From Phormidium tenue FACHB-886 (GTDB lineage: Bacteria; Cyanobacteriota; Cyanobacteriia; Elainellales; Elainellaceae): a stretch of 64,000 nt of DNA. Below the pieces are notes generated by a model that was given only the letters and a program-made list of their open reading frames with translations, did no database searches and was not told where the DNA came from. Position numbers and translations under genes: made by a program. This document shows, piece by piece, positions 1 through 64,000 of this stretch (positions within the stretch are counted from its first letter, which is position 1; the number at the start of each line of letters is the position of its first letter). Location of the stretch: positions 310,001-374,000 of the forward strand of contig NZ_JACXWX010000003.1 of NCBI RefSeq assembly GCF_014764505.1, in the 5' to 3' direction.

Positions 1-1
1 T

Positions 2-196
2 ACTTCCGGCTCGGCTCGCTATGCCTCGGCGCTAGGGGTCGAAACCTTTATGAAGCATTCCAGCTTGATTCAATATTCTCCTACCGCGCTGCGGCAAGTC
101 GCTAAGGCGATCGACAACTTGGCAACCGCTGAGGGGCTCCCCTCCCATGCAGACTCGGTGAGGCTACGCGTACAGGAACTTGACACAGAGACGTGA
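2..196 (+). CDS. hisD: Histidinol dehydrogenase, C-terminal end (partial)
   Basis: The first 64 codons of the window read as the tail of histidinol dehydrogenase, the enzyme for the last two oxidation steps of histidine synthesis (histidinol to histidine with NAD+). The visible part starts TSGSARYASALGVETFMK, where family members have a Gly-Thr/Ser-Ala-Arg loop followed by the FMK helix, and continues through the AEGLPSHADSVRLR helix typical of the C-terminal domain. The stop is TGA at 194-196. The active-site residues lie upstream of the window. The identification rests on this short but characteristic segment; the gene is cut by the window edge and not visibly damaged. Confidence 0.85.
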   Translation, partial: TSGSARYASALGVETFMKHSSLIQYSPTALRQVAKAIDNLATAEGLPSHADSVRLRVQELDTET

Positions 197-258
197 ACCC
201 CCCACGCTTCTGTTATTGAAAGCATCGACCCCACTGAAGGAGGCTGCAGGAGCCTGAC

Positions 259-684
259 ATGCTCAAGAGGATTCTCGTTGCTTTAGACAGCTCCAATCTA
301 TCGGCACAGGTCATTACTACCGTGCAGCAGCTCCAACTGCCTGCCGATGCTGAAATCGTTGTAGCACATGTGTTAGACCAGTCAAAATCTGATCTAGAAG
401 TGGCTAGCGATCGCCCACCCGTCTCAACGGAAGCCATCCCTAAAGATAGTCTAGAAAAGCTAGAGGCTTATCAAGCTGCACTGCCGACCGAGAGCAGCTT
501 GGAAGTGGTAGCAGGCGACCCCGCCGAAGAAATTATTCGTCTGGCCAATATTCACAAGACAGATTTGATTGTGATTGGCAGCCGAGGACTCACAGGAGTC
601 GATCGCATCTTACAGCGATCGGTGAGCAGCCAGGTTGTGGAAGAGGCACACTGCTCGGTGCTGGTGGTGCGCCCCATAGCTTGA
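259..684 (+). CDS. Universal stress protein (UspA family)
   Basis: A 141-residue single-domain universal stress protein, a cytoplasmic nucleotide-binding alpha/beta fold. It opens with the standard beta strand MLKRILVALDSS and ends with the ATP-binding type signature GSRGLTGVDRILQRSVSSQVVEEAHCSVLVVR, in which the G-x2-G-x9-G-S/T pattern and final VLVVRP strand are recognisable. Length is normal for a single Usp domain. It sits 62 bp after hisD on the same strand, and AAGGAGGC at 237-244 gives a possible but rather distant ribosome site. Family members help cells survive starvation and stress; the specific ligand or partner here cannot be told from sequence. Confidence 0.88.
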   Translation: MLKRILVALDSSNLSAQVITTVQQLQLPADAEIVVAHVLDQSKSDLEVASDRPPVSTEAIPKDSLEKLEAYQAALPTESSLEVVAGDPAEEIIRLANIHKTDLIVIGSRGLTGVDRILQRSVSSQVVEEAHCSVLVVRPIA

Positions 685-689
685 ACAGC

Positions 690-1235
690 TTATGCCACAT
701 GCTGCAGTTTACGTGTATTATCCACCAGACTGCGGGCGAAGGCATCAAATCTCTTGGATAGCGCTTCATCTAACAGCTTGCCATCCTCTCCAAAGGCTTT
801 CCAGGCTTGCCCGATCGACACCTGTTCTGGAATCATCCAGGCGTGAACCCAGCGCATAATCAGCCGCAGATCGTTAAGCGCGTTGCTGTTGGGCTGTCCG
901 CCTAATACACTAATTGCACCTGTAACCTTGCCATCTAGATGCTCGAAGGCCATTAGATCTAGCGTATTTTTGAGAACCCCACTGATGCTGCCGTGATACT
1001 CTGGGGTCGCCAGAACTAGCCCATTTGCCTGCTTTACAGTTTGGCGTAGCTTGTCCACATCAGGGTAGTCACTGTAGTCATCACCACCGTTGCAGAAGGG
1101 CAAATTAAGCGATCGCAAATCGAGGACTTCGACTTCGACTCCTAGAGCTGCCACCCGCTGCATCGCAACATCCAACGCTAAGTGGCTATAGGAACCAGGG
1201 CGCAAACTTCCAGCAATACCAACTATCTTGACCAT
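690..1235 (-). CDS. NADPH-dependent FMN reductase family protein
   Basis: A 181-residue flavodoxin-fold oxidoreductase of the NADPH-dependent FMN reductase family. The N terminus MVKIVGIAGSLRPGSYSHLAL carries the G-S-x-R-x-x-S phosphate-binding loop for FMN, and ATPEYHGSISGVLKNTLDL at about residues 77-95 is the characteristic second flavin loop (TPEYN/H-x-S-x-x-G-x-L-K). It probably reduces FMN or quinones and azo compounds with NADPH in the cytosol. It converges on the universal stress gene, with only five bases between the two stops and no terminator visible between them. Substrate cannot be assigned. Confidence 0.87.
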   Translation of the reverse strand: MVKIVGIAGSLRPGSYSHLALDVAMQRVAALGVEVEVLDLRSLNLPFCNGGDDYSDYPDVDKLRQTVKQANGLVLATPEYHGSISGVLKNTLDLMAFEHLDGKVTGAISVLGGQPNSNALNDLRLIMRWVHAWMIPEQVSIGQAWKAFGEDGKLLDEALSKRFDAFARSLVDNTRKLQHVA

Positions 1236-1728
1236 GGTTTAAATCCTTGGCTTGAGCAAAATTATTTAGCTGACTTAATTACAGTATACCTAAAACGGAC
1301 TCGTTATGACTTCAGAATAAATAGTTAAAGCCAAACTTTGGCTTAGTGCTAGAAAAAAAGCAATTTGCCCGTGATTATCGCTCTTGCCCTAAAATTAGCT
1401 CATCCGTCCTGCGGTTGACACTGGCTCATTTGAGCCTACTCCTATTGAGCCTGCTCCTCTAGAAACTTTTGCTTGTCTAAATCCCAGTGCTTGGAAAAGT
1501 CGTAGACGGTGGGCTTCCAAAAAATAGTCAGGGTTTGCTCCACACGCTGTAAAAATATTTCCGGTGTAAGGGGATGTTTGAAAAGTACCAAATGTTCTGC
1601 ATTTACGCCCCAAATCGCTCAATTAAAAGAACTTCCAAACCAACTTTTGCTCAAAATCCTTTCAATTGGAGGGTTCAAGGGAGGGTTTGGTTTAGCAATC
1701 CGGGTAAGTTAATGCTCAAATAGAGAAC
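1236..1728. other. Intergenic region with one copy of a dispersed 20-bp motif
   Basis: This 490-bp gap lies between two divergently transcribed genes and must hold both promoters. I see no convincing gene: the two open frames inside it lack family features and have poor codon use. At 1567-1586 it contains TAAGGGGATGTTTGAAAAGT, which differs in one base from a motif at 49118-49137 (opposite strand) and also recurs near 30.7 kb and 58 kb. The duplicated words TTTGAGCCTACTCCTATTGAGCC (about 1429-1451) look like short local repetition. Confidence 0.6.
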
Positions 1729-4044
1729 ATGGGATCATCGCGACGAGTCTTTTTACGGCAGATGGGGGTAGCGCTGGGTGCTTTGGGACTTAGCGAAGCT
1801 GGCTTGTCGCTGCTGGCAGACCAATATCAGCAGGCGATCGCGCTGCCCACCCCTCGCAAATTAGCGCTGCTGGTAGGCATCAACCAATACACTGAGCCAG
1901 TCTGTGATTTTGCGCCCAGCCGAGGGGCTGCCCTCAGCGGCTGCCTCACTGATGTAGAACTTCAGCGTGAGCTTTTAATCCATCGCTTTGGGTTTCAGCC
2001 CAATGACATTATTAGCCTTACCGATCAGCAAGCAACCCGAGCCGCGGTCGTAGAAGCGTTTCAGTCGCATTTGATGCAGGCAAAGCCGGGTGATGTAGTC
2101 GTGTTTCACTTCAGCGGCTTGGGCAGCCGTGTCAAGCTAACAGACGAACAAACAGAGTCGATCGTGGAACAGAACAGTCTTGTGCCTGTAGATGGCATGC
2201 TGCCAACCGAAGACAACCCTGTGATCAACGATTTGCGTGAAGAAATGCTGGGATTGCTGCTGCAGACACTACCAACGCAACAAATTACCACTATTCTCGA
2301 TGCAGGCTTCACCACGCTAGGCAGAATTCTTCAGGGAAATCTACAGATTCGATCGCGTCCAAATGCACCCAGCGGTCGGATCAGCGACGCAGACCGGATG
2401 CTGTTGCAGATTAGCCCGCCCGCTACGGGACTGGGACTGTTAGGGCAGGCGTTAGGGCAGGCAAAATTTCCAGGAATTTTGCTGGCGGCAGCGGCGGCAA
2501 ATCAGGTTGCAACAGAGGCGCAGTGGAATGGCTTCAGCGCTGGCTTGTTCACTTATGCTTTAACGCAGCGGCTGTGGTGGGCAACCCCTCCCACCGTGTT
2601 GCACTTTGTTCTCAACCAGGCAGCCGGAACAGTCCATCAGCTAGCGGGTGTTGAGCAACAGCCACACTTTGCAGGGCAGCTCCTGCAAAAACAACCGCCA
2701 GTTTACAACACTAATTCCACCTCTACTAGCGCTGAGGGATTCGTGCGGGCAATCGAGGAAGACGGCAAGGTACAGCTTTGGCTGGGGGGGCTGCCTGCTC
2801 CTGTGCTGGAAAACTATGGGGCATCGGTGTTGACGGTGGGCGAGACGGGCATGCTGCAGGTGCGATCGCGGGAAGGCTTAACGGCTAAAGCCCGTGCCAC
2901 GCCAGACACTATATTGCAGGTAGGGCAGTTTGTCCGAGAGCGAGTCCGCTTGCTGCCACGCAACGTCGGGCTAACTGTGGCGATCGATACCAGCCTAGAA
3001 CGGATTGAGCGGGTCGATGCAACCAGTGCGTTTTCTGCTATTCCAAGAGTGTCTTCGGTGATTGCAGGAGAACAGCCTGCTGATTTTCTATTTGGCAAAA
3101 CTCAGGATCACCAAACTTTAACAGCTTCGCTGGAGCCTGAACTGTATACCCCAGTGAATGAAGCCAATTCCCTCAAGGCGGGTGCAGTCGCTCAGAATAT
3201 GGCAAGTCCAGCGCAAAGCAGCACAGCCCCAAAAGCAAAGCTAAAGACGCAAACCTCCCCGCAAACTGGGTATGGCTTGTTTTATCCAGGGCGTGATGCC
3301 ATTCCTAACACTTTAATCTCGATCGACGAAGCTGTTAAAACAGCAGTCAATCGGCTCACGCCACAGCTCCGCACGCTGCTAGCAGCCAAATTGTTGCGGC
3401 TGACTGAGAATGCTGGCTCGTCTCGGTTGGGAGTCAAGGCAACTTTGGCAACAGTATCTCCACAGGAGCAAATTGTGCTTCAGCAGGAGACTGCACGTTG
3501 GCAAAACCCTGCTGATACAGCAGCGTCTCGAAAATCGTCGGTGAGCAAGCTGGCAGGGCTGCTGGCTAGCAGCAACACAGTTGCAAACGGCAGCGAAATC
3601 CAGTATCGACTGCTAAACTACAGCGATCACCCCGTTTATTTCATTCTGCTGGGCTTGGATATAGGGGGCAACGCAATCGCCTTTTATCCCAGCGAAGCAG
3701 CGGATGAAACGATGATTGCCCCTGGAGAGACGCTGGTTTTGCCGCAGACAATCGCTACGTCAGATTGGGTAATTCAAAGAACGGGCTTGGCAGAAACTCA
3801 TCTGATTTTTAGCCGATCGCCCTTGCGCCAAGCCTACCAAACGCTGGAAACAGAGGGACGATCGAAAACAGATGCTCGGCGGGTGACGCTGTTGCAAAAT
3901 CCTTTGGAGGTGGTTCAGGCGGTTTTAGAAGATTTACACCAGGCAAGTACCGCTGTCGTTCCTAAAATGGAGATTGCAGCGGATACTTATGCACTCGATG
4001 TGAACGCTTGGGCAACGCTAAGTTTTGTCTACCAAGTCACCTGA
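1729..4044 (+). CDS. Caspase-fold (orthocaspase-like) protein lacking the catalytic dyad
   Basis: A 771-residue exported-looking protein. The N terminus SSRRVFLRQMGVALGALGL resembles a twin-arginine or Sec signal with an RR-x-F-L-R motif. Residues 44-200 form a peptidase C14 caspase fold (KLALLVGINQY, GCLTDVELQRELL). The histidine expected in FHFSGHG is Leu131 (FHFSGLGSRV), and the cysteine expected in D-x-C is Gly193 (LDAGFT). Other cyanobacterial members of this type often have Tyr and Ser there, so this one deviates further and is predicted to be proteolytically dead. The C-terminal part, about residues 560-771, resembles the DUF4384 beta domain found in such proteins. It ends 131 bp from a convergent gene. 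A structural or ligand-binding role is an inference. Confidence 0.8.
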   Translation: MGSSRRVFLRQMGVALGALGLSEAGLSLLADQYQQAIALPTPRKLALLVGINQYTEPVCDFAPSRGAALSGCLTDVELQRELLIHRFGFQPNDIISLTDQQATRAAVVEAFQSHLMQAKPGDVVVFHFSGLGSRVKLTDEQTESIVEQNSLVPVDGMLPTEDNPVINDLREEMLGLLLQTLPTQQITTILDAGFTTLGRILQGNLQIRSRPNAPSGRISDADRMLLQISPPATGLGLLGQALGQAKFPGILLAAAAANQVATEAQWNGFSAGLFTYALTQRLWWATPPTVLHFVLNQAAGTVHQLAGVEQQPHFAGQLLQKQPPVYNTNSTSTSAEGFVRAIEEDGKVQLWLGGLPAPVLENYGASVLTVGETGMLQVRSREGLTAKARATPDTILQVGQFVRERVRLLPRNVGLTVAIDTSLERIERVDATSAFSAIPRVSSVIAGEQPADFLFGKTQDHQTLTASLEPELYTPVNEANSLKAGAVAQNMASPAQSSTAPKAKLKTQTSPQTGYGLFYPGRDAIPNTLISIDEAVKTAVNRLTPQLRTLLAAKLLRLTENAGSSRLGVKATLATVSPQEQIVLQQETARWQNPADTAASRKSSVSKLAGLLASSNTVANGSEIQYRLLNYSDHPVYFILLGLDIGGNAIAFYPSEAADETMIAPGETLVLPQTIATSDWVIQRTGLAETHLIFSRSPLRQAYQTLETEGRSKTDARRVTLLQNPLEVVQAVLEDLHQASTAVVPKMEIAADTYALDVNAWATLSFVYQVT

Positions 4045-4081
4045 ACCATTAGGACGCTATGCGCCTAGATCGAGCTTCTTT

Positions 4082-4118
4082 TTGTATAGAAACCTCGCGC
4101 AGCCAGGCTTCTATACAA
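4082..4118. terminator. Inverted repeat between convergent genes
   Basis: Two 14-bp arms (4082-4095 and 4105-4118) pair with one mismatch around a 9-base GC-rich loop. The element lies between the stops of the caspase-fold gene and the convergent nuclease/ParA gene, where a shared terminator is expected. The flanking T-tracts are weak, so efficient intrinsic termination is not certain. Confidence 0.5.
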
Positions 4119-4175
4119 GCTGCCACACAAAATTTTTTGTCCTGAGATATGCGCGTAGCGTTATACCGCAAATAT

Positions 4176-5291
4176 TCATTCACGCTTCAGCGTTTCCAGA
4201 TCCGAGTGTTCTTCCAGGTAATCAAGCAGGTTAAGAAAATCTGCTTTGGGCAAACAGCGACCGCCTACCGAATTAAAGGCAAGCTGGTAGCGATCGCCGT
4301 TGTAGATGTGGTAGCCCCAGTAGAAAAGCTGCTTGCTGTTGCGAATCGCCACTTCTTCTGGGTCGATAAACTTAAAGCGATCGTCTTCTTGTACTAGTTC
4401 GGCAAAATATCGCTGATATTCTTCTTTGAGAACGCGGCTGCGGTTGCTTTCATCGTCAAAGTAGTTGTTGATCAGCACAAATAGATGTGCGGTGGGGTTT
4501 ACCTGCCGAATGGCTTCGATCGTTCGTTTAATCACATGCCCGTTTTTGTTCAACCCCAGTGGATTAAGCGTAGTGGGAATGATGCAGTAGGAAAACTTTT
4601 TGACTAGCTCGACTGGATTTGCCTCCAGCACAGGCGAGCAGTCGCACACCACTACGCTAACATCGGGCAGGTGCTTATCATCCCATTCGTCAATTCCATA
4701 AACCGTGACAGTGTTTCCGGGCTTATGGTGGCTTCCGGGCAGTTTGATGCCTTCGCCCAGTAGTGTAGTCAGGTTACGCTGCGGGTCGAGATCTACCAGT
4801 GCAGCATCGTAGCCAGATAAAGCAAATGCACCCGCCAAATGGGCGCTGATCGTTGTTTTGCCCACGCCACCTTTGCAGGTAAAAACGCCCAAGTAGGTGA
4901 GCTGGCGCCGGGGTGGCTCTAGATCTTCTTCGTCACCCTTAATCCGAATGACTTTGCCATCGCGATAGAGTGCAAGCTGGACGCGATCATTATTCGCCTG
5001 CTTAAAATAAGTCAGCGCAGGGCGCGTGTAGCCGCTGGAAGCAATCAGGAAGCCTTTAGTGAAGCGATCGGCGATCGGCAGATCGAGAAATTCAAAGAAC
5101 TTTTCGATCTGCGGCACTTTAATAGGCACCCGGTGATTCTTGAGCTGAATTGCTACCACATCGTTGCCGCGAGTTGCTTCAATGTCATAGCTTTTGGTGT
5201 TGAGCGGCGGCATCTTTACCGCCCAACCCGACCTAGCGAGCAACATCATAATATCTTGCTCGAACTCATTGGCTTCTTCAAATCCTGCCAT
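4176..5291 (-). CDS. Mrr-type nuclease domain fused to ParA/MinD-type ATPase
   Basis: A 371-residue two-domain protein counted from the ATG at 5291; an upstream TTG in frame would add 13 residues, but the family-like sequence begins at MAGFEEANEFEQDI. Residues 1-115 resemble the restriction endonuclease-like Mrr domain: helix FEQDIMMLL, then Asp36 and Gln49-x-Lys51 in SYDIEAT...VVAIQLKNH, a D...QxK nuclease core. Residues 132-371 are a ParA-family P-loop ATPase with deviant Walker A CKGGVGKTT (Lys140, Lys145), switch VDLDPQ (Asp167, Asp169) and CDCSP (Asp217). ParA proteins position DNA or protein cargo, and Mrr domains cleave or bind DNA. No parB or methylase is adjacent, so it looks like a single-gene system. 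Role in DNA segregation or defence is inference. Confidence 0.78.
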   Translation of the reverse strand: MAGFEEANEFEQDIMMLLARSGWAVKMPPLNTKSYDIEATRGNDVVAIQLKNHRVPIKVPQIEKFFEFLDLPIADRFTKGFLIASSGYTRPALTYFKQANNDRVQLALYRDGKVIRIKGDEEDLEPPRRQLTYLGVFTCKGGVGKTTISAHLAGAFALSGYDAALVDLDPQRNLTTLLGEGIKLPGSHHKPGNTVTVYGIDEWDDKHLPDVSVVVCDCSPVLEANPVELVKKFSYCIIPTTLNPLGLNKNGHVIKRTIEAIRQVNPTAHLFVLINNYFDDESNRSRVLKEEYQRYFAELVQEDDRFKFIDPEEVAIRNSKQLFYWGYHIYNGDRYQLAFNSVGGRCLPKADFLNLLDYLEEHSDLETLKRE

Positions 5292-5491
5292 AGTTGGCTC
5301 GACTCGTTTGAGTAAACTGCAACTGCCCAACCAGTGGATTGCGTTCTTGATGGTTTGGAGTATAGCTCAGCACTGGCGATCTGGTTCAATTAAACCTGTG
5401 CTAGGTAACAAAATATTCCGTTTATTTACTGAACGTTGCACTTCTGATGTTGCATTTTCAGGATATGGCGCTTCACGCTCGAATAAAGAGT

Positions 5492-5538
5492 GGTTTTTTG
5501 GGGTGCCCCACGCAGAGCGTGGGGCACCCCAAAAAACC
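5492..5538. repeat. Perfect 22-bp inverted repeat with 3-base loop
   Basis: The arms 5492-5513 and 5517-5538 are exact reverse complements around the loop AGA, beginning GGTTTTTTGGGG and ending CCCCAAAAAACC. It lies between two divergently transcribed genes, so it is not placed as a terminator for either of them. It could be a mobile REP-like element, a cruciform or operator site, or the terminator of an unseen small transcript. Nothing else of note is visible in the 364-bp gap 5292-5655. Confidence 0.7.
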
Positions 5539-5655
5539 AGTACCTCACGAACTGGAAATCTTTATAAATTGATCACCTGGTTGGGTTTTCAGCCATTGCC
5601 AGAGTTTTAAGGAACAAATTAGCTTGATTGCAGCATTCTATCTTGAGTTTTCCTC

Positions 5656-6657
5656 ATGACCCCCAAGCCATCTTTCCACTCTCCCCAGCCGATCGACCGA
5701 GGCTTGAGCAGCTTATTTACAGGCGCTAGCTACCCGCTGCGGGCATTGCGACTGTTCCTGACCACGCCCAAGCTACGTGGCTATATACTGCTGCCCATTT
5801 TGATCAATGTGATTTTGGGCTTTGTCATCTATACAGGGCTGTTTTTGGCGGGCATGGAGGCGATCGATCGAATTATTGCTGATGTGCCGAACTGGACAGC
5901 CAGCCTGCCGCACTGGTCGGTGCATCTGCCTGCTTGGAACGTCAGCGCTCCCCGTTGGCTGCCAGCTTTACCCAGCCTGCCATCGCTGCCTCATATTGCT
6001 TTGCCTAACTGGAATCTCACCCTACCGGGCTGGTTTCACCTACCGAGTTGGCAGCCTGTCCTACCCGATTGGATTGCTTTCATTCCGACTGGGGCAGCGA
6101 GAGTGCTGATCTGGCTGCTGCGGCTCGTGCTGACTGTCGTTTTGCTGCTGCTGACGGGCTTTATTTTCCTGCAGTTCGGCGTATTGCTGGGCGCACCGTG
6201 GTATGGAAAACTCTCTGAAGAACTAGAGCGAATGCGGATGGGAAAAGTAACGCTCATTGAAGTGGGAATGGTTCAAGATATTTCCCGCGCTATTTTGTAT
6301 GAATTGAAAAAGCTAGGGCTGACGATCGCTATTCTGGTTCCCTCGCTGCTGCTCAACTTCTTTCCAGGCGTGGGAACAGCAATTGGCTCGGTGTTGGGGG
6401 TGGCGCTGGGAGCAACGATTGTCTGCATGGATTTTCTGGATGCTGCCGTGGAGCGCCGCCGTCCTGCCTTCCGCGAAAAGCTGGGCATTGTTTGGAAAAG
6501 TCTGCCCGCCAGCGGCACGTTTGGACTGGTTTGTCTGGCTCTAGTCAGCATTCCGCTGGTCAATTTGCTGGCTGTACCGATCTGCGTTGCAGCAGGAACG
6601 CTGTTCTTCTGCGATCGCATTTTGCCCTGGTATGAGCGGCAGGAAGAAGGCTCTTAA
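5656..6657 (+). CDS. EI24 domain membrane protein with Trp/Pro-rich insert
   Basis: A 333-residue integral membrane protein of the EI24 (CysZ-like) family. The start SLFTGASYPLRALRLFLTTPKLRGYILLPILINV is the typical entry into the first hydrophobic hairpin, and LSEELERMRMGK followed by several hydrophobic segments and a short polar tail matches the rest of the family. Between the first and second membrane segments, residues 78-140 form an unusual stretch of repeated W and LP units (PNW, LPHW, LPAW, LPNW, LPGW, LPSW, LPDW). Other EI24 proteins have a much shorter link here, so this looks like an expanded periplasmic or amphipathic repeat. Function is unknown; bacterial relatives include sulfate-uptake protein CysZ. 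Confidence 0.8.
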   Translation: MTPKPSFHSPQPIDRGLSSLFTGASYPLRALRLFLTTPKLRGYILLPILINVILGFVIYTGLFLAGMEAIDRIIADVPNWTASLPHWSVHLPAWNVSAPRWLPALPSLPSLPHIALPNWNLTLPGWFHLPSWQPVLPDWIAFIPTGAARVLIWLLRLVLTVVLLLLTGFIFLQFGVLLGAPWYGKLSEELERMRMGKVTLIEVGMVQDISRAILYELKKLGLTIAILVPSLLLNFFPGVGTAIGSVLGVALGATIVCMDFLDAAVERRRPAFREKLGIVWKSLPASGTFGLVCLALVSIPLVNLLAVPICVAAGTLFFCDRILPWYERQEEGS

Positions 6658-6678
6658 CCCTTGACCGACCCTGAGAGT

Positions 6679-7494
6679 TCATCGGTCTCGCATCAACTCT
6701 CGAAAGCGCTCGTCCTGCCGCAGCGCATCAAAACAAGCATCCGTCTGTGCCATCACCCGATACAGGTTGGGACTTAAAACGATCGCTCGGTGTAAATTCT
6801 TCAGGGCAGCTTCTAGGTCATCCTGAATTGCATAAGAGCAGGCTTTGCCATACCAGGCATTCGGATTGTCACTGCGGTATTGAAGGGATTTCTCAAAGCA
6901 AGCGATCGCTTCCGGATGGCGATCGAGCTTGGTTAACACTAAACCCCGGTAGTTCCAGGCATAGAAGCAGTTTCGCTTTAGGGTGAGAGCCGTGTTAAGG
7001 CTGGCAAGCGCTTCTTCATAACGGCGCAAAGATGCCAGTGAAACGGCGCGGATATACCAAGCCCGATGGTTATGGGGCTTGAGTTCGATTGCTTTGTCAA
7101 AGCTGGCGATTGCCTCTTTGTAGCGGTAGAGGCAGCTGTACGTGTGCCCCTGGTTGTACCAAATTTTGGCATCGTTCTGTTCAAATTTCAGGGCTTTGGT
7201 GAAGCAAGCTACCGCTTCTTCGTAGCGTTCCAGCTTGGCAAGGGCAATACCTTTTCCGTGCCAGGCGATCGCTTGCTTAGGCTTGCTGCTGATCGCTTTG
7301 TCGAAGCTAACGATTGCGTCTTCGTAAGCCCCAACTTGGTAGAGGGCACAGCCGCGCTGACTCCAGGCCTCGTAGTGGTTGGGCTGGAATTCCAAAAACT
7401 TATCGAATCGAGCGATCGATGCCTCGTATCGTCCCACCTGGTACAAGGCGTTTCCTTGGTCGTACCAAGTCTGTAGCTCTGGGATTTGGCTCAT
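6679..7494 (-). CDS. Tetratricopeptide repeat protein
   Basis: A 271-residue protein made almost entirely of about seven consecutive TPR units of 34 residues, each with the pattern W-x2-G-x2-L-x3-G-x2-E-x-A-x4-D-x-A (for example AWHGKGIALAKLERYEEAVACFTKAL). It has no signal peptide or membrane segment, so it is probably a cytoplasmic protein-protein interaction scaffold. The last unit is followed by a short tail with the sequence QTDACFDALRQDERFRELM, commonly seen at the end of cyanobacterial TPR proteins. It converges on the EI24 gene with 21 bp between the stops. The partner cannot be inferred from neighbours. Confidence 0.88.
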   Translation of the reverse strand: MSQIPELQTWYDQGNALYQVGRYEASIARFDKFLEFQPNHYEAWSQRGCALYQVGAYEDAIVSFDKAISSKPKQAIAWHGKGIALAKLERYEEAVACFTKALKFEQNDAKIWYNQGHTYSCLYRYKEAIASFDKAIELKPHNHRAWYIRAVSLASLRRYEEALASLNTALTLKRNCFYAWNYRGLVLTKLDRHPEAIACFEKSLQYRSDNPNAWYGKACSYAIQDDLEAALKNLHRAIVLSPNLYRVMAQTDACFDALRQDERFRELMRDR

Positions 7495-7557
7495 AGGATT
7501 GGGGTCAAATTTAGCGCAGCCTGACTCAGCACCCCTTTGAGCAGCATATCAAAGCCT

Positions 7558-8256
7558 TCAGGCGATCGCCATTGCTGCTTTCAGTATCCCCTGGAATAAG
7601 TGAATTCCATCGGTGTTGCCCAGCAGCGGATCAGCCGCTCTTTCAGGATGAGGCATCATACCTAGCACATTGCCGTGCCGATTGCAGATTCCAGCAATGT
7701 TGTGGAGTGAACCGTTCGGGTTGCTTGCTTCAGTCACCGTGCCTGCTGTTGTGCAATAGCGGAACAGCACTTGCTGATTTTCTTCAAGTTCGGCAAGGGT
7801 GTCGGGGCTGGCATAATAGCAGCCTTCCCCATGGGCGATCGGCAGCGTGACCACCTGCCCTGGCTGGTAGTTCTGCGTCCAGGGTAGATCAGTACGCTCA
7901 ACCCGCAGCGGCACCCGATCGCAAACAAAATGCAGATCGCGGTTTCGCATCAGCGCACCGGGCAGCAGTCCCATCTCGGTCAAAACTTGGAAGCCATTGC
8001 AAACGCCCAACACCAGCTTGCCTTGCTTGGCATGTTCCAGAGTAGACTGCATCGCTGGAGAAAATCGGGCGATCGCCCCACAGCGCAAATAATCACCGTA
8101 GCTAAAGCCACCCGGCAAAATTACCACATCCAGATCCGACAAATCGCTGTCTTCGTGCCACACCATCCGAGTTGGCTGCTGCAACACATCCCGAACTACC
8201 ATCGCAACATCTCGATCGCAGTTTGACCCTGGGAAGACAATTACGCCGAATTTCAT
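7558..8256 (-). CDS. purQ: Phosphoribosylformylglycinamidine synthase, glutaminase subunit
   Basis: PurQ is the class I glutamine amidotransferase subunit that makes ammonia for FGAM synthase, the fourth step of purine synthesis. The protein has 232 residues, normal for PurQ. It shows PGSNCDRD at the N terminus, the oxyanion region [14 protein letters not shown], the nucleophile Cys86 in GVCNGFQ, and the His203/Glu205 pair in MMPHPERA. The partner PurS gene lies upstream on the same strand with a PLP-enzyme gene between them. PurL, the large subunit, is not in this window. Identification is firm. Confidence 0.96.
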
Positions 8257-8331
8257 CGCTGCTCCTTGTTACGCTTCTCCCTTGTGTGGGTTGGGGTCTA
8301 GCGGCATAAAGACTACTCTCTCAGAATAGCG

Positions 8332-9582
8332 TTAAAGAATTCGATCGAGGCACTCAATCAGCCGATCAACTTCTTCGATCGTGTTGTAATGCACCATGCT
8401 GACCCGCACCACGCCGTTTTGCGGCACAAGGTCTAGATCCTGGATTAATCGTTTGGCATAGAAGTCGCCGTAGCGAATCCCAATATGATGCGGATCAACC
8501 TGCGGCGGAATCGTGGCGCTGTCGATGCCGTCTACCACAAAAGAGATTGTAGGAACCCGTTTGTGGCGATCGGCTTGAGGATGCCCAATGATCTGCACCT
8601 TTGGCTTTTGTTGGAGATATTGCAAAAGGCGATCGCCAATTGCCTCTTCATGATCGCTGATCAGATCGAAGGCTTGGGCAAGCTGCCCCCTTAACGTGGG
8701 AGCTATGGCTGTTCCAGTGTGCCGCTTTGCGAGATCGCTGAGGTAATCGCAAAGCCCCAGAACGCTGTAGCTCAGCTCGAAATTGACATTTCCAGGCTGA
8801 AACTTGTAGGGCAGGTCGTTATCCTCGATGAAATAGTGGTTGATGCCCGGCATCTCTAGCAAATGCTGCCGTTTGCCATAAAGCAAGGCGTGATGCGCTC
8901 CATAAACTTTGTAGAAGCTGAAGACATAGAAATCTACATCCCACGCCTGCACATCGATCAAGCGGTGCGCGGCATAGCCCACCCCATCGACACACAGCAT
9001 TGCTCCCTGCGCGTGCACCAGATCGGCGACTTCCCGCAGAGAATTGAGCGTTCCCAAAATATTGGAGGCGTGAGTCATGGCAACCAGCCTTGTCCGGGGC
9101 GTCAGCAGCGGAGCCAGATCTGCCAGATCGAACTCCAGCGTCACAGGATTCAGCTTCCAGGTTTTGACAACAATTCCCTGCCGCTGCAGATCCACCCACG
9201 GGCTCACATTTGCCTCGTGATCGCTGTTGGTCACGATCACCTCATCGCCGGGCTGCCAAGTTTGCCCCAGGCAAATGGATAGCAGCCGCAGCAGCAGCGA
9301 AGTAGAGTGCCCCATCACTACTTCTGTAGAATCAGCTGCGTTGATGAAGGTTGCGGCTGCCTGCCGCGCCTTGAGGACACGATCGCCCGCTAGCTGCGAC
9401 ACCCCATAAGACGCGCCCAGCTGCACATCAGAAGTTAACAGAAACTCGGAGATGCGATCGACGACCTGCCGTAGCGTTTGTGACCCACCCGCATTATCAA
9501 AAAAGACCCAATCTCCAGCGAGGGCAGGAAACTGCTGGCGCACATACTCAAGCTGGAGCGGGCACGTATCAAGTAGGGTCAT
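8332..9582 (-). CDS. Cysteine desulfurase-like aminotransferase class V protein
   Basis: A 416-residue fold-type I PLP enzyme related to cysteine desulfurases (the VC1184-type subgroup, from memory). The PLP lysine is Lys225 in FSFYKVYGAH, with Asp199 (CVDG) and His122 (SDHEAN) at the expected cofactor positions. The loop that holds the catalytic Cys in SufS-type enzymes (GHHC) reads GIRYGDFYAKR here and has no Cys, so persulfide formation is unlikely; a lyase, epimerase or kynureninase-like reaction is possible. The start overlaps the stop of purS by four bases (9579-9582), and purQ follows after 75 bp. This implies co-transcription with purine genes, but the substrate is unknown. Confidence 0.85.
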   Translation of the reverse strand: MTLLDTCPLQLEYVRQQFPALAGDWVFFDNAGGSQTLRQVVDRISEFLLTSDVQLGASYGVSQLAGDRVLKARQAAATFINAADSTEVVMGHSTSLLLRLLSICLGQTWQPGDEVIVTNSDHEANVSPWVDLQRQGIVVKTWKLNPVTLEFDLADLAPLLTPRTRLVAMTHASNILGTLNSLREVADLVHAQGAMLCVDGVGYAAHRLIDVQAWDVDFYVFSFYKVYGAHHALLYGKRQHLLEMPGINHYFIEDNDLPYKFQPGNVNFELSYSVLGLCDYLSDLAKRHTGTAIAPTLRGQLAQAFDLISDHEEAIGDRLLQYLQQKPKVQIIGHPQADRHKRVPTISFVVDGIDSATIPPQVDPHHIGIRYGDFYAKRLIQDLDLVPQNGVVRVSMVHYNTIEEVDRLIECLDRIL

Positions 9583-9851
9583 GGATTCACCGTTGCAAGT
9601 TCTGTTAGCTCAAAGCGATAGTTTTCAATCACCGGATTCGCGAGCAGCTCATCACAGATGCGATCGAGCTGCTGTTGGGCGCTAGCTTCGTCAGGGGCAG
9701 TTAGGGTCAGCTCAATGTATTTGCCAATGCGTACCTGGTCTACGTTGTCATAGCCCATGTGTTTTAGCCCAGACTGAACTGCAACCCCCGAGGGATCGAG
9801 CACCGAAGGACGCAGAGTGACATAAATTTGGGCTTGGTAAGTTTGAGTCAC
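9579..9851 (-). CDS. purS: Phosphoribosylformylglycinamidine synthase subunit PurS
   Basis: PurS is the small accessory subunit that links PurL and PurQ and helps pass ammonia between them. The 90-residue reading from the GTG at 9851 fits the family: TYQAQIYVTLRPSVLDPSG, then GYDNVDQVRIGKYIEL, and the C-terminal NPVIENYRFEL, all PurS signatures. A second GTG at 9896 would add 15 residues with no family similarity, so I prefer the inner start, although neither has a clear ribosome site. The stop overlaps the next gene in the operon by four bases. Confidence 0.92.
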   Translation of the reverse strand: MTQTYQAQIYVTLRPSVLDPSGVAVQSGLKHMGYDNVDQVRIGKYIELTLTAPDEASAQQQLDRICDELLANPVIENYRFELTELATVNP

Positions 9852-10003
9852 AGTTGAAGGGCGATTGAATGAGTAGCGTGGAAAAGCACAGATCACAATT
9901 CTAGGCGCTCCGGGCTATCCGGGTCATCAAACGCCAACCTTTTTCCAACAGGTTTTAAGATGGAGTCAAGTTTCGAGTATGCGCCAACGCGATCGTTTCC
10001 CCT

Positions 10004-10399
10004 ATGAAGTCTCAACGCACCCGCAGCCAGGATCGAATTCTCAGCCTGTTGAAATCTCTGAATCGAGCGATTTCGGCGCAAGATATCTATGTGGAACTCC
10101 GCAGCCGCAGCGAGAGTATGGGGCTGGCAACTGTGTATCGATCGCTGGAGGCGCTGAAGCTGGAAGGTGTGGTTCAAATGCGGACGCTGGGAAACGGCGA
10201 AGCACTTTACAGCACCGTGCAGCAAGACAAACACCACCTCACCTGTCTGCAGTGTGGCGCGTCAATGCCGATCGATGAATGCCCTGTGCATCAGCTAGAG
10301 CATGAGTTAAATCAGTCCTACCAGTTTAAAATCTTCTATCACACGCTGGAGTTCTTTGGGCTTTGCACAAAATGTCAGTTGGCCCACACTCCTGAATAA
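10004..10399 (+). CDS. zur: Fur-family metalloregulator, Zur-like
   Basis: A 131-residue Fur-family repressor. The N-terminal winged helix includes SMGLATVYRSLEALKLEG (DNA recognition helix), followed by the metal-binding dimerisation domain with KHHLTCLQCG and GLCTKCQ. The two CxxC pairs (Cys81/Cys84 and Cys121/Cys124) make the structural zinc site; His77/78, Cys93 and His96 are candidates for the sensing site. The short N terminus and ISAQDIYVELR-type sequence resemble cyanobacterial Zur (FurB) more than FurA or PerR, which is an inference from remembered sequences. It diverges from purS. No clear Zur box was seen in the short shared upstream region. Confidence 0.82.
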   Translation: MKSQRTRSQDRILSLLKSLNRAISAQDIYVELRSRSESMGLATVYRSLEALKLEGVVQMRTLGNGEALYSTVQQDKHHLTCLQCGASMPIDECPVHQLEHELNQSYQFKIFYHTLEFFGLCTKCQLAHTPE

Positions 10400-10422
10400 T
10401 CGCTATGGTTCGACACGCTAAA

Positions 10423-10445
10423 AAAGCCCCGCTACGCGGGGCTTT
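10423..10445. terminator. Intrinsic terminator between convergent genes
   Basis: A perfect 10-bp stem (10423-10432 with 10436-10445) closes a TAC loop and is flanked by A5 on the left and TTT on the right, so it can act on both strands. It lies just after the stop of the Zur-like gene and before the stop of the convergent SPFH gene. Confidence 0.88.
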
Positions 10446-10479
10446 CTCATTAAAGGGGAACTTGAAAGAGGAACCTGGT

Positions 10480-11439
10480 TTACTTTTGCTCTCCCTTACC
10501 GTTTTGCACCATCGACATCATGCCTTGCAGCGTAGCAGGGATGCTGTGCGGGTCCATGAACATGACTTTGCTGCTGTCGCTCTTGCCGATTTCTGTACCC
10601 ATATCCAGGTAGTTGAGGGCAAGCAGCACTCTGCCAGCATCGGGGGCTTGGGGGTCTTCTTTCAGCGCTTGGGTGATGATGCGGATCGCCTCGGCGGTCG
10701 CTTGAGCTTTGAGAACTTGCTGCTGGCGATCGGCTTGGGCACGCAGCACCGTTGCTTTTTGTTCTGCTTCAGCTCTCAAGACGAGAGATTTCTGCTGGGC
10801 TTCGGCATCCAAGATTTGGGCATCTGCTTTGCCTCTGGCGCTATTAACAGCCGACTCGCGATCGCCCTCGGAGGTGAGAATGGCAGCCCGTTTCCGGCGT
10901 TCTGCCGACATTTGCAGCTCCATCGACTCCTGTACTGCTTTAGAGGGAATGATGTCCCGTAGCTCAACGCGAGTCACTTTCACACCCCATGGATCGGTAG
11001 AGATGTCCAATTCGCGCAGCAGCAATTCGTTAATCTCAGAGCGGGCGGTGAAGGTTTCGTCGAGTTCTAGCCTGCCCATCTCAGCGCGGATTTGAGTCAA
11101 TACCAGGTTTACCATCGCAGCTTGCAGGTTCTGCACTTTGTAGTAGGATTTTTCCATATCGACAATGCGCCAGTAGACCACGGCATCCACCGAGATGGAA
11201 ACGTTGTCACGGGTGATGCAAGACTGCGGCGGGATGTCTAGCACTTTCTCGCGGATGGTTTCTTGAAAGGCAATCCGATCGACAAACGGCACGGTGAAGC
11301 TGAGTCCGGGCGCAAGCTTGCGGTTGTAGCTGCCCAACCGCTCCACCAGCGCTTCGTTGCCTTGGTTAATAATGCGGACTGATTTGGCAACACCTGTACC
11401 GCCCAAAACCATCAGCAGGAGGGCATAAATGATATCCAT
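10480..11439 (-). CDS. SPFH/Band 7 (stomatin-prohibitin) membrane protein
   Basis: A 319-residue membrane-anchored scaffold protein. An N-terminal hydrophobic segment ([12 protein letters not shown]) is followed by the SPFH/Band 7 domain with the typical [21 protein letters not shown] start and [15 protein letters not shown], then an Ala/Gln/Glu-rich coiled coil ([30 protein letters not shown]). The sequence matches the paraslipin-like bacterial group that is paired with NfeD proteins. An NfeD gene lies directly upstream on the same strand, 86 bp away, so the two probably form a membrane microdomain complex involved in membrane stress or protein quality control. Confidence 0.9.
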
Positions 11440-11525
11440 TTTAAAGAGCTCCTAAAAAGGGGGATTTGTGTTTGAAAGCGCAGTCTTCGCGCTGAGTGTT
11501 TTTGAATAATTAAGGTTTGAAATGC

Positions 11526-11951
11526 CTAAGAATGCAGCAGATGTTCAGGCATAATAAGCAACGTTGTGCCACGCCGCCCCACGACATGAACTCGCTGGTT
11601 AGGGGCGATCGTCACCTCTTCATCAACACAGCGTGCCTGCCAAGAATTACCTTCGTAGAGGACTCGCCCCAGTTGCCCCGGTGCAATTTCTGTGAGGGTC
11701 TGCGCTTCTTTGGAATCTTCGATCAGGCGAGATTTGTTTTTGGGCATCAGCCGCTTTAGCAGCAGATTGAACAACACCGATAAAACCAGCCAAATCCCAA
11801 CCTGAAGCCCCAATGAGGGCACAACTGGGGAAATTAAAGCCACAATGATTGCGCTAACGCCCATCGTTAGCATGACAAACGCAGTGGGGAGGATGAACTC
11901 TAGAATGCAGAGGAGCAAACCTGCGATCGTCCAGAGGACTGGGATACTCAT
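11526..11951 (-). CDS. NfeD family protein (short form)
   Basis: A 141-residue NfeD protein of the short type without the N-terminal ClpP-like protease domain. Residues 1-65 contain two to three hydrophobic segments (WTIAGLLLCILEFILPTAFV, LGLQVGIWLVLSVLFNLLL), and the C-terminal part is the small beta-barrel OB-fold (GQLGRVLYEGNSWQARCVDEEVTIAPNQRVHVVGRRGTTLLI). It is the likely first gene of an operon with the SPFH gene downstream, the classic NfeD-stomatin pairing. Role in membrane organisation is known for the family; nothing here specifies a client. Confidence 0.9.
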   Translation of the reverse strand: MSIPVLWTIAGLLLCILEFILPTAFVMLTMGVSAIIVALISPVVPSLGLQVGIWLVLSVLFNLLLKRLMPKNKSRLIEDSKEAQTLTEIAPGQLGRVLYEGNSWQARCVDEEVTIAPNQRVHVVGRRGTTLLIMPEHLLHS

Positions 11952-12277
11952 GAGAGTAGTGAAGGGATGAAGAGAGTAGAAGAAGCGATACCGATGACAA
12001 CAAAGATGGAAATAGGCTTTCCGGAACAGCCGTCCGGGTGCAATTTAGGTACACTTCCAAAGAATTCCCAAAAAGCCTTGCCAGTGAATTCAACAAGCGG
12101 TATACCTAGACCCAATCTAGCTTAGCTAGCAGCCGATCTGCCGAAAGCACCGTTTAATTTAGGTAGGGGATGCTCAACTTGAGTCAAGCTGAACCCGAAG
12201 CAAACAGAAAATCACCTAAAGCTGTACATTGCCTTAAATCCACTCAAACCAACCAAAAATTTTGCTACTCTTAGCCG
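11952..12277. other. Divergent intergenic region, no gene seen
   Basis: These 326 bases separate the NfeD gene from the divergent PP2C gene and must hold both promoters. I see no RNA gene, repeat or strong hairpin in them. One open frame extends the NfeD side, but it has no family features. Confidence 0.5.
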
Positions 12278-14311
12278 ATGAGCCATCCTGTGCAACTTCA
12301 ATGTGCCAACCCGGAGTGCCTGCATCCTGATAATGCGAGCGGGCAGGCGGTTTGCAATCGCTGTCAGACTCCGCTGGTCTATCGCTACCTATGGGCAGTT
12401 GGTGCCGCGAGTGCGCCGTTAGATACACTCGTCAGTCAGCGCTATTGGGTGACCCAGCCGCAGATCTGGCTTGATACTAAGCCAGGAACCGTCGTCGGCT
12501 TGCCCGTGCTGATGCCAGAAGCCGTATTGCCCTATTTGCATTTGTATTTGCATCGGCTGCACTTGCCAGGGTTATATGGCTTTTGCAGCTTAGAAGAAGG
12601 TGCACTGCCAATCTTACTGCTGGATAACGTGCCAATCGATGCCAACGGGCAGCTTTTTCCTTTGCTGGAAGCAGCTTGGGCAACGGCAGCGCCAGCGCGT
12701 CAGGTCTATTGGCTGTGGCAGCTTTGGCAGCTTTGGCTGCCGCTAAAGGCACAGCGCATGGCGACAAGCCTCCTGACCCCGGAGAATCTTCATGTGGAAG
12801 GGTGGCGAGTGCGTCTGCGAGAACTGATTGCAGATGTGAACCCCCAAGCAGACGAAGAAACAAGTGGCTCCCTGGAAGAAGGCACTTCAACCGCAAGCCT
12901 ACCGGCTTACCAGATATCGCCGCCTTTTCTCAAGGATCTAGCAGCAGTGTGGCAGCCGTGGGTAGAGCGATCTGATCGATCGATCGCCACTCCTCTCAAA
13001 GCAATTTACCAGCAGATGCAGACGGGCGAAGACAGCGAGGCAATTACCGCCCAGCTCAACCAACTGCTGCTGACACAAACGGCACAACTGCCGCTGGCGC
13101 TGGAGATTGCTGGAGCCACTACCACTGGAACCCAACGGGCCCATAATGAAGATGCCTGCTTCCCACTGACGGCGGCGGGCAATCCCCCTGAAACGAGCTC
13201 CAATGAGCCGCTGCTGCCCCATGTCGGCATTATTTGCGATGGGATTGGAGGGCATGAAGGTGGCGAAGTGGCGAGCCAGCTGGCGCTGAAGACGCTCCAG
13301 TTGCAGCTGCGTGTTCTCTTTAGCGAAATTTCAAACCCAGAATTAGAGCCGCGAGAACCCCTCTCTCCGATCGTAGTCAAACAGCAGCTCCAGGAAGTGG
13401 TACGGGTTGTTAACAATCTGATTTCTGACCAAAACGATAGCCAGGGGCGTGAGCTGCGGCAGCGGATGGGCACAACCCTGGTCATGGCGGTTCAGCTACC
13501 GCAGTCGATCGCCACACCTCCAGTTTCCCTAGAAACCCCCTCGGATATTCCCATCCACCGTCCTTCTCATGAGCTTTATCTGGTGCATGTGGGCGACAGC
13601 CGCGCCTACTGGCTAACGCCGGACTATTGCCATGCCCTGACGGTAGATGATGATGTGGTGACGCGGGAAGTAATGATGGGGCATAGTTCCTATCAGGAAG
13701 CCATCCGCCGACCAGACGGAGGCGCATTAATTCAGGCATTGGGAACCCGTGATGCCGATCTGCTAGATATCAACGTGCAGCGCTTCTTGATCGAAGAAGA
13801 TGGGCTGCTGCTGCTCTGCTCAGATGGCTTGAGCGATTACGATCGCATCGAGCAGTTTTGGCAGCCGATTACCCAATCTGTGTTTGCCGGAGAGCGATCG
13901 CTGCTGGAAGCCGTGCAAGCCTGGATCGATCTTGCCAACCAAAAGAACGGGCATGACAACACCTCCGTAGTGCTGCTGCGCTGCCAGGTAGGCAATCGTT
14001 TTCAGCGGCTCAAGTCGCCTGCTCCTGCTTCTCTTTCTCTTTCGCCAACGATTCCACCTAGAGAGCCAGAACTGGCAGCTTCGTCTAAGGCGCTCCTCTA
14101 CGACGAGGAGCACCCAGATCCTCCATCGCAACCCCATTCTGCCGATCGCCGTCAGCGGCTCTCTCCCACCGTCAAGCTATTGGGGATTGCTTTGCTGGTG
14201 TTGACGCTGGGCTTAGTAGGTACAGCAATGTGGCAATGGTCACAGGGGCGATCGACCATACCTGCGGGGTCGCCATCTGATGCATCATCAGGGCAACCGG
14301 CAACCCCCTAG
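12278..14311 (+). CDS. PP2C-type Ser/Thr phosphatase with zinc-ribbon N terminus and C-terminal membrane anchor
   Basis: A 677-residue protein. The first 30 residues carry four cysteines (9, 14, 26, 29) spaced like a zinc ribbon. About residues 30-270 are a domain I do not recognise that contains leucine- and tryptophan-rich segments. Residues about 285-575 form a PP2C (PPM) phosphatase with the metal-binding motifs GTQRAHNEDAC, ICDGIGGHEGGEVAS, HVGDSRAYW, LCSDGLSDY and GHDNTSVVLL. All acidic metal ligands are present, so it should be an active Mn/Mg-dependent phosphoprotein phosphatase. One hydrophobic segment near the C terminus (LLGIALLVLTLGLVGTAMW) may anchor it to a membrane. Its kinase partner is not nearby. 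Confidence 0.88.
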   Translation: MSHPVQLQCANPECLHPDNASGQAVCNRCQTPLVYRYLWAVGAASAPLDTLVSQRYWVTQPQIWLDTKPGTVVGLPVLMPEAVLPYLHLYLHRLHLPGLYGFCSLEEGALPILLLDNVPIDANGQLFPLLEAAWATAAPARQVYWLWQLWQLWLPLKAQRMATSLLTPENLHVEGWRVRLRELIADVNPQADEETSGSLEEGTSTASLPAYQISPPFLKDLAAVWQPWVERSDRSIATPLKAIYQQMQTGEDSEAITAQLNQLLLTQTAQLPLALEIAGATTTGTQRAHNEDACFPLTAAGNPPETSSNEPLLPHVGIICDGIGGHEGGEVASQLALKTLQLQLRVLFSEISNPELEPREPLSPIVVKQQLQEVVRVVNNLISDQNDSQGRELRQRMGTTLVMAVQLPQSIATPPVSLETPSDIPIHRPSHELYLVHVGDSRAYWLTPDYCHALTVDDDVVTREVMMGHSSYQEAIRRPDGGALIQALGTRDADLLDINVQRFLIEEDGLLLLCSDGLSDYDRIEQFWQPITQSVFAGERSLLEAVQAWIDLANQKNGHDNTSVVLLRCQVGNRFQRLKSPAPASLSLSPTIPPREPELAASSKALLYDEEHPDPPSQPHSADRRQRLSPTVKLLGIALLVLTLGLVGTAMWQWSQGRSTIPAGSPSDASSGQPATP

Positions 14312-14458
14312 AGGGCTGCTATAGCTACTTAAGAGAGCTATTTCTTAATCCTTTGAACTGCCATCCTCCCGAACTGCTGCACGTTCACGAAGGTTTCCTG
14401 AGGGAGCGCGGCGGGTTCTTCGGCAGAATACGACTAACTTATCAGCCTTTATTTCCCT

Positions 14459-15271
14459 ATGCACTCGTGGCACTGGCAAACCTACCAAGACCTGAATTAT
14501 CTCACCTGCAGTTTGCTGCAAGACTGGCAGCACGGTTTTTTTACAAAGCGATCGCGCCCTCCAGCCGAATTAACTGAAGCCATCCAGCCCAGTGCTACCG
14601 TTCATCGCGTTAAGCAAGTCCACGGTAACGGCATCTTGACGGCATTGGAAGCAACAGCAGGCACCACTCCAGAATCACCCGAGGGGGAAGCCCTTTATCC
14701 TGAAGCCGATGGGTTAGTAAGCGATCGCCTTTCTCAAGCCCTGTGGGTCTGCTCGGCAGACTGTACACCTGCTCTAATTGCCGATGTGCAAACAAAGCAA
14801 GTGGCAGCAGTTCATGCAGGCTGGCGTGGCACTGCACTAAAGATCGTGCCGATGGCGATCGCTCGGCTGCAGGCACAGGGCAGCCAGCTTCAGAACTTAC
14901 GGTTTGCTTTGGGTCCGGCGATCGCGGGCGAAGTCTACCAGGTTTCAATTCCGGTTGCGGCAGAAGTTGGGGCAACGGTGTTAACGGGAGGTTTTTCCTC
15001 TTCAGAATCTTCATCAGAATTCATTTTGAATGCTCTAAAGCAATTTTCTAATCCGCCTATCTTGGATGATCCTCAGCCGGAACGAGTGCGGCTTGACGTG
15101 CGACGAATCATCGCTTTGCAACTAGAGCAGCTTGGGATTGCGCCAGACCAGGTGGCGATCGCCCCCTACTGCACTTACCAAACCCCTGATTTATTCTTTT
15201 CCTATCGGCGTGAGAAACAGAAAAAGGTGCAGTGGTCAGGAATTGTGAGCGGCAGGAATGATGAGAGATGA
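14459..15271 (+). CDS. pgeF: Peptidoglycan editing factor / purine nucleoside phosphorylase-like (PgeF/YfiH family)
   Basis: A 270-residue member of the YlmD/YfiH/LACC1 family, once called multicopper polyphenol oxidase. It has the zinc-site motifs of the family: VKQVHGN near residue 52, CSADCTPALIAD near 100, and VHAGWRGT near 120, with GPAIAGEVYQV and a C-terminal CTYQTPDLFFSYRRE. In bacteria, PgeF prevents wrong amino-acid incorporation into peptidoglycan, and homologues act on purine nucleosides. The ATG at 14459 is chosen because MHSWHWQTYQ leads straight into the family N terminus. A small conserved gene follows 41 bp downstream. Confidence 0.92.
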   Translation: MHSWHWQTYQDLNYLTCSLLQDWQHGFFTKRSRPPAELTEAIQPSATVHRVKQVHGNGILTALEATAGTTPESPEGEALYPEADGLVSDRLSQALWVCSADCTPALIADVQTKQVAAVHAGWRGTALKIVPMAIARLQAQGSQLQNLRFALGPAIAGEVYQVSIPVAAEVGATVLTGGFSSSESSSEFILNALKQFSNPPILDDPQPERVRLDVRRIIALQLEQLGIAPDQVAIAPYCTYQTPDLFFSYRREKQKKVQWSGIVSGRNDER

Positions 15272-15312
15272 TGAGGGGGAAAGATCTTCTGCCTGCCAAA
15301 TTTCGGTAGCTT

Positions 15313-15561
15313 ATGGCAACACACAACTATACACGGCAGATTCAGGGTGAAAACTACGTCATTGAAGCACTGGCAGACGAACCGCTTTTAGAGGACGGAG
15401 CCGATCGCTTTACCATGACTGCCTATGGCGGCAGCATTAAAACAGGAGATTTCATTTTGCTGCAGCAGCAGGGCAAAAAAGTCTGCTACCTGGTGGAGCA
15501 GATCGACTACTACTGTGATCAGCCAGATCTGTGGATTGCTCGATTAGTCAGAAAGCCATAA
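15313..15561 (+). CDS. Conserved hypothetical protein, 82 aa
   Basis: A small soluble protein with alternating hydrophobic residues suggesting a beta-rich domain (TRQIQGENYVIEAL, YGGSIKTGDFILLQQQGKKVCYLVEQIDYY). I think similar short proteins occur in other cyanobacteria, but I cannot name a family or function. It starts at an ATG 41 bp after pgeF on the same strand and is probably co-transcribed with it. It ends just before the convergent dihydroorotase gene. The single cysteine and lack of charged clusters give no hint about activity. Confidence 0.7.
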   Translation: MATHNYTRQIQGENYVIEALADEPLLEDGADRFTMTAYGGSIKTGDFILLQQQGKKVCYLVEQIDYYCDQPDLWIARLVRKP

Positions 15562-15595
15562 AGCCTGCAACCAAGCCCGCAAATTTAATCGCCGT

Positions 15596-16948
15596 TCACT
15601 TCCTATCCGTGCCAAACTCCAACGCTCTTCCGCGGACTTCGGTGTTGAGCTTGCCGTGGTCGTATACCACTTGCCCCCCTACGATCGTCACAACGGGATA
15701 GCCCGTCAGGTTCCAGCCTTCAAACGGACTCCAGCCGCATTTTGTTTGTAGCTCAGCGCGGGCGACGGGGCGATAGGTTTCTAGATCCACCAAAACCAGA
15801 TCGGCATCGTATCCTGGGGCGATCGCTCCTTTGTTTGGGATGCGATAGGCTTGGGCGACAGCGGTAGACATCCAGTGAGCAACTTGGGCGACCGAGCAGC
15901 GCCCCTGCATGGCTTGAGTCAGCATCAGCGGCAGGGAGGTCTCTACTCCGGGCATACCGGAGGGGGTGTTGGGGTAGCCTTTGGCTTTTTCTTCCAGGGT
16001 GTGGGGGGCGTGGTCAGTGGCGATGAAGTCAATAACGCCGTCTAAGAGGGCTTGCCAGAGGACTTCGTTATCGTGGGGCGATCGCAGCGGCGGGTTCATT
16101 TGCGCCAGGGTACCGATCGTTTCATAGGCGCTGGTGTTCAGCAGCAGATGCTGGGGCGTGACTTCGGCAGTGACCCAGGCAGGCTTGTCTTGCCGCAGTA
16201 GCTCGGCTTCTTCTGCCGTGGACATGTGGAGGATGTGCAGCCGCCGCTGATATTTCTTAGACAGGTGGAGTGCCTGCTGCGTTGCTAGCAGAGCTGCCTG
16301 ATTGTCTTGAATCTGCGAATGAATGGCAGGATCGGTGATGCCCGCAAACTGTTCGCGGCGCTGGCGGATGCGGTCTTGGTCTTCAGCATGGACGGCAATG
16401 AGCCGATCGCCTTCGGCAAAAATTTGCTCTAGCGCTGCCGCCTGATCGACGAGTAGCGCTCCATGCATTGACCCCATAAAGATTTTGATTCCCGGTGTGG
16501 GGTGAGCAAGCCGTAGATCCGGGTGATTTTCCGCCGTTGCGCCCATAAAAAAGCCATAGTTGACCAAGCACTTGGCGGCAGCGCGGCTCAGCTTGTCATC
16601 CAGCGCAGCTTGGGTGGTAGTCAGGGGTTTGGTGTTGGGCATCTCCAGAAACGAGGTGATGCCGCCTCTGGCGCAGGCGCAGCTTGCCGTGAACAAATCT
16701 TCTTTGTACTCTAGCCCTGGCTCCCGGAAATGCACTTGTGGGTCGATCGCCCCTGGCAACAAAGTCAGTCCGGCTGCGTCAATTTCTCTTGTAGAGGCTG
16801 AGCTATTGGGAATTGTGGGAGCAACCTGAGCGATCAGCCGATCGCAAATCTCGACATCTCCCCGTAAAAACTCGCCGCTGGGCAGCAAGATACGGGCGTT
16901 GCGGATTAAGAGGTTCTGAGGGGGGTTTAAAGAAGAATCAACCGTCAT
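15596..16948 (-). CDS. pyrC: Dihydroorotase
   Basis: Dihydroorotase closes carbamoyl aspartate to dihydroorotate in pyrimidine synthesis. The 450-residue amidohydrolase has the metal-binding HxH in GAIDPQVHFREPG, the MPNTKPLTT substrate loop, the lysine in GIKIFMGSMHG, HAEDQ, LHILHMSTAEEAELL and the last metal ligand in FIATDHAPHT. Length and motifs fit the class I (long) bacterial form. It is monocistronic in this window, converging on the pgeF operon. The start ATG at 16948 directly precedes TVDSSLNPPQNLLIRNARIL, the usual N-terminal beta domain. Confidence 0.93.
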   Translation of the reverse strand: MTVDSSLNPPQNLLIRNARILLPSGEFLRGDVEICDRLIAQVAPTIPNSSASTREIDAAGLTLLPGAIDPQVHFREPGLEYKEDLFTASCACARGGITSFLEMPNTKPLTTTQAALDDKLSRAAAKCLVNYGFFMGATAENHPDLRLAHPTPGIKIFMGSMHGALLVDQAAALEQIFAEGDRLIAVHAEDQDRIRQRREQFAGITDPAIHSQIQDNQAALLATQQALHLSKKYQRRLHILHMSTAEEAELLRQDKPAWVTAEVTPQHLLLNTSAYETIGTLAQMNPPLRSPHDNEVLWQALLDGVIDFIATDHAPHTLEEKAKGYPNTPSGMPGVETSLPLMLTQAMQGRCSVAQVAHWMSTAVAQAYRIPNKGAIAPGYDADLVLVDLETYRPVARAELQTKCGWSPFEGWNLTGYPVVTIVGGQVVYDHGKLNTEVRGRALEFGTDRK

Positions 16949-17168
16949 ATTGCTTTTGTGGCAGGTCGAGCCGATCGTTTCCCAGAACAGCGGGAGGATC
17001 GTTTAAAGTAGAGGTCGCATTCAGAATAGCAAACTCTGACGATCGCTTATCATTGCTCTAATTCATCTTCCAGCCCTGAGCCTGCTGGTTTTAGTCTTGT
17101 AGGCAGTCAAACTACAAGTGACAAATCGTTAACTTCCAGCCTTGCCGCTGGGTATCGTAATTTCTGCA

Positions 17169-17822
17169 ATGTCTCATCCTTCTGATCAAAACTTTCGCTT
17201 CAAACCAGATAATCAGATTTCGTCGCCCGGTTCTACTATCCCAGAGAAAGGCACGCCTTTGCCGCTTCCACCCAAGTCTCCCGAAAATCCTTGGGTAGAA
17301 GCCGCCAAAACGCTGGGAATCAGCTTGCTTTTGGCATTTGGCATCCGGCAGTTTGTGGCAGAGCCTCGCTTCATTCCTTCCTCCTCCATGGAGCCAACGC
17401 TAGAAATTAACGATCGCCTGATCGTAGAAAAAATCAGTTATTTGCTGCATCCGCCCGAACGGGGTGATATTGTCGTATTTTCACCGCCTGCCACCGTTGC
17501 AGCGGCTTGCAACAGTCCGGCAAGCGTGGCTCATGAAGCATTCATTAAACGGGTGATCGGCTTACCGGGCGATAAGGTGGAAGTCCGACAGGGCACGGTT
17601 TTCATCAACAACCAACCCCTTCCAGAATCCTACATTGCTGAGCTGCCTGAAGCTCCCACAAAGCCGCAGATCGTGCCACCCAACACCTATTTTGTTATGG
17701 GCGATAACCGCAATAATAGCTGCGACAGCCGTTTTTGGGGTACGGTACCCCACCAAAATATCATTGGGCGAGCGGCGTTTCGGTTTTTCCCGTTCGATCG
17801 GCTCGGCGAGCTGACCCCTTAA
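17169..17822 (+). CDS. lepB: Signal peptidase I (first of two tandem copies)
   Basis: Membrane-bound signal peptidase that removes Sec and Tat signal peptides. Counting from the ATG at 17169 (an in-frame TTG lies 27 bp upstream) the protein has 217 residues. A proline-rich cytoplasmic leader is followed by one membrane segment (LGISLLLAFGIRQFVAEPRFI), the nucleophile Ser73 in PSSSMEPTL, the general-base Lys128 in FIKRVIGLPGDKVEV, and the GDNRNNSCDSRFWG box. All catalytic elements are intact. A second lepB follows 161 bp downstream in the same direction, sharing the leader pattern ENPWVEAAKTLGISLLLAFGIRQF, which indicates a tandem duplication. Confidence 0.95.
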   Translation: MSHPSDQNFRFKPDNQISSPGSTIPEKGTPLPLPPKSPENPWVEAAKTLGISLLLAFGIRQFVAEPRFIPSSSMEPTLEINDRLIVEKISYLLHPPERGDIVVFSPPATVAAACNSPASVAHEAFIKRVIGLPGDKVEVRQGTVFINNQPLPESYIAELPEAPTKPQIVPPNTYFVMGDNRNNSCDSRFWGTVPHQNIIGRAAFRFFPFDRLGELTP

Positions 17823-17983
17823 TTGCAGCGCTGCCGCTCAATTCAGCATTCATCCTTAAAGATCGGCAACACTCCGCTAGCAATTCTATGCTGAATCTCC
17901 GAAATGGCGGTATCGTGTGAAAGAATTCCTGTAGATCCAGTTAACTCCGGCTCCCAGTCGGGACTGAACGCCAAAATCCTCTG

Positions 17984-18706
17984 ATGCCGCACCCTTCTGA
18001 CCCAAATCCCTCGCCCCAAAACTCTTCGTCAAAGCCAATGGGAAAACCAAACGGTTCTTCTGCACCTTCCCAGCCCAAACCAGAAAATCCCTGGGTAGAG
18101 GCAGCCAAAACGATCGGGCTAAGCCTGCTGTTGGCGTTTGGCATCCGGCAGTTTATTGCAGAGGCGCGCTACATCCCTTCAGAGTCAATGGTGCCGTCTT
18201 TGGTAATTGACGATCGGCTGATGGTAGAAAAAATTAGCTATCTGCTGCATTCGCCAGAACGCGGCGACATTGTCGTGTTTTGGCCGCCGGAAAACGTAGC
18301 GGAAGCCTGCAATAGCCCTAGCACTCACCGCGATGCCTTCATCAAACGGATCATTGGCTTACCGGGCGATAAGGTAGAAGTCCGAAACGGCGAAGTTCTC
18401 ATCAACGATCAACCGCTCCAGGAAAACTATGCCGTGTTTATTCGTCCTGGAGACCAAGTGCAGGTCAGAGATGGGGCTGTGTTTATTGATAACCAACCCT
18501 TGGCAGCTTATGAGGCGACCGAAACACCGCCTCCCGGCACTTGGGGACCTGAAGTGGTTGCGTCAGGCTCCTATTTTGTGATGGGCGACAACCGCAACAA
18601 CAGCTGCGATAGCCGGATTTGGGGCGTTGTTCCTAGTAAAGACATCATTGGACGAGCTGCCTTCCGGTTTTGGCCGCTCAATCGATTGGGCAGCTTGGGC
18701 AACTAG
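17984..18706 (+). CDS. lepB: Signal peptidase I (second tandem copy, with internal duplication)
   Basis: A 240-residue signal peptidase I closely similar to the preceding gene. It keeps the membrane segment, the nucleophile Ser68 (PSESMVPSL), Lys121 (FIKRIIGLPGD) and the GDNRNNSCDSRIWG box. Unlike its neighbour it contains an internal duplication: residues 127-145 (PGDKVEVRNGEVLINDQPL) and 155-173 (PGDQVQVRDGAVFIDNQPL) share 12 of 19 residues, so one beta-hairpin unit of the non-catalytic domain occurs twice. Two signal peptidases could divide substrates between thylakoid and plasma membranes, as proposed for LepB1/LepB2 in other cyanobacteria; that division is inferred here. Confidence 0.95.
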   Translation: MPHPSDPNPSPQNSSSKPMGKPNGSSAPSQPKPENPWVEAAKTIGLSLLLAFGIRQFIAEARYIPSESMVPSLVIDDRLMVEKISYLLHSPERGDIVVFWPPENVAEACNSPSTHRDAFIKRIIGLPGDKVEVRNGEVLINDQPLQENYAVFIRPGDQVQVRDGAVFIDNQPLAAYEATETPPPGTWGPEVVASGSYFVMGDNRNNSCDSRIWGVVPSKDIIGRAAFRFWPLNRLGSLGN

Positions 18707-18732
18707 GGTGACCAGGGCAACTAGGGCAACTA
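18688..18732 (+). repeat. Five 9-bp tandem repeats (GGGCAACTA type)
   Basis: Five consecutive 9-mers read GGGCAGCTT, GGGCAACTA, GGGTGACCA, GGGCAACTA and GGGCAACTA. The first two overlap the last codons and stop of the second signal peptidase gene. They resemble the short tandemly repeated sequences of filamentous cyanobacteria, although those are usually 7-mers. A related 9-bp array lies at 29951-30004. Confidence 0.8.
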
Positions 18733-18752
18733 GGGAGGAGCAATTAGTGCGG

Positions 18753-19247
18753 CTAGATTAAACCCTGTAGCCGTAGCCAGGCAATGTTGCTAATTTCCGC
18801 TAGGGCTTGGTGGCGTTCTGCCTCGATGCTATGCTGCAGTCGACGATCAAAGGCTTCTAGAATGCTGGTTTTGGTATGGTTCCGGACGGCAATGATAAAC
18901 GGAAAGCCAAATTTAGCTTTGTAGCGCTGGTTTAGCTGCTGAAAACGATCGAACTCGGCAGGCGAAAGCCGATCTAAACCCGCTCCTGTCTGCTCCTGAA
19001 CGGAGGCCTCCGCCATTTTCAGCCGGCTGCCCAAATCCGGATGAGCGCAAATCAACGCCAATTCTTCTGCTGGGTTGAGCCGTTGCACAACTGACAGCAT
19101 TTTCTGATGCAAATCGGCAACATCAACGAAAGGACGCAGCGCCCAAGCCTGAGTTGCGATCGCTGGTGTATCCTCAAACACTGCGCCTACTGCTGCAACA
19201 AACTCGGCTTGGGACATTTTGTTGAGATCGGCGATCGAATAGGGCAT
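18753..19247 (-). CDS. uraD: OHCU decarboxylase (urate catabolism)
   Basis: This 164-residue all-helical enzyme converts 2-oxo-4-hydroxy-4-carboxy-5-ureidoimidazoline to S-allantoin, the last step from urate. Family features are the start NKMSQAEFVAAVGAVFEDTP, WALRPF, the catalytic His69 in CAHPDLG, SVQEQTGAGLDRLSPAEFDRF and FGFPFIIAVRNHTK. Uricase and HIU hydrolase genes are not in the window, but guanine deaminase, a purine permease and hpt lie within 5 kb, so a local purine-degradation context is clear. It is transcribed away from the permease. An array of 16-bp repeats sits 70 bp upstream of its start. Confidence 0.93.
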   Translation of the reverse strand: MPYSIADLNKMSQAEFVAAVGAVFEDTPAIATQAWALRPFVDVADLHQKMLSVVQRLNPAEELALICAHPDLGSRLKMAEASVQEQTGAGLDRLSPAEFDRFQQLNQRYKAKFGFPFIIAVRNHTKTSILEAFDRRLQHSIEAERHQALAEISNIAWLRLQGLI

Positions 19248-19318
19248 GGGTTGTTACCGTCTAAAAATAGGTTGGATAGATCTAGGAGTGGATTCGCCTG
19301 CTGCGGCAGCGCTCAATG

Positions 19319-19398
19319 CGCAAGATCTTAGTTGCGCAAGGTTTCAGTTACGCAAAATCTTAGTTTCGCAAGATCTTAGTTTCGCAAGATTTTAATAC
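19319..19398. repeat. Five 16-bp tandem repeats upstream of uraD
   Basis: Five head-to-tail 16-base units with consensus CGCAAGATCTTAGTTT begin at 19319, 19335, 19351, 19367 and 19383; the last is degenerate after ten bases. They start 71 bp upstream of the uraD start codon, in the 440-bp gap between uraD and a divergent HTH gene. The core AAGATCTT is a palindrome, so the array could be a multi-site operator. It could also be a neutral minisatellite. Confidence 0.85.
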
Positions 19399-19607
19399 TG
19401 TTCTGCTGCCAATCGAAACGAGATAACTTATCGCTTCGATCGGCAGTCACTTCTGAGCCTCACCTGAAACAGGAAGAAATACAGCCGTTCTTAACAAATT
19501 GGTTTTCAGGCTATATTGTGCCGAATAATACAATTTTTTCCCAACGGTTTCTATACGGTATGCGAGTAAGGTTGCATTCCTCACCTTAAACCTCAGTAAT
19601 TGTGTTC

Positions 19608-19635
19608 AACAATTGTATACAGCATACAAATTGTT
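19608..19635. promoter_or_regulatory. Possible operator (interrupted palindrome) before HTH gene
   Basis: AACAATTGTAT (19608-19618) and ATACAAATTGTT (19624-19635) form an imperfect inverted repeat about 50 bp upstream of the HTH gene start. Dimeric regulators often bind such sites. It could equally be half of an old transposon end, given the IS630-like nature of the gene. Confidence 0.35.
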
Positions 19636-19687
19636 TAAATCGGTTGATCTTGGGTTACTAAGTAGTGCTCAGCAATAGAGTTGTGAG

Positions 19688-20146
19688 ATGCCTGCAAAGA
19701 ATTTTTTAACGCTAGAACAAATCAAGCGCCTGCAGTCGCTATTTAAAACCAGCGAGTTATCGCATGTCCGCGAGCGTGCCCTCATTCTATTGCTGCAAAA
19801 TGATGGCAAAACACAACAAGAGATTGCTGATTTCTTGGGTTGCTCTCCCAGAACTGTTGCCCACTGGTGCAAGCATGGCGACCCCGACCGTGTAGGCAGC
19901 TTTTTGAACCAGCGCGATCAGGAAAGACACCGCAAAGCAACGCCAGAGTATATTGAGCTGCTGCTGGAAGTAAGCAATCAAAACCCTAAAGCGTTGGGCT
20001 GCCCGTTCGATCGCTGGACAGGAGAGCGATTAGCCGTTTATCTGGTAGAGCAAACAGGAACTCAATTAAGTGGCTCGCAAATTCGGAGGATTCTCAAGCA
20101 AAAAAAACAAATCAGCCCTCCTGAAGTAACTTACACAGCAGGATAA
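19688..20146 (+). CDS. Helix-turn-helix protein related to IS630 transposase N terminus
   Basis: A 152-residue protein with the double helix-turn-helix region of IS630/Tc1-type transposases: LSHVRERALILLLQNDGKTQQEIADFLGCSPRTVAHWCKHGDPDRVGSFLNQR, then a winged-helix part GERLAVYLVEQTGTQLSGSQIRRILKQKK. The DDE catalytic domain that should follow is absent, and I find no remnant of it in the next 300 bp. It is either a truncated transposase or a domesticated DNA-binding protein. The frame is open and intact with ATG and TAA, which favours a kept function. It sits inside the purine gene group, between uraD and the purine permease. Confidence 0.7.
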   Translation: MPAKNFLTLEQIKRLQSLFKTSELSHVRERALILLLQNDGKTQQEIADFLGCSPRTVAHWCKHGDPDRVGSFLNQRDQERHRKATPEYIELLLEVSNQNPKALGCPFDRWTGERLAVYLVEQTGTQLSGSQIRRILKQKKQISPPEVTYTAG

Positions 20147-20490
20147 AGGGCAAAAAACTAAGTTCATTTGAGAAACAATGCTAAGCCAAAAACTGTAGTG
20201 TTTTTAACAAAAATCTAGCTGCTAGCTAAAGATAAACTGAAGAAGTTAAACAAACAAGAAATTGACGAATTGATCGAATTTTTCAATAGCTTGATGATTC
20301 CATTCAAAACTTGAATCAGTTAAGCTATGGCAAGGTTTTAATGCAAAAGATAGAGAGCTAGCGATGGGGGCATATCAGCTTTTGAGGCAGCAAAACCTTG
20401 TCCTAGCGTGGCGTGCTCCTGTCTAATTTCGATCTTTAGCGAAGACAAAATTAGGTTGTATCCGCTCAATTCTTGGCTGGGAGAAACAAC
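20147..20490 (+). promoter_or_regulatory. Leader of the purine permease gene with a long-range stem
   Basis: The gap holds the promoter of the permease operon. CAAGGTTTT (20331-20339) pairs with AAAACCTTG (20392-20400), and CAAAAG (20344-20349) pairs inside it with CTTTTG (20379-20384), giving a nested structure 90 bp before the start codon. It does not match the conserved core of the classical purine riboswitch as I remember it. The ribosome site GGGAG precedes the ATG by seven bases. Confidence 0.35.
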
Positions 20491-21933
20491 ATGAGCGAAA
20501 GCGTTGATCGATCGGATTTGGACACAGAGCATCCTGAACCACCGCATCCTTATAAAGGATGGCAAGCAGCCATTGCTAACTTCTTCAAGTTTGACTTCTA
20601 CAAAACCAACTTTAAGACAGAAACGCTAGCAGGAATTACGACGTTCATGACGATGGGATATATCCTGATCGTCAATCCGATCATTTTATCGAACGCAATT
20701 TTTCTGCAGCAGCAGGGCGACTTGTTCGCTCAGCTCGCCGTTGCGACGGTGATTGGTTCTGCTGTAGGGACGTTCTGCATGGCGTTTTTTGCCAACTACC
20801 CGTTTGGGTTAGCGCCCGGAATGGGCACAAATGCCTTTTTTGCCTTCACCGTGGTGATTGGCTTAGGAATTGATTGGCGATTGGCGCTGTCCTGCGTTTT
20901 TGTGCAGGGAATTGTTTTTATTATTCTTACCTTTACCGATATTCGCCGTTTGTTGATTACGGCAATTCCGGCTTCGCTGAAACACGCTACAGCAGGCGGG
21001 ATTGGCTTATTCATCGCCTACATTGGTCTGTCGGGTGATGTGGCAACGGGTGGCGCAGGCTTGATCGTAGCGAATGAAGCAACCAAAACTGCCTTTGGCA
21101 GTCTGGCACAGCCCAATACCTTGATGGCAGTGATTGGATTAGTCTTGACGATGGCGCTGGTAGTGCGGCGCGTCAAAGGAGCGCTGCTGTTTGGCATTTT
21201 TGCAACAGCGCTGCTTGCTTGGCTGACGGGAACTGCGCCTGCGCCCACAGGCTTCTTTGCGCTGCCCGAACTGCCCAAAGATTTGTTTGGTCAGGCGATC
21301 GGCGGGCTGTCGCGGCTGAATGCCCAGAACTTTATCGATTGGGTTGCGGTTCTACTGGTGTTTTTGTTTGTGGATATCTTTGACACGATCGGCACTTTAA
21401 CTGGCGTGGGGATGCGGGCAGGCTACATTGGCCCGGATGGCGAGCTGCCAAGGGCAAACAAGGCGCTGATGGCAGATGCAGTTGCCAATACCTTAAGTCC
21501 TGTGTTTGGCACGTCTAGCGTCACGACTTATGTAGAGTCTGTTGCGGGTGTAGCGGAAGGTGGACGAACTGGATTCACAGCCGTGATCATTGGGTTGTTG
21601 TTTGTGTTGGCGTTGTTCTTTGTTCCACTGTTTCAAGCGATTCCGGCATTTGCCACAACGCCGACGCTGGTAATTGTTGGGGCAATGATGGTGGCAGAAG
21701 TGAAAGAGATTGACTGGGAAGATATGGCAGATGCGATCCCGGCGTTCTTAACGATCTTCATGATTCCGTTGACCTATTCAATCGCAGAAGGATTGGCGAT
21801 CGGGTTTATTTCGTATCCGCTGGCGAAGGCTTTTCAAGGCAAGGCAAAAGAAGTGCCGCTGGCAACCTGGATTATTGCTGGCGTCTTTGTGGCACGGTTT
21901 GTCTTTATGACGCTACGCTTTGGCAAAGGATAG
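20491..21933 (+). CDS. NCS2-family purine permease (AzgA/PbuG-like)
   Basis: A 480-residue polytopic transporter with about 12-13 hydrophobic segments, of the adenine/guanine/hypoxanthine branch of the NCS2 family. Signatures include ETLAGITTFMTMGYILIVNP near residue 40, the substrate region GLAPGMGTNAFFAFTVV, FVDIFDTIGTLTGVG, and GTSSVTTYVESVAGVAEGGRTG near 345, which is diagnostic for AzgA-type permeases. The ATG at 20491 has a GGGAG ribosome site; an in-frame TTG 18 bp upstream is less likely. hpt follows 29 bp downstream, so uptake and salvage of hypoxanthine or guanine are coupled. Confidence 0.92.
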   Translation: MSESVDRSDLDTEHPEPPHPYKGWQAAIANFFKFDFYKTNFKTETLAGITTFMTMGYILIVNPIILSNAIFLQQQGDLFAQLAVATVIGSAVGTFCMAFFANYPFGLAPGMGTNAFFAFTVVIGLGIDWRLALSCVFVQGIVFIILTFTDIRRLLITAIPASLKHATAGGIGLFIAYIGLSGDVATGGAGLIVANEATKTAFGSLAQPNTLMAVIGLVLTMALVVRRVKGALLFGIFATALLAWLTGTAPAPTGFFALPELPKDLFGQAIGGLSRLNAQNFIDWVAVLLVFLFVDIFDTIGTLTGVGMRAGYIGPDGELPRANKALMADAVANTLSPVFGTSSVTTYVESVAGVAEGGRTGFTAVIIGLLFVLALFFVPLFQAIPAFATTPTLVIVGAMMVAEVKEIDWEDMADAIPAFLTIFMIPLTYSIAEGLAIGFISYPLAKAFQGKAKEVPLATWIIAGVFVARFVFMTLRFGKG

Positions 21934-21962
21934 GGGAGCGTTGAACAGAATTTGATCGAACG

Positions 21963-22490
21963 ATGGAAAAAAAGCTGGTTCCTTTGATTTCTCAGCAGGA
22001 GATTGAGCAGGCGGTGAAGCGGTTGGCGCAGGCGATCGATCACCATTATGAGGGTCGATCGCCAATTGTGATTGGGGTGCTAAAAGGCTCGTTCATTTTT
22101 TTGGCAGATCTGGTGCGCCAAATGCAAACGCCGATTCAGCGCATCGAGCTGCTTAAGCTGTCTAGCTACGGTGCGGCGACCGCTAGCACAGGTAAAGTAG
22201 AGGTGCTGATGGGGCTGGTGGAGGGTATTTTGGCAGAGCAGGATGTGCTTTTGGTAGAAGATATTGTGGATACAGGTCATTCAACGGCCAAAGCGATACA
22301 GCTGCTGCAAGCCCAGCATCCCGCTTCTATCAAGCTGTGTGCGCTGTTGGATAAGCCTGCTCGTCGTCAAGTTGAAGTGCCGATCGACTATCTCGGTCTC
22401 ACCATCCCCGATCGCTTTATTGTGGGCTATGGCACAGACATGAATGAGCAGTATAGGCAGCTTCCTGCTGTTTATGCGGTGGCGGAGTAG
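21963..22490 (+). CDS. hpt: Hypoxanthine phosphoribosyltransferase
   Basis: A 175-residue type I phosphoribosyltransferase that converts hypoxanthine or guanine and PRPP to IMP or GMP. The PRPP-binding motif VLLVEDIVDTGHST (Glu99, Asp100) is intact, the flexible loop LSSYG is at 67-71, and the C-terminal purine-contact region reads KPARRQVEVPIDYLGLTIPDRFIVGYGTDMNEQYR, all typical of bacterial Hpt. It lies directly downstream of the purine permease and its last 19 bases overlap the end of the convergent guanine deaminase gene. Confidence 0.95.
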   Translation: MEKKLVPLISQQEIEQAVKRLAQAIDHHYEGRSPIVIGVLKGSFIFLADLVRQMQTPIQRIELLKLSSYGAATASTGKVEVLMGLVEGILAEQDVLLVEDIVDTGHSTAKAIQLLQAQHPASIKLCALLDKPARRQVEVPIDYLGLTIPDRFIVGYGTDMNEQYRQLPAVYAVAE

Positions 22491-23818
22491 GCGAGTTCTC
22501 CTAAGATGTAAGTCGCTTGAACTGCGCGATCGTCTCCTAGCATAACCAAGGCAAACGCCTGATCTGCCAATGCTTCCACGGTAGTTGCCGGATCAGGATG
22601 GCGGACTGCCATAACCGGAGTTGCTCTCAGATCTAGGACAACAAAATCTGCTTCTTTGCCTACGTCAAAGTTGCCAAGCTTCTCTTCAAGGCAAAGCGCC
22701 TTTGCCCCGCCCAAAGTGAGCAGATAGAGCGCCTGAAAGGCGGAAAGGTTTTGCTGTCGCAGTTGTGCTACCTTATAGGCTTCGCTTGCCGTTTGCAGCA
22801 GCGAGAAGCTTGTGCCGCCGCCGACATCCGTTCCAAGCCCGACTTTTATGGGAGTCTCTGTGGATTTGGCTTGCTCAATTTTGAACAGTCCGCTGCCTAA
22901 GAACAGGTTGGAAGTGGGGCAAAAGGCGATCGCCGCATTTGCCTCAGATAGCCGCCTGAACTCTGCATGAGTCAGCTGAACGCCGTGGGCAAAAACCGAG
23001 CGATCGCCTACCAGTCCGGCTCGATCGTAGGTATCCAGGTATCCTTCCGCCTCCGGAAATAGCGCTTTAACCCACGCCACTTCATCAACGGTCTCAGAAA
23101 GGTGAGTGTGCAGATACACGTCGGGATATTCTCGCAGCAGCTTTCCTGCCTGCTGTAGCTGCTCTGATGTAGAAGTAGGAGCAAAGCGGGGCGTTACCGC
23201 GTACAAGAGCCGTCCTTTGTGATGCCACTTTTCGATCAGCCGCTTGGTATCGCTATAGGCAGAGTCTGCCGTATCTCGTAAATATTCTGGGGCGTTGCGA
23301 TCCATCATCACTTTGCCCGCAATCATGCAGAGGTTGCGACGGTCGGCTTCTTCAAAGAAGGCATCTACCGACTCTGGAAAAACAGCCGCGAAAACTAGGG
23401 CTGTTGTAGTGCCATTTTTAAGTAGCTCATCTAAAAAGAGATCAGCAATGGATTGAGCATAAGCTTTATCTTTGAACTTGCCTTCAGCGGGAAACGTGTA
23501 TTTACTCAACCATTCCAAAAGCTGTACGCCGTAGGATGCGATTACCTCCATTTGGGGGAAGTGGATGTGGGTATCAATGAATCCCGGCATGATGAGTTTA
23601 TCGGGATAGGCGATCACCTCCAAGCCTGTATACTGGTCAATCAACGTCTCATAGCTGCCCAGCGCTTTGACTTTACCCGCTTCCAAAACCAGCAACCCAT
23701 CAGGAATATAGCGAACGCAAGAGGCTTCTGGCAGATAGAAAGGATCGCCAATGAAGTCTAAGAAAGCAGCACGAAAGGCTTTCAGGGATGGCGAGGAATG
23801 GGTTGAAGCGCTGTTCAT
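22472..23818 (-). CDS. guaD: Guanine deaminase
   Basis: A 448-residue amidohydrolase that deaminates guanine to xanthine. The metal site residues are visible in MPGFIDTHIHFPQ (HxH), LHTHLSE, HGVQLTHAEF and GLGTDVGGGTSFS, and FCPTSNLFLGSGLF is the family substrate-loop sequence. Length matches bacterial GuaD. The Rieske oxygenase gene lies 136 bp upstream on the same strand, and the two may be co-transcribed. The 3' end overlaps hpt by 19 bp tail to tail, so antisense effects between the two transcripts are possible. Confidence 0.94.
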   Translation of the reverse strand: MNSASTHSSPSLKAFRAAFLDFIGDPFYLPEASCVRYIPDGLLVLEAGKVKALGSYETLIDQYTGLEVIAYPDKLIMPGFIDTHIHFPQMEVIASYGVQLLEWLSKYTFPAEGKFKDKAYAQSIADLFLDELLKNGTTTALVFAAVFPESVDAFFEEADRRNLCMIAGKVMMDRNAPEYLRDTADSAYSDTKRLIEKWHHKGRLLYAVTPRFAPTSTSEQLQQAGKLLREYPDVYLHTHLSETVDEVAWVKALFPEAEGYLDTYDRAGLVGDRSVFAHGVQLTHAEFRRLSEANAAIAFCPTSNLFLGSGLFKIEQAKSTETPIKVGLGTDVGGGTSFSLLQTASEAYKVAQLRQQNLSAFQALYLLTLGGAKALCLEEKLGNFDVGKEADFVVLDLRATPVMAVRHPDPATTVEALADQAFALVMLGDDRAVQATYILGELAYSATA

Positions 23819-23954
23819 GCGACAAAATCTGATGGGAGAATCGCTCTATTGTAAGGAATTTTGAACGACATTCGTATCAACCTTCTTTTTCCCTGCCTGC
23901 TGATGGGAGGTTTTGTTCATCACCAATATACTGCGCGAGTTCTGAAGTATACTC

Positions 23955-24992
23955 TTAGGCAGTGTAAGTCGCTCCCAGCCCCAGCGCTCCCAATCCTTTG
24001 CGGTAGGCGATCGAAGTTTGGTCAGCCCGGATATGCGACTCTGCCCGCAGATCAAGTGGTAAATCTTCAGGGTATTGTGCCTCTACCACTTCTTTGTCTT
24101 CGGCAAATACCTGATAGTTAAACTCATACACAGGTTCTAGCGGCATATCCTGGTCGAAGTTGCGGCAGATTGGGCAGAAGACCCGGGTTTTGCGGGCGAA
24201 AACTGGGGAAGCCGCATTCAAGATACAGAGTCGTCCATCGCCTGGAAAATGTACAGTTAACCGCGCCGTGAAGGGAAAAAATACATCAAACACACGCAGC
24301 CAATGAAAATCAGCGGGCGCTCGATCTTGTAGCGCTTTAGGAAAATTGCTGACCGTACTCAGGTATTCCATGTGAATTCCAGTAGGCGTTTGATTGACCT
24401 CGTAGCGGGGTACTACAGGGTTGTTGCGATCGCCGAATGAATTGGTATGCACCCAAGCGAAATGGGCAACGTCCAGAAATCCCTCAATCTGCCTGCCTGC
24501 TGCCGCATTCAAATCGACCGCATTGGGAAGGATCTGCTGATACGCTGGGTCGTCCCACTCGTGGAAGTCGGGCAGGGAATAGCCATCACTGCTGCCTAGC
24601 GAAGTCCAAACCAAGCCGTAGGCTTCTTTGACTGGGTAGGTTTTGAGGCAGAGTTTAGCAGGAATAGCAGCATCAGGATCTGCTGGAATCGAGACGCATT
24701 GACCTTCTGCCGAGTAATGAAAGCCATGATACTTACAGATCAGCTGATCGGCTTCCACACGCCCCATGCTGAGCGGAATGCCCCGGTGCAGGCAAATATC
24801 ATTGGCTATCGAGATACCCGTTGAAGTTCGCCAAATCACAAGACGCTGATCTAGCAGCGTGGCTGAAATTGGCTGATCCTGGACATCATGACTGAAGGCG
24901 ATCGGATACCAAAATGCAGAAAGGACATCCCAGTCTGATTCGCTAAAGGTGCAGCCTCTGGGATAAGTTGTTTTTTGAACCGTATTCACCAT
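23955..24992 (-). CDS. Rieske non-heme iron oxygenase
   Basis: A 345-residue ring-hydroxylating-type oxygenase counted from the ATG at 24992; a TTG in frame would add 7 residues. The Rieske [2Fe-2S] ligands are Cys67-x-His69 (CLHRG) and Cys86-x2-His89 (CKYHG). The mononuclear iron site is in IEGFLDVAHFAWVHTNSFG, with His177, His182 and acidic Glu170/Asp174. Residues 195-345 form the catalytic domain. Such enzymes hydroxylate or demethylate aromatic rings using an external reductase, not seen nearby. Placement just upstream of guaD and near uraD suggests a purine substrate, as for HpxD or the caffeine demethylases, but chlorophyll or phenolic substrates remain possible. Confidence 0.88.
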   Translation of the reverse strand: MVNTVQKTTYPRGCTFSESDWDVLSAFWYPIAFSHDVQDQPISATLLDQRLVIWRTSTGISIANDICLHRGIPLSMGRVEADQLICKYHGFHYSAEGQCVSIPADPDAAIPAKLCLKTYPVKEAYGLVWTSLGSSDGYSLPDFHEWDDPAYQQILPNAVDLNAAAGRQIEGFLDVAHFAWVHTNSFGDRNNPVVPRYEVNQTPTGIHMEYLSTVSNFPKALQDRAPADFHWLRVFDVFFPFTARLTVHFPGDGRLCILNAASPVFARKTRVFCPICRNFDQDMPLEPVYEFNYQVFAEDKEVVEAQYPEDLPLDLRAESHIRADQTSIAYRKGLGALGLGATYTA

Positions 24993-25111
24993 TGCGATAC
25001 CCTGCAGAAACAACTGAAACCCTACCTATCGAAAACTCTACGTATCGCAGTGTAAGGCGCATTATATTCAGCCATAACTTGGGATTGCAGTCGTTCTTGC
25101 TACCGATCCGC

Positions 25112-26785
25112 CTATTCTCTCTGCCGCACTAGCCAAAGCCGATCTTGCGGTTCTCCTGGGTTTTCGTCTTCATCTTGGCAAAGCAACAGCAGCGGGTAAC
25201 CCTGCCGACTCAGCACGTTCCGCAGCCGTCGCGAGGGATTGAGGAGAAATACATCAAAACCCTGAGGGATCTTTAGCTGCCGTGGCACTTCTACGAGTTG
25301 AAATTTGACCTCTGGCTTCAGCTCGTAGCTAAACGAAAGGATATCTTCTTCTTGAGCATCGCTAACCACCAATGGGCGATCGGCACGATTGATCCAGCCT
25401 GCCGCCACGGGATAGTAGCCGCTTTTGCGAATACTTTTACTCCAGCCGATCTGGGTTTGGGCATTAATCACGCAGGCAAACAGGCTGCCTGTTATCAGAA
25501 TAACTAAGGCAATTCGCCAGAATTTTTGCAGCCAGGTTTTTGCCCAGGTGATTTGAATCGCAAATAGATATGCACAGGCAATTTGAATGCCCAGATACGA
25601 AGGAATCAAATAGCGAATCCGCAGCGATCGCTCTCCCCCTACCAAAATATCTGGTAACGCTAATGCCAAGAACGGCACAGCAGTTAGCGTTAGGATAAAT
25701 AACCCTATACGCTTTGGTGTATGGCGGCAGAGAAAGAACAAAGCATACACCGATAGAAGTACCAGAACCAGGTTAAACGAATATAGTTCACCGTTGATAA
25801 ATACTCGGTTGAGATTGAGAAACCACTGATTGAGTAAATATTTAAACGGAAATTCTCGCGTGGTGGCAGAAGTTGCTTCGTTGACCTGCTCTAGATTTTG
25901 CAGCAGCAGCACCAGCCACGGCACAAATGCTAGCACTGCGCCGCCCGTTGCCAGCAGGTAAAACCGCGCCGCCAGATACCAGCGCCATTTGCCCGCCTGT
26001 TTCTCAACGATCGCCACATACAGCGCATGGGCAACCACCACCAGTCCAAACAGCAGCTGAGTATATAGCCCTAGTGCCACCAACGTTCCATAGGCGATCC
26101 AACGCCTCAGGGATTGCCTGCGCGGAAGATTTCGTCCTCGTAGCGCCCACAGCAGCGAGGCGCTAGATGCTAAAGCCAAAACCGTCCACAGGCTGTAAGG
26201 ACGGGCTTCTTGGGCGTATAGCACATGCAGCGGCGAAATCGCCATCAGCCCTAGCGCCACCCACGCTACCGCTTGATTTTGATAGGGCTTTTTGTCAGAG
26301 CCAAAATTGTCAAGATCAGATTTGTCCAGGGTAGATTTATCAGGATCAAATAGGAGGCAACACAGCCAAAACAAGCAAGGAAATCCTAGCAAACTAATCA
26401 TTGCCGACAGGCTGCGAATCGAGCCAACCGAATAGCCAAACAGCTCTGTCCACAGGCGAGCCAGCAGGAAATAAAGCGGAGTATGTTCGGCATTACCTTT
26501 CAGCGCATGGATCGTATCTGCCCAGCGGGTATCATCTGGGCGTTGATATTGCTGTAGAGTTTCTAGATCGATGATTTTCCCGGTATAGGCTTCCTGCAGA
26601 AATTCGGTTTTGGTGTGCCCTGACATCCGCAGAGAGGTGCGGGCTTCATCCAGCCAAAATACTTTCTCGTCTAAGTTGTAGAACCGGAAAAACACGCCCA
26701 ATATCAACAACAGCACCACTGAGTAGCGCAGCCAGCGGGGGAGCGATCGCGTTGGAGTTACGGTTTGGCTTTTCTGAATCTCCAC
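25112..26785 (-). CDS. Glycosyltransferase family 39-like membrane protein
   Basis: A 557-residue polytopic membrane protein, GTG start. It opens with a membrane segment and then FYNLDEKVFWLDEARTSLRMSGHT; the acidic DE in the first extracytoplasmic loop is the catalytic signature of GT-C (GT39/ArnT-like) enzymes that transfer sugars from polyprenyl phosphates. About eleven further hydrophobic segments follow (AWVALGLMAISPLHVLYAQEARPYSLW is the conserved segment with ARPY). The C-terminal 110 residues are soluble. Acceptor and donor cannot be named. It diverges from another multi-membrane gene, and both may act in surface glycan assembly. Confidence 0.85.
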   Translation of the reverse strand: MEIQKSQTVTPTRSLPRWLRYSVVLLLILGVFFRFYNLDEKVFWLDEARTSLRMSGHTKTEFLQEAYTGKIIDLETLQQYQRPDDTRWADTIHALKGNAEHTPLYFLLARLWTELFGYSVGSIRSLSAMISLLGFPCLFWLCCLLFDPDKSTLDKSDLDNFGSDKKPYQNQAVAWVALGLMAISPLHVLYAQEARPYSLWTVLALASSASLLWALRGRNLPRRQSLRRWIAYGTLVALGLYTQLLFGLVVVAHALYVAIVEKQAGKWRWYLAARFYLLATGGAVLAFVPWLVLLLQNLEQVNEATSATTREFPFKYLLNQWFLNLNRVFINGELYSFNLVLVLLSVYALFFLCRHTPKRIGLFILTLTAVPFLALALPDILVGGERSLRIRYLIPSYLGIQIACAYLFAIQITWAKTWLQKFWRIALVILITGSLFACVINAQTQIGWSKSIRKSGYYPVAAGWINRADRPLVVSDAQEEDILSFSYELKPEVKFQLVEVPRQLKIPQGFDVFLLNPSRRLRNVLSRQGYPLLLLCQDEDENPGEPQDRLWLVRQRE

Positions 26786-26917
26786 TATGTTGACCCTGTG
26801 TTGACTCTAGATAGCGGCTGCCGAGCAAGCGACAGATGGAACCCCCAAGAGTTTACAGTAATCTGTGAGGGAGTGGGCTGATCAACTTTTACGTTTGATA
26901 GCGCGACGGGTAGTGGA

Positions 26918-28645
26918 ATGAGTAAGCGACGATCGATTTTTTGGTTTAGTTTCAGCCTGATGCTGGCGCTGGTATATGCTCTGATGGTTTTGCGGAAGGC
27001 GTTTGATGGCGAATACGTCGTGCAAGACGATGTGCGGCAGCATGTGTTTTGGATGCAGCGCTTTGTCGATCCGCAGCTGTTCCCCAATGATCTAATTGCC
27101 GATTACTTTCAGTCTGTTTCACCATGGGGGTTTACGCAGTTTTACCGGCTGTTTGCGGCGATCGGCGTTCATCCTTTGCTACTGAGTAAGCTGCTGCCCG
27201 TCGGCTTGAGTATGATTGCAGCAACTTATGCGTTTGGGGTGGGAACTCAGCTCTTGCCTATGCCCTTCACTGGGTTCTTGGCATCGCTGCTGACCACGCA
27301 GGTGCTCTGGACGCATGATGATGTGGTATCTGCTACGCCAAGGGCATTTCTGCCACCTTTGTTCTTGGCATTTCTATATTACCTGCTGCGCTGGGATGGC
27401 AAGCTGATGCCAAAAGTAGCGCTGCCTTGCTTAGCGATCATCGTCCTGGAAGGATTGTTCTACCCGCAGTATGTCTTGGTGTTTGCTGGAGTTGTGCTGC
27501 TGGGGCTGTTGAGCTGGCGGCAAGGACGGCTGCGGCTCAGTCAGGACAAACAGGACTACTGGTTTGTTGGTATTTGCTTGGCAATGTCGTTTTTGGTGTT
27601 GCTGCCTATAGCACTCTCTACTTCTGCCTATGGGTCTGTGGTTCCCATTGCAGAGGCACGTCAGCTACCAGAATTCTCAGAAATTGGGCGCAATCAGTTT
27701 TTTCTGAGCGATCCGGCAGACTTTTGGCTGTGGGCAGACCGCAGCGGACTGTTTCCAGCATTCCGTCCTCGTTTTCTGGCGATCGGCTTTTTGCTGCCGG
27801 TTTTGCTGTTTTTTTCAAACCGATATCCGGCAAGGTTTCCGTTGAGTCAGCGGCTCAGCCGCAATGCCGAAGTGCTGTGGCGGATTGCTGCCGTGGCGAT
27901 CGCCCTTTTTGCAGGGGCGCATTTGCTGCTGTTTAAGCTGTACTTACCCAGCCGTTACACTGCCTACACGCTGCGGTTTGTGCTCGTGTTTGCAACGGCG
28001 ATCGTCCTGACGCTGCTGCTCGATGCCCTATGGCACTGGCTTCGGCAACAGCCTCACCCTCGTCTGCAGCATCGGCTGCCGGTTTGGGGCGTGACACTGC
28101 TGCTGCTGGGGGCGCTGCTGCTCTATCCCAGCTATGCCAAAAGCCAGGCTGAAGACAGCTACTCAATCGGCGATGAAACGAAGCTATACAAATTTTTTGC
28201 TCAGCAGCCTAAAGATGTGCTGATCGCTTCGCTGGCGCGGCAGGTCGATAACTTCCCAACGTTTTCAGCCCGGTCGATCTTAATTGGTCGGGAGTATGCG
28301 CTGCCCTACCAGGTGGACTATGCGCGGCAGTTTCGCAAACGGGCGATCGACACGATCAACGCTCAATATAGCCTGGATGCAGCGACGCTTTCTGCCTTTA
28401 TCCAGGCATACAAAGTTGATTTTTGGATTCTCGATCGGCGAACTTCTTTCCGCCCTGCCCCGCTGCAAAAAACCTGGATTCGCCAGTATCCCGAAGCCTT
28501 TCAAACTGCCCTAGCCCATATGGAGCAGGGAACGCCTATCCTCAAAACCCTGACCCAACCCTGCCTAATTGCCCGCGATCAGGATTTGCAGGTGCTATCT
28601 ACAAAATGCATCTTGAAGCGTCTGAATGCGGAAGGGCAGGGCTAA
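26918..28645 (+). CDS. Polytopic membrane protein, possibly GT-C-like
   Basis: A 575-residue protein with about ten to twelve hydrophobic segments and a hydrophilic C-terminal domain of about 150 residues. After the first membrane segment it has GEYVVQDDVRQHVFWMQRF, in which paired acidic residues sit in the first outer loop, the arrangement of GT-C fold glycosyltransferases. I know of similar large membrane proteins in cyanobacteria but none with proven function. It is divergent from the GT39 gene, with 132 bp between the starts. The soluble tail contains FWILDRRTSFRPAPLQKTW. Assignment to polysaccharide synthesis is inference. Confidence 0.6.
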   Translation: MSKRRSIFWFSFSLMLALVYALMVLRKAFDGEYVVQDDVRQHVFWMQRFVDPQLFPNDLIADYFQSVSPWGFTQFYRLFAAIGVHPLLLSKLLPVGLSMIAATYAFGVGTQLLPMPFTGFLASLLTTQVLWTHDDVVSATPRAFLPPLFLAFLYYLLRWDGKLMPKVALPCLAIIVLEGLFYPQYVLVFAGVVLLGLLSWRQGRLRLSQDKQDYWFVGICLAMSFLVLLPIALSTSAYGSVVPIAEARQLPEFSEIGRNQFFLSDPADFWLWADRSGLFPAFRPRFLAIGFLLPVLLFFSNRYPARFPLSQRLSRNAEVLWRIAAVAIALFAGAHLLLFKLYLPSRYTAYTLRFVLVFATAIVLTLLLDALWHWLRQQPHPRLQHRLPVWGVTLLLLGALLLYPSYAKSQAEDSYSIGDETKLYKFFAQQPKDVLIASLARQVDNFPTFSARSILIGREYALPYQVDYARQFRKRAIDTINAQYSLDAATLSAFIQAYKVDFWILDRRTSFRPAPLQKTWIRQYPEAFQTALAHMEQGTPILKTLTQPCLIARDQDLQVLSTKCILKRLNAEGQG

Positions 28646-28754
28646 GTTTTTGGCGTTGCCGCTCCTCCTCAGCAGTCACAAGTTTCCTTTACCAAGTTCC
28701 CTTTACAATGAGAATGAGCCTTGATATATAGTCAAACAATAATTACTGTACTTC

Positions 28755-29315
28755 ATGGATATTACAGAATTTTTCCAGCAGAGCGCTGGCAAATGGTTTT
28801 CTCAGCGGACTAGCCACCATCTCGCCTTCAAACAGGCAGAGAGTGGTAAATCAAATATTGTGATTGAGATGCTGCCTAAAGACGATCCGGAAGTTATTAA
28901 GCTCTGTCAGCAGTACGAAATTGACCCCGCATTGGCGCTCTGCGGTACGAGGGTAACTTGGGATGGCACGATGGAGTGGGATAAAGAACAGCACTCTGGC
29001 TCCTCGGTGCTGGTTCCGGTTGCCGATCCTGAAAAACCCAATGAGGGAAAGCTACTGCGGGACATGGGCTACGCTGAGAAAGCTTCAGTTGCAGGACGGT
29101 ATGTCATGAGTGATGAGGCGCTGACGCTAATTACAGAATACGAAACGATGTACTCTGAGGAGCGGTTTTGGTTTGCCAGTCCTAACCTGCGGCTGCGTAC
29201 CAGCGTTTTGAAGCGGTTTGGTGGCTTTAGCATGGCAACGTTCTGTTCAGAGATTCGGATGGGTGGAACACAGTCTCCTGCCAGTTCAGAAGCGGCAAGC
29301 CAAGTAAATTCTTAA
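28755..29315 (+). CDS. cpcS: Phycobiliprotein lyase, CpcS/CpeS type
   Basis: A 186-residue lipocalin-fold chromophore lyase that attaches phycocyanobilin to the Cys-84-equivalent site of phycobiliproteins. It starts [25 protein letters not shown], the highly conserved N terminus of CpcS, and contains [54 protein letters not shown] and FCSEIRMG. Length is normal. The gene stands alone, with a strong terminator 24 bp after its stop. It marks the organism as a phycobilisome-bearing cyanobacterium. Confidence 0.95.
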
Positions 29316-29338
29316 GATACTGCATCATAAATCTGAAC

Positions 29339-29378
29339 AACAATAGGGGGTTGCCATGCGCGAACCCCCTGTTGTTTT
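29339..29378 (+). terminator. Intrinsic terminator after cpcS
   Basis: A 14-bp stem with one G-U pair (29339-29352 with 29363-29376) encloses a 10-base loop and is followed by TT. It lies 24 bp after the cpcS stop codon and before the convergent RDD gene. Confidence 0.85.
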
Positions 29379-29416
29379 GCACTAATATTGAAGACCACAG
29401 CCAGCCGCAAAACTGC

Positions 29417-29911
29417 CTATCGCCGTTTTACCACCAGCGTACCGGCAATAATATCGTGCAGGGCTTGTCTCTTCTCAGTGAAGGCAGCAATGATGTAGCC
29501 GATTAGCAGAATAGACGACAGAAACGCTTTGCTGAAGTACCTGCCGGTTGCTCTGGCAAATGAAATGCGTCTACCGTTGAGATCAGTCACAACAAGACCT
29601 AGCGCCATTTTGCCCAGCGTTGCCTGCTTTGTAGAACTTTCCATCAGCGCTGAGTAGAGCCAAGCAATGATCGTGCCGATTACAGTTGTGATCAGCATTG
29701 CAGGCAAAAAGACTGACATAAATTGCCCTAGTGCTTCAGCCGCCTGGGTTTCATCTACGCTGCTGCCGGATACCGTTTCCAGTTGGGCAATGGCTTCATT
29801 CACATTAAAGATAGAAAAAACGATCGTCTGTAGAATCACGTTGGGAATATACAGAATAATTCCATCTAAAATCAAAGCGGCAAATCTTGCCCAAAAATTG
29901 GCGTATGGCAT
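29417..29911 (-). CDS. RDD family membrane protein
   Basis: A 164-residue protein with the RDD fold: ANFWARFAALILDGIILYIPN has the Arg (WARF) and Asp (LDG) of the motif in the first membrane segment, followed by two more segments and QALHDIIAGTLVV at the end. RDD proteins are small membrane proteins, some of which act as ion or Na+/H+ exchangers in salt stress. The ATG at 29911 is chosen over an upstream in-frame start because it has a GAGG ribosome site seven bases away, and the upstream extension is encoded by the 9-bp repeat array and reads as low-complexity KLPKLFKLFKLPKL. Confidence 0.88.
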   Translation of the reverse strand: MPYANFWARFAALILDGIILYIPNVILQTIVFSIFNVNEAIAQLETVSGSSVDETQAAEALGQFMSVFLPAMLITTVIGTIIAWLYSALMESSTKQATLGKMALGLVVTDLNGRRISFARATGRYFSKAFLSSILLIGYIIAAFTEKRQALHDIIAGTLVVKRR

Positions 29912-29950
29912 TTTGACCTCACTGCAATAACACAGAGGATTAAGCTTAGG

Positions 29951-30004
29951 TAACTTGAACAACTTGAACAACTTGGGAAACTTGGGCAACTTAGGGCAGC
30001 TTCT
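29951..30004 (+). repeat. Six 9-bp tandem repeats (ACAACTTGG type)
   Basis: Six 9-mers (GTAACTTGA, ACAACTTGA, ACAACTTGG, GAAACTTGG, GCAACTTAG, GGCAGCTTC) lie just upstream of the RDD gene. They share the CAACTT/AGGG core and orientation with the array at 18688-18732. They create a false N-terminal extension when read in the RDD frame. Confidence 0.75.
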
Positions 30005-30225
30005 CAAAAAACGGGTGTGGGCAGGTTGCAGAAAATGAGTTGCCTGTTCCCTCTAAAATCAACCGTATTGATGGTACAAGGATCCAGCTGACCTAATTCA
30101 GCAAATTCTTAAATTCTTACAAAGAAAACATAGTCTCGCCGAAAAGCGGCACTAACTGTTTTGTGGCTTTGGTTTGCATCGCCCTGTAGGTCAGTCATAC
30201 CCAGTGATCACTAACCCCCTTCCTC

Positions 30226-30621
30226 ATGCTCCTTGCTGCCTTTGCCTTGCCCCTCACTGATCCAGTTTATGTGTTCTCGGTCTTGCTGTTGTTGATCGCC
30301 TTGGCCCCGGGGACGCGATCGTTCATCTGCAGCTGCCTCACGTTTGGCATTCCGTTTGCGGTGGGGGTGCTCTTGCCCTGCTCCTGAGCTACGAGCTGCT
30401 GACGGCTTTTCTGCTGGAAATTAATTTTGACGCTTTCGGGCTTGTTGGTTGAGCAGGCGATCGTGGGCGGCAAGCTTGGCATCGGGCTTTAGGTGAAGCT
30501 GATTATCGCTTTACCGATGTTGATTGCTCTGTGTTTTTGGAGTATCCCTCAAGTCGGTAAATTGATTCTCAAACTCAGACACAGAAACATTAATTCCACA
30601 GTTTCTTTAGTTTCTCTTTAA
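30226..30621 (+). pseudogene. Decayed membrane-protein gene, antiporter-like start
   Basis: An ATG at 30226 opens a reading that begins MLLAAFALPLTDPVYVFSVL and continues LLLIALAP, close to the N terminus of cyanobacterial cation:proton antiporters (LPLTDPV-x-VFSV). Coding-like hydrophobic sequence then jumps between frames. One frame reads SYELLTAFLLEINFDAFGLVG and stops, a shifted frame gives EQAIVGGKLGIGL and stops, and a later frame gives KLIIALPMLIALCFWSIPQV up to the TAA at 30619. At least two frame changes and two stops separate these parts. The antiporter match covers only the first 27 residues; the later segments I do not recognise and may come from another gene. This is most likely a dead gene. 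Confidence 0.55.
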
Positions 30622-30728
30622 ATTAACTTGTCTGTTTGGAGTTGCCTCTGCAACGCTGCTGGACGTAGGCTCAATCGCCGGGTTCTGCATCGCAGGGTTA
30701 GCGCTAAATTTCTCGCGGTATTAAAAAA

Positions 30729-30748
30729 ACTTTTCAAGCATCCTCTTA
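30729..30748 (-). repeat. Copy of dispersed 20-bp motif
   Basis: On the minus strand this reads TAAGAGGATGCTTGAAAAGT, one base different from the copy at 49118-49137. It lies in the gene-poor stretch before the 69-residue gene. Nothing else recognisable is seen between 30622 and 30903. Confidence 0.6.
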
Positions 30749-30903
30749 TGTTTAGCTCTTAGAGAGACATCTGCTGCGTTAAGAAAACCTTCTCTGTGTA
30801 ACTCCGTTGTAACTCTTGTTGCGTCTTGTGATCCTGCTTCCCCCAGTTGGGGGATTCTTTCGCTACTGTGGGAAGGTGAAGAAAGTCTTAAGCGGAGGTT
30901 GCA

Positions 30904-31113
30904 ATGAATCCCAAGATGATCCGCCAAGTCTGGAGGGTGGTTGATACCGGTGAGGCAGCCATTCCGCTCACGTTAGACGATTGCAGTTTGGTGCAGTGGC
31001 TGATTTGCCAACTTAGCTCCGATCGATGTCTCAATTCTCAAGAGATTGCAACGCTGAGTGACTATATTCGATCGCGGCTACCCTTGATTCGGGAGATGGC
31101 AGCCGGATACTAG
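30904..31113 (+). CDS. Small conserved hypothetical protein, 69 aa
   Basis: A 69-residue protein starting at an ATG with a clear GGAGG ribosome site six bases upstream. The sequence has an amphipathic central part (LTLDDCSLVQWLICQLSS) and the ending LSDYIRSRLPLIREMA, which I recall from short cyanobacterial proteins of unknown function. It has no signal peptide or membrane segment and is probably a small helical cytoplasmic protein. It stands between a decayed gene region and a 750-bp gap, and so is transcribed alone. The strong ribosome site and the conserved-looking tail support it as real. Confidence 0.72.
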   Translation: MNPKMIRQVWRVVDTGEAAIPLTLDDCSLVQWLICQLSSDRCLNSQEIATLSDYIRSRLPLIREMAAGY

Positions 31114-31862
31114 GCTGTATGGCTTCGCTCGGTGTCAGAAATTTGAGCGTTGCCGCAACGAGAGGATATTAAAGCCGTTTTTGATACAAAATTAAACAAC
31201 AAAACAAGAGATGCTGCGGGTAATGTTCTAGACCTGCTGTAGGTTACTGCTGTCTCTTTTGAGAGACACACAGTGCGCTTCTGGCTGGAAGTAGTAACAG
31301 GTTATGAAGCTCCATTAGGCAAAGGATACACCCGAAAGCAGAGAAGGCGTTAATATTAAATCGCCCAATCCTTAGCCTCTGTTCAGTCTTTAATCATCTT
31401 GAGCTCCACAGTCATCGATCAACATTGTAAAATCGGTAGAGCAGCATTGCCTCTAACCCAGTCCTGCTGCCCAATAGACAAACTGTTTGTGGATCATTTA
31501 TTACAAATTTGAAACTAGAGTAGCTTTGAAACTGGAACACCTATGGTATTTCAGCATCCAAGAGGAATGCTGCACATATTTATCTTTGCCTTCCTGAATT
31601 CTTCGTCAAACAAGTGATTCAAGTTTTTGCAATATTTGTTCACACATGGGTTCTAAGCTGGCTAACGTTTAGAAACTATATGTAAACGTCTATCAAAAAG
31701 CTTGAAGTTTTGTACTGCAAAGATTCTTCAGCTTGCATTCTTCTTGGTGCAAATTGCGATCGCAAGTAGGTGCAGTTGCTTAACCCAATCACGTTTGACA
31801 TTGTGGGTCGAATTCGATTGTTGAAATTGGAAATTTCTTTTCTAGAGATAGGTACAAAAAGT
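31114..31862. other. Gene-poor stretch with a broken reading frame
   Basis: Within this 750-bp gap, 31165-31353 reads on the plus strand as a 62-codon frame with a single internal TAG at 31240. Its second half (VRFWLEVVTGYEAPLGKGYTRKQRRR) looks coding but I do not recognise it. The remainder is AT-rich and must include the promoter of the amino-acid transporter operon. No RNA gene or clear hairpin was seen. Confidence 0.4.
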
Positions 31863-32972
31863 ATGCAAAGCCCAAAAAGTATGCGCAAGTGGGGTACAAC
31901 ATTGCTGGCGGTCACACTTTCAGTGGCAGCGCTGACCGCCTGTGGTACATCAACCACAACGACTGCCTCTTCTCCAGCGGCAGGTGAAGGCTCTCCTGGA
32001 GCCGCAGCTAGTGCACCTAGCCGTCTAGACACCGTGCTGCAGCGGGGTACACTCATCTGCGGAGTAGAAGGCACCATCCCCGGCTTCAGCTTCGTCGATT
32101 CCAGCGGTCAGTACACGGGCTTGGATGTGGACACCTGCAAGGCAGTAGCAGCAGCCCTGTTTGGCGACCCAGAAAAGGTGGAGTACCGCAACCTGGATTC
32201 AACTGCTCGTTTCCCTGCGTTGGTGAGCGGGGAGGTGGACATGCTGGCGCGCAACTCCACCTGGACAGCCAGTCGAGATGCAGCAGGAGGCAACGGGTTG
32301 GACTTCGAGCCGACGACGTTCTACGACGGGCAGGGGATGATGGTGACCCGAGAGAGTGGCATCACTGACCTCGAAGGGCTCGAAGGTAAGTCCGTCTGCG
32401 TGGAGACTGGCACTACCACCGAGCTGAACCTGGCAACTCGTATGACGGAGCTAGGTGTTCAGGTTAACGAAGTCAAGTTCCAGGACTCGAATGCTACCTT
32501 TGCTGCCTACCAGGAAGGACGCTGTGAAGCGATCACCTCTGACCGTTCTCAGCTCGCCGCTAAACGCACAGGTCTTCCTAACCCGGATGACAACGTGCTG
32601 CTAGATGCGGTGATGTCGAAGGAGCCACTAGGACCTGTAACAGTGAACAACGACTCGCGCTGGTCTGACGCCGTCAAGTGGGTGGTGTTCGGCTTGATTC
32701 AGGCAGAAGAGTTCGACATCACCCAAGCCAACGTTGACCAGAAGCTGCAGGATAAAAGCCCGGATGTGCGGCGCTTCTTGGGTGTAGAAGGTGACTTAGG
32801 TCAGCAGTTGGGGCTGTCGAATGACTTCATGGTCAAGGCAGTCAAAGCCGTGGGCAACTACGGGGAGATCTACGAGCGCAACGTGGGAACGGGTTCACAG
32901 CTGAAGATCGACCGAGGGCTCAACAAGCTCTGGTCTGATGGTGGTTTGATGTACTCCCCTCCGTTCCGCTAA
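31863..32972 (+). CDS. natF: Amino-acid ABC transporter, substrate-binding lipoprotein
   Basis: A 369-residue extracytoplasmic solute-binding protein of the AapJ/BztA group. The signal peptide ends in the lipobox LTAC (Cys27), followed by a Ser/Thr/Ala linker, then RLDTVLQRGTLICGVEGTIPGFSFVDSSGQYTGLDVDTCKAVAAALFGD, the family signature, and GLEGKSVCVETGTTTELNL. Two permeases and an ATPase follow in the same direction. The order matches Anabaena natF-natG-natH-bgtA, the N-II system for acidic and neutral amino acids; the symbol is given on that basis. The ATG at 31863 is chosen for its signal peptide; MRKWGTT at 31881 is an alternative. Confidence 0.88.
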   Translation: MQSPKSMRKWGTTLLAVTLSVAALTACGTSTTTTASSPAAGEGSPGAAASAPSRLDTVLQRGTLICGVEGTIPGFSFVDSSGQYTGLDVDTCKAVAAALFGDPEKVEYRNLDSTARFPALVSGEVDMLARNSTWTASRDAAGGNGLDFEPTTFYDGQGMMVTRESGITDLEGLEGKSVCVETGTTTELNLATRMTELGVQVNEVKFQDSNATFAAYQEGRCEAITSDRSQLAAKRTGLPNPDDNVLLDAVMSKEPLGPVTVNNDSRWSDAVKWVVFGLIQAEEFDITQANVDQKLQDKSPDVRRFLGVEGDLGQQLGLSNDFMVKAVKAVGNYGEIYERNVGTGSQLKIDRGLNKLWSDGGLMYSPPFR

Positions 32973-33103
32973 GCTGACCATAACTCTAAGTAGAGACGTT
33001 CGTTAGAGCGTCTCTACGGGTTTTAGCTAGAGTACTCACCGCAGTGTGAGCGGGTATTCAAATCAATATTCAAATCCTGTTTCAGTATGATCACGCTTGG
33101 CAT

Positions 33104-34276
33104 ATGACTTCTTCTGGCGACAGTAACGACAAAATTCCTTTCTGGCGAGACGAGCGCGTCCTGCGGATTGTTTTTCAGGCGATCGTGGCGCTGATTGTAC
33201 TGGGCATCTTTGCTTATCTACTAAGTAACCTATTTCGCAACCTGCAGGCGCAAGGACGACCGTTCAATTTCTCTTTCTTGAATCAGGGTGCAGGGTTTAA
33301 TATTGGCGAGTCATTGGTTCCCTATCAAACTAATGACTCTTATGCTTGGGCGTTAACGGTTGGGTTTATTAATACACTGCGCCTGATCTTGGTAGGCTTT
33401 GTCGCTACCACAATTATTGGCGTAGTAGCGGGGATTGCCAGCTTCTCAGACAACTGGCTGCTCCGCAAGCTCAACTTGATCTATGTAGAAATTGTTCGCA
33501 ATACGCCGCTGTTGCTGCAGCTCTTCGTCTGGTACTTTGCGGTGTTCTTTGGCTTCTCCCAGCGTGCTCAAACGACACGGCTCCCAGGCTCAGTATTCAT
33601 TAGCAAACGGGGCATCGTGATTCCTTGGCCTGCTGATACGCCAGTTGCTTGGACAAGTTTTGCGGTACTGGTAATAGGCGCGATCGTCGCTTACTTTATC
33701 TGGCGCTGGCGCATCAAGCTGATGGAGGAACGGGGAGCTTCTGGCAAGCCGCAGCTGTTTACCTTGATCGGCATGGGCGTAGCGGGCTTAATTATCCTGC
33801 TGTTTGGATTGGGCTGGCAGTTTCCCACGCTCGATGCTTCTGGTAGCGCAACCGGGGGTCTGCGGCTGACGCTGGAATACAGCGCGATGTTGGCGGGTTT
33901 ATCGTTCTACACGGGTGCCTTCATTGCAGAAATTGTGCGGGCTGGAATCCAGTCTGTCTCTAAGGGACAGTGGGAAGCGGCAAAGGCGCTGGGCTTGCAG
34001 GCTGGGTCTTCTATGCGGCTGGTTGTGTTTCCACAGGCGCTGCGGGTGATCATCCCCTCGCTCAACAGCCAATATATGAACCTGGCAAAAAACTCTAGTT
34101 TGGCGCTGGCGATCGGCTATCCCGATATTTTCGCTACGTTCCAAACAACTCAAAACCAGACGGGTCGCTCTGTTGAAGGTATCCTAATCATTGCGGCATC
34201 ATATCTGATTCTGAACCTGATTATTTCAGTTGCGATGAATACCTTGAATCGATCGGTTCAGCTGAAGGAACGCTAA
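33104..34276 (+). CDS. natG: Amino-acid ABC transporter permease 1
   Basis: A 390-residue inner-membrane permease of the His/Glu/Gln/Arg type. A first membrane segment (IVFQAIVALIVLGIFAYLL) and an outer loop FNFSFLNQGAGFNIGESLVPYQTNDSY lead to the core TM domain with TLRLILVGFVATTIIGVVAG and YVEIVRNTPLLLQLFVWYF. The EAA loop (GIQSVSKGQWEAAKALGLQAGSSMRLVVFPQALRVIIPSLNSQYMNLAKNSSLALAIGY) contacts the ATPase. It is longer than the single-unit enteric permeases because of an inserted loop and two further segments, as in AapQ/BztB. It lies second in a four-gene operon. Confidence 0.88.
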   Translation: MTSSGDSNDKIPFWRDERVLRIVFQAIVALIVLGIFAYLLSNLFRNLQAQGRPFNFSFLNQGAGFNIGESLVPYQTNDSYAWALTVGFINTLRLILVGFVATTIIGVVAGIASFSDNWLLRKLNLIYVEIVRNTPLLLQLFVWYFAVFFGFSQRAQTTRLPGSVFISKRGIVIPWPADTPVAWTSFAVLVIGAIVAYFIWRWRIKLMEERGASGKPQLFTLIGMGVAGLIILLFGLGWQFPTLDASGSATGGLRLTLEYSAMLAGLSFYTGAFIAEIVRAGIQSVSKGQWEAAKALGLQAGSSMRLVVFPQALRVIIPSLNSQYMNLAKNSSLALAIGYPDIFATFQTTQNQTGRSVEGILIIAASYLILNLIISVAMNTLNRSVQLKER

Positions 34277-34378
34277 ACGGGGCACAAACGACCCGATTGC
34301 GCTAATCCCGGTTTGACTGTCTGCAAGAGGCTTTTTGCCTTCGCCATTCTACTCTTTCATTCTCCATCTCTCCGCTCC

Positions 34379-35593
34379 ATGACCACAACTCACCCCACTA
34401 CACCTTCTTCTGCCCCTCCTGTCAGCCAGGTTGGGGCAGTGGCTTGGCTCCGCAAAAATCTGTTCAATAGCTGGTTCAACACAATTTTGACGATCGTCAT
34501 TGTGCTTGTACTGGGTAGGACATTGGTCGGTTTTGCCGCTTGGGCAATCACAACGGCAAAATGGCAAATTATTCCGGCAAACCTGTCGCTGTTCTTTGCA
34601 GGGCGTTATCCGGCGGCTCAATATTGGCGACTGTGGACGATCGTAGCGATCGTTTCGACGTTGGCAGGGCTAAGCTGGGGAATTTTAGCTCGCAGTGCGC
34701 CAAAGCTGTATAGCCGCAGGATTATCGTTGTTTTTGGCATAGTGGCAGCGATCGCGGTGCTGATGCAAATGCCTGTTACCTCCAAGCTGCTGGTGCTGGC
34801 AATGGAAGGGCTAGTGCTGGCAGGCGCTTGGAGCGGGCGATTGGGAGCACGAAAGATGCCCACGCTGGGCAACTGGCTGTCGGTAGCCTGGGGAGTTTCC
34901 TTCCTGGTGGTATGGTGGCTGCTGGCAGGCGGTTTGGGGCTGCCAGGCGTGAGCACGAACAACTGGGGCGGCTTGCTGCTGACGGTATTTGTCTCGGTGG
35001 TGAGTATTGTGCTGTGTTTTCCTCTGGGCGTGCTGCTGGCCTTGGGTCGGCAAAGCAGCCTGCCGGTAATTCGCTGGATCTCGGTCGCTATCATTGAGGT
35101 AGTTCGGGGAGTGCCGCTGATCTCGATTTTATTTATTGCCTCGGTCATGATTCCGCTGTTCCTGCCTAACGGAGTTCGACCGAACCTGGTGCTTCGAGCG
35201 ATTATCGGCTTGACGCTGTTTAGTGCGGTGTACTTAGCGGAGAACGTGCGAGGCGGCTTACAGTCCATCCCTAGAGGGCAATCGGAAGCTTCCAGCGCAT
35301 TGGGGCTGAGCACGCCGCTAACCCTGGGTCTGATTGTGCTACCGCAGGCGCTGAAGGTGTCTATCCCGGCGATCGTCGGTCAGTTTATCAGCTTGATTCA
35401 AGATACAACGCTGCTGCTGATTATTGGTTTGTTTGAGCTGCTGGGGATTAGCCGATCGATTCTGGCAAACCCGCAGTTTATTGGCCGGTATGCAGAGGCA
35501 TACCTCTTTATCGGCGTAATCTATTGGCTACTTTGCTATGCCATGTCGCTGGGAAGCCGTCGTTTGGAGCGGCAGTTGAACACAAATCGCTAG
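34379..35593 (+). CDS. natH: Amino-acid ABC transporter permease 2
   Basis: A 404-residue permease partner of the preceding gene, of the AapM/BztC type. Several N-terminal membrane segments precede the core domain, which has VFVSVVSIVLCFPLGVLLALGR, IIEVVRGVPLISILFIASVMIPLFLP and the EAA loop GGLQSIPRGQSEASSALGLSTPLTLGLIVLPQALKVSIPAIVGQFISLIQDTTLL. I use the ATG at 34379; an upstream in-frame TTG would add 22 residues rich in hydrophobics and is less likely because that would create an odd extra helix. It is separated from the ATPase gene by 185 bp. Confidence 0.88.
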   Translation: MTTTHPTTPSSAPPVSQVGAVAWLRKNLFNSWFNTILTIVIVLVLGRTLVGFAAWAITTAKWQIIPANLSLFFAGRYPAAQYWRLWTIVAIVSTLAGLSWGILARSAPKLYSRRIIVVFGIVAAIAVLMQMPVTSKLLVLAMEGLVLAGAWSGRLGARKMPTLGNWLSVAWGVSFLVVWWLLAGGLGLPGVSTNNWGGLLLTVFVSVVSIVLCFPLGVLLALGRQSSLPVIRWISVAIIEVVRGVPLISILFIASVMIPLFLPNGVRPNLVLRAIIGLTLFSAVYLAENVRGGLQSIPRGQSEASSALGLSTPLTLGLIVLPQALKVSIPAIVGQFISLIQDTTLLLIIGLFELLGISRSILANPQFIGRYAEAYLFIGVIYWLLCYAMSLGSRRLERQLNTNR

Positions 35594-35778
35594 CGCGGTC
35601 TGCCACAGAATCTGGGCAAGCGTGAATTTCTGCAACGCGATCGCGAGTTCTTCGCTGCAAGGCTAACTCTGTCCAGGTAAGCTAAAACCATGGACTGTTT
35701 GAGAAACTGCTAATAATCTGCTAACTAAGCGCTATTCACTAATTACACTGCTAACTAATCACCTAAAGGAAAGCACCC

Positions 35779-36561
35779 ATGACGCAATATCAAACTGAAC
35801 CATCTGCCACCAACAGCACGGGTTCCAGTCCGGTCATTGTCGCCGAGAATGTCGAAAAATGGTATGACAATAACTTCCACGTGTTGAAGGGGGTCAGCCT
35901 AACGGTTGCTAAGGGCGAAGTGGTCGTTGTGATGGGTCCTTCGGGTTCTGGTAAATCCACTTTTATCCGCACCTTCAATGCATTGGAGAGTTATCAAAAA
36001 GGCAGCATCACGATCGATGGCATCAAACTGTCGCACGACCTCAAGAATATTGATGCGGTGCGTCGTGAAGTGGGCATGGTGTTTCAGCAGTTCAACTTGT
36101 TTCCTCACATAACGGTGCTGCAAAACGTGACGCTGGCTCCCATCTGGGTACGTCGCTGGCCTAAAGCCAAAGCTGAGGAAGTGGCAATGCAGCTCTTAGA
36201 GCGGGTTGGCATTGCCAATCAGGCACAAAAGTTTCCCGGTCAGCTCTCTGGCGGTCAGCAGCAGCGGGTTGCGATTGCTCGTGCTCTGGCCATGCAGCCC
36301 AAAATCATGCTGTTTGATGAACCGACTTCGGCACTTGACCCAGAAATGGTGCGGGAAGTGCTAGACGCAATGCGGACACTGGCCAGCGAAGGGATGACAA
36401 TGGTAGTGGTGACGCACGAAGTTGGCTTTGCCCGTGAAGTTGCCGATCGGGTGGTGCTAATGGCAGATGGTCTGCTGGTGGAAGAAGGAACACCAACAGA
36501 GTTCTTCAACAACCCCAAGGAAGAACGGACGAAGAAATTCCTGTCGCAGATTTTGCACTAA
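35779..36561 (+). CDS. bgtA: Amino-acid ABC transporter ATP-binding protein
   Basis: A 260-residue ATPase subunit of the polar amino-acid uptake type (GlnQ/BztD/BgtA). Walker A is GPSGSGKS (53-60), the signature [15 protein letters not shown], Walker [15 protein letters not shown] and the switch His in [10 protein letters not shown] are all present. [20 protein letters not shown] is diagnostic for amino-acid importers. It has an AAGGAAAG ribosome-like site before the ATG. The gene completes a full transporter with the binding protein and two permeases. In Anabaena, BgtA is shared between two transporters; whether this one is shared is unknown. Confidence 0.92.
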
Positions 36562-36727
36562 GGGATCTCGTACAAGATCTGGCAGAGGGCTAAGCGGCAG
36601 ACGATCGAGGGCTGGATTGAGCAGCCGCTTTTGTCTGCTTGTCTCCTTCTCTGGGCTAGAATCAATGCATAGCAACTGTCCAGGATGCTTTTGTTGCTTA
36701 TCTTATATGCCCTGGCACACTCGATAG

Positions 36728-37099
36728 ATGGCAGCTTCTGAGTTACCTCATTCCCGCAATCTAGAGCATCTCCACAGCGATGAGGAGTCTCTGTACCCCC
36801 ATCCAGCGACAGACCCAGGGCACCCGCATGTGCATAGCGAAGAGTCGCTACGGCGGATTGTTAATCGGCTATCGCGGGTGGAAGGGCATATTCGCGGCAT
36901 TAAGCGGATGGTGCAGGACAGTGAGCCTTGCCCAGATGTGCTAGTACAGCTGGCAGCCGTGCGGGGAGCACTCGATCGCGTCTCTCGGATCATCCTGGAT
37001 GAACATCTGACTGAATGCGTTGCCCGTGCCGCCAAAGAAGGCAACATTGAAACAGAAATCGAGGAACTGAAGGCAGCGCTGGATCGCTTTTTGCCTTAG
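36728..37099 (+). CDS. CsoR/RcnR-family metal sensor with His-rich N terminus (InrS-like)
   Basis: A 123-residue all-helical metal-responsive repressor. The DUF156 domain is ESLRRIVNRLSRVEGHIRGIKRMVQDSEPCPDVLVQLAAVRGALDRVSRIIL, with conserved metal ligands Cys68, His93 and Cys97. The first 36 residues contain seven histidines (8, 14, 16, 25, 32, 34, 36). That combination resembles cyanobacterial InrS, a nickel sensor controlling an NrsD-type exporter, more than a copper-specific CsoR; the metal is therefore inferred as Ni, Co or Cu. No efflux gene is adjacent, so the target operon must lie elsewhere. Confidence 0.85.
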   Translation: MAASELPHSRNLEHLHSDEESLYPHPATDPGHPHVHSEESLRRIVNRLSRVEGHIRGIKRMVQDSEPCPDVLVQLAAVRGALDRVSRIILDEHLTECVARAAKEGNIETEIEELKAALDRFLP

Positions 37100-37160
37100 T
37101 TTTACCCCAATTCTGCTCCAGTTTGCCCCGATTTTGCTCCAGTTCTACCTTAGTTTCGCT

Positions 37161-37940
37161 TTAGTTACTTTCGTCCAACTGATCGCTCTCAGCAACTCGC
37201 TCTACATCACCCCGACGATACATCCAGGTTCCACGAGTACCACGCCCCACAAAGCGGGAGGCAATGTCCGCTTCGGCAAGCCGCAATCGCCCTTCTAGCT
37301 CAGAACAGCCCAGCACTCTGGCAGCATATTTCAGCGGCAGCCACTGCCGCGCAAATCGTGCCAACAAAACTTCATCTTCTTCAGTATTGATTTCAGTCAG
37401 CAGTTGTTTTGCCAGCAGCCAGCAGGCGAGCGTATCTGCCTCGGCGCGGTGAGACTTGCCGACCTGAAAGCGGAAGTGCTGCACCAGATCGGGCAGCCTG
37501 CGCGAAGGCAGATCGGGCAGCATCAGGCGAGCCAGCTGAACGGTGCAAAGCTGCTCGGCATCAGGGCGGGTAAACTCAGTATCGAGCCGTCCAAGTTCAG
37601 CCTGCAGAAAAGAATAGTCAAACTCAAGATTGTGCCCTGTCAAAACACCGGAACTGAGCAGCGGTAGATAGGCTAACAGCACTTGGGATGCCGTCGGTGC
37701 AGAACTAACCATCGTTTGCGTAATGCCTGTGAAGCGGCTAATTTTGGCAGGGATCGAGACTTGCGGGTCAATGAGATGAGTCTGCTGATGCTGAATGCCC
37801 TCGGTTAAGGTAGCTTGCAACACAGAAATCTCCATAATGCGGCTGCTGGAGGGATAGCGCCCCGTGGTTTCCACATCTACTACCGTTAAGGGTTGCCGAC
37901 TGAGCGATCGATAGTGGGAGAGCAACTGATGAGAAAGCAC
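37161..37940 (-). CDS. DEDDh-type 3'-5' exonuclease
   Basis: A 259-residue protein counted from the GTG at 37940, which starts VLSHQLLSHYRSLSRQPLTVVDVETTG. The exonuclease core has ExoI VDVETTG (Asp, Glu), ExoII GHNLEFDYSFLQAEL and ExoIII HRAEADTLACWLL, the DEDDh set found in DNA polymerase III epsilon and RNase T types. A C-terminal extension of about 75 residues ends WMYRRGDVERVAESD and looks like a helical accessory domain. A longer reading to 38105 has no family similarity in its extra part. It probably acts in DNA or RNA proofreading or degradation. The polymerase fingers typical of PolC are absent. Confidence 0.83.
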   Translation of the reverse strand: MLSHQLLSHYRSLSRQPLTVVDVETTGRYPSSSRIMEISVLQATLTEGIQHQQTHLIDPQVSIPAKISRFTGITQTMVSSAPTASQVLLAYLPLLSSGVLTGHNLEFDYSFLQAELGRLDTEFTRPDAEQLCTVQLARLMLPDLPSRRLPDLVQHFRFQVGKSHRAEADTLACWLLAKQLLTEINTEEDEVLLARFARQWLPLKYAARVLGCSELEGRLRLAEADIASRFVGRGTRGTWMYRRGDVERVAESDQLDESN

Positions 37941-38050
37941 AGGAGATCTTGTAGATAAAAGGTAAACAGGCAGATACCAAATAGATAGAAGATAGGTGGG
38001 AGCAGTGAAGTAGACGTTCCAGTGTAGCGTGCAACACCTGCAGATTAAGA

Positions 38051-38079
38051 CAATGGCGCGGGCAATGCCCGCGCCATTG
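38051..38079. terminator. GC-rich inverted repeat after the RNA helicase gene
   Basis: CAATGGCGCGGGCA and its exact reverse complement TGCCCGCGCCATTG face each other around one central base. It lies just after the helicase stop (minus strand) and upstream of the exonuclease gene. It lacks a good T-tract, so it may be a REP-like element and not a true intrinsic terminator. Confidence 0.55.
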
Positions 38080-38107
38080 ACGCTAACTAAGTCCACACAT
38101 TGCAAGC

Positions 38108-39529
38108 TTAGGGCTTAGAAGAAACCCGATCGCTAGACTTTCTAATGATAGGTTTTTGCTTGGGCTTTGAGGAAACCGAACGACGTCTTGGCTCATCGAT
38201 CGCGGGATCATCAAAGCTCTGGTCAACCCGCATCCAGCTAGGACGAGCTTGGTCGTAGGCCATCTGCAGGGCTGCAGCAGCGATCGTGTGCGGCTCGAAC
38301 TCTTCACTAAGCTGAGCAACGATCGGCAGGAACGATGCGACACGCTCTCCGGTCAACGCCTCACGCAGCTGATTTTGCAGCTTTTGCAGGTGACGAGCTT
38401 CAATTTCAGCGCGTGTGGGGATCGTACCCAGCTCGATCCGCTGACGGATGTGATGCTCAATATCGCGCAGCTTGCGCTTATCAAGGGTATGGACAATCGA
38501 GATCGCAGTTCCTTCTTTGCCAGCGCGTCCGGTGCGTCCAATCCGGTGGACATAGCTTTCCACGCTGTCGGGCAGGTCATAGTTAATGACATGCGTTAAA
38601 TCCTCGACGTGCAAGCCCCGTGCTGCAATATCGGTTGCGACTACCCAGCGGACTTGGCGCTGACGGAAGCGCAACAGCAGGCGCTCTCGCTGAGACTGGC
38701 TCAGGTCGCCGTGATATTCATCAACGCTGTGACCTGCTGCCTGCAGCTGACGAGTCAACTCAGCTGCCGCCTTACGAGTCCGAACGAAGATCAGCGCCGA
38801 TTCTGGATCTTCCATTTCCAGGATGGGCTGAAGCGCTCTGGCTTTTGTCCAGCCACGCGGCACAATATAGGCGACTTGATTGATTTTGGCGGGTGCAGCT
38901 TTGGGCTGCTCTACGTTAACGGTAACCGGGGATCGCAAAAACTTAGCCGTCAGCCCGCGAATCGAGGGTTCCATCGTAGCAGAGAAAAAGGCTGTCTGCC
39001 GCTCTGCTGGAGCCTGTGCCAAAATTCTTTCTACATCTTGGATAAAGCCCATGTTCAGCATTTCATCGGCTTCATCTAACACGAGCCAGCTCAATTTATT
39101 GAGCTTCAGATCGCCGCGGCTCAGCAGGTCTAACACACGACCAGGTGTACCAACTACAACTTGCACGCCTCGTTGCAGGCGACGAATTTGCTGATCGATT
39201 GCCTGCCCGCCATAAACAGGCAGCACATGCAGGCGACGATCGTCTGTAAGGGTACGAATGGCTTGGAAGACCTGAATCGCCAACTCGCGAGTTGGGGTAA
39301 GAATCAGGGCTTGCACAGCCGGATTGTTCATATCAATCCGCTCTAGCATGGGTAGCGAAAACGCAGCGGTTTTGCCAGTTCCAGTTTGAGCTAACCCCAC
39401 CATGTCTCGCCCCGAAAGCAAATGCGGGATCGCCTGCGCCTGAATCGCCGTAGGAACGGTAAACCCAGTTTTTTCTAGATGACGAACACGGGCTTCAGAC
39501 AGACCAAGACTATGAAATGACAACGTCAT
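38108..39529 (-). CDS. crhR: DEAD-box RNA helicase (CrhR/CsdA-like)
   Basis: A 473-residue ATP-dependent RNA helicase. The Q motif [13 protein letters not shown], Walker A AQTGTGKT (47-54), PTRELA, TPGR, DEAD (152-155), SAT and the C-terminal [10 protein letters not shown] are all intact. The domain is followed by an RE/RQ-rich tail ([23 protein letters not shown]) that resembles the basic tail of cold-shock helicases. Sequence and length are close to the CrhR helicase of Synechocystis, which is induced by cold and electron-transport changes; the symbol is by resemblance. Its start overlaps the stop of rimO by 20 bp, so the two are probably co-transcribed. Confidence 0.88.
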
Positions 39530-40907
39530 TGAAACTCCTTAAGGGTGTAAAAATTGAGGCTCGATCGAGCGCCCCTCTGAGCTGGGTCGGACGATCAGCA
39601 ACGTGACCATAAAGGTCGTAAACATTAGCATCGGTAATTTCGACCGGAACCAGCAATCCCAGTCGCACATCGCCTTTCAGGTAAACTAAACCATCTACCT
39701 CCGGCGCAAAGCGAGCAGAGCGACCGACAAGCTCTCCGGTTTCCGGGTTCTCCTGTTCCACTAACACATCCACCACTTTGCCAATCTCTGCCCGGTTTTT
39801 CCGGAGTGAGATCGGTTGCTGCACGGTCATTACGGCATCCCGGCGGGCATCCATCACATCCTGCGGCAGGGGATTGGGCAGGCTGTAGGCAGGGGTTCCT
39901 TCTTCAGGAGAGAAGGTGAACACCCCAACGTGATCGAACTCATGGCGCTGCACAAACTCTAGCAGGTGCTGGAAGTGAGCATCTGTTTCGCCCGGAAAAC
40001 CTACGATGAAGGTGGTTCGCAGCACCGCCTGCGGCAGAGCAGCTTTGAGGCGATCGATGATTTTATCGTTCACCTGTCCTTGCCAGGGGCGGTTCATTGC
40101 CTTCAGAACTGTTGGGTGTGAGTGCTGAAGCGGCAAGTCTAAGTATGGCAGAACATTTGGCGTTTCCTGGATCGCTTCGATCACTTTCGGGGTCAAGCCA
40201 GTGGGATAGGCATAGTGCATGCGAATCCACGGAACTTGAACCTTGCCCAGAGCCCGGAGCAGCTCGGCTAAGCGAGGCTCACCGTACAGATCTAACCCAT
40301 AATTGGTGGTGATCTGAGAAATGAGGATAATTTCCTGCACTCCTTCAGCAGCAAGCTGTTCGGCTTCAGCCACAATCGACTCAATCGAGCGCGATCGCTG
40401 GTTGCCGCGCAGGTGCGGGATGATGCAGAAGGCACAGCGGTAATCACAGCCCTCTGCCACCCTCAGGTAGGCCACCCCTTCAGTCGTTGTGCGATAGCGG
40501 GGGATCGTTTCGTCAGCAATATAGGTGGGGTTAGCAGTGATTTCGTGCACCCGTTCGCCTGCTTCCGCCCGCTCAATCACATCGACAATTTTTTGATAGT
40601 CGCCAGTGCCAACGACGGCAACTGCTTCAGGAATAGCATCCAGCAATTCTTGCTGAAAATGCTGTGCCATGCAGCCAGTGATCACGATTTTTCTGCCGTC
40701 TTCTGCTAGCTCGACCAGCGTCCGCACAGATTCTTCTCGTGCCGCCTGAATAAAGCTGCACGTGTTTACAATCACATAGTCAGCAAGCTCTTCATTGGAA
40801 TCTACTGGGTAGCCTGCCTGCACCAGCAAACCCAACATATGCTCTGTATCAATTCTATTTTTTTCGCAACCCAAATGAGAGACGGCAATCGTCGGTTTGT
40901 TGCCCAT
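39510..40907 (-). CDS. rimO: Ribosomal protein S12 methylthiotransferase RimO
   Basis: A radical-SAM enzyme that adds a methylthio group to an aspartate of ribosomal protein S12. The 465-residue protein has the N-terminal UPF0004 domain with cluster ligands Cys14, Cys50 and Cys79 ([20 protein letters not shown]), the radical-SAM motif GCDYRCAFC (Cys154, 158, 161), and a C-terminal TRAM domain ([30 protein letters not shown]). The [10 protein letters not shown] and CIIPHLRG sequences separate RimO from MiaB. The DEAD-box helicase gene follows with a 20-bp overlap, a link between ribosome modification and RNA unwinding. Confidence 0.95.
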
Positions 40908-41281
40908 GCGGTCGTTCCTGCGGTTATTCTAAGATTCGCGAGACAAAAGATAAGTCTAAAATGCGGAGTGGAGCGATCGCGCTATCAACGGACTAAACTT
41001 CTGCCTCTGAATCCACGCTTGCTGACGGGACAAATGGGACGGGTCGGAGGTCGTTAACTGCAATCGCATTGCTTGCCTACAACAATCTTAACACATCTTT
41101 TGAGACCGCATGGTAGTTTGATACAGTTCTCCAGGGAATCTGACACTGTTCCTTAAACCTACTTCCGAACGACAGCAGTTCATGTAAATTTAAGTAATAG
41201 TAGAGCAGCATGACCAGCACCGTGCGATCTTCAATAAAAACGAATTGATTAGAACTGAAGTGCGATTTCAGCTTAAACCCA
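40908..41281. other. Divergent intergenic region, no gene seen
   Basis: This 374-bp gap separates rimO from the divergent btpA. It is AT-rich near btpA and must hold both promoters. I see no repeat, RNA gene or strong hairpin. Confidence 0.5.
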
Positions 41282-42136
41282 GTGGACTTGAAACAAACCT
41301 TTAAAACTACCAATCCCATCATTGGTGTAGTTCATTTACTGCCGTTACCCACTGCGCCGCGCTGGGGGGGCAGCCTCAAAGCCGTAATCGATCGTGCCGA
41401 GCAAGAAGCCGTTGCCCTTGCTTCGGGTGGCGTAAATGGCATTATCGTCGAGAATTTTTTTGACGCGCCTTTCTCCAAAGACAAGGTTGATCCAGCAGTC
41501 GTAAGCGCAATGAGTTTGGTGGTACAGCGTTTAATGCAGCTTGTAACGCTGCCGATCGGCATCAACGTGCTGCGGAACGATGCCCACAGCGCCATGGCGA
41601 TAGCCGCTTGTGTGCAGGCTCAGTTTATCCGCGTCAACGTTTTGACAGGGGTGATGGCGACCGATCAAGGCTTGATCGAGGGGCAAGCCCACCAGCTTTT
41701 GCGCTACCGACGTGAGCTGGGCAGCGATGTCAAAATCCTAGCAGATGTTTTGGTTAAACACGCCCGACCGCTGGGATCGCCCAACCTAACGACGGCAGTT
41801 CAAGAAACAATCGAACGGGGCTTAGCCGATGGTGTCATTCTCTCTGGCTGGGCAACGGGTAGCCCCCCTAGTCTAGAAGACCTAGAGCTTGCTAGTGCTG
41901 CTGCAAATGGCACTCCTGTCTTTATTGGCAGTGGGGCAAGCTGGGAGAACATTCCACAGCTGATTCAAGCGGCAGACGGCGTAATTGTTTCTAGCTCTCT
42001 AAAACGGCGCGGCAAGATTGAGCAGCCGATTGATCCCATTCGAGTCAGCCAGTTTGTTGAAGCAATGCAGCGCAGCTTGACAATCCGAGAGCCACAGGCG
42101 ATCGCCCCCTCGGTAGTCGTTCCTTCGTCAAACTAA
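41282..42136 (+). CDS. btpA: Photosystem I biogenesis protein BtpA
   Basis: A 284-residue TIM-barrel-like protein required for stable accumulation of photosystem I reaction-centre proteins in Synechocystis, especially at low temperature. It carries the family signatures NPIIGVVHLLPLPTAPRWGG, ASGGVNGIIVENFFDAPFSKD, QFIRVNVLTGVMATDQGLIEGQAHQLLRYRRELG and DGVILSGWATGSPPSLEDLELA. The start is GTG at 41282 because the family N terminus MDLKQTFKTTNPIIG begins exactly there. It is transcribed alone. Its thylakoid-associated role is known from the family. Confidence 0.92.
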   Translation: MDLKQTFKTTNPIIGVVHLLPLPTAPRWGGSLKAVIDRAEQEAVALASGGVNGIIVENFFDAPFSKDKVDPAVVSAMSLVVQRLMQLVTLPIGINVLRNDAHSAMAIAACVQAQFIRVNVLTGVMATDQGLIEGQAHQLLRYRRELGSDVKILADVLVKHARPLGSPNLTTAVQETIERGLADGVILSGWATGSPPSLEDLELASAAANGTPVFIGSGASWENIPQLIQAADGVIVSSSLKRRGKIEQPIDPIRVSQFVEAMQRSLTIREPQAIAPSVVVPSSN

Positions 42137-42459
42137 AAGTCGCACTTCAACTGGGCCGTCGTCTTTTCTAAGAAGCACCCATACACTTTTTGGAAGCATT
42201 AGCAGGCTCCCTGGAATCTATCTGTCGTAAGCTTAATGGCGACAGACATTAAGCCTTACCTCGATCAGGCTGTAGGAGATATAACCGCGCTTCTCCTGCT
42301 ATCTTGCTTGTCCTGATGGGCAAGATTGAGTTGTATTGAGTAAAATGCTCAAGTTGGGCACTTTCCGACTACCGTGGAGTCAGAAGAAAGTGCGCTATAC
42401 CTCCACAACTTTGGTTTGGTGTCACAGTTTTCGATTGAGAAGATTTTTACTAAAGCTCT
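42137..42459. other. Intergenic region before the VKOR fusion gene
   Basis: These 323 bases contain no convincing gene. A short possible stem, CTTGTCC with GGGCAAG around 42307-42324, is the only structure I noticed. Promoter elements for the downstream gene are expected here but cannot be pinned down. Confidence 0.4.
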
Positions 42460-43398
42460 ATGACTAGCCGTCGCCGTCAAGTTCCTTGGATGTACCGCCG
42501 CTCGCGTCTCTTAATCGCGGCTGTTGCGGTTCTCGGAATGTTGAACACTGGGTATCTGACTGCCAATAAACTTTTTGCGGGTGAAGCCGCCTGCCCCACT
42601 AGCGGATGTGAACAGGTGCTGTCTAGCCCTTATGCTACAGTGTTTGGCTTGCCGCTGGCGCTGTTTGGCTTTTTGGCATATTTAGCAATCGCCGCGTTTG
42701 CCCTCGTACCATTGGCGATCAATCCTGAAAAGGAGCGGCAACAGCGATCTACCCTAGAAAACCAAACCTGGCTGCTGCTATTTGCTGGCTCTACTGCCAT
42801 GCTGGTCTTTAGCAGCTACTTGATGTACATCATGTTCAGCGAGTTTGTCTCAAAGTTTGGGGCAGGCGGTGTTTGTTATTACTGTGTAGCATCTGCCCTG
42901 TTTGCCCTAACGCTGTTCGTGCTGACGCTGCTGGGGCGTGATTGGGAAGACCGAGGGCAGCTCTTCTTCACAGGGGTGATTGTGGCGATGATCACGATCG
43001 TCGGCACGTTAGGCGTTTACGCCAATACAACAGGCACAGCAGTCGCCAACCCAAACACAGCCGGGCAAGTGGGTCCAGCCATTACAACTACATCGGGACC
43101 GGCAGAAATTGAACTGGCGCGTCACTTAACTAGCGTCGGAGCCAAAATGTATGGGGCGTACTGGTGTCCGCATTGCCATGACCAAAAACAGCTCTTTGGG
43201 AAGCAGGCAGCCGCACAAATTACCTATATCGAATGTGCGCCAGATGGACAAAACGCTCAAACCCAGCTTTGCCAAGACAAGAAGATCGAAGGCTTCCCTA
43301 GCTGGGAGATTAACGGTCAGCTGGTGGCAGGAACTCAAACACTCCAGCAGCTTGCCGATTTAACGAATTATCAAGGTTCGCGAGAGTTCAAAAACTGA
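42460..43398 (+). CDS. Vitamin K epoxide reductase-thioredoxin fusion (LTO1-like)
   Basis: A 312-residue membrane disulfide-forming enzyme. Four or five membrane segments form the VKOR domain with loop cysteines Cys45 and Cys50 (ACPTSGCEQV) and the quinone-side pair Cys139/Cys142 (GGVCYYCVASA). Residues about 215-312 are a thioredoxin-like domain facing the thylakoid lumen or periplasm, with active-site Cys236-Pro-His-Cys239 (YWCPHCHDQ), another pair Cys259/Cys271, and the cis-Pro loop GFPSW. Homologues in Synechocystis and plant LTO1 oxidise cysteines of photosystem II and other lumen proteins and pass electrons to plastoquinone. All redox cysteines are intact. Confidence 0.93.
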   Translation: MTSRRRQVPWMYRRSRLLIAAVAVLGMLNTGYLTANKLFAGEAACPTSGCEQVLSSPYATVFGLPLALFGFLAYLAIAAFALVPLAINPEKERQQRSTLENQTWLLLFAGSTAMLVFSSYLMYIMFSEFVSKFGAGGVCYYCVASALFALTLFVLTLLGRDWEDRGQLFFTGVIVAMITIVGTLGVYANTTGTAVANPNTAGQVGPAITTTSGPAEIELARHLTSVGAKMYGAYWCPHCHDQKQLFGKQAAAQITYIECAPDGQNAQTQLCQDKKIEGFPSWEINGQLVAGTQTLQQLADLTNYQGSREFKN

Positions 43399-43459
43399 CG
43401 CTCCGTTAGCTCTGTTCCCATTCAGTAACCCAAAAATCTGCTCATCGAATTTACGTTAT

Positions 43460-43499
43460 GCAAAAAGCAGGAGTGAAAGTTTTCACTCCTGCTTTTTGC
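43460..43499 (+). terminator. Strong intrinsic terminator after the VKOR fusion gene
   Basis: Two perfect 19-bp arms (43460-43478 and 43481-43499) enclose a GT loop; the right arm ends in CTTTTTGC. It lies 61 bp after the stop of the VKOR fusion gene and upstream of the M23 peptidase gene. Confidence 0.88.
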
Positions 43500-43573
43500 T
43501 AAATAGCTCAACATCATTAAAATCAATTCGATGTTACTCTATCTGCACCCATGTCAAGTCCTTTAAATCCCTT

Positions 43574-44503
43574 ATGAATACCTCCTCACCCGCTTCCTTG
43601 AGTCTCGTGCGCGGCTGGTTCTCGGCGATTCTTCGCCCGTTGGGGATGCGTCGAGCTTTGATTAGCCTAGCCTTGGGCGCTGTGGCACTTCTGTCCGTAC
43701 TCAGCAGCGCTGCTCAAAGCAGTCCAGCCCAAATCCAAGTCAGCCCCACTAGTCCGCAGCTTGGCGACACTCTCTCGATCGTGATTCAAGCAGACACTAG
43801 CGGCACAGCCCCTACCGTGGTGTTGAACCAGAAAACCTATCCGACCTTTGCCATCGCCCCCAACCGCTACCGTGCCCTTGTGCCCACCACACCACTCGAT
43901 CGCCCCGGTCAACTAACGCTGCAGATCAACGGTGCTGGAGATCCCCAAAACATTGCCTTACAGCTACGCGATCGCGACTTTCCCACCCAGAGCATCTGGC
44001 TTAGTGGGGGTGGCTTCGATGGCACAGATTATGAGTTTGATAAAGTAGATGCCTTCAAAGCGCTGGTCACACCAGAGAAACTATGGAATGGTGCCTTCCA
44101 GCGTCCATCTGAGGGAGAAATCAGCACGGTATACGGCGTGAGACGCTACTACAACGGTGAATTTGCTCAAGACTACTACCACCGTGGTGTGGACTATGCA
44201 GCTGCAACGGGCACACCTGTGGTCGCTCCTGCAGCTGGGAAAGTGATGCTAATTGGACGTGAAGCGGATGGATTTCAGCTCCATGGCAACACAATCGGTG
44301 TGGATCATGGTCAAGGGGTGTCCAGTATTTTGATTCACCTCAGCCGGATTGATGTCAAAGAAGGAGACGTGGTACAAGCAGGACAACGGCTTGGAGCAGT
44401 GGGCGCAACCGGAGCTGCCACAGGTCCTCACCTGCACTGGGGGCTGTATGTGAACGCGCAGTCGGTTGATCCGGTGCCATGGCGCTATCAAGGGTTCCAG
44501 TAG
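43574..44503 (+). CDS. M23-family peptidoglycan metallopeptidase
   Basis: A 309-residue exported or membrane-anchored endopeptidase. A hydrophobic N-terminal segment (ALISLALGAVALLSVLSSAA) acts as signal or anchor, followed by an Ig-like region (residues about 53-140) and the LytM/M23 domain. The zinc ligands are His203 and Asp207 (YYHRGVDYAA) and His288 in GPHLHWG (286-288), with His255 (LIHLSRI) as the catalytic partner. It should cleave peptide cross-links in the cell wall. The ATG at 43574 is chosen for the signal segment; a TTG upstream adds 26 residues without support. Length and domain order match cyanobacterial M23 proteins. Confidence 0.9.
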   Translation: MNTSSPASLSLVRGWFSAILRPLGMRRALISLALGAVALLSVLSSAAQSSPAQIQVSPTSPQLGDTLSIVIQADTSGTAPTVVLNQKTYPTFAIAPNRYRALVPTTPLDRPGQLTLQINGAGDPQNIALQLRDRDFPTQSIWLSGGGFDGTDYEFDKVDAFKALVTPEKLWNGAFQRPSEGEISTVYGVRRYYNGEFAQDYYHRGVDYAAATGTPVVAPAAGKVMLIGREADGFQLHGNTIGVDHGQGVSSILIHLSRIDVKEGDVVQAGQRLGAVGATGAATGPHLHWGLYVNAQSVDPVPWRYQGFQ

Positions 44504-44675
44504 AGCACTGTTTGATGGTCTTGGGGCGCTTGTCGAGCCTGCTGTCGTAACCAGAAGGTTTGTACAACCCCCCAACCTATTTTTTGCGCTGTCGATGATT
44601 CTCAAAACAACCAGGGAATACTAAGGCAGGTAAAAATTTTGACCACACGCAAGTGTCGTGGAGCGTAAAAGCCCT

Positions 44676-45221
44676 ATGAGTATCGAAAAAATTGTTGATC
44701 AAGCTCTACAAGACGGTTATCTCACCCCAGCCATGGAGGCGGAAGTAGGGCGGATTTGTGATACTGCCTCCGAACTGTCGATTGAAGAGTACATGGCGCT
44801 CGATCGGCTGATGAGTTCCTTGTTGACGGGCGAAGTGGTGGCAGTTCCCCGCAAGCAGTTCATTAATGTGATGGAAGAGCTAGTGTTAACCGAGGCGATC
44901 GCCCGCGTTGCCGAAATTGAAGCCACTAGTGATTGCACTTTGGATCTGGGTGATATTGCAGCTTATGCCCTCAACCGGTTGCCGCCCCTGTACGCCACGA
45001 CTGAAGAAGGCGCAGAATATCAACGGACGCACGCCAAAGATGCTCTGCATGTGCTGATTGTGGAACAGGTGGATGAGGCCATTACCCGCAACATTGACCA
45101 GCCAGAGTTCTTTCCAGAGCGGCAAGCCCTTGGCAAAAATGGGGGTGACGAAATTCTCAGCCAGGTCAGTATGCTACTCAAGAGCTATGCCCATAAATTT
45201 GAGCTGGCTTCACAGCACTAA
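44676..45221 (+). CDS. ComFB-family protein
   Basis: A 181-residue helical protein with the late competence development ComFB domain at residues about 50-150 (SSLLTGEVVAVPRKQFINVMEEL, IAAYALNRLPPLYATTEEGAEYQRTHAKDALHVLIVEQVDEAI). In cyanobacteria, ComFB-like proteins have been reported as cyclic dinucleotide or cAMP receptors linked to competence, motility or cell size, which I recall from recent work. The ATG at 44676 is used; a GTG 18 bp upstream is in frame. It is followed by a very strong terminator. The AYALNRLPPLY segment is the most conserved part of the family. Confidence 0.85.
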   Translation: MSIEKIVDQALQDGYLTPAMEAEVGRICDTASELSIEEYMALDRLMSSLLTGEVVAVPRKQFINVMEELVLTEAIARVAEIEATSDCTLDLGDIAAYALNRLPPLYATTEEGAEYQRTHAKDALHVLIVEQVDEAITRNIDQPEFFPERQALGKNGGDEILSQVSMLLKSYAHKFELASQH

Positions 45222-45245
45222 GCTAGAAAACCTTAAGGTTTTTAG

Positions 45246-45295
45246 AAGCAATACAGGGCTGGAGCAATCTAGATTGCTCCAGCCCTGTATTGCTT
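45246..45295 (+). terminator. Perfect 25-bp palindrome, terminator after comFB-like gene
   Basis: Two exact 25-bp arms (45246-45270, 45271-45295) meet with no spacer; the centre is AATCTAGATT. It starts 24 bp after the stop codon and is followed by a short T-rich run. Position and shape fit a strong terminator. Confidence 0.85.
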
Positions 45296-45354
45296 TCGTC
45301 GTCCTGTGTTCTGTTTGGGGCATATTACGGCGCTACGCACCTGGATTAAAATTT

Positions 45355-45395
45355 TTCTGTGTAAAAGTTCTGCGTAGTAGAGCTTTTACACAGAA
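45355..45395 (-). terminator. Hairpin terminating the L,D-transpeptidase gene
   Basis: Arms 45355-45371 and 45379-45395 pair over 17 bases with one G-U and a 7-base loop. On the minus strand the right side is followed by a T-rich run, so it suits the leftward L,D-transpeptidase gene, whose stop lies at 45501. Confidence 0.7.
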
Positions 45396-45500
45396 AGACA
45401 TGTCCTGATGTATATATGTAACTCTATAGGACAATCTGTGAAGGCAAAGCGTCCATAAATAGGTCCCTGTCCTAATTACCTTTAAAGAACTCAACTTGCT

Positions 45501-46145
45501 TCAAGGTCGAATCAGCACTTCCGTACCAATGGCGACTTGAGCATAAAGGGCCTGAACGTCTGCATCTCGCATCCGGATGCAGCCATGAGATACCGCCTGA
45601 CCAATTAAATCATCCTGGTTAGTACCGTGCAAACCAATTTGGTGAGTACCATCTGTCCAGAAGCCGATCCAGCGTGAACCCAATGGATTGTCTGCCCCAG
45701 CTGAAAAAATCTCGCCCGTGAAGGGATGCTGCCATGCCGGATCGATCAGCATATCGACGACGCGAAATTGTCCGGTGGGGGTTTCCCAGCCTGCCTGCCC
45801 CACTGCAGTTGGGTAGTTTATCACCTGAACACCATCCTGGAATAGGTAGACTTGTCGATCGCTCAAATCAACGATTAGCCGCGATCGGCGTGCCAAGGAG
45901 TTCGGATTGAGCGCTGTTTGCACGTTAAGCGACAGCCCCGGATGGGCAAAAGTTGCCTGAGGGGATGGCGCGGCTATTGTAGATAAAACAGGTTGATCGG
46001 GGTAGGCAACAAACGATGAAGCAAATGCAGGCGGCGGTGGAGGTTTTGTCACAAATCCCCGAATCTGAACTGCCACGAGCAAGGCAGCCGTAACCAGACT
46101 CAGACATGTAAAGCTGTGAATAAGCGGATCGTTGCGATGCAGCAT
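45501..46145 (-). CDS. L,D-transpeptidase (YkuD family)
   Basis: A 214-residue exported protein counted from the ATG at 46145. A membrane segment (FTCLSLVTAALLVAVQIRGF) and a Pro-rich linker (KPPPPPAFAS) precede the YkuD catalytic domain, with HGTNQDDLIGQAVSHGCIRMRDADVQAL holding the His and nucleophile Cys of the SHGCIRM motif. The enzyme makes 3-3 peptidoglycan cross-links or attaches proteins to the wall. It is likely a single-gene unit with its own terminator downstream. Confidence 0.92.
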   Translation of the reverse strand: MLHRNDPLIHSFTCLSLVTAALLVAVQIRGFVTKPPPPPAFASSFVAYPDQPVLSTIAAPSPQATFAHPGLSLNVQTALNPNSLARRSRLIVDLSDRQVYLFQDGVQVINYPTAVGQAGWETPTGQFRVVDMLIDPAWQHPFTGEIFSAGADNPLGSRWIGFWTDGTHQIGLHGTNQDDLIGQAVSHGCIRMRDADVQALYAQVAIGTEVLIRP

Positions 46146-46306
46146 ACCAGACAAGCAAGCATGTACTGACGTTGCTAATTAGAGGAATAGCCTTGCCCCT
46201 GTCAGTCAGTTTGAGGTAACTCCAAAGAGATCACTCAGCAGCTATCCTGCCGTTTAGCAACGCCCGTTTTCTCTATGCTAACTTTGGCAACGCCCATTTT
46301 ATAGTA

Positions 46307-47260
46307 TTACTGCGGGGATTCACTCGCTGAAGGCGTTGGACTGGCGGCGGGAGGCGGGCTTTCTGCCGCTGGCGCTGGTGCATCAGGGGCAGCACTGGGG
46401 GATGCTCCGGGAGATGCTCCGGGAGATGCTTCGGGGGATGCAGCCGGTGCAGGGCTGGGTGATTGTCCTGCAGCAAGCTGATTGATTTGGTCTTTAGCCT
46501 GGGGTGGAGCCAGCGCCGCCGCAGAAGCAAACAGGGTTTTCGCTTCTTCAGTCTTACCCTGCGCCTGCAAGATAAGCGCCTTCCCTAACAGCGGACGGAA
46601 ATCTTCTTTATTGTCTTGAATCACCTGATCGTAAAGCGCGATCGACTCATCAAAACGTTGCTGATAGGCATAAACTCGCGCTAGCAGCAGCTTCACCGCT
46701 TCAGTATCGACGCTTCCCGGTTGGGCTTTGTTGGTTTCGTCAGCACTTTTTAGCGTATCTTGCAGCAAAGCGAGCGCTGCCTCAGGACGCTCCTGCTGGA
46801 GCAATAGCCCCGTGAGCCCTTCCAACGCCCGCATGTTGCCAGGATGAGCAGCCAGCGTATCGCGATAGGCTTGAGCAGCTCCCTCGCGATCGTTTGCCTG
46901 CTGCTTCGCCTGTGCCAGCAAAACTCCATAATCAGGCTGGTCAGGGTTCAACTTTGCCAACTTCTCAAGCGGAGCAATAATTTCGTTGATTTTGCCCTGT
47001 TGAATCCGTGTGTCTACTAAACCCCGTAGCGCGATTTGGTTTTCGGGTTCACGCTGAAGCACCAGCTCATAGCCTTTAGCTTGTGCTTCTAGATCTGCCT
47101 GAGGGGAAGCACTGGGACTCAGCGAGGGAGAGGGCGAACTCGCCACCTGACCCTTCTGAAATGCTTCTGTGAACGGCAGAATTACTGAGACCCCGACAAA
47201 CGAAAGGGTTGCTACTGTCATTACTGCCAAAACTAACCAACGACCACGCTGCTTTGCCAC
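46307..47260 (-). CDS. Membrane-anchored TPR protein with Ser/Pro/Ala-rich tail
   Basis: A 317-residue protein, GTG start (MAKQRGRWLVLAVMTVATLSFVG). One N-terminal membrane segment is followed by a low-complexity SPSPSLSPSASPQ linker, then about five TPR-like units (residues 60-250: AKGYELVLQREPENQIALRGLVDTRIQQG, DYGVLLAQAKQQANDREGAAQAYRDTLAAHPGNMRALEGL and so on), and ends in a 50-residue tail of S, P, A and G. It is probably a periplasmic or thylakoid-facing scaffold. Its interaction partner is unknown. The repeated ASPGASPGASPSA in the tail reflects short DNA repeats in the gene. Confidence 0.85.
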   Translation of the reverse strand: MAKQRGRWLVLAVMTVATLSFVGVSVILPFTEAFQKGQVASSPSPSLSPSASPQADLEAQAKGYELVLQREPENQIALRGLVDTRIQQGKINEIIAPLEKLAKLNPDQPDYGVLLAQAKQQANDREGAAQAYRDTLAAHPGNMRALEGLTGLLLQQERPEAALALLQDTLKSADETNKAQPGSVDTEAVKLLLARVYAYQQRFDESIALYDQVIQDNKEDFRPLLGKALILQAQGKTEEAKTLFASAAALAPPQAKDQINQLAAGQSPSPAPAASPEASPGASPGASPSAAPDAPAPAAESPPPAASPTPSASESPQ

Positions 47261-47413
47261 GCGACGACCCCAAACTCAACAGTCAAACTGTGAAGCCAGC
47301 AGGTTCAGAAGATTTTTCTTTGAAAAACCCATCTCTCATTCTGCCGGTCTTGCCCCCCTATATTAACTACATCTCCTCCTTTGCGGATGGGTTTTTTGGG
47401 TGGCGCCCTTGCC

Positions 47414-48769
47414 TCATCGCTTCTCTTGCTCCGCCTGCTGCATTTCATCAACCATTTGTCGGCTGCGGCGCAGGTAGCTGACAAACAGCAAAATTGTAAA
47501 CGCAATGATGAAAAGCCCTGCGAAACTGCCTGCAAAGGTGTTGTACAACCCATGTAGCACTGCCGCGATCGCCAACCCAATTAAAATCAGCGCTATTTGA
47601 CGAGAGGGATTGATCGCCGCTAAGCCAATAAAATAGCCCACAATACCCGCCAAAATAGCGTGGAACAAAGGCAGCGATACAAAGCGGATCGTATTGGCTG
47701 CCACAAACGAGCCCAGCCCCAGATGCCCCTGTGAAAAGCCAAACGCATAGCGCAGCGAATAGGCAGCTCCCTCGGCAATCGCAAATCCTAGCCCTGACAT
47801 CGCGCCGTAAAAGGCAGAAGTACGCGGATCAGTGAGCTTATTCGATCGCAGCAGCAGGTAGATTGGCAAGGCTTTACAAGTTTCTTCTAGCACCCCTACA
47901 CCAAAGACAAATCCCAGCAGGCGCTCTACTATGCCCCCATCGCTAATGGCGTGGTACAGCGCATTAAAAGGTGGCACTCTTTGAAACAGCAGCAGAATGG
48001 GGATGCCAATAAAGGCAGTAAATAAAACGGACTTGACCGTATTGCCCCAGGAAAACTGAACAGGCTTAATCAGGTCGTGCAGCACCACACCCCAAATGCA
48101 GGCATAGTATATTCCCAAGAGCCAGGTGGTCTGCGCCATGCTAACCTGCTCAGACACCAAATTCACAATCAGCGGAAACAGCCCCAGGAATAGGAGTAGC
48201 TTCACGGCATAGTGTTGATAGAGATCGAGACTGAACACATCGCGGTAGGGCAGGATTGTCTCAAACCGAAAAGACCGCAGCGTTGCCCAGAAGCTTCGTT
48301 TGGAGCGGCGATCGCCCGAGTAAGGCACAAGCGCATTGGAGATCTTGACGATTGCGCCTGCGGGGGCAATTGGCTTTGGGATGGCTGGAATGGAGTCTGC
48401 CGAGTTGGAGTTTACTGCGTTTGAGCTTGGCGCAGAGTTTGGTGCAGATCTGCCGTTGCCATTTGAGCTTGCAGCAGCCTGTAGCGGGAATTCTTGCACC
48501 CAAGCGGGTTCGTTTTCGCCCCATTGCTGGCTGTAAACCTTGACCAGCTTGATCGACTCTGACCCCAAACTACCGAGCTGCTGTTGGAGAAACTGGACAA
48601 ACGCCTGCTGTTCCAAAGGACGAGCCGAAGCAAGCAACACCTTGAGGCAATCGTCTCGCAGCAATACCTTAGCAGTTACCCCCCTCGGTTGAAGGCTGCG
48701 ATTGAGCCAGCGGGCGATCGCTTCTGGATCACCTTGCTGAGCAAGTTTAAGCAAATCAGACTGCATCAT
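47414..48769 (-). CDS. PrsW-type glutamic intramembrane protease with cyanobacterial N-terminal domain
   Basis: A 451-residue protein. The first 90 residues (MQSDLLKLAQQGDPEAIARWLNRSLQPRGVTAKVLLRDDCLKVLL) form an alpha/beta domain found on several cyanobacterial proteins. An unstructured Ser/Asn-rich linker follows, then about eight membrane segments of the PrsW family. The proposed catalytic glutamates are in GVLEETCKALPIYLL (295-296) and IAEGAAY (333), with His-containing segments later (SLPLFHAILAG, AAVLHGLYNTFAG). PrsW in Bacillus cleaves an anti-sigma factor. Two neighbouring ATG codons are possible starts. The substrate here is unknown. Confidence 0.87.
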   Translation of the reverse strand: MMQSDLLKLAQQGDPEAIARWLNRSLQPRGVTAKVLLRDDCLKVLLASARPLEQQAFVQFLQQQLGSLGSESIKLVKVYSQQWGENEPAWVQEFPLQAAASSNGNGRSAPNSAPSSNAVNSNSADSIPAIPKPIAPAGAIVKISNALVPYSGDRRSKRSFWATLRSFRFETILPYRDVFSLDLYQHYAVKLLLFLGLFPLIVNLVSEQVSMAQTTWLLGIYYACIWGVVLHDLIKPVQFSWGNTVKSVLFTAFIGIPILLLFQRVPPFNALYHAISDGGIVERLLGFVFGVGVLEETCKALPIYLLLRSNKLTDPRTSAFYGAMSGLGFAIAEGAAYSLRYAFGFSQGHLGLGSFVAANTIRFVSLPLFHAILAGIVGYFIGLAAINPSRQIALILIGLAIAAVLHGLYNTFAGSFAGLFIIAFTILLFVSYLRRSRQMVDEMQQAEQEKR

Positions 48770-49022
48770 GGTGGATGACGCGACTGGACGGCACAATCGC
48801 CAAAGCCAGGAGCGTTTTAGAGCGTTTTGCGCTGGGTTGAGGGCTAACTAATGCCGTAAAGGTTGCACTTTGCATATCTTTTGCAGCACCAGCCGAGTTT
48901 ACGCAATTGAGAATTGCTTCATTTAAAGGATCTTTAAAGGGATTTCTTCAAGCGGTTGAGTTGTTCGATCTCCCCAAATCTTTATAAAAGGCGACTTTAA
49001 GTAGCTTGATTCCCCCTCTTTC

Positions 49023-49070
49023 TAGACTTTGCCTTTCCTGGACTTTGCCTTTCCTGGACTTTGCCTTTCT
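49023..49070. repeat. Three 16-bp tandem repeats
   Basis: TAGACTTTGCCTTTCC, TGGACTTTGCCTTTCC and TGGACTTTGCCTTTCT follow each other without gaps. They lie in the same intergenic region as one copy of the dispersed motif and are probably part of a degraded repetitive element. Confidence 0.85.
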
Positions 49071-49117
49071 CAGAGTAAGGGTTAGGGGGGAGCCGTAACC
49101 GCAAGGCAGAAAAAGCA

Positions 49118-49137
49118 ACTTTTCAAACATCCTCTTA
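49118..49137 (-). repeat. Copy of dispersed 20-bp motif
   Basis: On the minus strand this is TAAGAGGATGTTTGAAAAGT, used here as the reference form of the motif that also occurs at 1567-1586, 30729-30748 and both ends of the element at 57963-58176. The next bases CTTGC-side are not shared. Confidence 0.65.
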
Positions 49138-49267
49138 GAATACTGGCTGTCTGGAGTAGGGTGAAGCCCCATCGAAAATATTGGCAATTGTTGTTCGTTA
49201 GTCCGAAGTTTCTTAACAAAGTGCAGTTTCGTCTTAAGAATTTTGTATTTTTGTAAAGTTCGGCTTG

Positions 49268-49984
49268 CTAAGGAATGACATTAATTTGCCCCTCGCAGAA
49301 GATCTTTTCTGCTTCTAGCACAAGCGATCGCAACTGTACATCAGACCCTAAATCAATCTCAAATCCTTGTAGCAGCGGTAATTTACTTTGCTTTGGCAAA
49401 AGTTGCTCTGGATGATCGAACTGGAGCCGCGATCCAGCGATGATCTGCAATCTTGTCTGCAGGGCAAAAGCGATCGGCGGTTTGTTTTCAAATCGCAGCA
49501 TCGCTTCCAGCAGCAGCCGATCGCGTTCGATTTGCACCTGCGGCTGCTGTAAACCCATCAATCGCTCGCCCGATGGCAAAGTATCGGAGAGGCTCGATCG
49601 CAGCAGCGGCAGCAGCACTTCATTAAGTGCATCTGCCAGCAGCGGGGCTTGCAGCGAAGCATTCAAATCTGCTTGGCTGATCATAGCTTTGCCAACCACA
49701 GGCACAACTGCCAGCAGCCGCAGCGGGTTTCCTTTGATCACCTGCCCCAAGTTGACCCGAATCTCTTTCGCTGACAGCGCAATTTCGCTGAGGTGAATAC
49801 CTTGATACACAGCGCGAGTTGCAGCAATCACCACGCCCGGAATGTAGCCCGACAAAATCTGTCGATCGCCTCCCTCGATCTGAAACTCTAGCTGGTCGAT
49901 CGAATCAACCTGCGATCGAAGCCAAAGCCGGACGGCAGGAGACAAAACTTTGCTGATTAATCCACTTTGGAAGGAAGAAGTCAT
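49268..49984 (-). CDS. DUF2993 (LmeA-like) lipid-binding protein
   Basis: A 238-residue protein of the DUF2993/LmeA family, which includes periplasmic phospholipid-binding proteins. It begins with LISKVLSPAVRLWLRSQVDSIDQLEFQIEGGDRQILSGYIPGVVIAATRAVYQGIHLSEIAL, the family signature for the TULIP-like beta fold, and continues LGQVIKGNPLRLL, SLSDTLPSG and LLLEAMLRF. No clear signal peptide is visible, so it may be cytoplasmic or peripheral to a membrane in cyanobacteria. The P-type ATPase gene ends 40 bp upstream on the same strand. A lipid-transfer role is family-level inference. Confidence 0.8.
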   Translation of the reverse strand: MTSSFQSGLISKVLSPAVRLWLRSQVDSIDQLEFQIEGGDRQILSGYIPGVVIAATRAVYQGIHLSEIALSAKEIRVNLGQVIKGNPLRLLAVVPVVGKAMISQADLNASLQAPLLADALNEVLLPLLRSSLSDTLPSGERLMGLQQPQVQIERDRLLLEAMLRFENKPPIAFALQTRLQIIAGSRLQFDHPEQLLPKQSKLPLLQGFEIDLGSDVQLRSLVLEAEKIFCEGQINVIP

Positions 49985-50024
49985 GGAGTAGGGCTGTCAC
50001 CATTGCTGTAAAGCAGGTTAAAGT

Positions 50025-52784
50025 TTACCTTTTCCGGCGGCGGAACAGCAATTTTTGCAGTTCGACCGCTAAGAATCCCACAGTACTCACACCCAGGCAA
50101 ATTAACAGCTCCTGCGTCGTCAACGCTTGCGTTTGGAAGAATTCTTGCAGCCAAGGCACAAACAACACCATCATTTGCAGCGTAAAGGTTAGCAGCACCG
50201 CGCCCAGCATTGCTCTATTGCTAAATAGCCCCCGCTGGATCAGCAATTCCCGATCGGAGCGCATCGCCAGCGCTAAAGTCATCCGCGAGAAAGCCAGTGT
50301 TGCAAAAATCATCGTCTGCCAGTGTTCCCAGCCTTCCCGCCAGACCCAGTAGCCCAAGCCCAAAAACACCAGCCCCATCAGCGAGCCAACCCAGATAATA
50401 TCTCGGCCCACCCCACGGCTGAATACACTCTCGTTAGGTGGGTAGGGCGATCGCTGCATTGTATTTTCTTCTGCAGGCTCAACGCTTAACGCCAGCGCCA
50501 GCAAGCCATCTGCCAGCAGGTTGATCCAAAGAATCTGAATGGGCTTTAGCGGCAGCGGCATGGTTAGCAGCGGTGCGAATAACATAATCACAACGCCGCT
50601 AACGTTACCAGTAAGACTATAGCGAATAAATTTGCGAATGTTGTCGTAGATGACGCGCCCCTCTTCCACCGCAGAGACGATCGTCGAAAAGTTATCGTTC
50701 AACAGCACCATATCCGCTGCTTCTTTGGCAACGTCTGTGCCCGTTATGCCCATTGCAACGCCAATATCGGCTTTGCTAAGCGCAGGCGCATCATTAACGC
50801 CATCTCCTGTCATCGAGACGATCTGCCCGCGTTTCTTGAGCGCATCAACGATCTTCAGCTTTTGCTCTGGGGAAACTCGAGCATATACCGAAACGGTATC
50901 TACTCTTTCCGAAAGTTGTTCGGTCGAGAGCTCTTCTAGCTGTTGCCCGGTCAAATACTGACCGTTTGTGGAAATCGTCAATTCTTCGGCAATGTGCCGT
51001 GCCATCAGTGGATGGTCGCCTGTAATCATCACGGTGCGAATACCCGCCCTAGTACAGGTTTCTACGGCTGTTTTGGCTTCTGGTCGCGCCGGGTCAAGCA
51101 TTCCGACTAAGCCCACGTATGTCAGATCTTTTTCGATTGTGTTTTCCTGTCCGGAGGGCGGCAGCTCATCTAGAAACCGGTAGGCAACCCCCAACACCCG
51201 TGTTCCCGTTGATGCCAGTTTGTCGTTGCTCTGGTGAATTCGCTGCATCCAGCGATCGTCTAGCGGCTCCGTCTGTTTGCCCGTCCACACCTGGCTCGAC
51301 ACCTGCAGTAGCCCATCTACCGCGCCTTTGGTAAAGGCGATGTAGGGCGACTGCGACAGCTGCGCCAGACTAGTCAGCTGCTTGCCCACATCTGCCTGCT
51401 CCCAAGGTGCATCCGCAAAGCGATGAATTGTAGTCATCCGTTTGCGATCGGAGTCAAAGGGTGCTTCGGCTCGGCGCTCCAAAAGCTGATCTAACGCAGG
51501 CTTCGCTAAGCCCATTCGATCGGCTGCGACCACCAGCGCAATTTCCGTTGGGTCACCGAGCGCTTGCTTTCCTTCCTCTTCCGATTTCTCCTGCGCCAGA
51601 ACTGCATTGTTACACAGTGCGCTTCCCACCAGCGTTAGCGCCATCGGTGAATCCAGCGGTGTTCCAGAACCAGGTTCAAACGTGGATTCTTTGCCGTCCA
51701 GCAGCGATCGAACCTGAGCAAAGGTTTCCCGCAGCTCTACCTGCTCGCCTGCCAGCGACAGAATGGTGACAGTCATCCGGTTTTCGGTGAGCGTCCCGGT
51801 TTTATCAGAGCAAATCGTCGTCACAGAACCCAGCGTCTCCACCGCAGGCAGCTTGCGGATCAATGCTTGCCGCTTCAGCATCCGCCGTGAGCCAATGGCT
51901 AAGGCGATCGTCACTACTGCTGGCAGCCCTTCTGGAATTACGGCAACTGCCAAGCTCACGGCAGTCAAAAACATTTGATTAAACTGCTCGCCCCGCACAA
52001 TACCAAACGCAAAAATGACTGCAACTAAACCCAGCGCAGCCAGCGCTAAGCGCTTCCCCAGCTGATCGAGTCGCCGCTGGAGTGGTGTTTGCTCCTGCTC
52101 AACAGACTGCATCGAGTCGGCAATGTGCCCCAGCTCAGTATTCATGCCCGTCTCGGTGACAACAGCTCTGGCGCGTCCATAGGTGACGGTTGTACCCATG
52201 AATCCCATGTTTAGCCGATCGCCCAGCGGTAAATTTTTGCCCGAAATCGGCGCAGGGTCTTTTTCCATCGACACCGACTCACCCGTGAAAGCGGCTTCTT
52301 GGGTTCGCAAATTGACGCTCTCTAGAATGCGGCAGTCTGCCGGAATTTGGTCGCCGTCCTCTAGCTGAATCACATCCCCCACGACCAGATCGCGCGCCGA
52401 TACCTGCTGCCAAGAGCCACCCCGCCGCACTCGCGCTTTAGGAACTGCCATCTTGCGGAGGGCCGCAAACTCTTTACCCGCCCGATACTCCTGCGTAAAG
52501 CCCAAGACTGCATTGAACACAACGATCGCCATAATTGCTGCCGCATCTTGTAGATCGCCTAGCAGCGCTGATACTACTGCTGCCACAATTAGGACGACCA
52601 CCGTCGTTGCCGTGAGCTGCTCCCACAGCATCAGCCAGGGGCTCTTGGGCGGGCGCTCGGCAAGCTCATTTGGACCCTGCTGCTCTAGTCGCTGTTGGGC
52701 TTCGGCACTCGCTAAGCCATTGGCGGCATCTGTATTAAGCTGTTGCAAAACCTGAGCGGATTCTAGTTGGTACCAGTCACTCAT
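50025..52784 (-). CDS. pacL: P-type Ca2+-transporting ATPase (PacL type)
   Basis: A 919-residue P2A-type cation pump. Actuator motif TGES (168-171), membrane ion-site motif PEGLP (284-288, helix 4), phosphorylation site Asp327 in SDKTGTLT, nucleotide-domain [10 protein letters not shown] and KGAVDGLL, hinge [12 protein letters not shown] and the helix-6 site [12 protein letters not shown] are all present. The motifs in helices 4 and 6 fit Ca2+ or Mn2+ transport as in Synechococcus PacL. Ten membrane segments are expected. The ATG at 52784 has the family N terminus [16 protein letters not shown]. It lies upstream of the DUF2993 gene and may be co-transcribed with it. Confidence 0.92.
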
Positions 52785-53064
52785 AAGGTGTAGGGGATTT
52801 GGCAGTGCGCCCCAAGATATACCACAAGTTTTAGAAATCTATCTGTCGTCTGTAGTAAGGAGAAAGCTCGTTGTCTTCAAATCAGCTTCTACTGACTTTC
52901 ACAACTGTTCTGTTCCCATTGCGTTCTGCAAACAAGCTCTTCTCCATCTGCAGAAAAGGGATAAGGCAGACCTAGAAAATTATTAATTTGCTTTACATTC
53001 CTTAAAAAGACTGTTACGTTATGTAAACATGAGGTTGAAATAAAGCTGAATTTAAGGAGAAATC

Positions 53065-53277
53065 ATGAGAAGCGGTGTTGTGACAGAAGAGCAAGGCAGA
53101 CAAAATATTTATGCGATCGAGCCGCAGGTTTACGTAGAAGCGGATTCTCGTGTTGGCTTCACGCCCTATGCTGAAATGCTGAACGGTCGGCTAGCCATGA
53201 TCGGCTTTGTGTCGATGCTGATCCTGGAAGCTGTGACAGGTCACGGACTGCTTAGCCTGTTCAGCAGCCTGGGCTAA
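53065..53277 (+). CDS. High-light-inducible chlorophyll-binding protein (HLIP)
   Basis: A 70-residue one-helix protein of the chlorophyll a/b-binding superfamily. The membrane helix carries the signature YAEMLNGRLAMIGFVSMLILEAVTGHG, with Glu, Asn and Arg as chlorophyll ligands and the salt bridge residues. HLIPs bind chlorophyll and carotenoids and protect photosystem assembly in high light. The ATG has an AAGGAG site five to six bases upstream. A promoter with TTTACA words lies upstream but does not match HLR1 well enough to claim RpaB control. A strong terminator follows. Confidence 0.93.
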   Translation: MRSGVVTEEQGRQNIYAIEPQVYVEADSRVGFTPYAEMLNGRLAMIGFVSMLILEAVTGHGLLSLFSSLG

Positions 53278-53321
53278 CAGGTTTTTACTCTGGTTTCTTT
53301 TGCTCTGACTTGCTCTAAATC

Positions 53322-53346
53322 GTCCCCCGTGCAAAGCACGGGGGAC
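53322..53346. terminator. Bidirectional terminator between hli and luxR-type gene
   Basis: A perfect 11-bp stem (53322-53332 with 53336-53346) with loop AAA is followed by TTTT on the plus strand. It lies between the stops of the HLIP gene and the convergent LuxR-type gene. Confidence 0.88.
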
Positions 53347-53359
53347 TTTTGTTAACTCC

Positions 53360-53986
53360 TCACAGTAGTATTAATCCCTGTCTTGCTCCGATCGTCACTG
53401 CTTCCGTGCGGCTTGACACATTCAGCTTGCTAAAAATAGATCCGACATGGAATTTGACGGTATGTTCGGAGATGTTGAGGCGTTTGGCGATCGTCTTGTT
53501 GCCCAGTCCTTCTGCCAGCATTTCTAGCACTTCAACCTCGCGGCGGCTAAGGGGCTGTGCGGCTGGCAAAGGGCGAGGGACGATCGGCTGGCTGGGCAGC
53601 AGTGCCTCTATCAAATCCGGGTGCAGTACCGTTAAGCCTGCCGCTGCCGCTTCGATCGCCGCCGTAATCTCAGCTGCCGTTGCCGTTTGTGGCAGAATTC
53701 CCCGGATTGGGGAACGCACTACTTCATTGAGCCAAGCGCTGGAGAATTCCTCCACTAGCAGCACAACCCCCACCTGGGAGGCTTCGACCAGCGAATCCTC
53801 CGCCAGCGGCGCTTCCTCAGACAAGTCCCACTCCAGCAGCACAATATCGGGGTGTAGCGCTGTGAGCTGCTCTGTCGTAAGATTCGCCGTTGTGCCAACC
53901 ACCATTAGCCCGGCGCTAGCAGAGACTAGCGCTGCTAGCCCTGCCTGCATCACCATAGAACTCGCGACCACCAGGACTCGGATCAC
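53360..53986 (-). CDS. LuxR/NarL-type regulator with degenerate receiver
   Basis: A 208-residue two-domain regulator. Residues 1-120 have the length and strand pattern of a response-regulator receiver, but the acidic pocket (usually DD) reads ASS (8-10) and the phosphorylation Asp is Glu52 in DIVLLEWDL, so normal phosphorelay control is unlikely. Residues 142-205 are an intact LuxR helix-turn-helix (PLSRREVEVLEMLAEGLGNKTIAKRLNISEHTVKFHVGSIFSKLNVSSRTEAV). The start overlaps the stop of the protease gene upstream by four bases. A permanently active or ligand- or protein-controlled regulator is the best reading, perhaps governed by the co-encoded proteases. Confidence 0.88.
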   Translation of the reverse strand: MIRVLVVASSMVMQAGLAALVSASAGLMVVGTTANLTTEQLTALHPDIVLLEWDLSEEAPLAEDSLVEASQVGVVLLVEEFSSAWLNEVVRSPIRGILPQTATAAEITAAIEAAAAGLTVLHPDLIEALLPSQPIVPRPLPAAQPLSRREVEVLEMLAEGLGNKTIAKRLNISEHTVKFHVGSIFSKLNVSSRTEAVTIGARQGLILL

Positions 53987-54810
53987 GCCGCCTCCTGCGT
54001 TGCATCATCTGTAGGCAGAATCACTTCGCAGGTTAATTTGCGGTCGCCTCGCAGAACGGTGATTTGGAGCGGTTCGTTGAGCGATCTGCCGTCCAGAATG
54101 TCGCTGAGAGCATAGGGAGACGTGAACGTTTGCCCATCTAGCTCCGTAATCACGTCGCCCACCAACAGCGGAATGCCAGCCGCAACGCTATCGATCGCCA
54201 CCTCTAGCACCAGGAAGCCCAGACGACGGCGGAGCCGCACAGGTTGAAGCGTGACGCCAAGCGTGGGGCGGTTGGACTGCAAAAAGCGCTGGACGATGCG
54301 ACTAGGAATGGCAAAGCCCAACCCGTTGACGATCATACTGTTGATGCCAACAACCTCTCCCTGAGCGTTTGCCAGCAACCCGCCAGAATTGCCAGGAGCC
54401 AAGCGAATGTCAGCTTGAATCCAGCGAGGATCGGGTGTGGCGCACAGAATACCGATCGTCAGCGCTCCTACCGTGCCCAGTGGATTGCCCATCGCAAATA
54501 GCCACTCCCCCACCCGCAGGCGATCGGCATCGCCCACGGTTGCTGCAGGTAGCCCGCTGGTGCTGACCTGCAAGACTGCCAAGTCTCGACTGACATCGCG
54601 CCGTACCACTTGTGCCGGTAGGGTTCGTCCATCCCACAAATCAACGACCGCTTCTCGTCTAGAGAGGACATGCGCATTGGTGACAATTAGCCCATCGGGC
54701 TGCCAGATCACCCCTGATCCAACGCCCGATCGCTCCCCGCGAATCTGCACCGTACTTTGCCGCAGGCGATCGGCAAGGGCAACTAAATCTGCTGAAAGCT
54801 GATCGATCAT
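53983..54810 (-). CDS. HtrA/Deg-type serine protease (S1C) with PDZ domain, first copy
   Basis: A 275-residue trypsin-like protease with catalytic His47 (VTNAHVLS), Asp76 (SRDLAVL) and Ser142 (APGNSGGLL), all intact. A PDZ domain occupies about residues 180-265 (LGFLVLEVAIDSVAAGIPLLVGDVITELDGQTF). There is no signal peptide or membrane segment, unlike HhoA, HhoB and HtrA of Synechocystis, so it appears cytoplasmic. It is the second gene of a three-gene operon with four-base overlaps on each side. Substrate is unknown. Confidence 0.9.
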   Translation of the reverse strand: MIDQLSADLVALADRLRQSTVQIRGERSGVGSGVIWQPDGLIVTNAHVLSRREAVVDLWDGRTLPAQVVRRDVSRDLAVLQVSTSGLPAATVGDADRLRVGEWLFAMGNPLGTVGALTIGILCATPDPRWIQADIRLAPGNSGGLLANAQGEVVGINSMIVNGLGFAIPSRIVQRFLQSNRPTLGVTLQPVRLRRRLGFLVLEVAIDSVAAGIPLLVGDVITELDGQTFTSPYALSDILDGRSLNEPLQITVLRGDRKLTCEVILPTDDATQEAA

Positions 54811-55730
54811 GACTTGCCCTCCTGCTGAGGACGCTCACCCACAGTCACGGTTACTTCTGTGAGGGCACCGCCCCGAATCAGCTTAGCAACGAGGGGACTA
54901 TCCACCCGCTCGGGATCGAGCATCCGATGTACAGCCGCAATATCGGCAGTGGGCTGCTCATCAAGCGCGATCAGAATATCGCCAATCAAAATACCAGCGC
55001 GATCGGCAGGGCTACCGGCTTGCACACTCACCACGATCACCCCGCCGTCGTTTGAGAGCTGCAGCGATGCTTTCAGGCTGTCGGGGAGCTGCACTGGCTG
55101 CATGCCCACACCCAAGTAACCGCGTGCAATCCGTCCCCGGTTCACCAGTTGATCAACCATCCGATTCACCGTAGCAGCAGGCAGCGTTAGCGCCATATGG
55201 CGATAGCCAGACGTGTTGATGCCAATCGCTTGCCCTTGAGGTGTCACCAACGCACCCCCCGAAAAGCCTGGATACAGTGACAGATCCGGACGAATCAACT
55301 GGTCAATTTGTCCTCCGTGCCACGTCCGCCAAGCCCCGCCCAAGGCGCTGATCACGCCCATGCTGGCCGCCACGCCGCTGTCTGCCGATCGCGCTACCGC
55401 CAGCACCCACTGCCCCACTTTCAGCGCAGCGGTATCTGCCAGTTCTGCAGTCGGCAAATCGCCTTCCTCTAGCCGCAGCACCGCCAGATCGGTGCCGCTA
55501 TCGCGCCCTACTAGTGTCGCCGCCACCGTTCGCTCATCGGGCAGCGTCACCGTCAGGTCTTCCTCACGTTTCACAGCGTGATCAGCAGTCACAATAATGC
55601 CCGATCGCCAATGTACCCCGCTTGAAGAAAAGCGCCGCCGTCCATTCACTGCCACCGTAAATTGTCCGGCTTTCTCCACGGCAGTTGTAAATTCGTTTGA
55701 AATTGCCAAAAGGCTGGCTCCATCACTCAT
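54807..55730 (-). CDS. HtrA/Deg-type serine protease (S1C) with PDZ domain, second copy
   Basis: A 307-residue relative of the neighbouring protease, probably from an old duplication. The triad is His51 (VTADHAVK), Asp81 (GTDLAVL) and Ser157 (YPGFSGGAL; the usual GNSGG is GFSGG here). The PDZ domain (residues about 200-295: YLGVGMQPVQLPDSLKASLQLSNDGGVIVVSVQAGSPADRAGILIGDILIAL) is longer than in its partner. It also lacks a signal peptide. It is the promoter-proximal gene of the operon protease-protease-LuxR regulator. Replacement of Asn by Phe before Gly-Ser may change substrate binding. Confidence 0.9.
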   Translation of the reverse strand: MSDGASLLAISNEFTTAVEKAGQFTVAVNGRRRFSSSGVHWRSGIIVTADHAVKREEDLTVTLPDERTVAATLVGRDSGTDLAVLRLEEGDLPTAELADTAALKVGQWVLAVARSADSGVAASMGVISALGGAWRTWHGGQIDQLIRPDLSLYPGFSGGALVTPQGQAIGINTSGYRHMALTLPAATVNRMVDQLVNRGRIARGYLGVGMQPVQLPDSLKASLQLSNDGGVIVVSVQAGSPADRAGILIGDILIALDEQPTADIAAVHRMLDPERVDSPLVAKLIRGGALTEVTVTVGERPQQEGKS

Positions 55731-56067
55731 AGCTGTCTCTCCAGAAATGAAGGCGGCAGTCTGCTGAGACTAGGTCCATTCGCTACCTGCTGCCGCCTAC
55801 TCTCAGGATGCAAAATCGATCGGCTTTATCACATCAGAGAAATGGGGAGAATAGACCTAGAAAAATGGGCAGGAGTGCCGCCTAAACGCAATTTCTCTAG
55901 GAAATCCTTACCTTGGCAGAAGTTCAATCCGAGTCGCTGCTCGGAATTGGGTAAAATGTTCGAGGCTAGCGCTTTAAAGTGTTGTCTTTTACACTATTTT
56001 TTGAATTATTCGTGGCGATCGCCTGTTAGCCCCTTCGCTGTCCTTGCCAAAATTCCGTTGACTTCCT
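55731..56067. other. Divergent intergenic region with a GC-rich stem
   Basis: The 337-bp gap separates the protease operon from the divergent aroF-type gene. AGGCGGCAG (55751-55759) pairs with CTGCCGCCT (55790-55798), just upstream of the protease start, and may form a leader hairpin. GTGTTGTC...ACAC followed by TTTTTT near 55978-56001 resembles a weak terminator-like hairpin before the DAHP synthase gene. No gene is seen. Confidence 0.4.
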
Positions 56068-57129
56068 ATGCAAAAGACTTCTGACCTGCACGTCGTTGAA
56101 ACCCGCCCCTTGATTAAGCCTGCCACGATCCACAGTGAGTTCCCCCTAACTGAAACCGCCGCTTCGCTCGTTTCAGAAACGCGCAACCATATTCGCAACA
56201 TCATGCAAAACGAAGATCGGCGCCTGCTGGTCATCGTTGGACCTTGCTCAATTCACGACATCAATGCAGCACAGGAATATGGCAGCAAACTGGCGGTCTT
56301 GCGAAGCGAGCTACAGGAAGATCTGGAGATCGTTATGCGGGTCTATTTCGAGAAGCCACGCACCACGATCGGCTGGAAGGGCTTGATTAACGATCCTCAC
56401 CTCGATGGCAGCTACGACATCAACACGGGCTTACGGCGGGCACGTCAGCTTTTGCTGGATTTGGCGGAGATGGGCTTACCCGCCGCGACAGAACTGCTCG
56501 ACCCGATTATTCCGCAATACATCGCGGATTTAATCTCCTGGACGGCGATCGGCGCTCGCACGACTGAAAGCCAAACGCATCGAGAAATGGCATCTGGGCT
56601 GTCGATGCCGATCGGCTTCAAAAACAACACAGATGGCAGCCTCCATGCTGCCGCTAACGCCATGCTCGCCGCCAGCCAGCCGCATCGCTTCTTGGGCATC
56701 AATACCCAAGGTTTAGCCAGCATCATCACCACGACGGGCAACCCAGATGGGCATCTAGTGCTGCGCGGTGGCAAACAGGGTCCTAACTATGACACTGAGC
56801 AAGTTCAAAAAGCCGCCGGAACGCTGGCAAGTTTGGGTCTGGCACCCCGCGTCATGATCGACTGCAGCCATGACAATTCCAACAAAGACTACAGCCGCCA
56901 GCCAATCGTTCTGCAAGATGTAGCGGCTCAACTGGCAGCAGGCTCTAAGCACATCATGGGCATCATGATCGAAAGCCATCTGCAGGCAGGCAAACAGTCC
57001 ATCCCTCAAGATCTATCTAAGCTGGTCTATGGGCAGAGCATTACCGATGGCTGCGTAGACTTTGCCACCACTGCCAATATGCTGCGATCGCTGGCTAAGA
57101 CAGTCACACAAGGCTGTCTGCCCGTTTAA
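56068..57129 (+). CDS. 3-deoxy-7-phosphoheptulonate synthase (DAHP synthase, class I)
   Basis: Catalyses the first shikimate-pathway step, joining phosphoenolpyruvate and erythrose 4-phosphate. The 353-residue type Ialpha enzyme has the metal Cys60 in VGPCSIHD, KPRTTIGWKGLINDPHLDGS, the PEP-site GARTTESQTHREMASGLS, and DCSHDNSNKDYSRQ with a further metal His. The N-terminal 40 residues fit the feedback-regulated enteric AroF/G/H enzymes; which amino acid inhibits it cannot be read from sequence. The next gene begins six bases after the stop, in the same frame. Confidence 0.95.
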   Translation: MQKTSDLHVVETRPLIKPATIHSEFPLTETAASLVSETRNHIRNIMQNEDRRLLVIVGPCSIHDINAAQEYGSKLAVLRSELQEDLEIVMRVYFEKPRTTIGWKGLINDPHLDGSYDINTGLRRARQLLLDLAEMGLPAATELLDPIIPQYIADLISWTAIGARTTESQTHREMASGLSMPIGFKNNTDGSLHAAANAMLAASQPHRFLGINTQGLASIITTTGNPDGHLVLRGGKQGPNYDTEQVQKAAGTLASLGLAPRVMIDCSHDNSNKDYSRQPIVLQDVAAQLAAGSKHIMGIMIESHLQAGKQSIPQDLSKLVYGQSITDGCVDFATTANMLRSLAKTVTQGCLPV

Positions 57130-57135
57130 TTACGA

Positions 57136-57837
57136 ATGGGCTGCGACGGTTCACTAGCGCTACCCCATCTCGATCGATTAGGGGTGCCTGCTAGCTGGCG
57201 AAAAGGCAGCGGTGATTGGGCTGGTGTAGAGCAGGCGATCGCCCAGCAATTGCCTGTGCAGGTTATTCAAGAGGCAGGCTCTATGCTGTGGCAGGCAAAT
57301 CTGCCACAGGAGCACTCGCTGTTCTTTGAAGAACTTCCCCACCCCCCTAAAGCCCGGATTTGGATCAGCCCGATCCAACGGCGGTTTGCCCCCGTGTCAG
57401 ACTTTGCCAAAGTGCAGTGGCATCCACCTGTGCTGTGGGTGGGGCTGGGCTGGGAAAAAGGCACACCACGCTCGACAATGGAGCGAGCAATCCAAGAAGT
57501 TTGCCGTGCTCATCATCTGGCAGAAGCGGCGATTGCTGGCATTGCCACCCTAGAGAGCAAAGCTAGCGATCTAGCATTACTAACGCTGTGTGACGATCGG
57601 CATTGGCTGCTCCGCTATTTTGCGGCAGAAGTGCTCTCTACGGTCCCTGTCCCTAACCCCTCTACCGTTGTCAGCCGCGAAGTTGGAACGCCCAGCGTTG
57701 CTGAAGCAGCAGCAATTTTGGCAGACATTGAACATTTGGCATTTCTGCGCGTCCCTAAGAGAGTAGTTCGCTTTCCTAACCAGCTTGGTGCTGTAACAAT
57801 CGCAATTGCTCAAAGTCACCGAGAATCGACGGTATAA
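57136..57837 (+). CDS. CbiG-like cobalamin synthesis protein lacking the N-terminal domain
   Basis: A 233-residue protein matching the central and C-terminal (CobE-like) parts of cobalt-precorrin-5A hydrolase CbiG. Conserved pieces are LGVPASWRKGSGDW, VQVIQEAGSMLWQ, RIWISPIQRRFAPVS, VLWVGLGWEKGTPRSTMERAI, IAGIATLESKASDLALL, and PNPSTVVSREVGTPSVAEAAAIL. The N-terminal domain of about 100 residues seen in full CbiG is missing: its place is taken by the end of the DAHP synthase gene, only six bases upstream. It may be a CobE-like protein, a rearranged remnant, or a domain kept for another role. No other cobalamin gene is in the window. Confidence 0.75.
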   Translation: MGCDGSLALPHLDRLGVPASWRKGSGDWAGVEQAIAQQLPVQVIQEAGSMLWQANLPQEHSLFFEELPHPPKARIWISPIQRRFAPVSDFAKVQWHPPVLWVGLGWEKGTPRSTMERAIQEVCRAHHLAEAAIAGIATLESKASDLALLTLCDDRHWLLRYFAAEVLSTVPVPNPSTVVSREVGTPSVAEAAAILADIEHLAFLRVPKRVVRFPNQLGAVTIAIAQSHRESTV

Positions 57838-58208
57838 AAGCCTCTGTAGGGGGGTGCAGATGCTACCTGTGTCACAAGCTTTAACCGCGTAAGCCGATCT
57901 GGTGATTTAATGAAACCCAAGTCTTTGCTAGCGCAAAGATGGTGTTTGCGTTTGATTTGAACTTGAAGGACGTTTGAAAAGACTTTGTTCAACCGACAAG
58001 TTGTTCAATCCCCCCTAAATCCTCCTACCCTGAGAAAGGCAAAGCCTAAGAACAAGGAGAACTTTGAACGGTGCTGCGGTCCGCGCACGCTACGCAGATG
58101 GTTCTCCCCTTTGAGGGGGCTAAGGGGGGATCAGCAACCCTCAAGGCGTAACAAGCACCTCTCAGACATCCTCTTAGGGTCTTGAACTTAGAGTTTGGTG
58201 TGTAGCGA
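57838..58208. other. Intergenic region holding a MITE-like repeat element
   Basis: No gene is seen in this 371-bp gap. Most of it is taken up by the element at 57963-58176. The rest must contain the promoter of the aminotransferase gene, which starts with GTG. Confidence 0.6.
57963..58176. mobile_element. MITE-like non-coding element with terminal inverted repeats
   Basis: The left end (57963-57982, containing GACGTTTGAAAAG) and the right end (58157-58176, whose reverse complement is TAAGAGGATGTCTGAGAGGT) are imperfect inverted repeats and match the dispersed 20-bp motif at 15 and 16 of 20 positions. The interior of about 174 bp has no coding frame but has runs of C and G that could pair (ATCCCCCCTAAATCC with GGCTAAGGGGGGAT). 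Size, shape and recurrence suggest a small non-autonomous element. No transposase is nearby. Confidence 0.55.
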
Positions 58209-59342
58209 GTGAATTCTATCCCCTCTTTTGATCTCAACGAGCAGTACAAATTAATCGGTGAGGAGCTTAGCGCGAGCGCCTCACAGATTTTGGCAGCGGG
58301 GCGCTATATTGGCGGTGCGCCAGTCGAAACATTCGAGCGGCAGTTTGCCGAGTATGTAGGTACAGCCGAGTGTATTGCCTGCAATTCTGGTACAGATGCC
58401 CTGTTTTTGGCACTGCGAGCGCTAGGGATCGGTGCAGGTGATGAAGTAATTACCACGCCTTTTACCTTCGTTGCCACCGCAGAAGTGATCAGCGCAGTTG
58501 GTGCAAGAACGGTTTTCGTTGATGCCGATCTACAAACCTATAATTTCGATCTTGACCAGTTAGAATCAGCAATTACACCCCGCACCAAGGCAATTATCCC
58601 GGTGCATCTATTTGGGCAACCCGTAGACATGACGCGGCTGATGGCGATCGCCAAAGCTCATAGCCTTTGGGTAATTGAAGATTGCGCTCAGTCCACCGGG
58701 GCAACTTGGGATGAAGGAGGGCAAGCCCGAAAAGTAGGCAGCATCGGGCAGATCGGCTGCTTTAGTTTCTATCCCACCAAAAATTTGGGAGCCTGCGGCG
58801 ACGGCGGCGCGATCACGACAAACGATGAGGCGATCGCTGCCAAACTGCGGATGCTGGTCAACCACGGACAGCATCAGCGCTATCTTTACCAAGAAATTGG
58901 CGTCAACAGCCGCCTCGATGCCATACAGGCAGCCCTCCTGACAATTAAACTCCGCTATCTTGACACCTGGAACGCTCAAAGACAGGCAATTGCCGATCGC
59001 TACCACCAGCTTTTGCAGCCCCTACCGGGGATCGCCTTGCCGTTGCCAACTGCGGGCAGCGTTTGGAATCAGTACACGATCCGGATTTTGGCAGACGGTT
59101 CGCCTGACAATCGGCGCGATCAAGTGCGGCAGCAGCTACAGCAGCGCGGCGTTGGCTCTATGATCTACTATCCATTGCCGCTACAGCTTCAGCCTGCCTA
59201 TGCCAATCTGGGCTATCGTCCGGGACAGCTGCCTGTCTCAGAACAGCTTTCGCAAGAAGTCCTGTCTCTACCGATGTTCCCAGAGTTATCGCAGACGCAG
59301 CAGGAGCAAGTGGTTTATGCCCTAAAAGATTGCTTGGGCTAG
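58209..59342 (+). CDS. DegT/DnrJ/EryC1/StrS aminotransferase
   Basis: A 377-residue PLP-dependent sugar aminotransferase, GTG start. The cofactor lysine is Lys191 in SFYPTKNLGACGDGGAI, with Asp158 (IEDCAQSTGA) at the PLP ring and CNSGTDAL at residues 58-65 holding the phosphate. FVATAEVISAVGARTVFVDAD and GVNSRLDAIQAALL are family signatures. Such enzymes add an amino group to keto sugars (for example UDP-4-keto sugars) for surface polysaccharide or antibiotic sugars. No other sugar-modifying gene is adjacent. The promoter-side gap is occupied by the repeat element. Confidence 0.92.
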   Translation: MNSIPSFDLNEQYKLIGEELSASASQILAAGRYIGGAPVETFERQFAEYVGTAECIACNSGTDALFLALRALGIGAGDEVITTPFTFVATAEVISAVGARTVFVDADLQTYNFDLDQLESAITPRTKAIIPVHLFGQPVDMTRLMAIAKAHSLWVIEDCAQSTGATWDEGGQARKVGSIGQIGCFSFYPTKNLGACGDGGAITTNDEAIAAKLRMLVNHGQHQRYLYQEIGVNSRLDAIQAALLTIKLRYLDTWNAQRQAIADRYHQLLQPLPGIALPLPTAGSVWNQYTIRILADGSPDNRRDQVRQQLQQRGVGSMIYYPLPLQLQPAYANLGYRPGQLPVSEQLSQEVLSLPMFPELSQTQQEQVVYALKDCLG

Positions 59343-59353
59343 CTGACAAAAAA

Positions 59354-59384
59354 GACTGCTGCTGTCTAAAGGACAGCAGCAGTC
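59354..59384 (-). terminator. Intrinsic terminator
   Basis: A perfect 13-bp stem (59354-59366 with 59372-59384) with loop TAAAG is preceded on the plus strand by A6, so that on the minus strand it is followed by a T-tract. It serves the leftward 92-residue gene and perhaps also the aminotransferase gene that ends at 59342. Confidence 0.85.
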
Positions 59385-59416
59385 AAGGTTACATCAGGCT
59401 AACTTGCAGCGATCGC

Positions 59417-59695
59417 CTATCCCTGCGGGTAGTACCGCTTCTCTAACCACTGACAAACTTCGTCTTCAGTCTCAAAGTACTTAGTTTGGCTGGTGAGCGG
59501 GTCAAAGGCGCGCCAATACGAGTAGCCAAAGCGATCGAATTTCTGTTGAACTTTTGGTTCTAAATCAGTTGAGTTGAGAAACTGCCAAACTTTGCCAAGC
59601 AGCGAGCCGAATGATTGCTTCTTGACTGGCGGCTTCGTAGGAACTGGCTCAGAAACCTTGAAAAAGTCAACAGAGTAGTGAGATGCGGTCTTCAT
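59417..59695 (-). CDS. Hypothetical protein, 92 aa
   Basis: A small basic protein (MKTASHYSVDFFKVSEPVPTKPP, then FGSLLGKVWQFLNSTDLEPKVQQKFDRFGYSYWRAFDPLTSQTKYFETEDEVCQWLEKRYY). The C-terminal 45 residues, rich in aromatic residues, resemble a small folded domain; I do not recognise a family. The ATG at 59695 has a full AGGAGG ribosome site eight bases upstream, which is unusual for this genome and suggests strong translation. It is convergent with the aminotransferase and has its own terminator. Confidence 0.72.
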   Translation of the reverse strand: MKTASHYSVDFFKVSEPVPTKPPVKKQSFGSLLGKVWQFLNSTDLEPKVQQKFDRFGYSYWRAFDPLTSQTKYFETEDEVCQWLEKRYYPQG

Positions 59696-60027
59696 AGCGA
59701 TCCTCCTAAATTCAAGCAGCTTCAGCGACATTCACCCTTGAATATCAGGGGAGTGGTGACCTGAACCAACTCAAGTTTGAGGTTGATAACGCAAAACCTA
59801 AACTGCTGGCTGAGTGCTTCCATATCTTGCTTACATTTCTTAGTGTAGAAACATTGCGATCTGGAATCAAACAGTCCCTTTCATCACTTCTATGAAAAAA
59901 ATTCATAGAATGTGTGCTGGAGGAAACTTATTATCTACGGCACAATCAGGAACATAAACGGTGAACCGTGCAGCGTGTCCTAAGCTACGTCAAAGGACTT
60001 TGCATCTCGCACATAAGGCTAAATTCT
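59696..60027. other. Divergent intergenic region before the LysR cluster
   Basis: This gap separates the 92-residue gene from the first LysR gene. TATGAAAAAAATTCATA near 59892-59908 is an imperfect palindrome (TATGAA-AAAAATTCATA) and could be a LysR-type binding site (T-N11-A pattern), but the match is weak. No gene is seen. Confidence 0.4.
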
Positions 60028-61020
60028 ATGAATCTCGAAGGCATCAAACTCTCTCAGCTCCGGGCGCTTGTCGCGGTTGCAGAATATGGCAACTTCAGCG
60101 AGGCAGCCCTTAGTTTGGCGCTGTCGCAGTCTGCGGTTAGCCATGCGATCGCCACACTAGAAGATGAGCTGGGCGTCGTGCTGTTTGCCCGCGGGCGGCA
60201 CGGAGCCACGCTAACGCCGATTGGAGAACGAATTTTAGTCTATGCCCAAGAGATGCTGAGGTTGCTCGACCGAATGGGCACAGAGGCAAATCGCATTAAG
60301 GGACTGCAAGGCGGCGAAGTGCGGCTAGGTTCATTTCGCAGTGCGGCAACCCATGTGCTGCCGATCGTGATTGCCCAATTCCGAGAACGATATCCGGCGA
60401 TCGGCGTGTCGCTCTACGAATACAACGCTGATGCTCAAGTAGAACAGGAGCTACGGGAAGGGCGGATTGACATTGGCATGACGGTGTTGCCGACCAGCAG
60501 CGAGTTTGAAGTCTGGGAGATGCTGCGAGACGAGTATCTTGTGCTGTTTCCTCCTCGCTTCAAGGTGCCAAACACACCGCTGACTTGGGAAGAGCTGTCG
60601 CAGTATCCGCTAATCTTGCCGCCCGAGGATGACTCTTGCCGACTGCGAATTCAAAATCATTTGGGCGGTCTGCGCCAGCGACTTGAACCTGCCTACGAAG
60701 TGCGGGAAGATTCTACAACGGTCAGCATGGTGCGGCAAGGCTTGGGCGTGGCGATTCTACCCCGGCTTGCTGCAGAACCCCTGCCGCCGGACATCCAGCT
60801 CCGCTCTCTACCCACGCCGCTAGAGCGGGTGATGGGGGTGGCAACTCTGGCAGAAGCCTCTCAAACCCCTGCGACTTATGCATTCCTAGAAACGCTTAAG
60901 CAAATCAGCCGATCGCTTGCCGAAAGCACTGAACAGCCAGAGGAGAGCCATGAATCTCGAAAACATCAAGTTACGTCAACTGCAATGTCTGGTAGCGGTC
61001 GCAAAGTCCGGCAACTTTAG
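60028..61020 (+). CDS. LysR-family transcriptional regulator (tandem copy 1)
   Basis: A 330-residue LysR regulator. N-terminal helix-turn-helix: LSQLRALVAVAEYGNFSEAALSLALSQSAVSHAIATLEDELGVVLFARGRHGATLTPIGERIL. The effector-binding domain follows (GEVRLGSFRSAATHVLPIVIAQFRERYPAIGVSLYE). The C-terminal 24 residues are encoded by the first 71 bases of the next LysR gene read in another frame and end GSGRKVRQL. I start at the ATG at 60028; a longer reading from 59968 adds 20 residues without family support. The effector is unknown. Confidence 0.9.
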   Translation: MNLEGIKLSQLRALVAVAEYGNFSEAALSLALSQSAVSHAIATLEDELGVVLFARGRHGATLTPIGERILVYAQEMLRLLDRMGTEANRIKGLQGGEVRLGSFRSAATHVLPIVIAQFRERYPAIGVSLYEYNADAQVEQELREGRIDIGMTVLPTSSEFEVWEMLRDEYLVLFPPRFKVPNTPLTWEELSQYPLILPPEDDSCRLRIQNHLGGLRQRLEPAYEVREDSTTVSMVRQGLGVAILPRLAAEPLPPDIQLRSLPTPLERVMGVATLAEASQTPATYAFLETLKQISRSLAESTEQPEESHESRKHQVTSTAMSGSGRKVRQL

Positions 61021-61927
61021 CGAAGCTGCGCTAACGCTCTCGGTGTCGCAGTCCGCCGTGAGCCATGCGATCGCCACGCTGGAAGAAGAGCTAGGCATAA
61101 TGGCGTTCAGTCGGGGGCGGCATGGTGCAACGCTAACCCCTGTTGGGGAGCGGGTGGTTCGTCACGCTCAAGACATGCTGCGATCGCTGGAAAATTTGGG
61201 CAAAGAAGCAGCTTTAGGGCGTGGGCTGCAGGCAGGAGAAGTGCGAATTGCCACGTTCCGCAGCGCGGCAACTCATTTATTGCCTCAGGTAATCGCGCAA
61301 TTCCGGGCTGCTCATCCGGGGATCAGTGTGACACTGTCAGAGTTTCGTGGTCAAGGTGGTATTGAGCAGGCGCTACACGATGGGCGGGCAGATATTGGGT
61401 TTGCATTTGTGCCGCTTTCTGCAGAGTTTGAGGTTTGGGAGATCGCCCGCGATGAATATGTGGTGCTGCTGCCGCCTCATGTTCCTGTAGGGCGGATGCT
61501 AAGCTGGGCAGATTTAGCGCAGTTTCCGCTAATTTTGTATCCTGACAACGACTTCTGCGCCGCTCCCATCCACCATCACTTAATTCAGTACGGGCAACCT
61601 GTTCAAATTGCCTACGAAATTGTTGAGGCTTCTACCATCATCGGCATGGTTCGACAGGGGTTAGGTGCCACGATCATGCCGCGGCTTGCCGCAGAACCTT
61701 TGCCCCCAGATGTCCAGGTTTTGTCGCTGCCTGTTCCCCTAGAGCGCATCATCCGGGTGGCAATCCTCTCCAAAGCGATGCATCCGCCTGCCGTGTATGC
61801 GTTCTTAGATAGTCTCAAAGCCGCCAGTCTTACTCAGTCGTCGGGAGATACCTTATATGTCGATCGAAGGGATCAAGCTACACCAACTGCGATCGCTAGT
61901 TGCAGTGGCGAAGTCCGGCAACTTTAG
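60950..61927 (+). CDS. LysR-family transcriptional regulator (tandem copy 2)
   Basis: A 325-residue LysR protein strongly similar to the flanking ones. It starts at the ATG at 60950, which has an AGGAGAG ribosome site and overlaps the preceding gene by 71 bases. Sequence: MNLENIKLRQLQCLVAVAKSGNFSEAALTLSVSQSAVSHAIATLEEELGIMAFSRGRHGATLTPVGERVV, then RIATFRSAATHLLPQVIAQFRAAHPGISVTLSEF in the effector domain. Its own C terminus is encoded by the start of the third gene and ends SCSGEVRQL. The three proteins probably arose by tandem duplication and could form hetero-oligomers. Confidence 0.9.
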   Translation: MNLENIKLRQLQCLVAVAKSGNFSEAALTLSVSQSAVSHAIATLEEELGIMAFSRGRHGATLTPVGERVVRHAQDMLRSLENLGKEAALGRGLQAGEVRIATFRSAATHLLPQVIAQFRAAHPGISVTLSEFRGQGGIEQALHDGRADIGFAFVPLSAEFEVWEIARDEYVVLLPPHVPVGRMLSWADLAQFPLILYPDNDFCAAPIHHHLIQYGQPVQIAYEIVEASTIIGMVRQGLGATIMPRLAAEPLPPDVQVLSLPVPLERIIRVAILSKAMHPPAVYAFLDSLKAASLTQSSGDTLYVDRRDQATPTAIASCSGEVRQL

Positions 61928-62765
61928 TGAAGCCGCGCTAGTGCTGGCAGTGTCGCAATCCGCCGTGAGCCATGCGATCGCCGCGTTGGAAGAAGAGCTG
62001 GGGGTGGTGCTGTTTTCCCGCGGGCGGCACGGAGCGACGCTGACATCTGTGGGCGATCGAGTCGTCAGCCATGCGCAGGACATTCTGCGATCGCTCGACA
62101 ACATCAGCAGCGAGGCAAAGTTGGCGAAGGGGTTAAAAGGCGGGCAGGTGCGAATTGCCGCCTTCCGCAGCGCTGCCACCCATCTGTTGCCCAAAGCGAT
62201 TGCTCAGTTTCAGCGGCGGTTTCCAGCGATCGAGGTGATTCTGCGTGACCTAGAGGACTGCGACCAGATCGAATCTGCGCTCCGCAAAGGACAGATTGAC
62301 TTGGGCATCACCATTTTGCCGACCTCCGATGACTTTGAAGTGTGGGAAGTATTGCGTGACGATTACGTAGCGCTGCTGCCGCCCGACGTAACCTTTAAAA
62401 ATAATCCGTTGACCTGGGAGCAGCTCGCTGCCTATCCGCTGATTTTGCCGACTGGGAATTTTTCCTGCCGTATGATCGTCAGCGACTACGCGGCTAGAGT
62501 TGGGCGATCGCTGACCCCCACCTACGAATTCCGCGACGACTCGACAATCCTAAGCATGGTTGAGCAGGGCTTGGGCATTACGATCATCGCCAGACTGGCT
62601 GCACAGCCTATTTCTCCCCAGATTCATGTACGTCAGCTACCGCAGCCATTGGAGCGAATTATCGGCATCGCGATGCTTAAGAGCGCCCTGCACCCTCCTT
62701 CGGTTTATGCTTTCTTGGAAAACCTCAAAACCATAGAGCGATCGGCAGAAGTAGAACTGGTCTGA
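61857..62765 (+). CDS. LysR-family transcriptional regulator (tandem copy 3)
   Basis: The last of three tandem LysR genes, 302 residues, with the normal C terminus (FLENLKTIERSAEVELV) and no overlap with the next gene. Helix-turn-helix: LHQLRSLVAVAKSGNFSEAALVLAVSQSAVSHAIAALEEELGVVLFSRGRHGATLTSVGDRVV. It overlaps copy 2 by exactly 71 bases, as copy 2 overlaps copy 1. Divergence in the effector domains (for example ILRDLEDCDQIESALRKG here against LSEFRGQGGIEQALHDG in copy 2) suggests different ligands. Confidence 0.9.
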   Translation: MSIEGIKLHQLRSLVAVAKSGNFSEAALVLAVSQSAVSHAIAALEEELGVVLFSRGRHGATLTSVGDRVVSHAQDILRSLDNISSEAKLAKGLKGGQVRIAAFRSAATHLLPKAIAQFQRRFPAIEVILRDLEDCDQIESALRKGQIDLGITILPTSDDFEVWEVLRDDYVALLPPDVTFKNNPLTWEQLAAYPLILPTGNFSCRMIVSDYAARVGRSLTPTYEFRDDSTILSMVEQGLGITIIARLAAQPISPQIHVRQLPQPLERIIGIAMLKSALHPPSVYAFLENLKTIERSAEVELV

Positions 62766-62808
62766 ATCCCGTAAAATAAGAGAGAGTTAAGAAATATGAA
62801 TAGAAACT

Positions 62809-63729
62809 GTGTCTACTCAACTCTCTACCGCATCTGTAAGCTGGGCTGAGCGCTTACCCATTCGCCATTGGACCTGGCATTGGGAGGGGCAAGACCACCG
62901 CATCGCTTACGCTGTCCAAGGTGAAGGGCAGCCCCTCATCCTGATTCATGGCTTCGGCGCCTCCATTGGGCACTGGCGTAACAACATCCCAGTACTAGCT
63001 GAGGCTGGATACAAAGTGTTTGCCCTGGATCTGCTAGGCTTTGGTGCATCGGATAAGGCGATCGTCAGCTACACGGTGGAGCTGTGGCAGGCAATGCTTA
63101 AAGATTTTTGGGCAGCGCACGTCCAAACTCCGGCAATTTTTGTCGGCAATTCGATCGGCGGCTTGCTAACGCTGATGATGCTGGCAGATGCCCCAGAAAT
63201 CGCCGTAGGCGGTGTGCTGCTCAACCCAGCAGGCGGGCTGAACCATCGCCCCGAAGAGCTAAACTTACCGCTGCGGCTGGTCATGGGTGCGTTCACCAAG
63301 CTGGTTAGCTCAGAGGCTGTCGGCGGGTTTTTGTTCAACCAGGTTCGCCGCAAGCCCCGCCTTCGCAATACGCTACGACAGGTCTACCACGACCAAACCG
63401 CCATCACAGACGAGCTGATCGACATCCTCTACCAGCCGTCTTGTCAGGAGGGTGCGCAAAAAGTGTTTGCTTCCATCCTCACGGCTCCACCCGGTCCCAG
63501 ACCCGAAGACCTGCTGCCCCGCATCACTCAGCCCCTGCTCGTGCTCTGGGGTGAAGCCGACCCTTGGACACCGATCGCGGGTGCCAGAGCTTATCAAGCG
63601 GCTGTTGATAACCGCATCAAGTTTGTCCCCATTCCCAACACCGGACATTGCCCGCACGACGAGCGCCCCCACGTCGTCAACGCCGAAATTCTCAAGTGGC
63701 TCAAGGAAGAATGGGACATCCAACCGTAA
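62809..63729 (+). CDS. Alpha/beta hydrolase
   Basis: A 306-residue alpha/beta-fold hydrolase, GTG start, following the LysR genes by 43 bp. The oxyanion region is LILIHGFGASIGHWRNN, the nucleophile is Ser in FVGNSIGGLLTL, the acid Asp is in LVLWGEADPWTPI, and the His is in NTGHCPHDERPHVV. FALDLLGFGASDKA and the overall length fit the haloalkane dehalogenase/pheophytinase-like group common in cyanobacteria and plastids. Substrate is not determined. Its last 19 bases overlap the start of a lipase-like gene. Confidence 0.9.
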   Translation: MSTQLSTASVSWAERLPIRHWTWHWEGQDHRIAYAVQGEGQPLILIHGFGASIGHWRNNIPVLAEAGYKVFALDLLGFGASDKAIVSYTVELWQAMLKDFWAAHVQTPAIFVGNSIGGLLTLMMLADAPEIAVGGVLLNPAGGLNHRPEELNLPLRLVMGAFTKLVSSEAVGGFLFNQVRRKPRLRNTLRQVYHDQTAITDELIDILYQPSCQEGAQKVFASILTAPPGPRPEDLLPRITQPLLVLWGEADPWTPIAGARAYQAAVDNRIKFVPIPNTGHCPHDERPHVVNAEILKWLKEEWDIQP

Positions 63730-64000
63730 TTCTGCCTGGATATCTGGCAGGCGCACTCCCCTACCAAGAAATGCAAGCGGCATTACAGTCGCTTGGTATT
63801 CCAGCTCACATCGTACCGCTGAAGCGGCGAGACTGGTTCCCCACGCTGGGCGGGCGATCGATGCTGCCCATCCTGCAGCAGCTTGACCACACCATCAAGC
63901 AGGTGCAGGCAGAGACAGGCAGCGATCGCATTAACCTAGTGGGGCATTCGGCAGGCGGCTGGATTAGCCGCATTTATCTCGGCGAAGTGCCCTACGATAT
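63711..64000 (+). CDS. Lipase-like alpha/beta hydrolase, N-terminal part (partial)
   Basis: An ATG at 63711 opens a frame running to the window edge, 96 codons visible. It begins MGHPTVILPGYLAGALPYQEMQ and reaches INLVGHSAGGWISRIYLGEVPY, where GHSAGG is the nucleophile elbow of lipases. The gene overlaps the previous hydrolase by 19 bases, so the two are translationally coupled or at least co-transcribed. Triacylglycerol lipase-like proteins with this start (VILPGYLAGA) occur next to similar hydrolases in cyanobacteria, from memory. The C-terminal half is outside the window. Confidence 0.8.
   Translation, partial: MGHPTVILPGYLAGALPYQEMQAALQSLGIPAHIVPLKRRDWFPTLGGRSMLPILQQLDHTIKQVQAETGSDRINLVGHSAGGWISRIYLGEVPYD

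Follow-up and report, generated by a model that had tools for sequence, protein, structure and literature searches.

How does a LuxR-type regulator whose receiver domain lacks the residues required for phosphorylation obtain its signal when it is encoded together with two HtrA-like proteins that are predicted to stay in the cytoplasm? This question is raised by a three-gene operon of Phormidium tenue FACHB-886, all genes of which are located on the minus strand of one contig of the 8.9-Mb genome, within the 64,000-nucleotide stretch that was analysed (hereafter, the window). The genes are denoted here A, B and R, in the order of transcription, and the features of the operon are the following (coordinates within the window):

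54807-55730, minus strand: gene A, 307 aa, HtrA-like protein with Trypsin_2 and PDZ domains, predicted to be cytoplasmic
53983-54810, minus strand: gene B, 275 aa, HtrA-like protease with Trypsin_2 and PDZ domains, predicted to be cytoplasmic
53360-53986, minus strand: gene R, 208 aa, NarL/LuxR-type regulator with a pseudo-receiver and a GerE helix-turn-helix (HTH) domain
55737-55742, minus strand: Shine-Dalgarno-like GGAGAG preceding A, read from the sequence
53322-53346, no strand assigned: GC-rich hairpin with a T tract between R and a convergent HLIP-like gene

As originally predicted, the genes overlap by 4 bases at both the A/B and the B/R junctions; R starts with a GTG that overlaps the stop of B, and in 57 of the 62 named loci with both B and R, the stop of B carries the tetramer ATGA or GTGA. 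The hairpin is a possible terminator shared by R and the convergent HLIP-like gene.

Domain architecture of the operon products

Both A and B score above the Pfam cut-offs for Trypsin_2 and PDZ_2 and, in the window, contain full catalytic triads (His51/Asp81/Ser157 in A and His47/Asp76/Ser142 in B), in agreement with the original prediction. The predicted structural model of A (mean pLDDT 91.4) has DegP, DegS, DegQ, MucD and HhoA as the nearest structures. The cyanobacterial proteases HhoA, HhoB and HtrA resemble A and B in combining Trypsin_2 with PDZ, and the solved structure of Synechocystis HhoA is one of the closest to A; however, A and B differ from that family in lacking an N-terminal hydrophobic segment and in scoring 153.4 and 167.7 bits, respectively, against the cut-off of 450 bits for the NCBIfam model NF041521 (HhoA/HhoB/HtrA). 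The cut-off of TIGR02037 (416.2 bits) is not reached either (193.5 bits for A and 181.6 bits for B). The absence of an export signal, claimed from the start, is borne out by hydropathy analysis, which detects neither a signal nor a membrane anchor in the first 60 residues of A or B: the maximum of the 18-residue Kyte-Doolittle mean in this region is 0.65 for A and 0.69 for B, and does not exceed 1.47 among 23 A and 13 B proteins. Several other HtrAs of the same genome contain hydrophobic N-terminal stretches (by eye). Judging from hydropathy, A and B are predicted to be cytoplasmic proteins.

In the case of R, GerE is the only Pfam family matched above the cut-off; no receiver model is reported for the window protein up to an E-value of 0.1, and Response_reg is matched by 4 of 21 R orthologues. 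The predicted structural model (mean pLDDT 88.8) consists of a complete receiver fold and an HTH, with ChrA, VraR, LiaR and DesR as the nearest structures. R shares with the canonical NarL/FixJ regulators the receiver fold and the LuxR/GerE HTH but not the phosphotransfer residues, and a receiver fold without these residues is the trait of pseudo-receivers. In the window protein, the pocket contains Ala8-Ser9 in place of the acidic pair, Glu52 at the phospho-Asp position, Val78 at the Thr position and Gln100 at the Lys position. In a control set of 27 NarL-type paralogues from the same genome, the acidic pair is DD or ED in 26 (the 27th lacks that region), the phospho-Asp position is occupied by Asp in 24 (the remaining three do not align properly at this site), and Lys is present at the equivalent of position 100 in all 27. 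Among the R orthologues, the acidic pair is complete in 0 of 84, with one acidic residue left in 10; Lys at position 100 is retained in 3 of 84, and at position 52, 46 of the 84 have Asp and 22 have Glu. The original description of R as lacking both the acidic pocket and the phospho-Asp is correct for the window, and its first part applies to the entire family; the second part does not, Glu52 not being a family trait. Loss of the acidic pair is general across the aligned R orthologues, whereas loss of the phospho-Asp is not. As judged from these residues, the canonical phosphorylation site cannot assemble in R.

That R nevertheless acts as an ordinary response regulator and receives its phosphate from a distant kinase appears highly improbable. 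Such a role would be compatible with the Asp at position 52 in 46 orthologues and with the sensor kinases or other receivers encoded within 5 kb (22 ORFs in 18 of 81 loci), but the acidic pair is never complete, Lys100 survives in those 3 of 84 orthologues, the window protein has Glu52, and the nearby kinases and receivers vary in position and orientation and do not form one linked family. No histidine kinase is encoded inside the operon, as noted before. The C-terminal GLILL of R, considered as a special PDZ ligand, was rejected: tails of similar length are found in many of the 27 paralogues, so the C-terminus of R does not particularly argue for PDZ binding.

Conservation of the module and loss of the triad in A

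Genes A and R are present in the same 24 of 98 relatives (E-values of at most 2.5e-82 for A and 6.9e-28 for R) and are adjacent on one contig in 23 of these; in the 24th, they are split over two contig ends, which is compatible with adjacency. In a set of 386 genomes of the phylum, two of which also belong to the set of 98 relatives, A (E < 1e-100) and R (E < 1e-50) occur in the same 9 genomes and are adjacent by coordinates. The A-profile search of this set matched 11 genomes at its threshold; the weaker matches in G071 and G402 (1e-64 to 1e-66) are other, longer HtrAs with no R beside them. Among the named loci (the best 80 of 262 relatives, mainly cyanobacteria), R is found downstream of A in 75 of 80, and a B-like sequence lies between A and R in 66 of 80. 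Three of the five loci without R end at a contig end; the remaining two are those of Fischerella muscicola (L156), which possesses A with a perfect upstream element (see below) and no linked R, the best R-profile match in this genome (1.3e-44) being far below the orthologues, and Anabaena azotica (L174), in which R is present but unlinked. One of the three truncated loci, in which the contig ends inside B, comes from a Pyrinomonadaceae genome (L144) that yields no R match at 1e-25. The trio, at first noticed in a single strain, recurs well beyond it, and often enough for the linkage to be more than a chance arrangement. In the sampled genomes, A and R form a linked, co-occurring pair of predicted genes, with B as a frequent third member. 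(L085 and L086 are left out of the gene sets; the rows dropped are L075, which is incomplete, the partial R of L083 and L084, the R of L177, which is split into two fragments, and those sequences whose last 120 residues are identical.)

Among the neighbouring ORFs of at least 90 aa, no family other than A, B and R is shared by over 10 of 81 loci (2 genera). The possibility of a conserved target next to the operon, for example the HLIP-like gene, was rejected given that no HLIP-like sequence is found in 106 other loci searched.

The catalytic triad is a variable feature of A and an invariant one of B. The His-Asp-Ser triad of A is intact in 26 and broken in 67 of 93 non-identical orthologues, with His retained in 36, Ser in 31 and Asp in 91 of the 93; in Nostocales, Glu replaces His in 48 of 48 and Ala replaces Ser in 46 of 48 sequences. 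The triad of B is intact in 70 of 72 sequences, that is, in every complete copy; the two exceptions are a remnant (L116) and the copy cut by a contig end (L144). In a tree of A built with the triad columns left out, at least nine triad changes are the minimum, three of them forced by well-supported branches, with 37 of the 90 inner branches open. Despite the triad loss, the A genes do not appear to be decaying: the median dN/dS values of A, B and R in Nostocales are 0.138, 0.205 and 0.166, respectively (the pairs are not independent), so that, by this measure, purifying selection acts more strongly on the predicted-dead A than on B. Across the orthologues, the PDZ carboxylate loop has an entropy of 0.50, compared with 1.22 for the protease domain and 1.21 for the PDZ domain as wholes, and in the A proteins of Nostocales, the entropy is 0.53 for the dead protease domain and 0.65 for PDZ. 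These similar values for the two domains suggest that the whole A scaffold is constrained, rather than PDZ alone, so that the conserved function of the dead A need not reside in PDZ alone. As far as sequence comparison can tell, the catalytic residues of A are dispensable, and the remainder of the protein, including PDZ, is strongly conserved.

These observations bear directly on the original view of the operon as a regulatory module controlled by proteolysis, in which A and/or B would cleave or break down R itself or one of its inhibitors, such that protease activity would set the level of R. The full triads of both window proteins and the tight coupling of B to R through the ATGA or GTGA tetramer are in its favour. 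However, 67 of 93 A orthologues have lost the triad, and 11 of the 93 loci encode a broken-triad A directly before R with B absent, so that proteolysis by the operon products cannot be the general signal; as a rule for the family, the claim is not supported, and the explanation is decidedly unlikely. An intact A precedes R in the absence of B in 6 other loci. Cleavage may matter in the window and for the 25 other orthologues with an intact A, and proteolytic control may operate in P. tenue itself, where both A and B look active. At the loci without an active operon protease, an HtrA encoded elsewhere in the genome could still act on R.

Beyond the cyanobacteria, plasmids of Paraburkholderia and Bradyrhizobium also carry the A-R pair; Bradyrhizobium sp. 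Ash2021 encodes an A with a broken triad and an R of only 125 aa. In Acidobacteriota, all 30 loci listed (from 94 matching genomes of 297) were examined, and in at least 7 of these, an R-like HTH gene adjoins an A-like gene. Four loci (L236, L238, L243 and L249) combine an A with a broken triad (Ser is kept in L243) and a short regulator ORF with a third neighbour, a different HtrA with an intact triad, and represent a second case of division of labour between a dead and an intact HtrA. In L236 and L249, the receiver is cut to roughly half. That the receiver shrinks while A stays argues against a role of phosphorylation.

The recurrence of the pairing of an often-dead with an always-intact HtrA, with two different catalytic partners, is what a mixed HtrA oligomer would predict, in which A would be the regulatory or PDZ subunit and B the catalytic one, with R merely their transcription factor; there is a precedent in the non-catalytic MamO, which is described as activating MamE-dependent proteolysis (PMC4794232). 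Such an arrangement is rather unlikely in view of the absence of B from 17 of the 93 A loci that retain R and of PDZ from 9 of the 70 complete copies of B.

A tandem operator-like element upstream of A

The region upstream of A contains the following features:

55856-55873, minus strand: operator-like site 1, CCTGCCCATTTTTCTAGG, upstream of A
55832-55851, minus strand: operator-like site 2, TTCTCCCCATTTCTCTGATG, 4 bp after site 1
55805-55810, minus strand: -10-like hexamer CATCCT (consensus CAtnnT), conserved, 21 nt after site 2

The two sites form a tandem element (55832-55873 in the window) with the consensus CCTAGCCATTTTTCTAGG-N4/5-TTCTCCCCATTTTTCTGATG, which is mostly located 93-167 bp before the assumed start of A. 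In 88 of 90 regions upstream of A, the element outscores 100 shuffles, with a first weight matrix that was trained on 36 of these upstreams (a few genomes are included twice under two identifiers). With a matrix trained on 19 genera of Nostocales only, 41 of 43 non-Nostocales upstreams pass, including those of the acidobacterial metagenome-assembled genomes L140, L144 and L175; the Gemmatimonas and Eremiobacterota loci lack the element in both matrix tests. The element scores are reached by 4 of 200 shuffles for the Paraburkholderia plasmid locus and by 41 of 200 for that of Bradyrhizobium and, for seven upstreams from six additional loci of Acidobacteriota, by 1 (L235), 15, 22, 32, 41, 48 and 139 of 200 shuffles, so that the element is not established in the two Pseudomonadota plasmid loci or in these additional acidobacterial ones.

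A strict form of the tandem pattern is found in 5 of the 386 genomes of the phylum, all of them among the nine genomes that encode the module and each time directly before A; the strict pattern misses the other four of the nine, and the reversed control gives 0. When the second half is allowed up to 3 mismatches, full tandem sites in 16 module genomes number 17, and 17 of 17 precede A (in one case, in Nostoc flagelliforme, a broken second copy). In the same 16 genomes, there are 11 single half-sites elsewhere, all without a second site. A wider regulon, sought with up to 2 mismatches allowed in the first half-site, was rejected, with 17 matches in the genome of P. tenue FACHB-886 and 17 in the reversed control; read by eye, these half-site matches place the tandem in this genome solely at the A promoter. 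Every complete tandem copy found by these searches precedes a predicted A gene.

An RNA leader was considered and rejected: there is no Rfam match up to an E-value of 1, and the arms of the dyad in site 1 vary without compensation (60 rows compared, with some genomes included twice under two identifiers). These results make a DNA operator more likely than an RNA element. A generic promoter scan detects no promoter on the strand of A-B-R, and no -35 box is seen upstream of the -10-like hexamer, for which a promoter role is here inferred. With the hexamer 21 nt after site 2, this site would lie over the -35 region, that is, in the position of an activator.

The confinement of the tandem to the region before A could, by itself, be explained by a plain autoregulated protease operon, in which R would itself sense a ligand, the redox state or its own dimerisation, and A and B would be mere output, never touching R. 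In its favour, responses to ligands or redox are known from other pseudo-receiver regulators (PMC12632262). This explanation is conceivable but somewhat doubtful: no R orthologue is found without A in the sampled genomes (24 of 24 and 9 of 9), the A of Nostocales is more tightly conserved than the active protease B, and the four acidobacterial loci along with Bradyrhizobium shorten the receiver and keep A, which is a poor fit to the receiver as the sole sensor.

A possible binding-based loop and its relation to known systems

Taken together, the failure to find R without A, the presence of the complete element only before A, and the persistence of the A scaffold after triad loss make a homeostatic loop the simplest and the most likely reading. 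Under this tentative hypothesis, to which a probability of about 0.4 is assigned, A, B and R would constitute a self-regulated cytoplasmic quality-control module, with A as a client sensor that holds and releases R, B clearing the clients and R activating its own operon. Specifically, R would bind the tandem element, adjoining or overlapping the -35 region, and would activate, rather than repress, A-B-R alone. A, as a PDZ-bearing client sensor, would bind R and keep it inactive, with PDZ or the empty active-site groove as the putative binding site for either damaged proteins or R. Damaged cytoplasmic proteins would then compete for A, R would be freed, and the operon would be induced; B, or an HtrA encoded elsewhere in the genome, would degrade the clients, and free A would silence R again, in a titration loop like that of heat-shock chaperones. 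The signal would pass by binding, with no phosphorylation and not necessarily any cleavage. The rival explanations discussed above are not all mutually exclusive.

The main objection to the homeostatic loop comes from Fischerella muscicola, in which A and a perfect element are found without a detectable R. In this organism, the element may be recognised by some other factor, or R may have been lost recently.

A more far-reaching formulation is that A and R are a pair of pseudoenzymes, the HtrA-like pseudoprotease replacing the sensor kinase and the pseudo-receiver replacing the phospho-switch, in a purely binding-based cytoplasmic "two-component system" that would drive only its own promoter in cyanobacteria, Acidobacteriota and other phyla; this is a possibility, albeit a questionable one.

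Several described systems share individual features with the module. Degs of Nostoc punctiforme and Anabaena variabilis have been reported as proteolytically inactive, clustering with "unusual" degs of Gloeobacter and possibly neo-functionalised (PMC4877387), and probably belong to the A family. Given this report on two Nostocales, a dead protease alone is not new; the term "response regulator" does not occur in the main text of that account, the available part of which mentions neither an operon partner nor an operator. The MamO/MamE pair similarly consists of a degenerate HtrA beside an active HtrA, with non-catalytic action and repeated triad loss (PMC4794232), and a degenerate triad of the MamO type is present in the 67 broken A orthologues, although not in the A of the window; however, these proteins function in magnetosomes and bind metal, and no linked transcription factor is mentioned in the part of the source available. 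In the CssRS-HtrA system of Bacillus subtilis, a linked regulator controls HtrA genes upon the appearance of misfolded proteins (PMC12826053), with negative autoregulation according to a title cited in that article. As far as this source goes, CssRS-HtrA differs from A-B-R in being a two-component system that responds to cell-envelope stress; A-B-R is predicted to be cytoplasmic, contains no kinase in the operon, and shows neither the sensor kinase nor the exported HtrA of that system. Atypical response regulators (PMC12632262) resemble R in the receiver fold without phosphorylation residues but are described with no protease partner, the word "protease" occurring 0 times in the main text.

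No description of the operon, the regulator or the element was found among the titles and abstract beginnings listed, in a literature mostly outside subscription journals. The A-B-R module may be a previously undescribed mechanism for the intracellular detection of damaged proteins, in which case it would be the cytoplasmic counterpart of the envelope HtrA stress systems. It is also a case of an HtrA scaffold that, by the dN/dS estimates, is under purifying selection after triad loss. The switching of pseudo-receivers has been described as a mystery (PMC12632262), and the module, with its constant partner, single candidate promoter and repeated losses of catalysis, is a natural experiment on this very problem.

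Surroundings of the regulator gene

R, the gene of the NarL/LuxR-type regulator with a pseudo-receiver domain, faces a convergent gene, with a hairpin in between:
53065-53277, + strand, gene of a 70-aa protein that matches Chloroa_b-bind (E 2.9e-5), convergent to R
53322-53346, hairpin with a T tract, between R and the 70-aa protein gene

The small protein is presumably a high-light-inducible (HLIP) protein, and nothing resembling it turned up in the 106 other loci searched. Separately, nearly all of R is covered on the opposite strand by an open frame (53349-54014, + strand, 221 codons) that exceeds R in length; nothing points to its being a gene.

C-terminal end of B

Many full-length proteins encoded by B, the HtrA-like gene that overlaps R, end in -AA or -EAA (3' end of B in the window, 53983-53994, and orthologous B genes). 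These ends resemble ssrA-like degrons, and may be partly imposed by the 4-bp overlap with R.

Additional and disrupted copies

The Nostoc flagelliforme genome G756 (locus L288) has the other HtrA-like gene, A, twice; the second copy seems to carry a frameshift and retains a near-perfect tandem operator-like element (two successive sites). In Nostoc sp. JL34 (L177), the reading frame of R is split into two pieces, so that this locus possibly represents a broken R adjoining a dead A, i.e., one without the His-Asp-Ser triad. A MAG labelled Acetothermia encodes a third gene 3' of R, with a weaker match to A (L108:7472-8401).

Arrangements and plasmid-borne copies

In several acidobacterial genomes (loci L234, L236, L238, L243 and L249), soluble HtrA genes adjoin each other, in tandem or in opposite orientation, around a LuxR-type gene. 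The A-B-R module, or the A-R pair, is also carried by plasmids of Nostoc, Paraburkholderia and Bradyrhizobium (L165, Nostoc carneum plasmid1; L230; L231). Given these plasmid-borne copies, the module may be mobile, being transferred from host to host.
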